The notes under the pieces: model-generated | What the model was told of the DNA's origin: nothing | What the model saw: only the letters and a program-made list of their open reading frames with translations | Database searches by the model: none | Translations under genes and position numbers: made by a program | Shown here: in pieces, positions 1 through 34,999 of the stretch | Layout: the number at the start of each line of letters is the position of its first letter | Numbering within the stretch: the stretch's first letter is position 1 | From: Candidatus Falkowiibacteriota bacterium | Lineage (GTDB): Bacteria > Patescibacteriota > Patescibacteriia > Patescibacteriales > UBA12465 | DNA: 34,999 bases | NCBI GenBank assembly: GCA_009995495.1 | Contig: JAACPL010000016.1 | Span: forward strand, 1-34,999 | Reading direction: 5' to 3'

Positions 1-12
1 GGCTGTAATTTC

Positions 13-1071
13 TTACCTGGTAAATCCAGGCACAGAAACTATCTGACCATTTTCCCTGACGACGTCAGGATGACCAGTGGCGGGTGCCACCACGTCCCTG
101 CGGCTGCCGGCAAGAGCGGTCAACAGCATGCCGCTGACGACCAAAAACTTGCCTGCTTGTGGCTCGGGCAAGCCAGTGATTTCACCGAACTTCTGTTCGG
201 TGATTCCGTCAGCAGCGTCGAATTCGCTGAACGATGCGGCCACGCGTGGCGCGGGGGCGGCGGGAATAAGAACCCTTCCATCATTTAACCGCAGCATGTG
301 AGGCGTGAGGTTGACGAACTTTTCGCCAAATGCGTACTTGATGAACGCCTCAATCTCGGCGTGGTTCGGATAGCCACCCCAGAAAGCGCTACCACCTTTC
401 TGAGCAAGGCCGGAACCACCGTTCCAACCGTCAAAACTTTCCTTGAGAACAGAGCAAAGCTGCCCGTCTCCGTAGAAGTTCACCTCGCCGTCACCGGAGA
501 GTACGAGCAGCTGGTCGTACTGACCGAAGAGGCGATCAGTAACGGTGGCGCACTTGCTGTGAGGCAAGTGGACAACGGTCAAACGGCCAGCTACTTCGCG
601 GCCAGCGATAGCGGCTTCGGCAGCTTCTTCCTGCTCGGGTGTGATACCCTGAGCGGAACGATCGGCCAAGCGGACAGCTGCTACCTCCTCGGAAGTGGCG
701 CCCATTTCCACCATCGCCGGGATGTACCCAGAGTCGTTCGCGGCAATAAGCTGCTGCCAGCGGTTCGGCTCCAGACCGAGCAGACTCAGAACCTGCAGAA
801 TACTGGCAGGTTCAGAGGAGCGGTCGCCATGATGGTCGACCAGAATCACACCCTCAGGCAGATCAATGTCGGTGTTCAACTCCACGAGCACCGGAACCCC
901 ACCGGCCGCGGCGACAGCAGAGATTTCAGCGGCATAGACGGAGGCAGCGGCGCCCCAACCTAAACCTGCATTATGAATTTCGGCGCCGGACTGAGCCAGC
1001 ACCTTGGAAATCTCAACCATTTCGGCGTCAGCACCGCCGAGAAAAAATACTAATTTTTTCATTGTTTTCAT
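13..1071 (-). CDS. DHH-superfamily-like phosphoesterase (GC-rich, probably acquired)
   Basis: 352 residues. I see a core like that of DHH phosphoesterases: an N-terminal LGGADAEM segment (10-18), the motif LVDHHGDRSSEPASIL with D79-H80-H81, a later Asp in AANDSGY (D113), and a Gly-rich GGSAFWGG (226-233) where DHHA1-type proteins often have their GGGH motif. DHH enzymes use these Asp/His residues to bind metals and cut phosphodiesters in nucleic acids or small nucleotides; the substrate here is unknown. The start is supported by a strong Shine-Dalgarno (GAGGAGG, 1078-1084) seven bases upstream. The gene is far richer in G+C, and in Ala/Gly codons, than all others here, which suggests recent transfer. 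No intrinsic terminator is visible between it and the strong promoter at 2491-2519, so it may be the distal gene of that long structured transcript. DHH family membership is probable, exact family unknown. Confidence 0.6.
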   Translation of the reverse strand: MKTMKKLVFFLGGADAEMVEISKVLAQSGAEIHNAGLGWGAAASVYAAEISAVAAAGGVPVLVELNTDIDLPEGVILVDHHGDRSSEPASILQVLSLLGLEPNRWQQLIAANDSGYIPAMVEMGATSEEVAAVRLADRSAQGITPEQEEAAEAAIAGREVAGRLTVVHLPHSKCATVTDRLFGQYDQLLVLSGDGEVNFYGDGQLCSVLKESFDGWNGGSGLAQKGGSAFWGGYPNHAEIEAFIKYAFGEKFVNLTPHMLRLNDGRVLIPAAPAPRVAASFSEFDAADGITEQKFGEITGLPEPQAGKFLVVSGMLLTALAGSRRDVVAPATGHPDVVRENGQIVSVPGFTR

Positions 1072-1539
1072 TTTTGCCTCCTCGCAACATTGTCCGGAGT
1101 ATTCTAAGTTCCAAAAATTTGAAATTCAAAATACTCCAAACAAAATGCTTCTTAAAAAATGAAAAACTTTTTTTATTTTTTTATTTTTTTCTTTCAAAGA
1201 ACATTAACACTTTTCTTTTTTTCTCTTCTAAGCACACCATTTCCAATGAAGTGCTTGGGAAAGAAGATAATATTGAACATATTATCTCACTTCTATCTGC
1301 GAACTTTATATCGCCTTGTGTTGCCTTTTACTTAAAGTAGCAACTTCTCTCAGATTAACTTGTAGATGTTTAATAGCTTTCTGTTTTCAGAAGCCGTATC
1401 CGGTGCATGCCCGGGATTTCTTTTGGTATTTCTCTGCTCCATGTCGGACCACAGAGAATTTGAGAGACAATTGGTACCATTATACTTTGGTACCAGGTAC
1501 CGCCTAAATAGCGGCGATACCATTTAAAATTTTTCATAC
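1072..1539 (-). other. gene-free leader with serial hairpins upstream of the DHH-like gene
   Basis: No convincing gene. Read on the minus strand the stretch is a chain of stem-loops: 1096-1137 (GGAGTATT/AATACTCC, just before the ribosome binding site), 1230-1256 (AAGCAC/GTGCTT with an inner CATT/AATG), 1266-1288 (perfect 9-bp AGATAATAT stem, 5-base loop), about 1318-1345 (GTTGC/GCAAC with inner TACT/AGTA), about 1380-1395 (TTCTG/CAGAA), about 1436-1460 (CTCTG/CAGAG) and 1496-1521 (GGTATCGCC/GGCGGTACC). The last one has a U-G pair only on the minus strand; on the plus strand it would be an A-C mismatch. None is followed by a U tract, so none looks like a terminator. Probably the 3' part of the same transcript as the structured RNA next to it. 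Confidence 0.45.
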
Positions 1540-2484
1540 TTACAATTTTGGTCATAACAATCACTAATAAATTATGAGTAACTCTTATGACCAAAATTAT
1601 TTAAAGAACTATTTCTTCCGAGGAAGTTTCCGGGTCCCAAGCTTATTCAAGGTTTGAGGGCTCGGCCGATCTCCTCGTAAGGGACGGTCGCATTCACCGC
1701 TTTTCACCGGCCATTTTCTTCCACTGATGGGAAAATACGGACACTAATTACCCAGATCGCCTGCGCCTTTGACTACGGTTTGCGACGTAATCTCCAGATC
1801 AGCTCGGTTAAATGCTTGGCTTTAAATTAATTAAAATTTAAAGGCAAACAACAAATAGTTGTTATTCTTAGGACATGGACTCTCTCCGTTACGGTATATC
1901 CATTTCAATCTCCTAAAAATACTAAGCTATTAATTTAAGGTTCAGACTTCCTATACCCTAGAAAGCTTGAGGCGATACTTTATCCGGGCTCGCCTCGGAC
2001 TTATCTTGTTGATAAGGAACTGAAGGGGAGTTTGAAGAAATTACTATTCAGACGACATCGCCATGGGGTGCGAGCGTTAATTCTGAAAAGATGCCGCCTC
2101 ATTCAAGACTAAGCATTTTCTTATATTTATTTCCAATCTTATCCTTATAAAAAGATAGTCATGGTTCGTATTATTTAAGTCCGGCTCTCTCCTTCCAGTC
2201 TTAATGTTTTTTTAAATTTAAGGTACTTTTGTCTCTCGCGGAGACTGTATTCCCCTCATCTCGCTTCTTATCTTTTTATTAGACAAGAGGAAGATCATTC
2301 GCCGCGAGGCGTGCTTCCCGTTTATTACCCTTAAAGAATTGGACTCCCCCTAGACTCCCTCCTTTCTAAGGCTCGCCACTCTAATTCGCCGGATAACAGT
2401 GACAGGAATTAATATTTTTGTTTCGTTTAAGAATGTACTGACTTAACGTTTGACATAAGCAGTGTTTTGTTTCCTCATCGTTAT
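1540..2484 (-). ncRNA. large unidentified structured RNA (about 0.95 kb)
   Basis: No long ORF on either strand, G+C locally higher than the flanks, and dense stem-loops. On the minus strand: 2289-2318 (GGAAG/CTTCC enclosing CGCC-TCGC-GGCG), 2267-2287 (CTTGTCT/AGATAAG), 2231-2245 (GTCTC/GAGAC), 2000-2016 (CTTATC/GATAAG), 1969-1996 (GAGGCGA/TCGCCTC), 1947-1965 (CTTTCTA/TAGGAAG), 1847-1863 (AACAAC/GTTGTT), 1820-1843 (9 bp) and a 14-bp inverted repeat at 1544-1557/1585-1598. Two of these stems (2267-2287, 1947-1965) need a G-U pair that exists only on the minus strand, matching the direction of the strong promoter just upstream. GAGGAA near the 5' end (2471-2476) can pair with TTCCTC at 1620-1625, possibly closing the molecule. 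It lacks the signature sequences of RNase P RNA, a tmRNA T-arm/CCA end, group I P7 or group II domain V that I know. Class unknown; the 3' end is a guess. Confidence 0.55.
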
Positions 2485-2519
2485 GCAAGAAGTATAGCAT
2501 TAATTTAAATATTTGTCAA
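2484..2519 (-). promoter_or_regulatory. strong sigma70 promoter of the structured RNA
   Basis: On the minus strand -35 TTGACA (2514-2519), a 17-base spacer and -10 TATACT (2491-2496), one base from consensus. The predicted start is near 2484. No start codon with a gene follows for over 1.4 kb, so the product is an RNA or a mRNA with a very long leader. Confidence 0.8.
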
Positions 2520-2615
2520 TACTAAACATTACATATTTCATTAAATGTTTATAATAATCAATACAGACATAGCTAAAACACTTATATTAATTAATTATTA
2601 TTGTCATTTTTTAAG

Positions 2616-2651
2616 TTGACACTTAAATAAATATTTGCTATAATAAGTTCA
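2616..2651 (+). promoter_or_regulatory. consensus sigma70 promoter, divergent, toward the TrmB-like gene
   Basis: -35 TTGACA (2616-2621), 17-base spacer, -10 TATAAT (2639-2644): a full consensus match. Predicted start near 2651, leaving a leader of about 160 bases before the ATG at 2814. The leader begins with a possible six-codon ORF at 2651. It is divergent from the promoter at 2491-2519, about 100 bp of very AT-rich DNA apart. Confidence 0.8.
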
Positions 2652-2704
2652 TGAGCTTAAATCAGAATTAAAAGCTAACACAATAAAAGTTGATTTTTGT
2701 AAAG

Positions 2705-2713
2705 TTATCCACA
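2705..2713 (+). other. single consensus DnaA box
   Basis: TTATCCACA matches the classical high-affinity DnaA box exactly. It lies in the very AT-rich leader between the divergent promoters and the TrmB-like gene. I found no second box nearby and no dnaA or dnaN gene in the window, so it may be chance or a DnaA-controlled site rather than an origin. Confidence 0.3.
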
Positions 2714-2813
2714 GCCATAATTACCACATTGCCCCAAGTATCTATAAAATAACCTAATATTAGATAATTAATATAAATAATAAGAAATTTAATCACTAAT
2801 AATAGCCAAATAT

Positions 2814-3641
2814 ATGAATGAAAAAATACTCTTAGGCCTTGGCCTAACTAAAGTTCAATCAGAAATCTTTAACTGTTTGCTCCAAAATGGCCCTAAAAAA
2901 GCGAGTGATATCGCTAAAATAGCAAAAAGACCCCGAGGCGTTGCCTACAAGGGTCTAGAAGAATTAATTGATTTGGACCTAGTTTTAAAAAAAGAGAGTA
3001 AACTCGGGGTGGCCTTATTTACAGCCGAGCATCCCTCTAATTTAGAGAAGGTTTTGGAACGTCGCGAAAAAGAGCTCAACAAAACAAAAAAAGAATTTAC
3101 CGCCTCCCTCCCTGATCTCGTCTCCGCCTATAACTTAGTTAGCAATAAACCGGGGGTGAGATTTTACGAGGGCGAAGAAGGAGTAAAGAAAGTTCTAGAA
3201 GATACTTTAATTAGTAATCCTGATAAAAAACTTTACACCTTTTCTGATGTTGCTAGCTATGCAACCTATCTTAGCGATTGGAACACTAACTACTACGCGC
3301 CCAAAAGAAAAAAGCTCGGTGTATATGAGAAGGTAATTATACCTAATAATGCACCAGCCCTGAATTACATGAAGAATTATAAATCTAATGAAGTCACGGA
3401 TATTTTATTCGTTGATCATAAAACCTACCCATTCGCGACTGAAATAAATATCTATAATAATAAAGTTTCCTTTGTGACCTTCTCGTCAGATTCTATGGTT
3501 GGAGTTATTATTGAAAATAAAGAAATATATAAAACTCTGCTTTCTATTTTCAATTTTATCTGGGATTTTGGAAAAAAGAATTTAGCCGGTTCTCAACCAG
3601 CATGGCTTAAGAAACAAATTAAGCTAGATGAGTCGGTTTAA
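2814..3641 (+). CDS. TrmB-family HTH transcriptional regulator
   Basis: 275 residues. Residues 5-75 form a winged helix of the TrmB type: GLTKVQSEIFNCLL, then KASDIAKIAKRPRGVAYKGLEEL as the recognition region, and a wing near LVLKKESKLGVALF. A basic helical linker (about 78-115) follows, then an effector-like domain from FYEGEEGVKKVLEDTL (about 137) to the end. TrmB proteins regulate transcription, many in response to sugars; the ligand here is unknown. The start is preceded by AT-rich sequence without a Shine-Dalgarno and lies about 160 bases after a consensus promoter. Its last 23 bases overlap the convergent 858-residue gene. DNA-binding assignment is firm, target unknown. Confidence 0.8.
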   Translation: MNEKILLGLGLTKVQSEIFNCLLQNGPKKASDIAKIAKRPRGVAYKGLEELIDLDLVLKKESKLGVALFTAEHPSNLEKVLERREKELNKTKKEFTASLPDLVSAYNLVSNKPGVRFYEGEEGVKKVLEDTLISNPDKKLYTFSDVASYATYLSDWNTNYYAPKRKKLGVYEKVIIPNNAPALNYMKNYKSNEVTDILFVDHKTYPFATEINIYNNKVSFVTFSSDSMVGVIIENKEIYKTLLSIFNFIWDFGKKNLAGSQPAWLKKQIKLDESV

Positions 3642-6195
3642 CAATATATTTTTGCACAAAACGTAAAACTTCCAGCAAACTTGTTGCTTCTTGCGCCTCG
3701 GCTAAAAGCTCTTCGCGATTCTTATTAACTTGCTCAAAATATTCGGCCGGTGTTTTTTCCAGACTCGCAAAATAATGTTTTAGAATCGGACGCACAACAC
3801 TTTCGGCATACTTTAATTGCTTCTTATTATCAAGGGTTAAAATTTTACCGCCAATTAAACCGTCGCTCGCGGCTACAACCTGATCACTATTAATGAGAAG
3901 GTCAGAATCATTTTTATAAAAATACGTACTATATGGCTCTTTAAATTTAACCACACTTTCTTTGGCTTCAAAATTACCTCGGAAACCAAAGCTCGCCGAG
4001 CCAACATCCGGACAAACAAAATTTAACGATAAATAATCTTTTTTAACTGATTTATCATATCCAGCCTTAGAATCAGTTTTTATTTTTCCCAGATGATCCT
4101 GTAGGCGCTGAAAATAAGCAAGAGAAGAAGAATTTTTATCCAACTTTGATTTTTTTTCATTAATAGTATCACGAGTAATCTTACAAACGGTATTCAAGAT
4201 TACTTTTGCTTCCGGACTTTCAGGATTATTTAAAACATCTAGCCCTTGCTCCTTACCAACTTGTTCAAAATTACGAATCACCGCCCCTAAAATATCATAG
4301 CGAGCTTCATTGAGATGACCGACCTTGGTTCCATTAGCGGACAATATCCAAGTCAGCTCTTCAAGCGCATAGCCAATATATTCTTCCTTTTCGGCGCCCG
4401 ACACTGATTCCTGAACCATAGCTAAAAAGGCTTCCTTAAACGCCGGTTGAATCGCTAAATTTTTGACCACACTACTATAACGCTCATATTCATCTTTATT
4501 GCCATTAATAAATTCCTGATATCTTTGAACATTGATATTATCTAAACCGAAGGTACTGATGATTTTTTCATACTGCTCTGCTTCACGATTACCAATTTCA
4601 CTCGCCTTCTGACGCGCCTCAATTTCACTTTTGCCGTAACGCGCCTGATAATTATTAACCTGAATTTCATCACAAATAACCAAATCGACTTTCCTATTTT
4701 GGTTATTAAGCCAAAATAAATAGCCATAAAGATCAATTGGCTTAGCGAATTTCTTTTCACCGGATAGCGTTTGTTCCCAGGATATTAAATCTTTAGAAAT
4801 ACCAACGGGGAAATACAAAGGGGCTTGTTCGGGAATATTTTCTGGTATTACTTTACTGTTCTCAAAATTACTAAAACCCTTAGGCAATTTAGTCTCTTCT
4901 CGTCCGTAAACCAACTGATCCATCTTTTTTTCCAAAGCAATCTGTAGGGGCAGGATTTGTTGCAGTTTTCTAATTGTCTCTTCGTAAACAACTTGCTCTT
5001 CAGTTTTTGGTTGCGGAAATTCTTTACTATATTTTTCCATTCTTTCTGACCAATTAAAATTCTGTGTTATTTCCTCGCCATTCTTACTTTTCTCATCTTC
5101 AAAATCTTTATAAACCATCTGCATAATCTCGGGGCTATACTGCTCAGCCTCAGCTGTTTTTTGATAATAGGCAATCATTTCTTTTAATCTCTCAGCGCTA
5201 AATTTTTTATGATTCTGAAAATCATTCATGACTAATTCTCTGTTATGCTCGCCTAAACCAAGATCATTCAGGGCTGCGCCAAGATTATCTTCTGTAATAG
5301 ATTGATTTTCAATGCTATGTGCCGAGGCAATCCCGCTCATAACATCTTCACCAAGCTGGCCATATTGTGCATTTAACTGAGCGGCAGTTTTCCCTAACTC
5401 CTGGACATTTTGAGTTCTATTTTTACTATCGGAATTTAATTCTTGAACAAAATTAGCAATTACTTCTTTGGGGCTATCTTCTGTTTTTAAAACTTGCTCT
5501 AATTCTAATAATTTTAATTCTACTCGAGAAATTATGGCTGAAAAAGCCTCAGAGAAACTCAAAGTTTTTTGATAAAGAGAGGCGTTGATAACATTATTTA
5601 ATTTTTTAGCATCTTCCTTTATGCCAGAAATAAATAATTTATAATTGTCTGTAAAATAATTAAAAACCTCCGGGTCATTTTTAATTAACCTGAGGTTTTT
5701 GTCTAAAAAAAGATTAACTTCGAATAATTTAGCCAACACTTGATCGTATTCTTGATTATTAATTTCAGCATTATCTTCGTCTGTATAACGTTCTAAATCA
5801 ATAAATAACTTTAACCCAATATCATCAATAGCTTTATCTTCGGGAAATTCATTGTAGTATTTAACCAAATACTCTTTAGGAAATTCATTGGTAAACATTA
5901 CCCCCTTAGCTAAATTTCGATCGGCATAATTTAAACTTTTAAGAAAATCAAAATTTTCTTTTTCAAAAAACTTTAATGTGTCGCCCTGATATCTTTCAAA
6001 AAAAAGATGTACCTTTTTATTATCGTCTAAATCGGCGATTTCTTGGCTTCCGGGACAATCTTCATTTACAAGATTAAGAGCTTCACTAATGACCCGCCGA
6101 TTATTCACGCTAAAATCACCCTTCTCATTGTCCGCAGGATCTTTTGGTTTCTTTTTATTTTCCTCGATATTAAAAACTCCACCCTCTTTAAACAT
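3619..6195 (-). CDS. large protein with a cyclodipeptide-synthase-like (CDPS) domain
   Basis: 858 residues, no signal peptide or membrane segment. Residues 1-450 are acidic, mostly helical and unrecognised. About 458-645 resembles tRNA-dependent cyclodipeptide synthases, class-I-aaRS-like enzymes that join two aminoacyl residues taken from aminoacyl-tRNAs. I see YFPVGISKDL with S467, VDLVICDEIQVNNYQ (503-517) followed by an EARQKASEIGNREAEQ helix, YALEEL with Y609 and E613, and Y633. From memory of AlbC, the catalytic set is S37, Y178, E182 and Y202; the spacings here (142, 4, 20) match its spacings (141, 4, 20) almost exactly. Residues 646-858 are an extra unrecognised C-terminal part. CDPSs are normally about 240 residues, so this is greatly enlarged. 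Ribosome binding site GGAGAG lies about 11 bases before the ATG. Family assignment is by motif reading only. Confidence 0.6.
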   Translation of the reverse strand: MFKEGGVFNIEENKKKPKDPADNEKGDFSVNNRRVISEALNLVNEDCPGSQEIADLDDNKKVHLFFERYQGDTLKFFEKENFDFLKSLNYADRNLAKGVMFTNEFPKEYLVKYYNEFPEDKAIDDIGLKLFIDLERYTDEDNAEINNQEYDQVLAKLFEVNLFLDKNLRLIKNDPEVFNYFTDNYKLFISGIKEDAKKLNNVINASLYQKTLSFSEAFSAIISRVELKLLELEQVLKTEDSPKEVIANFVQELNSDSKNRTQNVQELGKTAAQLNAQYGQLGEDVMSGIASAHSIENQSITEDNLGAALNDLGLGEHNRELVMNDFQNHKKFSAERLKEMIAYYQKTAEAEQYSPEIMQMVYKDFEDEKSKNGEEITQNFNWSERMEKYSKEFPQPKTEEQVVYEETIRKLQQILPLQIALEKKMDQLVYGREETKLPKGFSNFENSKVIPENIPEQAPLYFPVGISKDLISWEQTLSGEKKFAKPIDLYGYLFWLNNQNRKVDLVICDEIQVNNYQARYGKSEIEARQKASEIGNREAEQYEKIISTFGLDNINVQRYQEFINGNKDEYERYSSVVKNLAIQPAFKEAFLAMVQESVSGAEKEEYIGYALEELTWILSANGTKVGHLNEARYDILGAVIRNFEQVGKEQGLDVLNNPESPEAKVILNTVCKITRDTINEKKSKLDKNSSSLAYFQRLQDHLGKIKTDSKAGYDKSVKKDYLSLNFVCPDVGSASFGFRGNFEAKESVVKFKEPYSTYFYKNDSDLLINSDQVVAASDGLIGGKILTLDNKKQLKYAESVVRPILKHYFASLEKTPAEYFEQVNKNREELLAEAQEATSLLEVLRFVQKYIVKPTHLA

Positions 6196-6529
6196 ATAAT
6201 TTAATTCTCTCCAGAAATTAATTTTTTCTTTATTTTATTTATTTTTTAATCTAAACATAATACCACGTTTACCTATTTTTATAAATACCGATAAAACAAT
6301 CGAACAAATTGATATATTATTAATATAATATAGAGACCCAAAAAAACATAGCTATTTAATGGCTATAAATTCCCTCTTCCAAAAACTCCGCCTAATACTT
6401 AATTTCCTCAATAATTTCGTCTAAAGAGTTGAAAATCCGTTTTTTAACGACCACTAACAAAAAAGATCTGGTTTTTACCAGGTCTTTTTTGTTATTTTTG
6501 AATTAATTTTAATAGATAGCGAATGCTGG
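6196..6529. other. intergenic region without a gene
   Basis: AT-rich stretch between two minus-strand genes. It holds the terminator at 6457-6493 and presumably the promoter of the CDPS-like gene; a TATTAT on the minus strand near 6260 is a possible -10 without a convincing -35. I see no ORF or RNA gene. Confidence 0.5.
6457..6493 (-). terminator. intrinsic terminator after the 300-residue gene
   Basis: Inverted repeat with 16-base arms (AACAAAAAAGATCTGG / CCAGGTCTTTTTTGTT, one G-T type mismatch), a 5-base loop and runs of A and T on the two sides. It lies about 40 bases after the stop of the minus-strand gene and could act in both directions. Confidence 0.8.
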
Positions 6530-7432
6530 TTAAATTTTTAATCTCTTTGGCAAACAATCGTTGGTATTAACTTCCCAGCGCCATTTTTGGATAATGTCAT
6601 CAGAATATTGCATCTCATTTTGATGTTCTCGATAATAATTACCCTGAGAAAAAGTATTATCATTTCTAATTAGTTCAAATATTTTATTATCATCAACATA
6701 GACGCCGGCAATATCACCCATTTCTAATTTTTTTATAAAAACCTCCTTCTCACCATTCACTCCGGATTGATGTGGAATAATATCATCTTTAACAATTTCA
6801 CAATAAATTTTTCGATATGGGTATTTATCGCTGGATAAGGTAGAAATTACGCCGCCCACGCTCATCGATAGAAATGGCGAAAGTTTTTGCATAACTGAGC
6901 CAGTATGTGTTTGTTTTAGATATTTCTCATCTAAATAATTATTAATGAAATCCATGACACAAGCATAAGAAAAATCAGACTCCGCCAATCGCTCATAAAC
7001 ATCCACACCAAAATGTTCGTTAACTAAATCTTTTAAGCTAAGTCCTTTTGTTTCTATTTTTTCCTGCTTATCGAGAGAAAAACTATCAATAATAAAATAT
7101 TTTAGTTCTCTTTGATCTATAATAGGGGGCTCTTCTTCCGCATATGAAGCGGCGTCTTGATAACCAACTTTTGCCATTTTGATAAAAGCCTCTAAGCTCA
7201 TCTTACGAAAGTATCTAACCTTTAGTCCGTTACCGTCATCTTCTTGCTCGGCTAGCTTTTTTTCCCTTCTTTGATTTGAAAAAATTTTATCAACCACACT
7301 TTGCCCTTCTATAATTGGTAGATTTTTAATATTACTAAGCTCTTCTAACATTGCTTCATTTAATTGTTCGCCTAACTCTTTATCCAACTGTTCACCAGGA
7401 GAGAATTGGGGAAACAAATCTATTTTATTCAT
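6530..7432 (-). CDS. hypothetical protein, weak ADP-ribosyltransferase-like pattern
   Basis: 300 residues, soluble, no signal peptide or membrane segment. I do not recognise the family. An Arg/Tyr-rich strand KVRYFRKMSLEAFIKM (71-86), a Ser-rich segment FLSMSVGG (187-194) and an acidic strand EKEVFIKKLEMGDIAGVYV (228-246) occur in the order and spacing of the R-S-E type ADP-ribosyltransferase motifs, but each match is weak and this is only a possibility. The gene is separated from the downstream CDPS-like gene by a terminator and is divergent from the secreted-protein gene at 7671, sharing a 240-bp intergenic region with a palindrome at 7547-7573. Confidence 0.5.
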   Translation of the reverse strand: MNKIDLFPQFSPGEQLDKELGEQLNEAMLEELSNIKNLPIIEGQSVVDKIFSNQRREKKLAEQEDDGNGLKVRYFRKMSLEAFIKMAKVGYQDAASYAEEEPPIIDQRELKYFIIDSFSLDKQEKIETKGLSLKDLVNEHFGVDVYERLAESDFSYACVMDFINNYLDEKYLKQTHTGSVMQKLSPFLSMSVGGVISTLSSDKYPYRKIYCEIVKDDIIPHQSGVNGEKEVFIKKLEMGDIAGVYVDDNKIFELIRNDNTFSQGNYYREHQNEMQYSDDIIQKWRWEVNTNDCLPKRLKI

Positions 7433-7546
7433 AAATCTATAATTTGAATTATCATATTACAATAAGTATAACAAAATAATAATTCTAATACTATTTTAGG
7501 AATTTTTCTCTTTCACGTTGCCAAGCTATTGAACTATTGCGAAGGT

Positions 7547-7592
7547 AAAATGTCAAGCAATAATTGACATTTTGTTAGTTTCTATATATTAT
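7547..7592 (+). promoter_or_regulatory. promoter of the T9SS-tagged gene with an overlapping palindrome
   Basis: -35 TTGACA (7564-7569), 17-base spacer, -10 TATTAT (7587-7592). The -35 is part of a perfect inverted repeat AAAATGTCAA-7-TTGACATTTT (7547-7573), so a bound regulator would cover it. The other arm gives TTGACA on the minus strand, with a weak -10 (TTCAAT) 17 bases away, so the site may control both divergent genes. Confidence 0.65.
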
Positions 7593-7670
7593 TTTGGTAT
7601 AGTAAACTTCTTTCTTTTTAGAAGAAATTTAGAGAACTTTAAAAAATAAATAAAAAATAGGAGGTAAAAA

Positions 7671-9605
7671 ATGAAAAAATTAATGTTGTTTTTAGGTTTT
7701 TGGTTCATCCTATTATCGGGCGCGTTCAGTCAAGAACGACCAATAGTAGTTGATAATAGCCGTTTCTTTCCGCCCGTGCGGAGTCAAGTGTTGCTGGATA
7801 ATTCTAGTCATTTTTCTCTGATTTATTATCTTAAATCAGCAATCTGGAATAAAAGATTTGACCGTGACCCGTCCTTAACTATTAATCAATTTAGCCATAG
7901 TTTTGTTTGGAATCAGAACATTTTTCCAGGCTGGGGATCTTCCAATATAAACGATGCGGTCTATTTTATGAAGAATCAAGGTTGTGCCACAATGTCAGAC
8001 TTTCCAGCTAGTGAAGTGGACGATAAATTGCAGCCGAGTCTAGAAGTTAGGCACAAAGCCTTAGCTTATAAAAGTAAAGGATTGCACAAAGTCAAATTCT
8101 CTGGAGGATCAGAGCCAGATTCGATTACTAAATATTTAGAAGAGCTTAAGGACTCCTTAATTAAGGGCACATCTTTTGTTATCGGATTGCCCTATTTTCC
8201 TTATTTTGTGAATATGCCTGCTAGCGATTCAATTTATGATAGCTACGAAGGCGTTGTTTTAGATAGTGTTATGGACTATCACGCCGCTGTGGTTGTTGGT
8301 TATAATGATACTATTAAAACCGCGCAAGGTAGAGGAGCGCTGATAGTGAAGATTTCTAGTGACAAAACGAAGGATGGTCTCTTTTATCTAGATTATAACT
8401 GGTTTTATTTTCTTAATAATTATGTATTTTACTGTTATTTTTTAGAAGAGGATTTTTCTTCTAAGCCTAGTATTGCTATGAAATTAGATTTAAGTAATTT
8501 TTCTACCTGGGAAGAAGTTTATCAAGGAAAAAATATTTTCTCTGATACTATTATTCAGTATTTAGACGGAAAGTTTGATTTTGTGGATTATTATAATTAT
8601 TTTTATAATCGAAATCAGGCTCAAATTGTCGAGGTTAATGGTCGACGTTTGCCTCTGCGTAATAATACTATTCTATTTCCTGCTAATAGCACTGATGGAA
8701 ATTATCAGATTGTTAGTGATGTGACGCCTTTAGTGGCCGCCAAAGATTTTAAGTCTTTATCTGTGGTTGTTTTTGAGCCAGTGTCTGCCGCTTATTACGA
8801 TGCTAGTAATCGTTTAATGTATGGTTACGAACGCGCTCCAACAGCTCAGGTTGATAATGCTTTTCTTAGTTTTTTAGGCACTGATAAAAAAATCCAAGCT
8901 AAAGTGAAGGACTTAGCTGATACAACCTTTGTCTTTAACGATTTCTATGCTTTTCGGATAGGGGTAAATTTAAATCCGAAAACTTGGGGTTCAGTTCTTG
9001 TTAAAAACCACATTTCCAAGGTTAAAAGAAAACTCATTACTTTTTCCATTGCCGACGACAATGCCCCGGTTTTTGTTAATTATCCTCAGGATACTCTAAT
9101 TACCCATACTAATAAGGAGCTGAATTTTACTTTTACTGCCACAGACGCTGATAACAATAGCCTGATTTTCTTCTTGGATAAACCTATTCCAGAAGTCTCT
9201 CTGCTAGCTGATGGCCAGTTTACTTTCTTGTCTGATAAAATTGGCGTGTATAATTTTACAGTCGGAGTAAGCGATGGTATAAACATCGTTCTTCGCGAAG
9301 TAATTGTACGGGTTGATTTAAGTAATAGCCTAAAAGATATTAAAACTGATATCTATAAGTTATCATTCTTCCCCAATCCCTTACAGGAACAAGGAAGAGC
9401 TTCTTTCTTCTTGCCACAGCGCAGTGCTGTAAATTTAAATCTTTATGACGTCTCTGGACGTCTAATAGATTCAATTGCCAGTCAAGAGTATGAAGCTGGC
9501 CAGCAAGAAGTGTTCTACGACGCCTCTCGTTTACCAAGTGGCGTCTACCTCGTTCATTTTAAGACGAAAGGATTTTTTCAATCCTTTAAGATTATAAAAC
9601 AATAA
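7671..9605 (+). CDS. secreted papain-like pseudo-peptidase with a type IX secretion sorting domain
   Basis: 644 residues. Residues 1-21 form a signal peptide (MKKLMLFLGFWFILLSGAFS then Q). About 25-255 follows the layout of C1A cysteine peptidases: PPVRSQ with the oxyanion Gln (Q39), then S45 where papain has Cys25, and DYHAAVVVGYND with the His (H204). The Asn-Ser-Trp stretch is replaced by KISSDKTKDGLF, so nucleophile and Asn are lost and it is probably inactive. About 463-552 is a cadherin/Ig-like beta domain (DDNAPVFVNYP to REVIVRV). About 560-644 is a Por/T9SS type A sorting domain (KLSFFPNPL, LYDVSGRLID, LPSGVYLVHF, FKIIKQ). T9SS is known from Bacteroidota, so a Patescibacterium is an odd host. 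A canonical AGGAGGT fixes the start. Ends at a strong terminator. Confidence 0.75.
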   Translation: MKKLMLFLGFWFILLSGAFSQERPIVVDNSRFFPPVRSQVLLDNSSHFSLIYYLKSAIWNKRFDRDPSLTINQFSHSFVWNQNIFPGWGSSNINDAVYFMKNQGCATMSDFPASEVDDKLQPSLEVRHKALAYKSKGLHKVKFSGGSEPDSITKYLEELKDSLIKGTSFVIGLPYFPYFVNMPASDSIYDSYEGVVLDSVMDYHAAVVVGYNDTIKTAQGRGALIVKISSDKTKDGLFYLDYNWFYFLNNYVFYCYFLEEDFSSKPSIAMKLDLSNFSTWEEVYQGKNIFSDTIIQYLDGKFDFVDYYNYFYNRNQAQIVEVNGRRLPLRNNTILFPANSTDGNYQIVSDVTPLVAAKDFKSLSVVVFEPVSAAYYDASNRLMYGYERAPTAQVDNAFLSFLGTDKKIQAKVKDLADTTFVFNDFYAFRIGVNLNPKTWGSVLVKNHISKVKRKLITFSIADDNAPVFVNYPQDTLITHTNKELNFTFTATDADNNSLIFFLDKPIPEVSLLADGQFTFLSDKIGVYNFTVGVSDGINIVLREVIVRVDLSNSLKDIKTDIYKLSFFPNPLQEQGRASFFLPQRSAVNLNLYDVSGRLIDSIASQEYEAGQQEVFYDASRLPSGVYLVHFKTKGFFQSFKIIKQ

Positions 9606-9649
9606 TAAAATAAAATTATTATGCTTGATTTGATAGATTATGTGTTTTA

Positions 9650-9690
9650 GCCCGCATCCCACTTAACAGTAGGTGCGGGCTTTTTATTTT
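9650..9690 (+). terminator. intrinsic terminator after the secreted-protein gene
   Basis: GCCCGCA (9650-9656) pairs with TGCGGGC (9674-9680) around a 17-base loop, followed directly by TTTTTATTTTT. Confidence 0.9.
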
Positions 9691-9708
9691 TCTAAAATCA
9701 TTAAAAAC

Positions 9709-9737
9709 TTGGCGCCAACAAGACTTTATGATATAAT
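9709..9737 (+). promoter_or_regulatory. sigma70 promoter of a candidate small RNA
   Basis: -35 TTGGCG (9709-9714), 17-base spacer, -10 TATAAT (9732-9737). Predicted start near 9744. No gene of normal size follows before the terminator at 9851. Confidence 0.65.
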
Positions 9738-9743
9738 TAAAAT

Positions 9744-9877
9744 AGTTCTTATAATAGTTATAACCATTTAAAAATCGATGCGTATGAAAATACTACTTGG
9801 TTTAAACAAAAAAAGTTAAAAATCTTCCGTTTCAAAAAGTCTGATGGAAAGGCCCTTGTCCTAGAGGGCCTTTTTTT
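9744..9877 (+). ncRNA. candidate small RNA or leader-peptide transcript (about 130 nt)
   Basis: The stretch is bounded by its own promoter (9709-9737) and a strong intrinsic terminator (9851-9877), and the next promoter (polA) begins after the terminator. The only ORF is a 13-codon one at 9778-9819 (MRMKILLGLNKKS) without a clear ribosome binding site. It may be a trans-acting RNA, or an attenuator-like unit in front of polA, though polA has its own promoter. No family recognised. Confidence 0.5.
9851..9877 (+). terminator. intrinsic terminator of the candidate small RNA
   Basis: GGCCCT (9851-9856) pairs with AGGGCC (9865-9870) around an 8-base loop and is followed by seven T. Confidence 0.9.
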
Positions 9878-9879
9878 CT

Positions 9880-9915
9880 TTGCCAAACTAGCCTTTTCTC
9901 TATATAATTAAGTTA
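9880..9915 (+). promoter_or_regulatory. polA promoter implying a leaderless mRNA
   Basis: -35 TTGCCA (9880-9885), 17-base spacer, -10 TATAAT (9903-9908). A start 7 bases after the -10 falls on the A of the polA ATG (9915), leaving no room for a Shine-Dalgarno. Confidence 0.7.
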
Positions 9916-12662
9916 TGTCTAAAAACAAGAAAAAACTCATAATAATCGACGGAAATGCCTTAATTCACAGAAGTTTTCATGCAATTCCGCCAACCCTAAG
10001 AACCAAGGGCGGCCTTTTAGTTAATGCTGTTTATGGCTTTAGCTCTTTTTTATTAAAAGCCTTAAGTGAATTTAAACCTGACTACGTTGTTTTAACTCTT
10101 GATAAAAAGGGTCCGACTTTTAGACACGAGGCTTATAGCGAATATAAAGCGACGAGAGTTAAAGCGCCGGATGAACTTTATGAGCAAATTCCTTTAATTA
10201 AACGCTTGGCTCAAGCCTTTGATATTCCTGTTTTTGAACTCAGTGGTTTTGAGGCGGACGACTTAATTGGAACAATTTGTAACTTAAAAGAAAATTCTAG
10301 CTTGGAAAAAATAATTATCACTGGAGATTTAGATACACTTCAGCTAGTCAATGAGAATACTAAAGTCTATACCATGAGTCGCGGACTTTCTGACAGTATT
10401 TTATATGATGAAGATAAAATAAAAGAGCGTTACGGTTTCGGAGCAGATAAAATAATTGATTATAAAGCTTTGCGAGGCGATCCGAGCGACAATATTCCTG
10501 GAGTAAAAGGCGTCGGTGAAAAGAGTGCAACCGAGCTCTTATTGAAATTTGAAAATCTTGAAGGAATTTATCAGGCGCTTGAAAAAAAAGAAAGTGGTTT
10601 AAAAGAAAGAACGATTGAACTTCTAGAAACCGATAAAGACAAGGCTTTTATGAGCCGTGAACTAGCAACCATTAATCTATCAGCGCCAATAAAATTTAAT
10701 TTAGAGGCAACTCGCTTTAATACTTTTAAAACTGAAGAAGTTTTTGAACTTTTTAGTGAATTTGAATTTAGATCCTTACTTGTTAAAGTAAAAACCTTAA
10801 AAGATTTATTAACTAATAAGGGTGGTGACTCTAATTTAATTGAGGGGACTGAGAAAAATGTAAAAAATAACAATTCTTTTAAAGGCAATAAAAAAGCAAC
10901 CTTGAATAAAATAGTAAAAACAAAAACCGAGCTTCTAGATTTAATAAAAATGATTGAAAGAGAGAAAATCTTCAGTTTAAAAATAGCGAGCACTATAATC
11001 GGAGAAAAACAGACAATTCAAGGATTAAGTTTAACCATCAAAGAAACCAAATCTTTTTTTATAAAAACAGAAAATTTAAACGAACTCAAAAAAATTCTTG
11101 AAGATGAAAAAATTAAAAAAATTGGTCACGATTTAAAAAATGAATACTTGCTTTGTAAAACTCTGGGGATCAATTTAAGCGGCCTTTATTTTGATACGAT
11201 GCTAGCTTCTTATCTTTTAAATCCTAATACCAGAAATCATGAAATTAGTTCTTTAGCTTTTAAAGAGCTCGGACTTGATGAAAAAATAGAAACTAAAAGC
11301 GAACAAAAAAGCACACAATTAAGTTTAGAGCTTGATGGCCCTGATATCCAAAAAATATCGGAACAAGCTGGACGAGAAACTGATATTATTTTTCGGCTTA
11401 AGAAAGTTCTAAATGTAAGACTTGAGGAGGAAAATTTATTAGAAGTTTTTAATAAAATAGAGTTACCTTTAATTGAAGTCTTAGGAGAAATGGAAAGTGC
11501 TGGAGTTTTATTTGATGAAAAACCAATAAAAGCTTTAGGCAAAAAATTAGATTTGAAAATAAAAAAACTAGAACAAGAAATTCATCAACTAGCTGGTGAG
11601 AATTTTAATATAAACTCGACTAAACAATTAAAAGAAATTTTATTTGAAAAATTAAAAATTTCTAGTGTTGGCATAAAAAAAGGTAAAAATGGTTTCTCTA
11701 CCGCTGATGATGAATTAGAAAAATTACTTGAAGCCCATCCGATTATTTCCAAACTAAGAGATTATCGGGAAACTAATAAATTAATTACAACCTATATTAA
11801 TCCCCTGCCGGAATTAGTTGATAAAAAAACCGGAAGAATTCATAGTCATTTTAATCAAGCCATCGCTGCCACTGGTCGCCTATCTTCAACTGATCCAAAT
11901 TTACAAAATATTCCTGCCAGGACTGAGGAAGGAAAAATTATTCGTCAAGCTTTTATTGTTGCTAAAGATTATTTGATGCTTAGTCTTGATTATTCGCAAA
12001 TTGAATTACGGCTGGCCGCTCATTTATCGGGTGACAAAAAAATGTTAAGCGCTTTTTTAAATCAAGAAGATATTCATCGGGCGACTGCGGCCTTAATTAA
12101 TGATGTTAAGCTTGATGAGGTGACAAAAAAAATGCGCCAAGAAGCCAAGGCAACCAATTTCGGTATAATTTACGGACAAGGTCCCCACGGCCTAGCCCAA
12201 GCAGCTAATATTCCCTATTACCAAGCTAAAGATTTTATCGCTAAATATTTCGCCTCTTATCCGGGAATTAAAAAAGCGATGGACAAGTCAATCACTGAGG
12301 CTCAAAAAAAAGGTTTTACTATTACAATTTCTGGTAGAAAACGGCCTTTGCCAGAAATAAATTCTTCAATTCCAATGATTAAAAAAGCGGCGGAGCGAAT
12401 TGCAATTAACGCCCCGATTCAAGGCGGAGCGGCTGATATTATAAAAATGGCGATGATTAATATCTATGATTTAATTAAAAATGATAGTGAAAATATTCGT
12501 TTATTATTACAAGTTCACGATGAGTTGATTTTTGAAGTAAAACAGACTAAGCTAGATTATTATTTACCAAAAATAAAAAACCTAATGACCGAAGTTTTAA
12601 AACTTAAAGTTCCACTTGAAGTTGAAGGTGGGGCGGCGGAAAATTGGGGCGACTTGAAATAA
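9915..12662 (+). CDS. polA: DNA polymerase I
   Basis: 915 residues, the family's usual length. Residues 1-290 are the 5'-3' nuclease (flap endonuclease) with IIDGNALIHRSFHA, FEADDLIGT, DLDTLQLV and RGDPSDNIPGVKGVGEKSA. About 345-480 corresponds to the 3'-5' exonuclease fold, but its first DxE motif is replaced by FSLKIAST and the second reads GHDLKNEYLL, so proofreading is probably weak or lost. The polymerase follows: motif A LDYSQIELRLAAH (about 690), motif B RQEAKATNFGIIYGQ (about 740) and motif C QVHDELIFEV (about 865), all intact. It acts in Okazaki fragment maturation and repair. First gene of polA-murD-murI-holA; its promoter predicts a leaderless mRNA. Confidence 0.97.
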   Translation: MSKNKKKLIIIDGNALIHRSFHAIPPTLRTKGGLLVNAVYGFSSFLLKALSEFKPDYVVLTLDKKGPTFRHEAYSEYKATRVKAPDELYEQIPLIKRLAQAFDIPVFELSGFEADDLIGTICNLKENSSLEKIIITGDLDTLQLVNENTKVYTMSRGLSDSILYDEDKIKERYGFGADKIIDYKALRGDPSDNIPGVKGVGEKSATELLLKFENLEGIYQALEKKESGLKERTIELLETDKDKAFMSRELATINLSAPIKFNLEATRFNTFKTEEVFELFSEFEFRSLLVKVKTLKDLLTNKGGDSNLIEGTEKNVKNNNSFKGNKKATLNKIVKTKTELLDLIKMIEREKIFSLKIASTIIGEKQTIQGLSLTIKETKSFFIKTENLNELKKILEDEKIKKIGHDLKNEYLLCKTLGINLSGLYFDTMLASYLLNPNTRNHEISSLAFKELGLDEKIETKSEQKSTQLSLELDGPDIQKISEQAGRETDIIFRLKKVLNVRLEEENLLEVFNKIELPLIEVLGEMESAGVLFDEKPIKALGKKLDLKIKKLEQEIHQLAGENFNINSTKQLKEILFEKLKISSVGIKKGKNGFSTADDELEKLLEAHPIISKLRDYRETNKLITTYINPLPELVDKKTGRIHSHFNQAIAATGRLSSTDPNLQNIPARTEEGKIIRQAFIVAKDYLMLSLDYSQIELRLAAHLSGDKKMLSAFLNQEDIHRATAALINDVKLDEVTKKMRQEAKATNFGIIYGQGPHGLAQAANIPYYQAKDFIAKYFASYPGIKKAMDKSITEAQKKGFTITISGRKRPLPEINSSIPMIKKAAERIAINAPIQGGAADIIKMAMINIYDLIKNDSENIRLLLQVHDELIFEVKQTKLDYYLPKIKNLMTEVLKLKVPLEVEGGAAENWGDLK

Positions 12663-12679
12663 TCAAAAAAATAAGAAAA

Positions 12680-14071
12680 ATGATTAGCAAAAAAACTAAA
12701 AATTTAAAAATAGCCTTACTCGGTCTTGGTCTTGATAACCAAGCCCTGCTTAAACTTTTGCTCAAAGAAGGAAACTCTCAAGAAATTACTATTTGCGATA
12801 AAAGGCCTAAAGAATTATTAGCCAAAATAGAAACTGAGTTTCGAAAAAACACTAAAATAAAAATAAATTACCGACTTGAGAAAGATTTTAATCATAATTT
12901 ATTTGAATTTGATATTTTATTTCGTTCTCCTGGTTGGCCAATTGCCTGCCCTGGAGTGCAAGAAGCTTTAAAAAAAGGATCTTATTTAAGTTCAGCTTTG
13001 GATGTTTTTTTTAGACTTTGTCCGACTAAAAATATAATTGGTGTTACCGGAACTAAAGGCAAAGGGACAACCGCAACTTTAATTTACCAAATAATTTCTG
13101 ACTATTTAAAGATTAAAAACTTAAGCAAAAAAGTGGGGGCTAAAGAGACTGAGCCAAAAGTTTGGCTCGGAGGCAATATTGGACTGTCTCCCTTAAATTT
13201 TTTAGAAAAAATAAAATCAAATGATTTCGTCGTTTTAGAATTATCAAGTTTTCAACTTGAAGATTTAAAAATTTCTCCAAAAATTTCTGTTATTACTAAT
13301 TTATTTAAAGAACACCTCGCCCCAGCTGACCCAAATAACCCAAATTTTCACAAATCTATAAATGATTATTTTAAAGCTAAGTTAAATATTGCTCTTAGCA
13401 AGGAAAATAAATTATTAATTCTTAATCAAAAGCTAAAAGAAAAATTTAAAACTTATGAAAAACTTTTAAGTTTAAAAAAATCAGATAAAAAGATTATTTA
13501 TTTCCAAGCTGGTAATTTAAAAACAAAAATTAAAGGCGACTATAACCAGGAAAATATCGCCGCTGCCATTGAAGTAGTAAGAACTTTAAAAATATCAAAA
13601 AATATTTACGAAAAAACAATTGCTAATTTTAAGAACTTAGAACATCGTTTAGAATTAGTGCTAGAAAAAAATCAAATTAAATTTTTTAATAATAGTTTTT
13701 CAACTACCCCAGAAAGTACTGAGCTTGACCTTTTATCTTTTAACTCTGGGATAATTCAACTAGCTGGCGGAGCGGATAAGGGCGCTAATTTTAAAAATTT
13801 AGCAAAAACAATTAAAAAGAAAGTCAAATTTTTAATTCTCTTCCCCGGCGAAGGCAGTAAAAAAATTGAACTTGAGTTAAAAAAAATTAATTTTCCAAAT
13901 CAAAGAATAATTAAAGTTAAAAGTATGGAGGGGGCAATTAGCCAAGCCTATCAAAGAGCTAAACCCAAAGACATTATACTTTTATCTACCGCCTGCGCTA
14001 GCTTCGGTCTATTTAGAAATTATAAAGAACGAGGCAATTTATTTAAAGAAGGGGTTAAAAAGCTTAAATAA
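12680..14071 (+). CDS. murD: UDP-N-acetylmuramoylalanine--D-glutamate ligase
   Basis: About 463 residues from the ATG at 12680; a TTG 36 bases upstream inside polA would give 475, but the ATG places the Rossmann-like NLKIALLGLGLDNQAL near the N-terminus as in the family. The ATP loop is GVTGTKGKGTTA, followed by WLGGNIG, VLELSSFQLE and NLFKEHL of the Mur ligase central domain, and a C-terminal domain with FNNSFSTTPEST, QLAGGADKGANF and LLSTACASFGLFRNYKERG. It adds D-glutamate to UDP-MurNAc-L-Ala in the cytoplasm. The next gene, murI, makes the D-glutamate substrate, so the two form a functional pair. Confidence 0.95.
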   Translation: MISKKTKNLKIALLGLGLDNQALLKLLLKEGNSQEITICDKRPKELLAKIETEFRKNTKIKINYRLEKDFNHNLFEFDILFRSPGWPIACPGVQEALKKGSYLSSALDVFFRLCPTKNIIGVTGTKGKGTTATLIYQIISDYLKIKNLSKKVGAKETEPKVWLGGNIGLSPLNFLEKIKSNDFVVLELSSFQLEDLKISPKISVITNLFKEHLAPADPNNPNFHKSINDYFKAKLNIALSKENKLLILNQKLKEKFKTYEKLLSLKKSDKKIIYFQAGNLKTKIKGDYNQENIAAAIEVVRTLKISKNIYEKTIANFKNLEHRLELVLEKNQIKFFNNSFSTTPESTELDLLSFNSGIIQLAGGADKGANFKNLAKTIKKKVKFLILFPGEGSKKIELELKKINFPNQRIIKVKSMEGAISQAYQRAKPKDIILLSTACASFGLFRNYKERGNLFKEGVKKLK

Positions 14072-14917
14072 ATGAAACTCTCAACAAAAAACAAAACAAA
14101 AAATATTATCGGTGTTTTTGATTCCGGTCTTGGCGGTTTAACGGTTTTAAAAAACTTTTTAAAATTTTTACCGGAATATAATTATCTTTATTTAGGTGAT
14201 AATGCTCGCGTTCCTTACGGTGAAAAATCAACGGAAGTAATTTATGAATATAGTCTTCAAGCGATGGAGTTTTTATTCTCTCAAGGTTGTAATTTAATTA
14301 TTATTGCCTGTAATACTGCCTCGGCTCAAGCTCTGAGAAAATTACAACAGGAATATTTAAAACAAAACTATCCTGATAGAAAAATCTTAGGCGTTGTTAG
14401 ACCTTTGGCAGAGTTTGCGGCCGAGAGTAAAAAAGATATTATTGGTATCATTGGTACAAGATCAACCGTCAACTCCCAAGCCTACGATAATGAGATTAAA
14501 AATCTAAATAAAAAAATTAAAGTTCAGGCAATCGCTGCTCCCCTGCTCGTTCCTTTAATTGAAGAGGGTTGGGCAAAGAAGCCGGAGACAAAAATGATTC
14601 TCAAAAAATATTTACGACCGCTGAAAACCAATAAAATTAAGCTATTAATTCTTGCTTGTACCCACTACCCTTTTTTATTAAAAGATGTTAAAAGAATTTG
14701 CGGAAAAAATATTTTAGTTCCCAATCCAGGAGAAGTAGTAGCACAAAGTTTAAAAGTTTATCTGAATAATCATCCTGAATTAGGACTCAAAAAAACTAAA
14801 AATCCAAGTAGAAATTTTTATTCCAGTGATAAAAATGGTTTGTTTAAAAAATTAGCGGAAAAATTTCTAGGAAAAAAGATAAAAGAATTTAAAAGTGCTA
14901 ATTTAAATGATTTCTAA
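14072..14917 (+). CDS. murI: glutamate racemase
   Basis: 281 residues, normal length. It interconverts L- and D-glutamate to supply peptidoglycan synthesis. The N-terminal IGVFDSGLGGLTVLKNF carries the conserved Asp/Ser, ACNTASAQALR holds the first catalytic Cys and LILACTHYPFL the second. NARVPYGEKS and GIIGTRSTVNSQAY are also typical. The ATG follows the murD stop codon directly, so translation is probably coupled. Confidence 0.96.
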   Translation: MKLSTKNKTKNIIGVFDSGLGGLTVLKNFLKFLPEYNYLYLGDNARVPYGEKSTEVIYEYSLQAMEFLFSQGCNLIIIACNTASAQALRKLQQEYLKQNYPDRKILGVVRPLAEFAAESKKDIIGIIGTRSTVNSQAYDNEIKNLNKKIKVQAIAAPLLVPLIEEGWAKKPETKMILKKYLRPLKTNKIKLLILACTHYPFLLKDVKRICGKNILVPNPGEVVAQSLKVYLNNHPELGLKKTKNPSRNFYSSDKNGLFKKLAEKFLGKKIKEFKSANLNDF

Positions 14918-14919
14918 TT

Positions 14920-15906
14920 ATGATTATATTTTTTTACGGAGCTGATAGTTTTAGAATCAGTCGAGCAACAACTGAAATAAAAAATAAATTTAGTCGCGAT
15001 CTTGATCCAAATGGCGACAGTCTTGTTTTAATTGATGGCGGGACGACAGATTTGAAAAACTTAAACGCCAAAACTAATTCCGGTTCTTTATTTACTGAAA
15101 AAAGGTTGGTAATAGTTAGTGATCTTTTTAAAAACAAAAAAGAGAGTTTATTTAAAGAACTCTTGCCTTGGTTAAAAAATATTGCTGAGTCGGAAAATAT
15201 TATTGCTGTTTTTAAAGAAGAAAAAGCGGGCATAAAAAAAGGGACAAAGAGCGAGACAACTCCGCTTAAGGGCGACAAGAAAAAAGTTTATGAATTTCTA
15301 AAATCTCAAAAATATTCTCAAGAATTTAAACAACTTGAAGGTCAAGCCTTAAAGCTTTTTGTTAAAAATGAACTTAAACAATATAATAAAGAAATTAGCT
15401 TAGGCGCGGCCGAAACTTTAATTAGTTATTTTAGCAATGATCTTTGGACTTTAAGCCGAGAGTTAAAAAAGCTTGCTTTTTTAAATGATAAAAACATAAT
15501 TAGCGAAGATGATGTTAAAGAAACGGTGCAAGAAATTTTTAATGAAAATATTTTCGCCTTATCGGACGCTATCGGTTCAAGAAACAAAAAATTAATTTTT
15601 TCAATTTTAGAGGAACAGCGCCAAGCTGGGCTAAGTGATGAATATATTTTAGCAACTTTAAGAAATCACTTAAGAAATCTATTATTAATTAAAACGGCCA
15701 GTGAAAATATTAATGATTCCGCAAAAATTGCCAGCGACTTAAAACTTCATCCCTTTGTCGTGAAAAAAGGCTTAGCTCAGGCGCGTAATTTTAAAAAGGA
15801 ACAATTAAAAAATTATTTTAACCAGCTAATTGAAATTGATTTCCTTAACAAAAAAGGCTTATCATCCCTAGAGAATGAACTTTTCCTTCTTTTAACAACG
15901 ATCTAA
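14920..15906 (+). CDS. holA: DNA polymerase III delta subunit
   Basis: 328 residues. Delta opens the sliding clamp in the clamp loader. The start MIIFFYGADSFRISRATTEI, an internal SGSLFTEKRLVIVSDLF and the C-terminal AAETLISYFSNDLWTLSRELKKL, IFALSDAIGSRNKKLI and YILATLRNHLRNLLLIK are typical for the family. A Lys-rich insert (about 100-120) occupies the variable region. The ATG begins two bases after the murI stop. In many bacteria holA lies next to rpsT; here a tRNA cluster and one other gene lie between them. Confidence 0.93.
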   Translation: MIIFFYGADSFRISRATTEIKNKFSRDLDPNGDSLVLIDGGTTDLKNLNAKTNSGSLFTEKRLVIVSDLFKNKKESLFKELLPWLKNIAESENIIAVFKEEKAGIKKGTKSETTPLKGDKKKVYEFLKSQKYSQEFKQLEGQALKLFVKNELKQYNKEISLGAAETLISYFSNDLWTLSRELKKLAFLNDKNIISEDDVKETVQEIFNENIFALSDAIGSRNKKLIFSILEEQRQAGLSDEYILATLRNHLRNLLLIKTASENINDSAKIASDLKLHPFVVKKGLAQARNFKKEQLKNYFNQLIEIDFLNKKGLSSLENELFLLLTTI

Positions 15907-15914
15907 AAAATCTC

Positions 15915-15943
15915 TTGCTTTTTTATTTATTGTTTGTTATAGT
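15915..15943 (+). promoter_or_regulatory. promoter of the tRNA cluster
   Basis: -35 TTGCTT (15915-15920), 17-base spacer, -10 TATAGT (15938-15943), about 45 bases before tRNA-Ile. Confidence 0.6.
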
Positions 15944-15988
15944 TTTTAGAGAATTTTGATTTCCTTAGCTTTTTGTTTATCAAGAAGG

Positions 15989-16065
15989 GGGCAATTAGCT
16001 CAGTTGGTTAGAGCGCAACACTGATAATGTTGAGGTCGGAGGTTCGAGTCCTCCATTGCCCACCA
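15989..16065 (+). tRNA. tRNA-Ile (GAT)
   Basis: Acceptor GGGCAAT/ATTGCCC, D arm GCTC/GAGC, anticodon arm CAACA-CTGATAA-TGTTG giving GAT, T arm with TTCGAGT. The 3' CCA is encoded (16063-16065), unlike in its next three neighbours. Confidence 0.97.
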
Positions 16066-16086
16066 CCTTAAAAATTAAAAATATAT

Positions 16087-16159
16087 AGCGGGATAGAGCA
16101 GTTGGCAGCTCGCCAGGCCCATAACCTGGAGGTCGTCGGTTCGAGTCCGACTCCCGCAA
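16087..16159 (+). tRNA. initiator tRNA-fMet (CAT)
   Basis: Anticodon arm CCAGG-CCCATAA-CCTGG gives CAT. Two initiator marks are visible: the first base pair is unpaired (A1 opposite A72 after GCGGGA/TCCCGC) and the D arm has A11-U24. The anticodon stem has two rather than three consecutive G-C pairs next to the loop. The 3' CCA is not encoded. Confidence 0.9.
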
Positions 16160-16185
16160 CAAGTTTTATTAAAAACTTTGCCGAT

Positions 16186-16501
16186 GCCTCGGTAGCTCAG
16201 TGGTAGAGCAAAGGACTGATTTTCGGTCCGTTCTATGGTAACATAGAAATGAAAATCGGGTGAATTCGGGGAAACCTTATTTCATTAGCAATAATGAAAA
16301 GGCAATCCCGAGCCAAGCCTTAATTGGGATAAAGAATTAAGGAAGGTGTAGAGACTAGCGGGTGAGCCCAACAATAACCCCGCCGCGAGCGCCCGACTCC
16401 GTACTTATTAATTAAGCGGAGATGATATAGTCCAAACCTTAAGGAAACTTAAGTAGTCAAGGAAAATCCTTGTGTCGTCAGTTCGATTCTGACCCGGGGC
16501 A
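16186..16501 (+). tRNA. tRNA-Phe (GAA) interrupted by a group I intron
   Basis: Exons 16186-16217 and 16462-16501 join to a normal tRNA: acceptor GCCTCGG/CCGGGGC, D arm GCTC/GAGC, anticodon arm AAGGA-CTGAAAA-TCCTT giving GAA, T arm GTCAG-TTCGATT-CTGAC. The insertion lies between U33 and G34. CCA is not encoded. Without splicing the anticodon arm cannot form. Confidence 0.95.
16218..16461 (+). ncRNA. group I self-splicing intron (IC3-like) in tRNA-Phe
   Basis: 244 nt, no ORF. The guide GGTCC (about 16225-16229) pairs with the 5' exon GGACT, giving a G-U pair at the splice site, as required. The first bases GATTTTC are the exact complement of the 3' exon start GAAAATC, a P10-type pairing. TTCTATG-GTAA-CATAGAA forms a P2-like hairpin. 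AATTCGGGGAAACC and GGCAATCCCGAGCCAAGCC carry the P/Q core. GACTA (16353-16357) and TAGTCC (16428-16433) form P7, and TTAAG-GAAA-CTTAA a P9 hairpin. The intron ends in G. It closely resembles tRNA introns of cyanobacteria. Confidence 0.95.
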
Positions 16502-16541
16502 CAGAAATAAAATTTGAAGATTTTGGTAAATTATTTCCAAG

Positions 16542-16617
16542 CGGGGTGTGGCCCAGCTCGGTTTAAGGCGTCTGGTTTGGGACCAGAAGATCGAGAGTTC
16601 GAATCTCTCCACCCCGA
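16542..16617 (+). tRNA. tRNA-Pro (TGG)
   Basis: Acceptor CGGGGTG/CACCCCG, anticodon arm TCTGG-TTTGGGA-CCAGA giving TGG, T arm with TTCGAAT. CCA is not encoded. Confidence 0.95.
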
Positions 16618-16625
16618 CACAAAAA

Positions 16626-16652
16626 AATACAGCCTTAGGGGCTGTATTTTTT
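16626..16652. terminator. bidirectional terminator between the tRNA cluster and the minus-strand gene
   Basis: AATACAGCC (16626-16634) pairs with GGCTGTATT (16640-16648) around a 5-base loop, with a T run on the plus side and an A run (T on the minus strand) on the other. It lies just after tRNA-Pro and 20 bases after the stop of the convergent gene. Confidence 0.9.
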
Positions 16653-16671
16653 TATAACAAGTTTAGATAAA

Positions 16672-17211
16672 TTAAAAACCATGAAACTTTTTTAGTTCCA
16701 GGGCTTTTTTAATAAAATCATAATGTAATCTTATACCCATTTCTTTTGAGTTTTGATTATAAAATAATTCAATGTCATAATTATTATACTTACCATACTT
16801 CACCACAAGCTCTTTATTAGTCGACGCTGGATCTATTTTATAGTACCAACCACCATCATATCCTCCAGCCCAAGATTCAGCTTTAATTATAACCATCGAG
16901 GACTTAAGAAGCTTTTCTCGAGAAAGAACTCTTACAATAATACTTACCTGGGGATTTGAAGACTCAACCTTAACTGTGGCAGTGTCATGACTCCATTCAA
17001 TAACTTTTCCAGGAAAAGTATATTCTGTAACAGAATTAACATTAGCTGGATTAACTTCAAGGTATTCCACTCTAACGTTATCAGTTAAACTTTTAGAATT
17101 TACCATCACCTTATTCTCTACTTCTTGTTCAGAATTAGATGATAAAGCTGCATAAAGCACTATAAAAATGCCAAATGCTACAACTACAAAAATAGGCTAA
17201 TATTTTTTCAT
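16672..17211 (-). pseudogene. membrane-anchored hypothetical protein with an in-frame TAG at codon 5
   Basis: From the ATG at 17211 the frame reads MKKY, then TAG (17197-17199), then PIFVVVAFGIFIVLYAALSS, an evident membrane anchor, and about 155 more residues without stops to 16672. The anchor begins only after the stop, so the stop looks like a mutation, a sequencing error or recoding rather than a true end. The longest uninterrupted reading starts at a GTG (17160) and would lose most of the helix. The soluble part is beta-rich and ends in a Lys-rich helix; I do not recognise it. It ends at the bidirectional terminator. Confidence 0.6.
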
Positions 17212-17397
17212 TTTTTATTAAGTTTAAAATGTTCTACAAACTAATTCTATCTATAAAAAAGTATATCATATTAACATTGTTTTGTCAAGATAAAGTTGAG
17301 CCCAGCTTGAATCAAATTTGTGAATAAGTCATAATCTATGTAAAAATTAAAATTTTAGTAATATCAATAAACCACAAGAAAAAAACCGCAACAAACC

Positions 17398-17426
17398 TTG
17401 ACTAAATATTGATTTTACTCTAGTAT
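17398..17426 (+). promoter_or_regulatory. rpsT promoter
   Basis: -35 TTGACT (17398-17403), 17-base spacer, -10 TAGTAT (17421-17426). Predicted start near 17433, leaving a leader of about 40 AT-only-like bases without a Shine-Dalgarno. The stretch 17212-17397 before it shows no gene. Confidence 0.7.
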
Positions 17427-17473
17427 TATCATAGTGTCTTAAATAAATTTAATTAAATATTTTAAATTATACT

Positions 17474-17734
17474 ATGCCAAATAAGAAATCGGCTGAAAAA
17501 GAGCTAAGAAAAACAAAAAAAAGAACTATTGCCAATAAAAAGGTGGCTGTTGCTGCTAAGTCTTTAGTTAAAGCTGACTTAAAGAAAGTTAAGGTTAATG
17601 ATAAAAGCGTTAAAGAAAGCCTAGCCAAGACTATTAAAGCAATTGATAAAGCAGCTAAAAAGGGAGTAATTAAGAGAAATACCGCTTCCCGCAAGAAATC
17701 AAGATTAATGAAAAAAGTAAACGCTTTAAAATAA
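17474..17734 (+). CDS. rpsT: 30S ribosomal protein S20
   Basis: 86 residues, Lys-rich throughout, with the family pattern MPNKKSAEKELRKTKKR, LAKTIKAIDKAAKKGVIKRNTASRKKSRLMKKV. S20 binds 16S rRNA early in small-subunit assembly. It is followed after 74 bases by rpsO. The size is normal. Confidence 0.96.
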   Translation: MPNKKSAEKELRKTKKRTIANKKVAVAAKSLVKADLKKVKVNDKSVKESLAKTIKAIDKAAKKGVIKRNTASRKKSRLMKKVNALK

Positions 17735-17760
17735 TAAAGCGTCTTAATAAATAATGCACT

Positions 17761-17808
17761 CTTTCTCGGATAAGGAGAAAAACCTTTTCTTGGATAGAGC
17801 GAAAAACT
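17761..17808 (+). promoter_or_regulatory. tandem-hairpin leader of rpsO
   Basis: Two adjacent 24-base copies (17761-17784 and 17785-17808), identical at 18 of 24 positions, end exactly at the rpsO start codon. Each can fold: TTTCTC/GAGAAA (17762-17780) and TTTTC/GAAAA (17785-17805). S15 represses its own mRNA in several bacteria through varied leader structures, so this is a candidate S15 site. There is no Shine-Dalgarno at normal distance. Confidence 0.45.
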
Positions 17809-18180
17809 ATGTTAGATAAAAAAACAAAGGAAAAAATCATCAAGAAATACCGTGTTCATGAAACTGATACCGGGTCTTCTCAAGTTCAAATCGCTATTTT
17901 AAGTGAAGAAATTACTGAGTTAACTGAGCATTTAAAAAAACACAAGCATGACTTCTCTTCTCGTCGTGGTCTATTAAAGAAAGTGGCGGAAAGAAGAAAG
18001 TTGCTTAAATATTTGAATAAAGAAAGCCAAGAACAATTCCGTGAATTAGCAAAGAAATTGAAACTAAAAATTGCTGTTAAAATTGAGGAGGAAGAAGAAG
18101 CGGAAAGAAGGAAGGATAAAAATTATGTTTCTCCTGAAGATGAAGAAGCTGTGGCTGAGGAAGATGAAGAAGAAAAATAA
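17809..18180 (+). CDS. rpsO: 30S ribosomal protein S15 with an acidic tail
   Basis: 123 residues; residues 1-88 are a normal S15 ([50 protein letters not shown]). The remaining 35 residues (about 89-123) are an extra charged tail ending [12 protein letters not shown], where typical S15 stops at about 89 residues. S15 binds the central domain of 16S rRNA. As in many bacteria it lies upstream of pnp, here with one NYN-domain gene between. Confidence 0.95.
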
Positions 18181-18186
18181 ATATTT

Positions 18187-18792
18187 ATGTTAAAACACAA
18201 AGAACAACGAGTTGGAATTTTAGTGGATGTTTCCAATATGTACCATTCCGCTCGTAATCTTTATAACCGAAGAGTTAGTTTTAGAGAAATACTTCTACGA
18301 GCAGTGGCCGACCGAAAATTAATTCGAGCCACTGCTTATGCTATCCGGACCGAAAATCAGGAGGAGAGCCCTTTTGTTGAAGCTTTAAGCCAGCAGGGCT
18401 TTGAAGTAAAAATGAAAGACCTGCAAATTTTTGCTGGCGGAGCGAAAAAGGGAGATTGGGATGTTGGGATTTCTATTGATGCGATTCGTTTGGCTGATAA
18501 GCTTGATGTTATTGTTATTGTTTCTGGCGACGGTGATTATTTACCGCTTGTTTCTTACTTACAAAATAATAAAGGTTGTTTAGTAGAGATAATGGCTTTT
18601 AGAAAAACTTGCTCTTCCCGTTTGATTGAAGAGGCGGATGATTTTACTGACCTGGGAGCAGATAAAAGATTTTTAATTTACAGTAATGAGAAAACATCAA
18701 GAAACGATAAGACTCTAAGAACTAATAAGCCTAGCGACAAAAATCAGATTAATGACAAAAATCAAAAACAAAAAATAAGTATAAAAAAATAA
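18187..18792 (+). CDS. NYN-domain (LabA/DUF88-like) putative RNase
   Basis: 201 residues. Residues 8-165 form a PIN-like NYN domain: GILVDVSNMYHSARN with the first Asp, GAKKGDWDVGISIDAIRLAD with the second acidic set, and VIVSGDGDYLPLVSYLQ with the third, then GCLVEIMAFRKTCSSRLIEEADDF. These acidic residues bind metal in RNA-cutting relatives. The last 35 residues are a Lys/Asn/Gln-rich tail of low complexity. It starts six bases after rpsO and precedes pnp, which fits a role in RNA processing or decay. The activity itself is inferred. Confidence 0.85.
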   Translation: MLKHKEQRVGILVDVSNMYHSARNLYNRRVSFREILLRAVADRKLIRATAYAIRTENQEESPFVEALSQQGFEVKMKDLQIFAGGAKKGDWDVGISIDAIRLADKLDVIVIVSGDGDYLPLVSYLQNNKGCLVEIMAFRKTCSSRLIEEADDFTDLGADKRFLIYSNEKTSRNDKTLRTNKPSDKNQINDKNQKQKISIKK

Positions 18793-18797
18793 TAGTG

Positions 18798-18856
18798 CTT
18801 GGCCCTTAAATAGATAGTGCTGTATTAAGATACAGTCCTGTAATTTAACGGCCAAG
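18798..18856 (+). promoter_or_regulatory. nested hairpin in the pnp leader
   Basis: CTTGGCC (18798-18804) pairs with GGCCAAG (18850-18856); inside it CTGTAT-TAAG-ATACAG (18820-18835) forms a second perfect stem. The structure ends 14 bases before the pnp start. In enterobacteria a leader stem of pnp is cut by RNase III and used by PNPase to repress itself; a similar role here is inference. Confidence 0.5.
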
Positions 18857-18870
18857 ACCACAAAAAATTT

Positions 18871-21192
18871 ATGGAAAAAGTTTTTCAAGGAGAATGGCTT
18901 GGCCGCCCTCTCTCTATTAAAACAGGCAAAATTGCCAAACAGGCTAATGCGGCGGTTTGGGTCCAATACGGTGAAACCGTTGTCCAAGCAACTGTTGTTC
19001 AATCAAAATCAGAAAGGGACGGAATTGAGTTCTTTCCTCTGATGGTTGAGTTTGAAGAGAAATTATATGCCGCCGGAATTATTAAAGGTTCTCGGTGGGT
19101 TAAGCGCGAAGGTCGTCCGACCGATCAAGCGATTTTAACTGGAAGAATGGTTGATAGATCTATTCGTCCTTTATTTGATCAGGAGGACCGTCGCGATGTT
19201 CAAGTTATTTTAACTCTTCTAACTTTAGACGGAGAAAATGATTATGATATTGTTTCTTTAATTGCGGCTTCCGCTGCTCTAGCAATTTCTGGTCTCGCTT
19301 GGAATGGACCTCTCGGCGGAATTAGAGTTGGTTTAATTGAAGATAAATTTGTTTTCAATCCAACTTTCGAAGAACAAGAAAAAAGCTCGCTTGATTTAAT
19401 TGTCGCCGGAACCGAAGAGAAAGTTATTATGATTGAAGCTGGGGCTAATGAAGTTAAAGAGGATGTTATTTATGAAGCAATTATTAAAGGGCAAGAACAA
19501 CTTCAAGGCTTAATTAAAATTATTAAAGAATTAAAAGCTGGTGTAGAAGTAAAAAGTAATCCAAAAAAAGAAAAATTAAAAAGCACTGATGATTTAGAAG
19601 CGGAAAAAGAAAAAATTGCTTTACTTGAAACTGGCAAAGCTTGGTTAACTGAAAATATTAAAAAAATATTATTTGTTCAAGAATATTATACGAAAGGCGA
19701 GAGAAAAGCAGCAGTTTCAGCGATCAAAGACGGCCTTGATTCATTTTTATTTGAAAAAGGAATTAGTCTTGATAAGCGCAGCTTTGTTGCTAAAAAATTA
19801 GTTGAAGAGATGATTAACACGGAAATTACTAGAGCAATTGTTGAGGATAAAAAAAGAGTTGACGGCAGGGCACTTGATGAAATTAGAGGCTTATCAGCCG
19901 AGGTTGCAATTTTACCAAGAAACCACGGAACTTCATTATTCTCAAGAGGTGAAACTCAAGTGATGTCTATTGTTACTTTAGGTTCTCCGGGAATGGAGCA
20001 ATCTTTAGAGGGCGTTGATGGCCAAAGCAAAAAAAGATACATGCATCATTATAACTTTCCTCCTTATTCAGTTGGCGAAGCATCTCCTTTAAGAGGAACT
20101 GGTCGCCGGGAAATTGGTCACGGCGCTTTAGCAGAAAAAGCCTTAATGCCAATGTTGCCAGACAAAGAAATTTTTCCTTATACTGTTCGCGTTGTTTCTG
20201 AAACTTTAGGTTCTAACGGTTCTTCTTCAATGGCTTCTACTTGCGCCTCAACTTTAGCTTTAATGGATGCTGGCGTACCGATTAAAAGACCAGTAGTCGG
20301 AATTGCGATGGGTTTAGCTTCAACTAAGGATTTAGGAAAATGGGAAGTTTTAACTGATATTCAAGATTTAGAAGACGGTGAAGGCGGAATGGACTTTAAA
20401 ATTACGGGGACGGAAAATGGTTTAACCGCGATTCAACTTGATACTAAAACTAATGGTATTACTAAGGAAATAATTGCTAAAACTTTTAGCCAGGGTCGTT
20501 TAGCTTTAAATAAAATTCTTGAAGTTATAAAAGAAACAATCTCGGAACCACGCCCAGAACTTTCTCCTTATGCGCCGAGATTAGTAAGCTTTATGGTTAA
20601 TCCAGAAAAGATCGGCGCCATTATTGGTCCCGGAGGGAAAGTTATCAACCGCATTATTGATGAAACTGGAGTTACTATTGATATTGAAGATGATGGCTTA
20701 GTTATTATTTGTGGCACTGATGCCGCCATGGTTGAGGTAGCGACCCAAGAAATAAAACAAATCGTTAAAGTTTTTGAAGCAGGAGAGATTATTAAAGGAG
20801 AGGTTGTTCGTATTCTTGATTTCGGCGCTTTTGTTTCTTTAAACGCTGGCCAAGATGGAATGGTTCATGTTAGCGAATTAGCTCCTTATAGAATTGATAA
20901 ACCAAGTGACTTCTTAACAGTGGGCCAAATAGTAACCGTTAAAATTAAAGAAATTGATGATCAAGGAAGAGTTAATTTAACGATGAAGGGCTTAGAAGAA
21001 AATGCTGAGCTTTGGAAAGAAGAAAAAGGTAAATCTAAGAGCTCAGGCTTTGGTGGTGATCGTCCTAGCTTTGGTGGCGGAAACGGTGGCGCTCGTCCTA
21101 ATGGTGGTGCTCCTCGTCCTAATGGCGGTGCCCATCGCCCAGCTTTTAACCGAAATCGTGATGATAAAAACCGTGATGACCGTGGTCGTTAA
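18871..21192 (+). CDS. pnp: polyribonucleotide nucleotidyltransferase (PNPase)
   Basis: 773 residues. It degrades RNA 3'-5' using phosphate. Order of domains: first RNase PH-like fold (about 1-230, with RGRPTDQAILTGRMVDRSIRPLF-type signature split around residues 85-105), helical linker, second RNase PH fold (about 320-555, GTSLFSRGETQVMSIVTLGS, YNFPPYSVGE, GRREIGHGALAEKAL, TLGSNGSSSMAS), KH domain with GAIIGPGGKVIN (about 595), S1 domain (about 635-705, KGEVVRILDFGAFVSL). After the S1 comes a Gly/Pro/Asn/Arg-rich tail of about 60 residues, likely disordered and RNA-binding. Highly conserved core; assignment certain. Confidence 0.98.
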   Translation: MEKVFQGEWLGRPLSIKTGKIAKQANAAVWVQYGETVVQATVVQSKSERDGIEFFPLMVEFEEKLYAAGIIKGSRWVKREGRPTDQAILTGRMVDRSIRPLFDQEDRRDVQVILTLLTLDGENDYDIVSLIAASAALAISGLAWNGPLGGIRVGLIEDKFVFNPTFEEQEKSSLDLIVAGTEEKVIMIEAGANEVKEDVIYEAIIKGQEQLQGLIKIIKELKAGVEVKSNPKKEKLKSTDDLEAEKEKIALLETGKAWLTENIKKILFVQEYYTKGERKAAVSAIKDGLDSFLFEKGISLDKRSFVAKKLVEEMINTEITRAIVEDKKRVDGRALDEIRGLSAEVAILPRNHGTSLFSRGETQVMSIVTLGSPGMEQSLEGVDGQSKKRYMHHYNFPPYSVGEASPLRGTGRREIGHGALAEKALMPMLPDKEIFPYTVRVVSETLGSNGSSSMASTCASTLALMDAGVPIKRPVVGIAMGLASTKDLGKWEVLTDIQDLEDGEGGMDFKITGTENGLTAIQLDTKTNGITKEIIAKTFSQGRLALNKILEVIKETISEPRPELSPYAPRLVSFMVNPEKIGAIIGPGGKVINRIIDETGVTIDIEDDGLVIICGTDAAMVEVATQEIKQIVKVFEAGEIIKGEVVRILDFGAFVSLNAGQDGMVHVSELAPYRIDKPSDFLTVGQIVTVKIKEIDDQGRVNLTMKGLEENAELWKEEKGKSKSSGFGGDRPSFGGGNGGARPNGGAPRPNGGAHRPAFNRNRDDKNRDDRGR

Positions 21193-21226
21193 TTAAAAAA
21201 CTAATTAAAAAAATAATTCATCGAGC

Positions 21227-21255
21227 TTGACTTTTATCTAACATTCAGTTAATAT
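21227..21255 (+). promoter_or_regulatory. rpsP promoter
   Basis: -35 TTGACT (21227-21232), 17-base spacer, -10 TAATAT (21250-21255). Predicted start near 21262, giving a leader of about 20 bases. Confidence 0.65.
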
Positions 21256-21283
21256 CAGCTCATAATTAAAGAAAAGAAAAACT

Positions 21284-21742
21284 ATGTTAGCAATTAAATT
21301 ATCCCAAAAAGGAAAAACAAACAAAAGAATGTTCCGTTTAGTAATCTCTGAAAAAAGTCGTGATCCATACGGAAATGTCTTAGAGGTTTTAGGTTCTTAT
21401 AATCCTCATACTAAAGAATTATTAGCTAAGGGAGAAAGAATTAACTACTGGATTTCTAAGGGCGCGCAAATGACTTCAAGCGTTAATAATCTTTTAGTTG
21501 AAAAGAAGATTGTTGAGGGCGCTAAAGTTAAGGCTTCTAAAAAAGGTGAAAAGAGTGCTAAAAAACAAGCTCAAGTAACTGCTAAAGCTGATAAAAAGAA
21601 AAAAGCCGAACAAGAAGCTAGTGCTCCAGTAGCTGAAGTTAAAGAAGTTGCTCCTGAGGAAGTTGCTCCTGAGGAAGTTGCCGAAGCTCCAGTTGAAGCT
21701 CCAGTTGAAGCTCCAGTTGAAACCACGGAAGAAGTAAAATAA
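21284..21742 (+). CDS. rpsP: 30S ribosomal protein S16 with a long repetitive tail
   Basis: 152 residues; the first 80 are a normal S16 (MLAIKLSQKGKTNKRMFRLVI, DPYGNVLEVLGSYNP, ERINYWISKGAQMTSSVNNLL). Residues about 83-110 are Lys/Ala-rich and 111-152 are acidic Ala/Pro/Val/Glu repeats (EVAPE, EAPV). S16 binds 16S rRNA and helps assembly; most S16 proteins have 80-100 residues. It is followed by khpA, as in many bacteria. Confidence 0.95.
   Translation: MLAIKLSQKGKTNKRMFRLVISEKSRDPYGNVLEVLGSYNPHTKELLAKGERINYWISKGAQMTSSVNNLLVEKKIVEGAKVKASKKGEKSAKKQAQVTAKADKKKKAEQEASAPVAEVKEVAPEEVAPEEVAEAPVEAPVEAPVETTEEVK
21647..21718 (+). repeat. in-frame tandem repeats in the rpsP tail
   Basis: Two exact 15-base copies (GTTGCTCCTGAGGAA, 21647-21676), a six-base step, then three exact 12-base copies (GAAGCTCCAGTT, 21683-21718). 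Exact copies suggest recent slippage expansion; all keep the reading frame. Confidence 0.9.
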
Positions 21743-21754
21743 GGCTTAGCTAAA

Positions 21755-21782
21755 TTGACAAAAAAAGCGCTTTTGTTATAAT
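21755..21782 (+). promoter_or_regulatory. khpA promoter
   Basis: -35 TTGACA (21755-21760), 16-base spacer, -10 TATAAT (21777-21782). Predicted start near 21789, leaving a leader of about 84 bases. Confidence 0.75.
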
Positions 21783-21872
21783 TAAATTAGGTCTGCTAAA
21801 TAAAGCAGTTATTTAATAATTATCTTTAACCTTTGAAATATTTATTTCAAATCTTAAGGACATAATAAAACT

Positions 21873-22208
21873 ATGGAAGAACAAGACAAGGATTTTTTAG
21901 AAATGGTCGTCAAGAGCATTGTTAATAATCCCAACGATGTTGTCGTTGAAAGGACTATCGATGAAAGAGGCGTACTCTTAACTCTAAAAACTAATCCAGC
22001 CGACATGGGCTATGTAATCGGACGTAAAGGTCAGACTGCACAGTCAATCAGAACCTTGTTAAAAATAATCGGTGCTAAAAACAACTCTCGCGTAAATCTT
22101 AAGATTTATGACCCAGAGGGTGGTAATCGCCGTGAAGACAGAGCCGAAAGACCAGCTCAAGTTTCAGAAGAAATTGATACTTCAGCTCTTGATGATTTAA
22201 ACATCTAA
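21873..22208 (+). CDS. khpA: KH-domain RNA-binding protein KhpA
   Basis: 111 residues. Residues 5-78 are a single KH domain with the RNA-binding loop in GYVIGRKGQTAQSIRTLLK (GRKG is the GxxG motif). The tail (about 79-111) is charged with Arg/Glu-rich repeats and is longer than in typical KhpA of about 80 residues. KhpA is a small RNA-binding protein, often encoded next to rpsP as here. It ends 23 bases before a strong terminator. Confidence 0.9.
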   Translation: MEEQDKDFLEMVVKSIVNNPNDVVVERTIDERGVLLTLKTNPADMGYVIGRKGQTAQSIRTLLKIIGAKNNSRVNLKIYDPEGGNRREDRAERPAQVSEEIDTSALDDLNI

Positions 22209-22230
22209 GCAAAGAATTGAAAAATATTCA

Positions 22231-22257
22231 CAAAAAACCGCATTTAGCGGTTTTTTG
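22231..22257 (+). terminator. intrinsic terminator after khpA
   Basis: AAACCGC-ATTTA-GCGGTTT stem at about 22235-22253 followed by a T run. Confidence 0.9.
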
Positions 22258-22280
22258 TTTGGTAAAAATTAGTTTTAAAT

Positions 22281-22310
22281 AAAAAAAAGGAAGCTTGATT
22301 TTTAGCTTCC
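22281..22310 (-). terminator. intrinsic terminator of the frameshifted minus-strand gene
   Basis: GGAAGCT (22289-22295) pairs with AGCTTCC (22304-22310); on the minus strand it is followed by eight T (22281-22288). It lies 12 bases after the stop at 22322. Confidence 0.85.
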
Positions 22311-22321
22311 CTTAAATAATT

Positions 22322-22619
22322 TTACTCACTCTTAACCGTGTTTAATTCAAAGTCTTCAAATTTTAAGTATTCCATTATTCCGCCTATAAAACTTTCAGAC
22401 TCTCTCATATTCATTAAGCAGCCGATAACATCAGAGCTGCGGCCTCCTTGATATGGCGGGATTAAATGAATAACACGTCCCTTAAGGCCTTTGAGAGCAT
22501 ATCTCCCAGTACTAACGACTTCATCGTTAAGTTCCAGCGGCAGATGTTATTGCCAAAATTGTCCCAAAAATTGTTTTTTCAATAATAAAACCTCCCTCAA
22601 CTTTTTCTTTCTGTATCAT
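22322..22619 (-). pseudogene. small gene of about 99 codons broken by a +1 frameshift
   Basis: From the ATG at 22619 the frame reads MIQKEKVEGG then FIIEKTIFGTILAITSAAGT and stops at TAA (22527-22529). The +1 frame carries on without start codon: ELNDEVVSTGRYALKGLKG, RVIHLIPPYQGGRSSDVIG, CLMNMRESESFIGG and on to TAA at 22322. A promoter upstream and a terminator right after the second stop both support one gene of about 99 codons with one base lost or gained near 22530. The sequence at the junction does not resemble the known prfB frameshift site. Family not recognised. Confidence 0.6.
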
Positions 22620-22687
22620 TTTTTAAGTTTTTAGATTTATAATTAAAATTTATTTTTCTATTTTTTAATGAACTATTATAACTAATA

Positions 22688-22716
22688 AAAGTATTAGGTA
22701 TTTAGACGTAAGTCAA
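22688..22716 (-). promoter_or_regulatory. promoter of the frameshifted small gene
   Basis: Minus strand -35 TTGACT (22711-22716), 17-base spacer, -10 TACTTT (22688-22693); a TATAAT lies slightly further down. It is placed about 70 bases before the ATG at 22619. Confidence 0.45.
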
Positions 22717-22729
22717 TAGCTTTTTTCTC

Positions 22730-22770
22730 AAATCCATACAAATCTATACATTTTTTCCCAAATCTATACA
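22730..22770. repeat. three operator-like direct repeats
   Basis: AAATCCATACA (22730-22740), AAATCTATACA (22740-22750) and AAATCTATACA (22760-22770). Spacing is 10 and 20 bases, close to one and two helix turns, as expected for a cooperatively bound regulator. They lie between the divergent small gene and the NrnA-like gene. Confidence 0.5.
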
Positions 22771-22898
22771 TTTTGACGCTATTTTTACTATAATATTAAA
22801 CGGTAAGTTAGGGCGGAAACAAGTTTCTCTGGACTTTTATTGGTATCTATAATAAACTTGAATGTTAGTTAAGACTGTAAAATTTAATAATTTTCAAC

Positions 22899-22917
22899 TG
22901 TCCCCAAATTGGGGACA
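22899..22917. promoter_or_regulatory. 19-bp perfect palindrome before the NrnA-like gene
   Basis: TGTCCCCAA-A-TTGGGGACA, ending 17 bases before the start codon at 22935. It is G+C-rich in an AT-rich stretch, and could be an operator or a hairpin that hides the start region. No T run follows, so it is not a terminator. Confidence 0.55.
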
Positions 22918-22934
22918 ATTGAAATAAATGGCAA

Positions 22935-23954
22935 ATGAACTACCAAGAAAAACTTAAACTAGCTTACGATAAAATAATAAAAGCTAACAATATTTTACTA
23001 GTCAGTCACATTTCCCCCGACGCCGACGCTGTCTCTTCCGTCGCTGGACTGATTGAAGTTTTAAAAGAAAAAAATAAAAAATTCTCGGCTTTTTCTTTGG
23101 GTAAAAAAGAAGGAGTTTATAATTTTATTCCCAACGAAGAATTAGTTTCTAGCGAAGCTCCAAAATCTTTAAATCAATTTGATGTTGTTGTTATTTTTGA
23201 TTGCGGTTCTTTAGCAAGAACTGGAATAGAAATGAAAATTAGAGCGAGTTTAGAAATTCGTCGTCAAAGCGGAATAAAAAAATTTCCCTATTTTATTGAA
23301 ATAGATCACCACGAAAAAACAGAAGATTGGGCTGACCTAGAAATTCGTCGTCAAGACAAAGCCTCAACCTCGACGATGGTTTACGACTTATTAAAAGCTG
23401 GTGACTATCAAATAAATAAGAATGTGAGTGAATGTGTTTTAAGCGGTTTAATGGCTGATACCGGTTGCTTTCTTTATTCTAACGCAACTTCAAAAACAGT
23501 CGCTCTCGCTTCGGAGATGCTAAATCAAGGAGCTTCTTTTAATAAAATTTTACGAGCGACTACTAAAAATAGCAATCTACTATCATTAAAAATTTGGGGA
23601 CGAGCGATTGAGAACTTACATTTCAATCAAGAAACTGGACTAGTAAGTTCTGGTTTGACCGAGATTGAAATAAAAGAACTAGAAACTAGTTCCGAAGAAA
23701 ATGAAAACCTAATTGCCGATCTTTTTGGAATTATTGTTTCTTTTCTTTCTTCTTTAAAGGGCGTTAAAGTTGCTTTATTACTAAGAGAAGAGGACGGGAT
23801 AATTAAAGGGAGTTTAAGATCCAATAATAGCGAGATTGATGTTGCTAAAATCGCGGGGCAATTCGGTGGCGGCGGTCATAAAAAAGCGGCTGGTTTTTCT
23901 TTAACGGGAAAACTAATAAAAACTGATAAAGGCTGGAAAGTTAGACGCTCTTAA
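22935..23954 (+). CDS. DHH-DHHA1 phosphoesterase (NrnA/oligoribonuclease-like)
   Basis: 339 residues. DHH motifs: LLVSHISPDADAVSS (D29, D31), VVIFDCGSL (D89), FIEIDHHEK (D124-H125-H126) and LMADTGCF; the DHHA1 substrate domain has GQFGGGGHKKAAGF near residue 312. Relatives degrade nanoRNA or pAp in the cytoplasm, the last step of RNA decay, which fits the neighbouring pnp and rny. LEIRRQ occurs twice (106-111 and 135-140) from an exact 17-base DNA repeat; the first copy sits in a stretch between motifs that looks inserted. Preceded by a palindrome at 22899. No clear Shine-Dalgarno. Confidence 0.9.
   Translation: MNYQEKLKLAYDKIIKANNILLVSHISPDADAVSSVAGLIEVLKEKNKKFSAFSLGKKEGVYNFIPNEELVSSEAPKSLNQFDVVVIFDCGSLARTGIEMKIRASLEIRRQSGIKKFPYFIEIDHHEKTEDWADLEIRRQDKASTSTMVYDLLKAGDYQINKNVSECVLSGLMADTGCFLYSNATSKTVALASEMLNQGASFNKILRATTKNSNLLSLKIWGRAIENLHFNQETGLVSSGLTEIEIKELETSSEENENLIADLFGIIVSFLSSLKGVKVALLLREEDGIIKGSLRSNNSEIDVAKIAGQFGGGGHKKAAGFSLTGKLIKTDKGWKVRRS
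23251..23354 (+). repeat. exact 17-base direct repeat inside the NrnA-like gene
   Basis: TAGAAATTCGTCGTCAA at 23251-23267 and 23338-23354, 87 bases apart and in the same frame, coding LEIRRQ both times. Third-position identity shows recent copying or insertion rather than protein-level constraint. Confidence 0.85.
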
Positions 23955-23970
23955 ATAAGCTTTATTTTAC

Positions 23971-23986
23971 TGCTATAATATAATTA
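23971..23986 (+). promoter_or_regulatory. extended -10 promoter at the trmD start
   Basis: TGCTATAAT gives an extended -10 (TATAAT 23974-23979) without a good -35. A start 7 bases on falls on the ATG at 23986, so the mRNA from this promoter would be leaderless. Confidence 0.6.
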
Positions 23987-24648
23987 TGAAATTCAATCTA
24001 ATCACAATTTTCCCAGAAATTTTTAATTCCTATTTACAAGAGGGGATGTTAAAGCGGGCAATTGATAAAAAAATATTTTCCTGTAATCCGGTTAATCTTC
24101 GCAATTTCACCGCCGATAAACACAAAACGGTTGACGACACGCCTTATGGCGGTGGCGCCGGGATGTTATTAAAAATAGAGCCACTCTATCACGCTTTAAA
24201 AAATTTAAAAGCCAAGCCTGGCTTAAAAACAAAAAAAATAATTCTCCTTTCGGCCGCCGGAAAAAAATGGAATCAAAAAATGGCCCAAGATTATTCTAAG
24301 CTAAAAGAAATAACTTTTATTTGCGGACGCTATGAAGGAGTTGATGCGCGAATTAAAGAATTTATTGATGAAGAAATTTCTGTCGGCGACTATATTTTAA
24401 CTGGCGGTGAATTACCGGCCCTAACTATAATTGATTCAATCGCTCGCCTATTACCTGGTGTTTTAGGAAATAACGAGAGTGCCATTGAGGAGTCGCATTC
24501 TTTAGAGGGCGTTTTAGAATATCCCCAGTTTACCAAACCAGAAACTTTCAAGGCCGGAAAAAAAATTCTAAAAGTCCCAGAAGTTTTATTGTCTGGTAAT
24601 CATAAAAAAATTAAAGAATGGCGGAGGAGAGAGATGAAAAAAATTTAA
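23986..24648 (+). CDS. trmD: tRNA (guanine-N1)-methyltransferase
   Basis: 220 residues, somewhat shorter than the usual 240-255. It methylates G37 next to the anticodon of tRNAs, using S-adenosylmethionine, to prevent frameshifting. Typical motifs: FNLITIFPEIFNSYLQEGMLKRAI, VDDTPYGGGAGMLLKIEPL, FICGRYEGVDARI and the knot SVGDYILTGGELPALTIIDSIARLLPGVLGN. The last bases overlap the convergent rbfA by four bases. It has its own extended -10 promoter placed at the start codon. Confidence 0.96.
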   Translation: MKFNLITIFPEIFNSYLQEGMLKRAIDKKIFSCNPVNLRNFTADKHKTVDDTPYGGGAGMLLKIEPLYHALKNLKAKPGLKTKKIILLSAAGKKWNQKMAQDYSKLKEITFICGRYEGVDARIKEFIDEEISVGDYILTGGELPALTIIDSIARLLPGVLGNNESAIEESHSLEGVLEYPQFTKPETFKAGKKILKVPEVLLSGNHKKIKEWRRREMKKI

Positions 24649-24968
24649 ACAACATCCTCAATCAACTTCTCAATCTTTTCCGCTTCTCTTTCGGTCGCAT
24701 CAAACTCCCAAATTAAGCGTGGTAGCCTTCTTAACTTAATTCGATTTTTTATTAAGCCAGTTAATTGCGGAGTTGAAGATTTTAAAAGTCTTAAAGCTGT
24801 TCCTGCTAATTTATCTGGTAAAACCGAAATTCCAACCCGAGCTTTTTTTAAATCAGGATCGCAGTCAACAAAAGAAACAGTAATTAAAGCGTCGGGTAGC
24901 CCGACCTCTTTATTTATCGCGTTAGCTAATTCTTCTAATAATAATTCATTAACTCGTTCTATTTGCAT
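24645..24968 (-). CDS. rbfA: ribosome-binding factor A
   Basis: 107 residues, a KH-like fold that assists late 30S assembly. It starts MQIERVNELLLEELANAI and continues with ALITVSFVDCDPDLKKARVGISV, LLKSSTPQLTGLIKNRIKLRRLPRLIWEFD, all typical. The start codon lies one base after the infB stop, the classical infB-rbfA order, and the stop overlaps convergent trmD. Confidence 0.94.
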   Translation of the reverse strand: MQIERVNELLLEELANAINKEVGLPDALITVSFVDCDPDLKKARVGISVLPDKLAGTALRLLKSSTPQLTGLIKNRIKLRRLPRLIWEFDATEREAEKIEKLIEDVV

Positions 24969-24969
24969 A

Positions 24970-26937
24970 CTATATTTTATTAATGATTTTTTCCTCCTGA
25001 TAAAAACTTAAAATATCACCTTCTTCAATTAAAGGCTTGCCTTCATATTTTAAACCGCATTCCTCGTCTTTCTCAACTTCATTAACATCTTGCTTGGCGG
25101 ATTGCAGTTGAGTAATGTTTCCCAAAACAATAAAATCATCTCCGCGTTTAACTTCAACGAAAGAATTATTTCTAACTACTCCGTCCAAAACTTTTCCGCC
25201 GACAATTTGACTTTCATTCTCAGTTCTAAAAATCGCTAAAACCTTAAGACGACCAAGATCAATTCTTTTTATTTCTGGCTTAACTAAAAGTTGCATCTCT
25301 TCTTGAATATATTTAGTTAAATCATAAATAATAGAAAACATTTTTACTTCAATCATTTTCTCTCGCGCTAAATTTTCAATTCCGGTCGGCATTTTTACAT
25401 TAAAACCAATTACTTTAGCATTAGAATCTTCAGCTCGCTTAATATCACCTTCAGTAATGTAACCTAGGCCACGGCTAAGAACCTTAACCTTAACTCTTTC
25501 ACCATTTAATTTCATTAAAGATTCCTCAATCGCCTCAGCTGAACCTAAAAAATCAGTTTTTAAAATTATATTTAATTTAGCAGTATTATCATCCTTCTTT
25601 TCTTCGGAAAAATGAACCGGTGCTTGATTATTAGAGCTCTTCATTTTTCTAAATTTCAATCGCTCGCCTTCGCCCGCTGATAAAATATCGCCAACCGCTG
25701 GAGAAACCTTAAGTCCTAAAATTTTAACTGGAGTTGATGGGCCAGCACTTTCAACTTCTTCGCCGTTATGATTTTTAAGAGATTTAACTTTTCCATAAAT
25801 AACCCCGTTAAAACAAAGTTGATCACCAACTCTTAAGGTTCCATTTTGTACTAAAATAGTTGCCAAAGGACCCATAGTTTTATCAACATTAGACTCAACC
25901 ACAGTTCCCGCCGCTAAAGATATCGGATTAGCCCTTAAACTTTCACCTTCAGTTTCGGAAACAAGTAAAACCATATCTAATAATTCCTCAACCCCAGTTC
26001 CAGCTTTAGCCGAGATTGGTGAGCAAATTATTTTTCCGCCCCAATCTTCAGGAATAATATTTAATCTGGTTGAAAGCTCTTGTTTAACTCTTTCAATATC
26101 TGCCCCCTCTTTATCAATTTTATTGATCGCTACTAAATAAGGAATTTTCGCTGCTTCAATAATTTTGAAAGCTTCGATTGTTTGCTGCTTAACGCCATCG
26201 TCAGCAGCAACAATTAAAATTGCAATATCAGCCACTTTAGCGCCACGACTACGCATAGCCGTAAAAGCTTCGTGCCCAGGAGTGTCAATAAAAGTTATCA
26301 TCTCACCCTTACGATTAATTTGATAAGCGCCAATATGTTGAGTAATCCCTCCCGCTTCGCCAGCGATCACATCAGTTTTTCTAATAGAATCAAGTAAACT
26401 AGTTTTTCCGTGATCAACATGGCCCATAACCACGATTACTGGTGGTCTTTTTATCATATCAGCACTATCCTCGGCCGCTAAAATATTTTCAAGCTTTTGA
26501 TCGTCTTTTTCTTCAGTAACATCTCCAACCTCAGCTTCTTTAACATCAAGATTTAAATTCTCACCAATAATCATTGCTGTATCAAAATCAATCTTTTCAT
26601 TAATAGAAGTAAAAACTCCATTTTTCATCAGTTCTGCTAAAACTCTATTAACTGGAATCTCCGCCAAGTCAGCAAAATCTCTGACCGCAATAACAGTTGG
26701 AACAAAAACAGTTTTTGTTTCTTTTGGTAAAACTTCATCTTCTTTTTCGCGAAGCTTTTCTTCTTTTTTAAACTGCCATTCTCGACGCAAACGTGGCCAT
26801 TCTTTAATAATCTTTTTAGCGGTATTATTATCAACCTTAATCGCTTTTTGACCAATCGCAAAGCCCATCTCTGGGAGAAGGTCTCTTAATTCTTGGGGCG
26901 AAATTCTTAATAATCTAGCGAGTTCGGTAATATTCAT
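24970..26937 (-). CDS. infB: translation initiation factor IF-2
   Basis: 655 residues, with a short N-terminal part as in compact genomes. N-terminal IF2_N-like segments lie at 1-30 ([20 protein letters not shown]) and about 85-125. The GTPase has G1 GHVDHGKTS (172-180), the G3 IDTPGHEAF, and the G4 INKID, followed by domain II and C-terminal domains ending with the fMet-tRNA-binding barrel ([17 protein letters not shown]). It brings fMet-tRNA to the 30S subunit. First gene of infB-rbfA, with its own promoter upstream. Confidence 0.98.
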
Positions 26938-26984
26938 GGTATTTAATTTAATTTATTCTAACTTTTTAATCAATTTATTATTAA

Positions 26985-27013
26985 ATATTACGCTATTTAT
27001 TCCATTTAGTCAA
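26985..27013 (-). promoter_or_regulatory. infB promoter
   Basis: Minus strand -35 TTGACT (27008-27013), 17-base spacer, -10 TAATAT (26985-26990); predicted start near 26978, about 40 bases before the ATG. Confidence 0.7.
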
Positions 27014-27026
27014 TTTTGTAGAACTA

Positions 27027-27093
27027 TTCCCAAAATCAAAAATATGTGATAAGCTAAAATTGAATTAATTAATTAAAGAAACTGTTTTGGGAA
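27027..27093. repeat. inverted repeat between divergent promoters
   Basis: TTCCCAAAA (27027-27035) and TTTTGGGAA (27085-27093), 9-bp perfect arms 49 bases apart, between the infB and rny transcription units. Possible paired operator. Confidence 0.4.
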
Positions 27094-27109
27094 ATGATAA
27101 GAAATAAGG

Positions 27110-27138
27110 TTGAACTAATTTGTTTTTGCGTTTAATTT
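27110..27138 (+). promoter_or_regulatory. possible promoter of the tiny ORF and rny
   Basis: -35 TTGAAC (27110-27115), 17-base spacer, -10 TAATTT (27133-27138). Weaker than the other promoters listed. Confidence 0.35.
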
Positions 27139-27154
27139 GTCTGGAAGTTAATTT

Positions 27155-27226
27155 ATGAAAAAACTGAATTTTGCTGTAAAAAAAGCTAAAAAAACTACAT
27201 TCAAAGCAAGAAAAAAAACCGCTTAA
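27155..27226 (+). CDS. possible 23-residue basic peptide
   Basis: ATG to TAA, 23 codons. The peptide starts MKKLNFAVKKAKK and ends FKARKKTA; 10 of 23 residues are Lys or Arg and none is acidic, like a fragment of a histone-H1-like or ribosomal tail. A good Shine-Dalgarno (GGAAG) lies 7 bases before the ATG and a possible promoter just upstream, which is why I list it. Its stop is 52 bases before rny, so it may be a leader ORF of rny. Family unknown. Confidence 0.4.
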   Translation: MKKLNFAVKKAKKTTFKARKKTA

Positions 27227-27278
27227 AAAGCTGTTTGCCTTATTTATTTTAATATTTTTCACAACAGTCCATCATTAT

Positions 27279-28802
27279 ATGGATTATTTAAGTTATGTCC
27301 CGTACCTAGTTTTAGCGACGTTTGGCTTTTTTCTTGGTTTTAGCTATTTCAAAAATTACTCAAGCAAAAAAGTTAAAAACGCTAAGGAAAGAGCTGATAA
27401 AATTATCAATGACGCTAAACTCAAAGAAAAAGAAACTCTTCTTCATACTCAAGACAAGGCTCTAGCAATAATTGAAGAGGCTAAAAAAGAAGAATTAAGA
27501 CGACGCTCAGAAATAAGAGAGTTGCAAAATCGTCTAGAAAATCGAGAAAATTCATTTTCTCAAAAACTTTTAGATCTTCAGGAAAAACAACAAAAGCTTT
27601 ATGATAAAGTTGCTGAAGTTCAAGAAATAAAAGAAAGAATTAAGAAAATCAAAGAAGAACAAGAGGAAAAAATAGCCGAACTAGCTGGTTTAAGCCAAGA
27701 GGACGCTAAGGAGTTGTTAATGAAGGGGGTCGAGGAAAGATCAGCCGAAGATTTAATGGTTAGAATTAGAAAACTTGAAGAAATTAGCTACGAAAAAATT
27801 GAAGAAAAATCAAGAGATATGCTAGCTTTAGCCATGCAAAGAATGGTGTCCTCTTATACGGTTGAGCTAAGCACAACCACGGTTGATTTACCAAGTGATG
27901 AAATGAAGGGTCGTATTATTGGTCGTGAAGGTAGAAATATTAAGGCGATTGAAAATATGACTGGCGTTGAAATCATTGTTGATGACACTCCGAATGCAAT
28001 TACAATTTCTGGCTTCTCTCTGATTCGTCGTCATATTGCCAAAAAAACTCTTGACTACTTAATTAAAGATGGCCGAATTCATCCAACCAAAATTGAAGAT
28101 GCGGTTGAAAATGCAAAAAAAGAAATTGCAGTTGATATTAAAAAAGCTGGAGAAGGGGCGATGTATGAACTTGGTATTACTGGCTTTGATCCGAAGTTAG
28201 TGCAAATAATTGGTCGTTTAAAATATCGAACCAGTTACGGTCAAAACGCTTTAAAACATTCAATTGAAGTTGCTCACTTATCAGCTATGTTAGCTGAAGA
28301 ATTAGGAGCTGATGTGACTTTAGCTAAAAAGGGTGGTCTATTACACGATATTGGTAAGGCGGTTGACCACGAAGTCCAAGGCAACCACACCGAAATTGGT
28401 CGTGATATTGCTAAAAAATTCAACTTACCACCGGAAATTATTGCCCCAATTGAAACTCACCACGAAGACAATCCTGCTTCTTTAATTTCTGTTATTGTTA
28501 AAGTGGCTGATGCGATTTCTTCCGCTAGACCCGGAGCAAGAAGTGATAATTATGAAAACTACCTACAAAGACTTGAAGAGCTTGAAAAAATTGCCCAAAG
28601 TTTTGAAGGAGTTGAAAAAGTTTATGCTATTCAAGCCGGTCGTGAAGTTAGGGTTTTCGTGCAACCAGATAAACTTGATGACTTAAAATCATATAACCTT
28701 GCAAGAGATATTGCTAAAAAGATAGAAACTGAGTTAAAATATCCAGGTGAAATTAAAGTTAACGTTATAAGAGAGTTAAGGGCGATAGAATACGCTCGCT
28801 AA
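27279..28802 (+). CDS. rny: ribonuclease Y
   Basis: 507 residues, standard length. A single N-terminal membrane helix (about 4-22, YVPYLVLATFGFFLGFSYF) is followed by a long Glu/Lys-rich coiled coil (about 30-160), a KH domain (about 200-265, DEMKGRIIGREGRNIKAIENMTGVEIIVDDTP) and an HD domain (about 320-420, NALKHSIEVAHLSAMLAEELG, GGLLHDIGKAVDHE). It is the membrane-bound endonuclease that starts mRNA decay. Membership is certain. With pnp, NrnA, NYN and KhpA it makes this part of the window rich in RNA decay genes. Confidence 0.98.
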   Translation: MDYLSYVPYLVLATFGFFLGFSYFKNYSSKKVKNAKERADKIINDAKLKEKETLLHTQDKALAIIEEAKKEELRRRSEIRELQNRLENRENSFSQKLLDLQEKQQKLYDKVAEVQEIKERIKKIKEEQEEKIAELAGLSQEDAKELLMKGVEERSAEDLMVRIRKLEEISYEKIEEKSRDMLALAMQRMVSSYTVELSTTTVDLPSDEMKGRIIGREGRNIKAIENMTGVEIIVDDTPNAITISGFSLIRRHIAKKTLDYLIKDGRIHPTKIEDAVENAKKEIAVDIKKAGEGAMYELGITGFDPKLVQIIGRLKYRTSYGQNALKHSIEVAHLSAMLAEELGADVTLAKKGGLLHDIGKAVDHEVQGNHTEIGRDIAKKFNLPPEIIAPIETHHEDNPASLISVIVKVADAISSARPGARSDNYENYLQRLEELEKIAQSFEGVEKVYAIQAGREVRVFVQPDKLDDLKSYNLARDIAKKIETELKYPGEIKVNVIRELRAIEYAR

Positions 28803-28901
28803 ATTATAATTTCGGATTTCTCTTAAGATTAGCAATTTTATTTAAGTCGTGATAAAATAAATTTAGCTTAAATTTAAGTTTTATAAATTAATTATAAACA
28901 T

Positions 28902-29189
28902 ATGAACAAGGCTCAATTAATAGACAAGCTCAGTCAAGATGTTGAGGGCTTAAATAAAAAACAAGCGGAAAAAACTATCGAAATTTTAACCGACACTATT
29001 ATTGAGGAGCTTAAAAATGACCGCGAAGTAACTATCGCTGGTTTTGGGACTTTCTTATCAAAAACTAGATACGCTCGTGGCGGCGTTAACCCCCAAAAAC
29101 CAACGGAAAGAATTACTATTCCGGCCGTTAAAGTAGCTAAGTTTAAAACTGGCTACCACTTAAAACAAGCTTTGAAAGGAAATCGCTAA
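28902..29189 (+). CDS. HU-family DNA-binding protein
   Basis: 95 residues, normal for HU. MNKAQLIDKLSQDV, KKQAEKTIEILTDTIIEELK, then VTIAGFGTFLSKTRYARGGVNPQKPTERITIPA is the DNA-bending arm with the conserved Pro (in NPQKP), and VAKFKTGYHLKQAL closes the fold. HU compacts and bends DNA. It ends at a strong terminator whose T run touches tRNA-Arg. Confidence 0.96.
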   Translation: MNKAQLIDKLSQDVEGLNKKQAEKTIEILTDTIIEELKNDREVTIAGFGTFLSKTRYARGGVNPQKPTERITIPAVKVAKFKTGYHLKQALKGNR

Positions 29190-29202
29190 ACTGTATTTTG
29201 TC

Positions 29203-29236
29203 CCAAGGCGACTAAAATCTAGTCGCCTTGGTTTTT
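29203..29236 (+). terminator. intrinsic terminator after the HU gene
   Basis: CCAAGGCGACTA (29203-29214) pairs perfectly with TAGTCGCCTTGG (29220-29231), followed by TTTTT. The next base, 29237, is the first base of tRNA-Arg. Confidence 0.95.
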
Positions 29237-29310
29237 GCGCTCGTAGCTCAACTGGATAGAGTACTTGGCTTCGGACCAAGGGGTTGCAGGTTCAAATCCT
29301 GCCGGGCGCA
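29237..29310 (+). tRNA. tRNA-Arg (TCG)
   Basis: Acceptor GCGCTCG/CGGGCGC, anticodon arm CTTGG-CTTCGGA-CCAAG giving TCG, T arm with TTCAAAT. CCA not encoded. The terminator of the HU gene ends directly at its 5' end, so it must be processed from read-through RNA or start at an undetected promoter. Confidence 0.95.
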
Positions 29311-29346
29311 CAAATTTAAATAATTATTATTCACCAATTTTTAAGG

Positions 29347-29375
29347 TTGACGAAAGTTTTATAATTGTTTAATAT
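29347..29375 (+). promoter_or_regulatory. promoter of tRNA-Met and tRNA-Lys
   Basis: -35 TTGACG (29347-29352), 17-base spacer, -10 TAATAT (29370-29375), 27 bases before tRNA-Met. Confidence 0.65.
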
Positions 29376-29402
29376 TTAAGAGAAAATTGAAAGGTATTTT
29401 CA

Positions 29403-29479
29403 GGCTGGGTAGCTCAGTTGGTTAGAGCGTAGCACTCATAACGCTAAGGTCGCGGGTTCGAGCCCCGCCCCCGCCACCA
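29403..29479 (+). tRNA. elongator tRNA-Met (CAT)
   Basis: Anticodon loop CTCATAA gives CAT; the body resembles the E. coli elongator tRNA-Met and lacks the initiator marks. The acceptor stem GGCTGGG/CCCCGCC has one U-C mismatch. CCA is encoded. A CAT tRNA read as Ile after lysidine modification is the alternative. Confidence 0.85.
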
Positions 29480-29521
29480 AATTAGCTAGTACTCAAGCTA
29501 ATAAAAAATAATAAAATAAAC

Positions 29522-29597
29522 GCGCTGTTAGCTCAGTTGGTAGAGCAGCTCGCTCTTAACGAGATGGTCGCAGGTTCGAATCCTGCACGGCGCACCA
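29522..29597 (+). tRNA. tRNA-Lys (CTT)
   Basis: Acceptor GCGCTGT/ACGGCGC, anticodon loop CTCTTAA giving CTT, T arm GCAGG-TTCGAAT-CCTGC, CCA encoded (29595-29597). Confidence 0.95.
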
Positions 29598-29600
29598 GAA

Positions 29601-29632
29601 AAACAAGGTCTTGCAAAAGACTTTGTTTTTTT
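29601..29632 (+). terminator. intrinsic terminator after tRNA-Lys
   Basis: AAACAAGGTCTT (29601-29612) pairs with AAGACTTTGTTT (29617-29628) around GCAA, with one G-U pair, then a T run. Confidence 0.9.
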
Positions 29633-29651
29633 ATTTAACAAATTTTTTCTA

Positions 29652-29680
29652 TTGACTTTTTTTAATAAACATGCTTTAAT
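29652..29680 (+). promoter_or_regulatory. promoter of the sigma4-alphaCTD gene
   Basis: -35 TTGACT (29652-29657), 17-base spacer, -10 TTTAAT (29675-29680). Predicted start near 29687, 40 bases before the ATG. Confidence 0.65.
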
Positions 29681-29726
29681 ACTGGCATAATTATCCATAG
29701 TTCTCTAACAATCAAATCTTGAAAAA

Positions 29727-30752
29727 ATGAATGATAACAGAAAGTTTTTGGGAATGAAAACCCAGTTAATTGATCTTTTGACCATTGGCATGCCCTTAGT
29801 CATAATATCGACCTATCTTCAAATAACCTCTACTACTTGTCTTCGCTATATTAAAACTTTAAGAGGAAGTGGAGAGTGGAATAAGGAAAATGTCACCTTC
29901 CTGAAAAGTGTAAAGGATGTTTTAAAAATATTTACACTTATCGAACGCAGACAGATGACCATTGAGGGGATGGAACTTAAAAGATTGCAAGCTGTAATTG
30001 AACAATCACTTCAATTCCAAAGAATTACAGAAATTTTAAAGATTTCTATCAATTCTATCTACAAACTTACCTTATCCGAGTTCTCTCCAGCCATGCCTAA
30101 TGGGTATCAGGATTTTATTAGAGCTCTTTATAATGAAAGGGATAAAAAATACATCCTGAGAAACGGTGAAGAAAAATCAATATTATTTCACTATTTAGCT
30201 TCTGAAAAAGATTTTGAAATCGGTGTAACTATCGATACCTGGTTTTATCCCCTAATTGATAATATTATTTCAGAACACGCTCGTGACCTAAGGAATTCGA
30301 TTAATCCAACTTTTAAAGTTAATGTGATAGAGAGGGTAGAATATCTGCTTTCTACACTATTTGAAAGAGAGGCTATGATACTTAAAAAATATTTCGGCCT
30401 TGGTTTTGAAAAAAATTCACTTGAGGAAATTGCTCATGAGACCGGTCTGGTGAGTGAAAGAGTGCGCCAAATCAAAGAAAGAGCCTTGAGAAGATGTCGT
30501 GCGAGCGAAAGAATGAAGATGTTATTTAATCCCATTCCACCACCACTACCATTAACAAAAACTCCAATTAAGCTTTTTGATTTTTCTGTCAGAGCTTTAA
30601 ATGTTCTAAGGGATGCCGACATAGAAACTTTAGAACAACTTCTTGAATATAAAAAAATGGATCTTATTAAATTTAGAAATATGGGCAAAAGAACCATGAC
30701 TGAAATTGAGGAAATGCTTGAAAGTCTTAATTTAAAATTCCGGGAATATTAA
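29727..30752 (+). CDS. sigma region 4 fused to an RNA polymerase alpha C-terminal domain
   Basis: 341 residues, soluble. Residues 1-195 are helical and not recognised; two segments (about 20-45, LVIISTYLQITSTTCLRYIKTL, and 96-120) have helix-turn-helix spacing. Residues 203-263 match sigma70 region 4: VEYLLSTLFEREAMILKKYF, SLEEIAHETGLVSERVRQIKERAL, the -35-binding helix with the ERVRQI signature. A Pro-rich linker (269-276) leads to 280-338, an alphaCTD (FDFSVRALNVLRDADIETLEQLL, LIKFRNMGKRTMTEIEEML), which binds UP-element DNA. No region 2 is visible, so it cannot be a usual sigma factor. It may bind promoters or compete with sigma or alpha. It has its own promoter and terminator. Confidence 0.8.
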   Translation: MNDNRKFLGMKTQLIDLLTIGMPLVIISTYLQITSTTCLRYIKTLRGSGEWNKENVTFLKSVKDVLKIFTLIERRQMTIEGMELKRLQAVIEQSLQFQRITEILKISINSIYKLTLSEFSPAMPNGYQDFIRALYNERDKKYILRNGEEKSILFHYLASEKDFEIGVTIDTWFYPLIDNIISEHARDLRNSINPTFKVNVIERVEYLLSTLFEREAMILKKYFGLGFEKNSLEEIAHETGLVSERVRQIKERALRRCRASERMKMLFNPIPPPLPLTKTPIKLFDFSVRALNVLRDADIETLEQLLEYKKMDLIKFRNMGKRTMTEIEEMLESLNLKFREY

Positions 30753-30794
30753 AAAAAGGAAGAACCAGCCTAATAATAAAAGGCATTCACAAAT

Positions 30795-30828
30795 AATAGT
30801 CGACCAAAAGTCGGCTATTTTATTTTTC
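30795..30828 (+). terminator. intrinsic terminator after the sigma4-alphaCTD gene
   Basis: AATAGTCGAC (30795-30804) pairs with GTCGGCTATT (30810-30819), one U-G pair, followed by TTTATTTTT. Confidence 0.85.
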
Positions 30829-30908
30829 CTTAAAAATCCTTAAAGATAGTTTAAAAATCCAAATTTTAGCCTTTATTTCTAGCCCTTCCCGACTTTTTTG
30901 TTTTAAGC

Positions 30909-30914
30909 TATAAT
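30909..30914 (+). promoter_or_regulatory. -10 element of the adk promoter
   Basis: TATAAT at 30909-30914; the -35 position (TTCCCG) is poor. Predicted start near 30921, about 30 bases before the adk ATG. Confidence 0.5.
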
Positions 30915-30949
30915 AACAAAGGTTAAAAAACAAAACTAAAAATAAAACA

Positions 30950-31519
30950 ATGAATATCATCATTTTCGGTCCTCCAGGGGCTGGCAAAGGAACCCAGGCA
31001 GAGTTAATTGCACAGACAAATAATTTAACACATCTTTCAAGCGGAGAATTATCTAGACAGATGATGACTAATAAAACTCATGGGGCTAAGATAAAAAGCT
31101 GCATGGAGGCGGGGACCTTAATCCCAAATGAAATCATCATTAATATTGTCGAAAAATATATTGAAAAACATAAAACTGAAGAGGGTTTTATTTTTGACGG
31201 CTATCCAAGAAATATTACTCAAGCCAAAGCTTTAGATAAAATAGCGAAAAAACACAAAACAAAAATAGACTTAGTTATTAATCTTAATTTGAGCGAAGAG
31301 CAAGCTTTAAAGAGAATTATACTGCGAGGAAAAACTTCTGGTAGAAGTGATGACAACATTAAAACCACTAAAAATCGTCTTGAAGTTTATAGACAAAGAA
31401 CTGAGCCCATTCTTAATTATTACAAAAAACAAAATAAATTAACAATTATTAATGGTCATCAAAGCATCAAAAAAATTGCTAAGGAAATAAAACAAATATT
31501 GAAGCTTATTAAAAAATAA
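30950..31519 (+). CDS. adk: adenylate kinase (short form)
   Basis: 189 residues. It converts AMP and ATP to two ADP. P-loop GPPGAGKGTQ (7-16), the AMP-binding HLSSGELSRQMM and FDGYPRNITQAKAL, and the LID region LRGKTSGRSDDNIKTTKNRLEVYRQRTEPI. The LID is the short type without the zinc-binding insert, which explains the length below 215. It is monocistronic here, convergent with recA across a bidirectional terminator. Confidence 0.95.
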   Translation: MNIIIFGPPGAGKGTQAELIAQTNNLTHLSSGELSRQMMTNKTHGAKIKSCMEAGTLIPNEIIINIVEKYIEKHKTEEGFIFDGYPRNITQAKALDKIAKKHKTKIDLVINLNLSEEQALKRIILRGKTSGRSDDNIKTTKNRLEVYRQRTEPILNYYKKQNKLTIINGHQSIKKIAKEIKQILKLIKK

Positions 31520-31533
31520 ATTTTAGTATACAA

Positions 31534-31566
31534 AAAACAAGCCCCTAAATTTAAGAGGCTTGTTTT
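31534..31566. terminator. bidirectional terminator between adk and recA
   Basis: AAAACAAGCC (31534-31543) pairs with GGCTTGTTTT (31557-31566) around a 13-base loop, with A and T runs on both sides. Confidence 0.85.
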
Positions 31567-31612
31567 CATTTCTCTAATTTTACGCTTAAACTCTTAGATA
31601 AAGAGACTAAAT

Positions 31613-32725
31613 CTATTTAATTGCTTTGATTTTTTCTTTAGAATCTTTTTCCCCTGATTCTTTCTCTTCAGGTAGACCTAAATCCTTTCGTTCATTTTTT
31701 TTAATCTCATCTAAAATAGCTTTTCTTATTTCGGCCCCTAATTTTTTATCATCCTTAATAGTTTTTTTAGCGCTTTCTCGACCTAAACCTAGTTTAAGAT
31801 CTTTAAATGAATAGGAGTTTCCACTTTTTTTAACAACGCCAAGTTCCGAACCTAAATCAACTAAGTCGCCAGCGATAGAGATGCCCTCGTTATACATAAT
31901 ATCAAACTCACAAGTTCGAAAAGGAGCGGCAACTTTATTTTTAACAATCTTTACCTTAACCCGATTACCAATTATTTTTTCTCCTTGTTTAATTTGAGCG
32001 GCGCGCCTAACTTCTATTCTAACTGAACAATAAAATTTTAAAGCATTACCGCCGGTAGTTGTTTCTGGATTACCAAAAAAGACACCAATTTTATTTCTAA
32101 TTTGGTTAATAAAGATAACGACAGTTTTTGACTTAGCAATAATTGCCGTTAACTTTCTTAAAGCTTGACTCATTAAACGAGCTTGAAGCCCCATGTGTTG
32201 ATCACCCATATCACCTTCTATTTCTTTCTGCGGCACTAGGGCGGCAACGCTATCAACAACAATAACATCAACTGCATTAGAACGAACTAAAGTTTCAACA
32301 ATTTCTAAGGCTTGCTCACCGCTATCTGGCTGAGAAAGTAACATCTCTTTAATGTTAACTCCGATTTTAATGGCATAGTCAGGGTCAAGGGCGTGTTCAG
32401 CGTCAACGAAGGCGGCAATACCACCTAATTTCTGCACCTCAGCGACAATATGTTGCGCGAGAGTTGTTTTACCAGAAGACTCTGGGCCATAAATTTCAAT
32501 AACTCTTCCTCTTGGCACCCCGCCAACACCAGTTGCTAAATCTAAAGATAAGCAGCCAGTAGAAATAGCGTCAACATTAGTTCTTGGAATTTCTCCGAAT
32601 CTCATAATCGCACCTTCCCCAAACTTTGATCTAATTTGTTCAATTGCATTTAAAGCGGCTTCATTTCGACCATTTTGTTCTGATGATTTAGAAGCCATCT
32701 GCTTCTTAATTTTTTCTTTAGCCAT
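31613..32725 (-). CDS. recA: recombinase RecA
   Basis: 370 residues. It forms filaments on single-stranded DNA for homologous recombination and SOS induction. Conserved: AIMRFGE, Walker [45 protein letters not shown], the DNA-binding loop region [15 protein letters not shown], and [27 protein letters not shown]. The tail after about 335 is a Lys/Glu-rich stretch. It lies 37 bases after a small membrane-anchored gene on the same strand. No LexA-type box was recognised upstream. Confidence 0.98.
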
Positions 32726-32762
32726 AAATTTATAATTAATTTTTTATTATATATTAAATTAT

Positions 32763-33146
32763 TTATTCTTTAGCTTCAGGAGATTCCTCGTTTATCTTAA
32801 CAAACTTGTCCTGAAAAAAACTTAAAAAATTGCTAAATTTATTTTCAAGTTTTATCATTTCTAATTTTTCCTGAAATTCATCCTTAGCCTCATTAAAACT
32901 AATTTCATTAAATTTACTATTATCTTTTAGAAAAGAAAGCTCTCCATCCAAACTTAACTTAGAGAAACTTTCAGCTCCAAGTAAAAGAAAGGTGATAGTA
33001 TTACGTCCCTCCTGCCAAAGATAATTTTCTTTTAACTTTGTTTTACTATTTTTATCATTACTAAAATTAACGGAAGCAACTACCGCTAAAATCATAAAAA
33101 CAATAACCAGTAAAATGGTTTTAATTGACTTAAAAATTTTAAACAT
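32763..33146 (-). CDS. membrane-anchored hypothetical protein upstream of recA
   Basis: 127 residues. One N-terminal helix (about 9-28, IKTILLVIVFMILAVVASVN) with a basic start, so the rest should lie outside the membrane. The remainder is Glu/Lys/Phe-rich and helical, with no motif I recognise. It ends 37 bases before recA and may share its transcript; nothing in the sequence links it to recombination. Confidence 0.65.
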   Translation of the reverse strand: MFKIFKSIKTILLVIVFMILAVVASVNFSNDKNSKTKLKENYLWQEGRNTITFLLLGAESFSKLSLDGELSFLKDNSKFNEISFNEAKDEFQEKLEMIKLENKFSNFLSFFQDKFVKINEESPEAKE

Positions 33147-33181
33147 ATTACTAGCTTATTTTACCTTATTTTTAATAAAAT

Positions 33182-33227
33182 AAAAACCCCCAAATTCTTA
33201 AAATTTTACATTCAAAGAATTCGGGGG
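33182..33227 (-). terminator. intrinsic terminator after the 337-residue gene
   Basis: Arms CCCCC...AAATTCTT (33187-33199) and AAGAATTCGGGGG (33215-33227), 13 bp with one G-U pair on the minus strand, followed there by TTTTT (33182-33186) and TATTTTA. Confidence 0.9.
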
Positions 33228-33260
33228 AATTGTCAATTTTTAATAATTAATACTGTTTAA

Positions 33261-34274
33261 TTATTCTTTTAAGCGCGGGGAAACTACCAGAAGATGATTT
33301 TTGGCATCCCAGAAAAGAGCATAGTCAAGTCGATAATCTGTAAAGCCAAAACCTTTTTCATGTACGCATAATTTAAGAACTTCAAGATTTTCCTCAGGAT
33401 TTTTTCCATCGACCGTCTTCTGCTCATTTATTGGTACAAGAAAGAAGATATTATGCCTATCTGCCCTAAGCCAATCCGGTAAAATCATACAAAACTCAAC
33501 GACCTGGTCTTGAGTCATTTTTTTATCATTCCAAGTTCCGGGAAGTGATTGAAAAATATCAAAAAAACAGCTATCAACCATAAGTTCGTCCACTCTGACT
33601 GGGGTTATTGGTGTAATAACGCCAGGTTTATCTACTGCCAAATTTTTAAACTCAGGGTCAATATGCGTTTTAATTATTCGATCGCCACTTAAAGCTTTAA
33701 GACATAGACCCTCACTTTCCGGAAGAAGACGTAAAATATAATTTTTTTTCACATCCTTCTGAAATTCGGGGATATAATTTTTATTCAGTTGCTCAATAAC
33801 CGTCTGACGCAACTGATCGTTAAAATCTCTATAACTAGCTGCCGCCGATTTAACGATCATTATATCGTGTTTGGAAACGACTTTAATAGCGCTAATGCCT
33901 GGCATAATATCATAAAACTCTCTTAGCTGCTCCTCGCTAAACAAATGCGGATAACTCGTGGTCACCAACATTTTATCCTTATTTTTAGAATAGATTTCAC
34001 GTAAACGTAACCTGTTATAAGCCAGGCTATAAAACAGGTTTCTATCAAACCTATCTTGCTCATAGCCTTGTTCTTCTGGTAATTTCGGCTTTTGTTTTTC
34101 TTTACCCAAGAGAAAAAAAGCGAAAATCCTTCCCAAAAAAGAACTTGGCTTTTTGGTAGAATAAAAAACAACAAAGACAAGAACCAGAACGCCTCCCAGC
34201 ATGGTAATAATAAAATTCCCCACAGAAGACATAAATACTGTTTGACTTAAAATAACTAATACTAAATTATTCAT
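33261..34274 (-). CDS. membrane-anchored hypothetical protein
   Basis: 337 residues. One membrane segment near the N-terminus (about 19-42, NFIITMLGGVLVLVFVVFYS), preceded by a short outside-facing stretch and followed by Lys-rich residues, so most of the protein is cytoplasmic. About 75-337 is a soluble alpha/beta region with many charged residues (YDIMPGISAIKVVSKHDIMIVK, ILRLLPESEGLCLKAL, FWDAKNHLLVVSPRL). I do not recognise it. It lies after the rRNA operon on the same strand but behind its terminator, and ends at its own terminator. Confidence 0.7.
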   Translation of the reverse strand: MNNLVLVILSQTVFMSSVGNFIITMLGGVLVLVFVVFYSTKKPSSFLGRIFAFFLLGKEKQKPKLPEEQGYEQDRFDRNLFYSLAYNRLRLREIYSKNKDKMLVTTSYPHLFSEEQLREFYDIMPGISAIKVVSKHDIMIVKSAAASYRDFNDQLRQTVIEQLNKNYIPEFQKDVKKNYILRLLPESEGLCLKALSGDRIIKTHIDPEFKNLAVDKPGVITPITPVRVDELMVDSCFFDIFQSLPGTWNDKKMTQDQVVEFCMILPDWLRADRHNIFFLVPINEQKTVDGKNPEENLEVLKLCVHEKGFGFTDYRLDYALFWDAKNHLLVVSPRLKE

Positions 34275-34395
34275 TTGTTAAAGTATTTGACTTGCACTCG
34301 CCGCAAGCAGACGAATATTTATGGTCAATACCATTAAAGACGTTTTCTCGCCTCATAGTTCCAACCAAAGGAACTTATCTTTTTATCATAAATCT

Positions 34396-34429
34396 TATAA
34401 AAAAACAAGGGGTTTAAATCCTTGTTTTC
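34396..34429 (-). terminator. intrinsic terminator of the rRNA operon
   Basis: On the minus strand AAAACAAGG (34421-34429 region) pairs with CCTTGTTTT (34403-34411 region), then a T run. It lies about 40 bases after 5S and before the 337-residue gene. Confidence 0.8.
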
Positions 34430-34465
34430 TTAAATATCTTAATTTGCCAACAAAAAGACACCATA

Positions 34466-34583
34466 GTTCTGGCGGCGACCTACTTTCCCAGGGCTCAGGC
34501 CCAAGTATCATCGGCGCTGGAAGGCTTGACTTCTGAGTTCGAGATGGGATCAGGTATGACCCTTCCGCTCAAACCACCAGAAC
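34466..34583 (-). rRNA. rrf: 5S ribosomal RNA
   Basis: 118 nt. The ends GTTCTGGTGG and CCGCCAGAAC pair as helix I, and CCCATCTCGAACTCAGAAG and GTAGGTCGCCGCC are typical. GACACCAT/ATGGTGTC flanks the gene on both sides (34458-34465, 34585-34592) and extends the stem, as in rRNA processing stalks. Confidence 0.95.
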
Positions 34584-34747
34584 AATGGTGTCTTTTTTAT
34601 ATTATCGCTAAATCTAGCTAAGTAGGATATGTTAAGGCACGAAAAACGCGGAATAACAAATTGTACCTAGCAAAATAAAGCTAATAAAATTACAATTAAA
34701 AATTTAATGCTAAAGTTTGTCAATAATTAAAAATTAAAAACAAAAGC
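34584..34747 (-). other. 23S-5S spacer
   Basis: About 165 AT-rich bases between the rRNAs. It holds the outer half of the 5S processing stem (34585-34592); I see no tRNA gene in it. Confidence 0.7.

Positions 34748-34999
<252 letters not shown>

Follow-up and report, generated by a model that had tools for sequence, protein, structure and literature searches.

What is encoded in the 1.4 kb of minus strand that separates a strong promoter from the first gene downstream of it? The window (the whole 34,999-nucleotide stretch of DNA that was analysed, to which all positions refer unless stated) makes up a single contig (C18) in a genome of 0.94 Mb. The first-pass annotation, made from sequence alone, had proposed that a near-consensus minus-strand promoter at 2491-2519 opens into about 1.4 kb without a gene, and that the product may be a new class of large structured RNA.

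A gene-free stretch behind a near-consensus promoter

Both the promoter and the absence of genes were confirmed. The promoter (2491-2519, minus), TTGACA-N17-TATACT with TG ahead of the -10, matches the consensus at 11 of 12 positions; behind it, the minus strand of 1072-2490 contains no convincing gene. No ORF longer than 92 amino acids is present on either strand between 1072 and 2813, and no open frame common to the homologous loci was found. Among 40 sites across 7.7 kb, the promoter (read from 2519 to 2491) has one of the highest scores, exceeded solely by the divergent 12/12 promoter (2616-2644, plus) that faces a gene for a TrmB-type transcriptional regulator. In 10 further genomes of the order (the congeneric G005 and nine more), an equivalent promoter occupies the same position next to the TrmB orthologue, mostly as TTGACAAtATT...TGnTATACT and in looser form in G106 and G095. 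All of these TrmB-side promoters lead into a long RNA region except those of G039 and G095, which lead directly into genes, the RNA being absent. An inverted repeat lies just past the start site, at about 2447-2486 (minus), and recurs at the same place in homologues (CAAGCT...AGCTTG in many genomes), including G039, where the RNA is missing; it could be a TrmB operator, an inference that rests on sequence alone.

No Rfam family reached the gathering score in 1000-2830, and a permissive search of the same region returned only chance-level matches. Likewise, cmscan at the gathering score detected no RNA family at the RNA position in 16 further homologous loci. The Rfam 15 search covers OLE, ROOL, GOLLD, raiA, RNase P, tmRNA, group I and II introns and rRNA, and the threshold was met for none of them. 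A 16S-like segment on the plus strand (GGGTGCGAGCGTTAATTC) was rejected, there being no Rfam rRNA at that place and the conserved structure lying on the minus strand. Elsewhere in the window, a group I intron (16208-16454, plus; 94.8 bits) is located between tRNA-Met (16087-16160) and tRNA-Pro (16542-16618).

The minus strand folds at lower energy than the plus strand in every 250-nt window, with z-scores of -5.4 to -7.9 for 250-nt windows over 1072-1721; the 896-nt fold, at z = -2.2, is modest by itself. The decisive evidence for a structured RNA is not folding energy but covariation in homologues.

Conserved structure and covariation on the minus strand

G005 has the same order of TrmB gene, facing promoters, RNA and first gene. 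Its RNA region is about 570 nt, compared with 1.4 kb in the window; the core region is 76% identical and a 27-base element at the first gene is identical in both. This syntenic copy defined a 76-nt core (1613-1688). Plain blastn of the RNA against 60 relatives found only one long homologue and three weak ones, and members beyond these were reached by searching near TrmB orthologues and, after that, by means of R1, a covariance model built from seven core sequences. At E ≤ 0.1, R1 detected the core in 15 of the 111 genomes searched in the order (12 of them below 1e-9); it also detected it in 8 other genomes of the class among 381 sampled (7 at about 1e-9 or better), and outside the class in G620, which belongs to another class. 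The 21 solid loci, 20 at 47-84 bits plus the weaker G106 (30 bits, but beside TrmB), fall in several families of the class of the window, mostly in its order, and in the one other class. Matches in G038 and G207 (24-26 bits), which overlap opposite-strand genes, were set aside as chance. The second of two tandem core copies in G075 (L101:4334-4408 and 5639-5713, plus) scores 35 bits and was not counted as a separate locus; a DUF3228-like gene separates the copies, and each has its own promoter-like sites ahead of it.

Only a sample of Patescibacteria genomes was searched with R1. The named records among the RNA carriers are Candidatus Falkowbacteria, and a strict core pattern in GTDB contigs matched three Falkowbacteria records and gave one unconfirmed match in Pedobacter; scanning the window protein across GTDB contigs found nothing. 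In viral contigs the core pattern gave no true match, and a 15-mer gave 99 stretches, of which 80 were fetched and none fitted R1. Phage and plasmid records gave no match.

The 3' core (1613-1688, minus; model R1) consists of two stacked helices, an internal loop and an apical loop that contains AACC in most members. When 21 core sequences were aligned without reference to structure, double changes were observed in 15 of 21 pairs. They fill 79 cells versus 24.8 in shuffles, a value reached by 0 of 500 shuffles, and at most 16 cells remain once the partner is slid. A pseudoknot lies upstream: its 5' strand, GUUUGC (1844-1849, minus), pairs with 1778-1783, the loop of the hairpin GAUUACG[UCGCAAAC]CGUAGUC (1771-1792, minus). 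The pseudoknot is present in 12 of 20 loci; shuffled sequences give 0.18 and the reverse complement a single locus. Its general form is GUUYGN with an apical loop NCRAAC, the window pair GUUUGC/GCAAAC being replaced elsewhere by GUUCGC/GCGAAC, GUUCGU/ACGAAC or GUUCGA/UCGAAC. Both helices covary, with a score that 0 of 500 shuffles reached, in rows chosen for pairing.

Further upstream, the helix UUAGGA-GAUUGAA-AUGGA with GGAGAGAG-UCCAU-G-UCCUAA (1868-1916, minus; 7 sequences) has double changes in 5 of 11 pairs, unmatched in 500 shuffles; in the six loci where helix and core both occur, it is placed 193-220 nt upstream of the core. In the 5' domain, GAAUU (2383-2387) pairs with AAUUC (2336-2340) on the minus strand in six genomes, with flanking AGAGUGGC ... 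GUCC; 3 of the 5 pairs of this helix (2336-2387) show double changes, equalled by 3 of 500 shuffles. A hairpin at 2181-2198 (minus) has an invariant loop, AAGGAGAGAG; GGAGAGAG occurs 39 times in 20 RNAs, compared with 0.6 in dinucleotide shuffles, often in the form of this loop capping unrelated stems. Hairpins of this kind could act as a CsrA-type sponge (GGA loops) or a ribosome decoy (AAGGAG loops), roles that were considered only. Another hairpin, with the loop AUGCUUG (mostly CAUGCUUG), is found in one or two copies in many members at shifting positions. The f66 RNAs (n = 4), at about 380 nt, have a nearly complete fold (G157, among the smallest members, z = -7.0), and in them a terminator-like hairpin is placed between core and boxA.

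Altogether, covariation is present in five separate elements of the RNA family. A MAFFT alignment of the whole window (G000) and G005 RNAs was unusable owing to large insertions, and each element was therefore aligned by itself. In alignments A2, A6 and A7, pieces that are not adjacent are joined and the rows were picked for a recognisable element, so their counts lean toward structure; the contiguous core alignments A1 and A4 are free of that bias, with the reservation that A4 members past the first seven came from a model of the same structure. Covariation was assessed by our own counting and shuffles, not by R-scape.

Most of the initial claims could be checked against these results. The Rfam/Infernal search and the search for covarying homologues that had been proposed as checks were both run: no family matched, which bears out the reported lack of RNase P, tmRNA, rRNA and group I/II intron signatures, and homologues with covarying pairs exist. 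The stems at 1496-1521, 1947-1965 and 2267-2287 had been said to close on the minus strand only through G-U pairs. This held for all three, each having one G-U pair on the minus strand where an A.C mismatch breaks the stem on the plus strand. The deduction that these pairs mark the minus strand as the RNA strand also held, covariation being found on the predicted strand. A real structured RNA family on the minus strand is very likely on the covariation, in the absence of transcript data, and to that extent the proposal of a new class of large structured RNA is supported.

The TrmB gene, boxA and the downstream operon

Homologues were to be sought next to related DHH genes; this required correction, the more constant neighbour being the divergent TrmB gene (2814-3641, plus; 275 aa). 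Its HTH domain matches PF01978 at E = 1.8e-10 (41 bits, cut-off 25.6). Of the 21 loci, 16 have a TrmB gene beside the RNA; in 15 of these it is directly divergent, and in G040 its distance from the RNA is 2.7 kb. Homologues of the window's TrmB protein at the 15 other loci match at E values of 1e-80 to 1e-15. In G036b, where the contig stops 544 nt before the core, TrmB presence is undecidable. Convergent with the TrmB gene is an 858-aa protein (3619-6195, minus) with a weak cyclodipeptide-synthase-like segment (TIGR04539, E = 2.5e-7, under cut-off), homologues of which are found at the same place in G383, G318, G352 and G157.

A boxA-like element, GUUCUUUAAAUAA (1597-1609, minus), follows the core. 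It contains GTTCTTTAAAT, which agrees with the published consensus GYTCTTTAANA (PMC5725501) at 10 of 11 positions and meets the criterion for boxA. Elements of the type GTTCTTTGACAATTAAATA are found downstream of the core in nearly every locus. Past the core, 12 of 20 loci have a strict GTTCTTT, with 15 occurrences in total versus 0.6 expected; the other strand has none. The element resembles the 16S leaders of the same genomes (GAACTTTAACAATTGAACA in G139); weaker copies are found near +20 to +60. Several tandemly arranged near-consensus promoters precede the RNA in G045 and G054. Together, boxA and tandem promoters suggest rRNA-style transcription, an inference without NusB-S10 binding data.

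Past boxA is a long inverted repeat, AAUUUUGGUCAUAA ... UUAUGACCAAAAUU (1544-1598, minus), seen in the sequence and as a self-match in the genome search. A hairpin, GGAGUAUU ... AAUACUCC, followed by GGACAAUGUUGCGAGGAG with the RBS (1078-1137, minus), is supported by identity with G005, in which GAATACTCCGGACAATGTTGCGAGGAG is identical and lies immediately ahead of the first gene. No strong terminator was found ahead of 1071 in the leader 2490-1072. We infer, without transcript data, that the conserved RNA spans from the promoter to about 1613 and that 1612-1072 is further leader of the gene at 1071-13. The putative transcribed leader (1072-2490, minus), gene-free and homologous in order to that of G005, would comprise the large structured RNA, boxA, a spacer and the RBS. 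Two other features were observed in this region of homologous loci: CGCGGATTATTAnACGGG, possibly another structured element, is common to L102 (G045) and L103 (G036b) past boxA, and a second conserved non-coding stretch, about 65% identical between L057 (G046; upstream coordinates 1586-1824) and L056 (G052), lies between the core and the E2-like gene, ahead of the E1/E2/JAB genes.

In all 18 loci with usable downstream sequence, the core is followed by a gene in the same orientation, usually within about 120-840 nt; in G047 and G065 there is a small antisense gene immediately past the core. The first operon gene of the window (13-1071, minus; 352 aa), initially described simply as DHH, can be refined to a fusion of an NrN-like DHH phosphodiesterase with a Crn4-like (Unk_01) domain: residues 2-204 match the PDB entry for NrN, 9lq9, at E = 4e-32, and PADLOC reports DHH_CorA, with Unk_01 at 252-347. 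The G005 operon encodes a Crn4-like protein (its Unk_01-type protein matches Crn4b, 9r7b, at E = 3e-13), Csx3-AAA and a DEAH helicase. Csx3 is also present in the G036 and G054 operons, the latter with bpMoxR, and an NrN-like protein in that of G352. The G052 operon contains E1 and JAB, and the E2-like protein of G046 has a homologue in G052; in G074 a defence-type reverse transcriptase is encoded about 3 kb downstream. The G052 locus (L056) contains a compact ubiquitin-like conjugation set of E2-like, JAB and ThiF/E1 proteins, related to PRTRC families, and a 69-aa possible modifier spotted by eye only. A type III hammerhead ribozyme (L013:4381-4435, plus; E = 2e-7 for a 601-base search, short of the gathering score) lies between G005 operon genes. 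The Cas10 palm domain (PF22335) was detected in none of the 21 genomes, whose assemblies are 77-99% complete; the R1-bearing and neighbouring genomes are draft assemblies, and absences are accordingly provisional.

A leader or a free RNA: interpretation and comparison with known systems

Conserved structure on the minus strand, a conserved promoter, the TrmB neighbour, a boxA-like element between RNA and operon, and an operon of variable content are established. Our slight preference is for reading the new RNA family as the 5' leader of TrmB-linked, defence-type operons, aided by Nus factors at boxA and gating read-through; TrmB control, Nus binding and gating are all inferred. Under this reading, minus-strand 2490-1613 would encode the RNA-family member, with the transcript running on to 1072. 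TrmB would control the strong promoter, and Nus factors would bind the boxA elements as on rRNA, for which there are no binding data. RNA polymerase could thereby finish the long untranslated RNA, which would fold. The folded RNA, chiefly the 3' core beside boxA, would then set the level of transcription reaching the operon, whose genes are similar to accessory genes of anti-phage signalling; read-through is unmeasured. The leader is favoured because the RNA precedes the operon wherever this can be judged, because boxA lies between them, and because the same promoter without the RNA in G039 and G095 enters genes directly, which makes the operon the constant target of the promoter. Against it, a simple attenuator would not require an RNA of this size with a pseudoknot, conservation of the RNA does not depend on operon content, and in G047 and G065 the small antisense gene intervenes just past the core. 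The f66 terminator-like hairpin occupies the spot where gating would act; a clear post-core terminator is found only in f66, so gating is not a general anatomical feature. A bolder reading, no more than possible, is that a Nus-escorted, rRNA-like giant RNA controls orphan operons, second-messenger-degrading or ubiquitin-like and conflict-related, in Patescibacteria without Cas10, as an RNA-gated off-switch or counter-defence locus.

The main rival, against which we lean only slightly, is a free, trans-acting large RNA (an RNP scaffold, RNA-only assembly or ribozyme) made at high level in rRNA style and trimmed from a precursor, with the operon co-transcribed or reached by read-through. The ornate pseudoknotted fold kept irrespective of the downstream genes supports it, as do the tandem promoters of G045 and G054, the z-score of the G157 RNA and the f66 RNAs, which stop in a terminator-like hairpin directly past the core. 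However, the RNA is always ahead of an operon where this is visible, was never found alone, and has no constant separate protein partner except TrmB. A riboswitch-like attenuator that binds a ligand or RNA signal, for example a nucleotide second messenger, and switches the operon would suit the several operons encoding enzyme kinds that degrade cyclic oligoadenylate or SAM-AMP, and the f66 terminator past the core. We consider it unlikely: operon content varies (E1/E2/JAB, RT, helicase, MoxR) whereas the core does not, and no alternative terminator/antiterminator pairing has been shown. Conservation owing to regulatory sites in the DNA, to a decayed gene or to a piece of rRNA, and not to RNA structure, is all but excluded. 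The promoter region and start-site inverted repeat are indeed kept even without the RNA (G039), but compensatory changes occur in helices far from the promoter, the core covariation contradicts a DNA-level explanation, and no rRNA or protein match was found.

The comparison with OLE, ROOL and GOLLD made at the outset therefore needs correction, as a long leader RNA is at least as good a description as a free RNA, given that the RNA precedes an operon, with boxA between, wherever the downstream sequence is usable. Few large conserved bacterial RNAs have been described, and the functions of most are unknown. Like GOLLD, ROOL and OLE (PMC12286853), the family described here is hundreds of nucleotides long, with many helices, a pseudoknot and a poorly understood function, and, as in GOLLD, the 3' part is better conserved and the 5' part variable. 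Unlike them, it has no Rfam match, is followed by a TrmB-linked operon, possesses boxA-like elements and loop motifs of its own, and has a pattern not seen in viral contigs. ROOL and GOLLD are carried by phages or prophages, frequently close to tRNA islands (PMC12286853). No such setting was apparent here from tRNA positions, the nearest tRNA in the window being at 15,989, or from viral contigs and phage records, which gave no true match. The literature searched contained no published class of large RNA attributed to Patescibacteria. Large ornate RNAs as a broad kind are already known, and what is new is the RNA family and its setting.

As in boxA/Nus-dependent leaders of rRNA and suhB (PMC5725501), the boxA-like sequence, here of 16S-leader type, lies in a long untranslated RNA. 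In the case of suhB, boxA acts in repression (PMC5725501). The differences are that the escorted RNA is a new family and that boxA is ahead of a protein operon. The hammerhead ribozyme in the operon of the closest homologue is a separate small element and not part of the RNA. The role of the RNA family is testable, since its strand is known and a covariance model, a regulator and partly recognisable gene neighbours are available for it. The operon genes belong to the second-messenger turnover families of type III CRISPR accessories (NrN/DHH with CorA, PMC10600005; Crn3/Csx3; Crn4, which is Unk_01). Unlike in type III CRISPR systems, they follow a large RNA, usually with a TrmB regulator, in genomes where no Cas10 palm domain was detected, which raises the question of which signal such ring-nuclease-type and NrN-type enzymes destroy.
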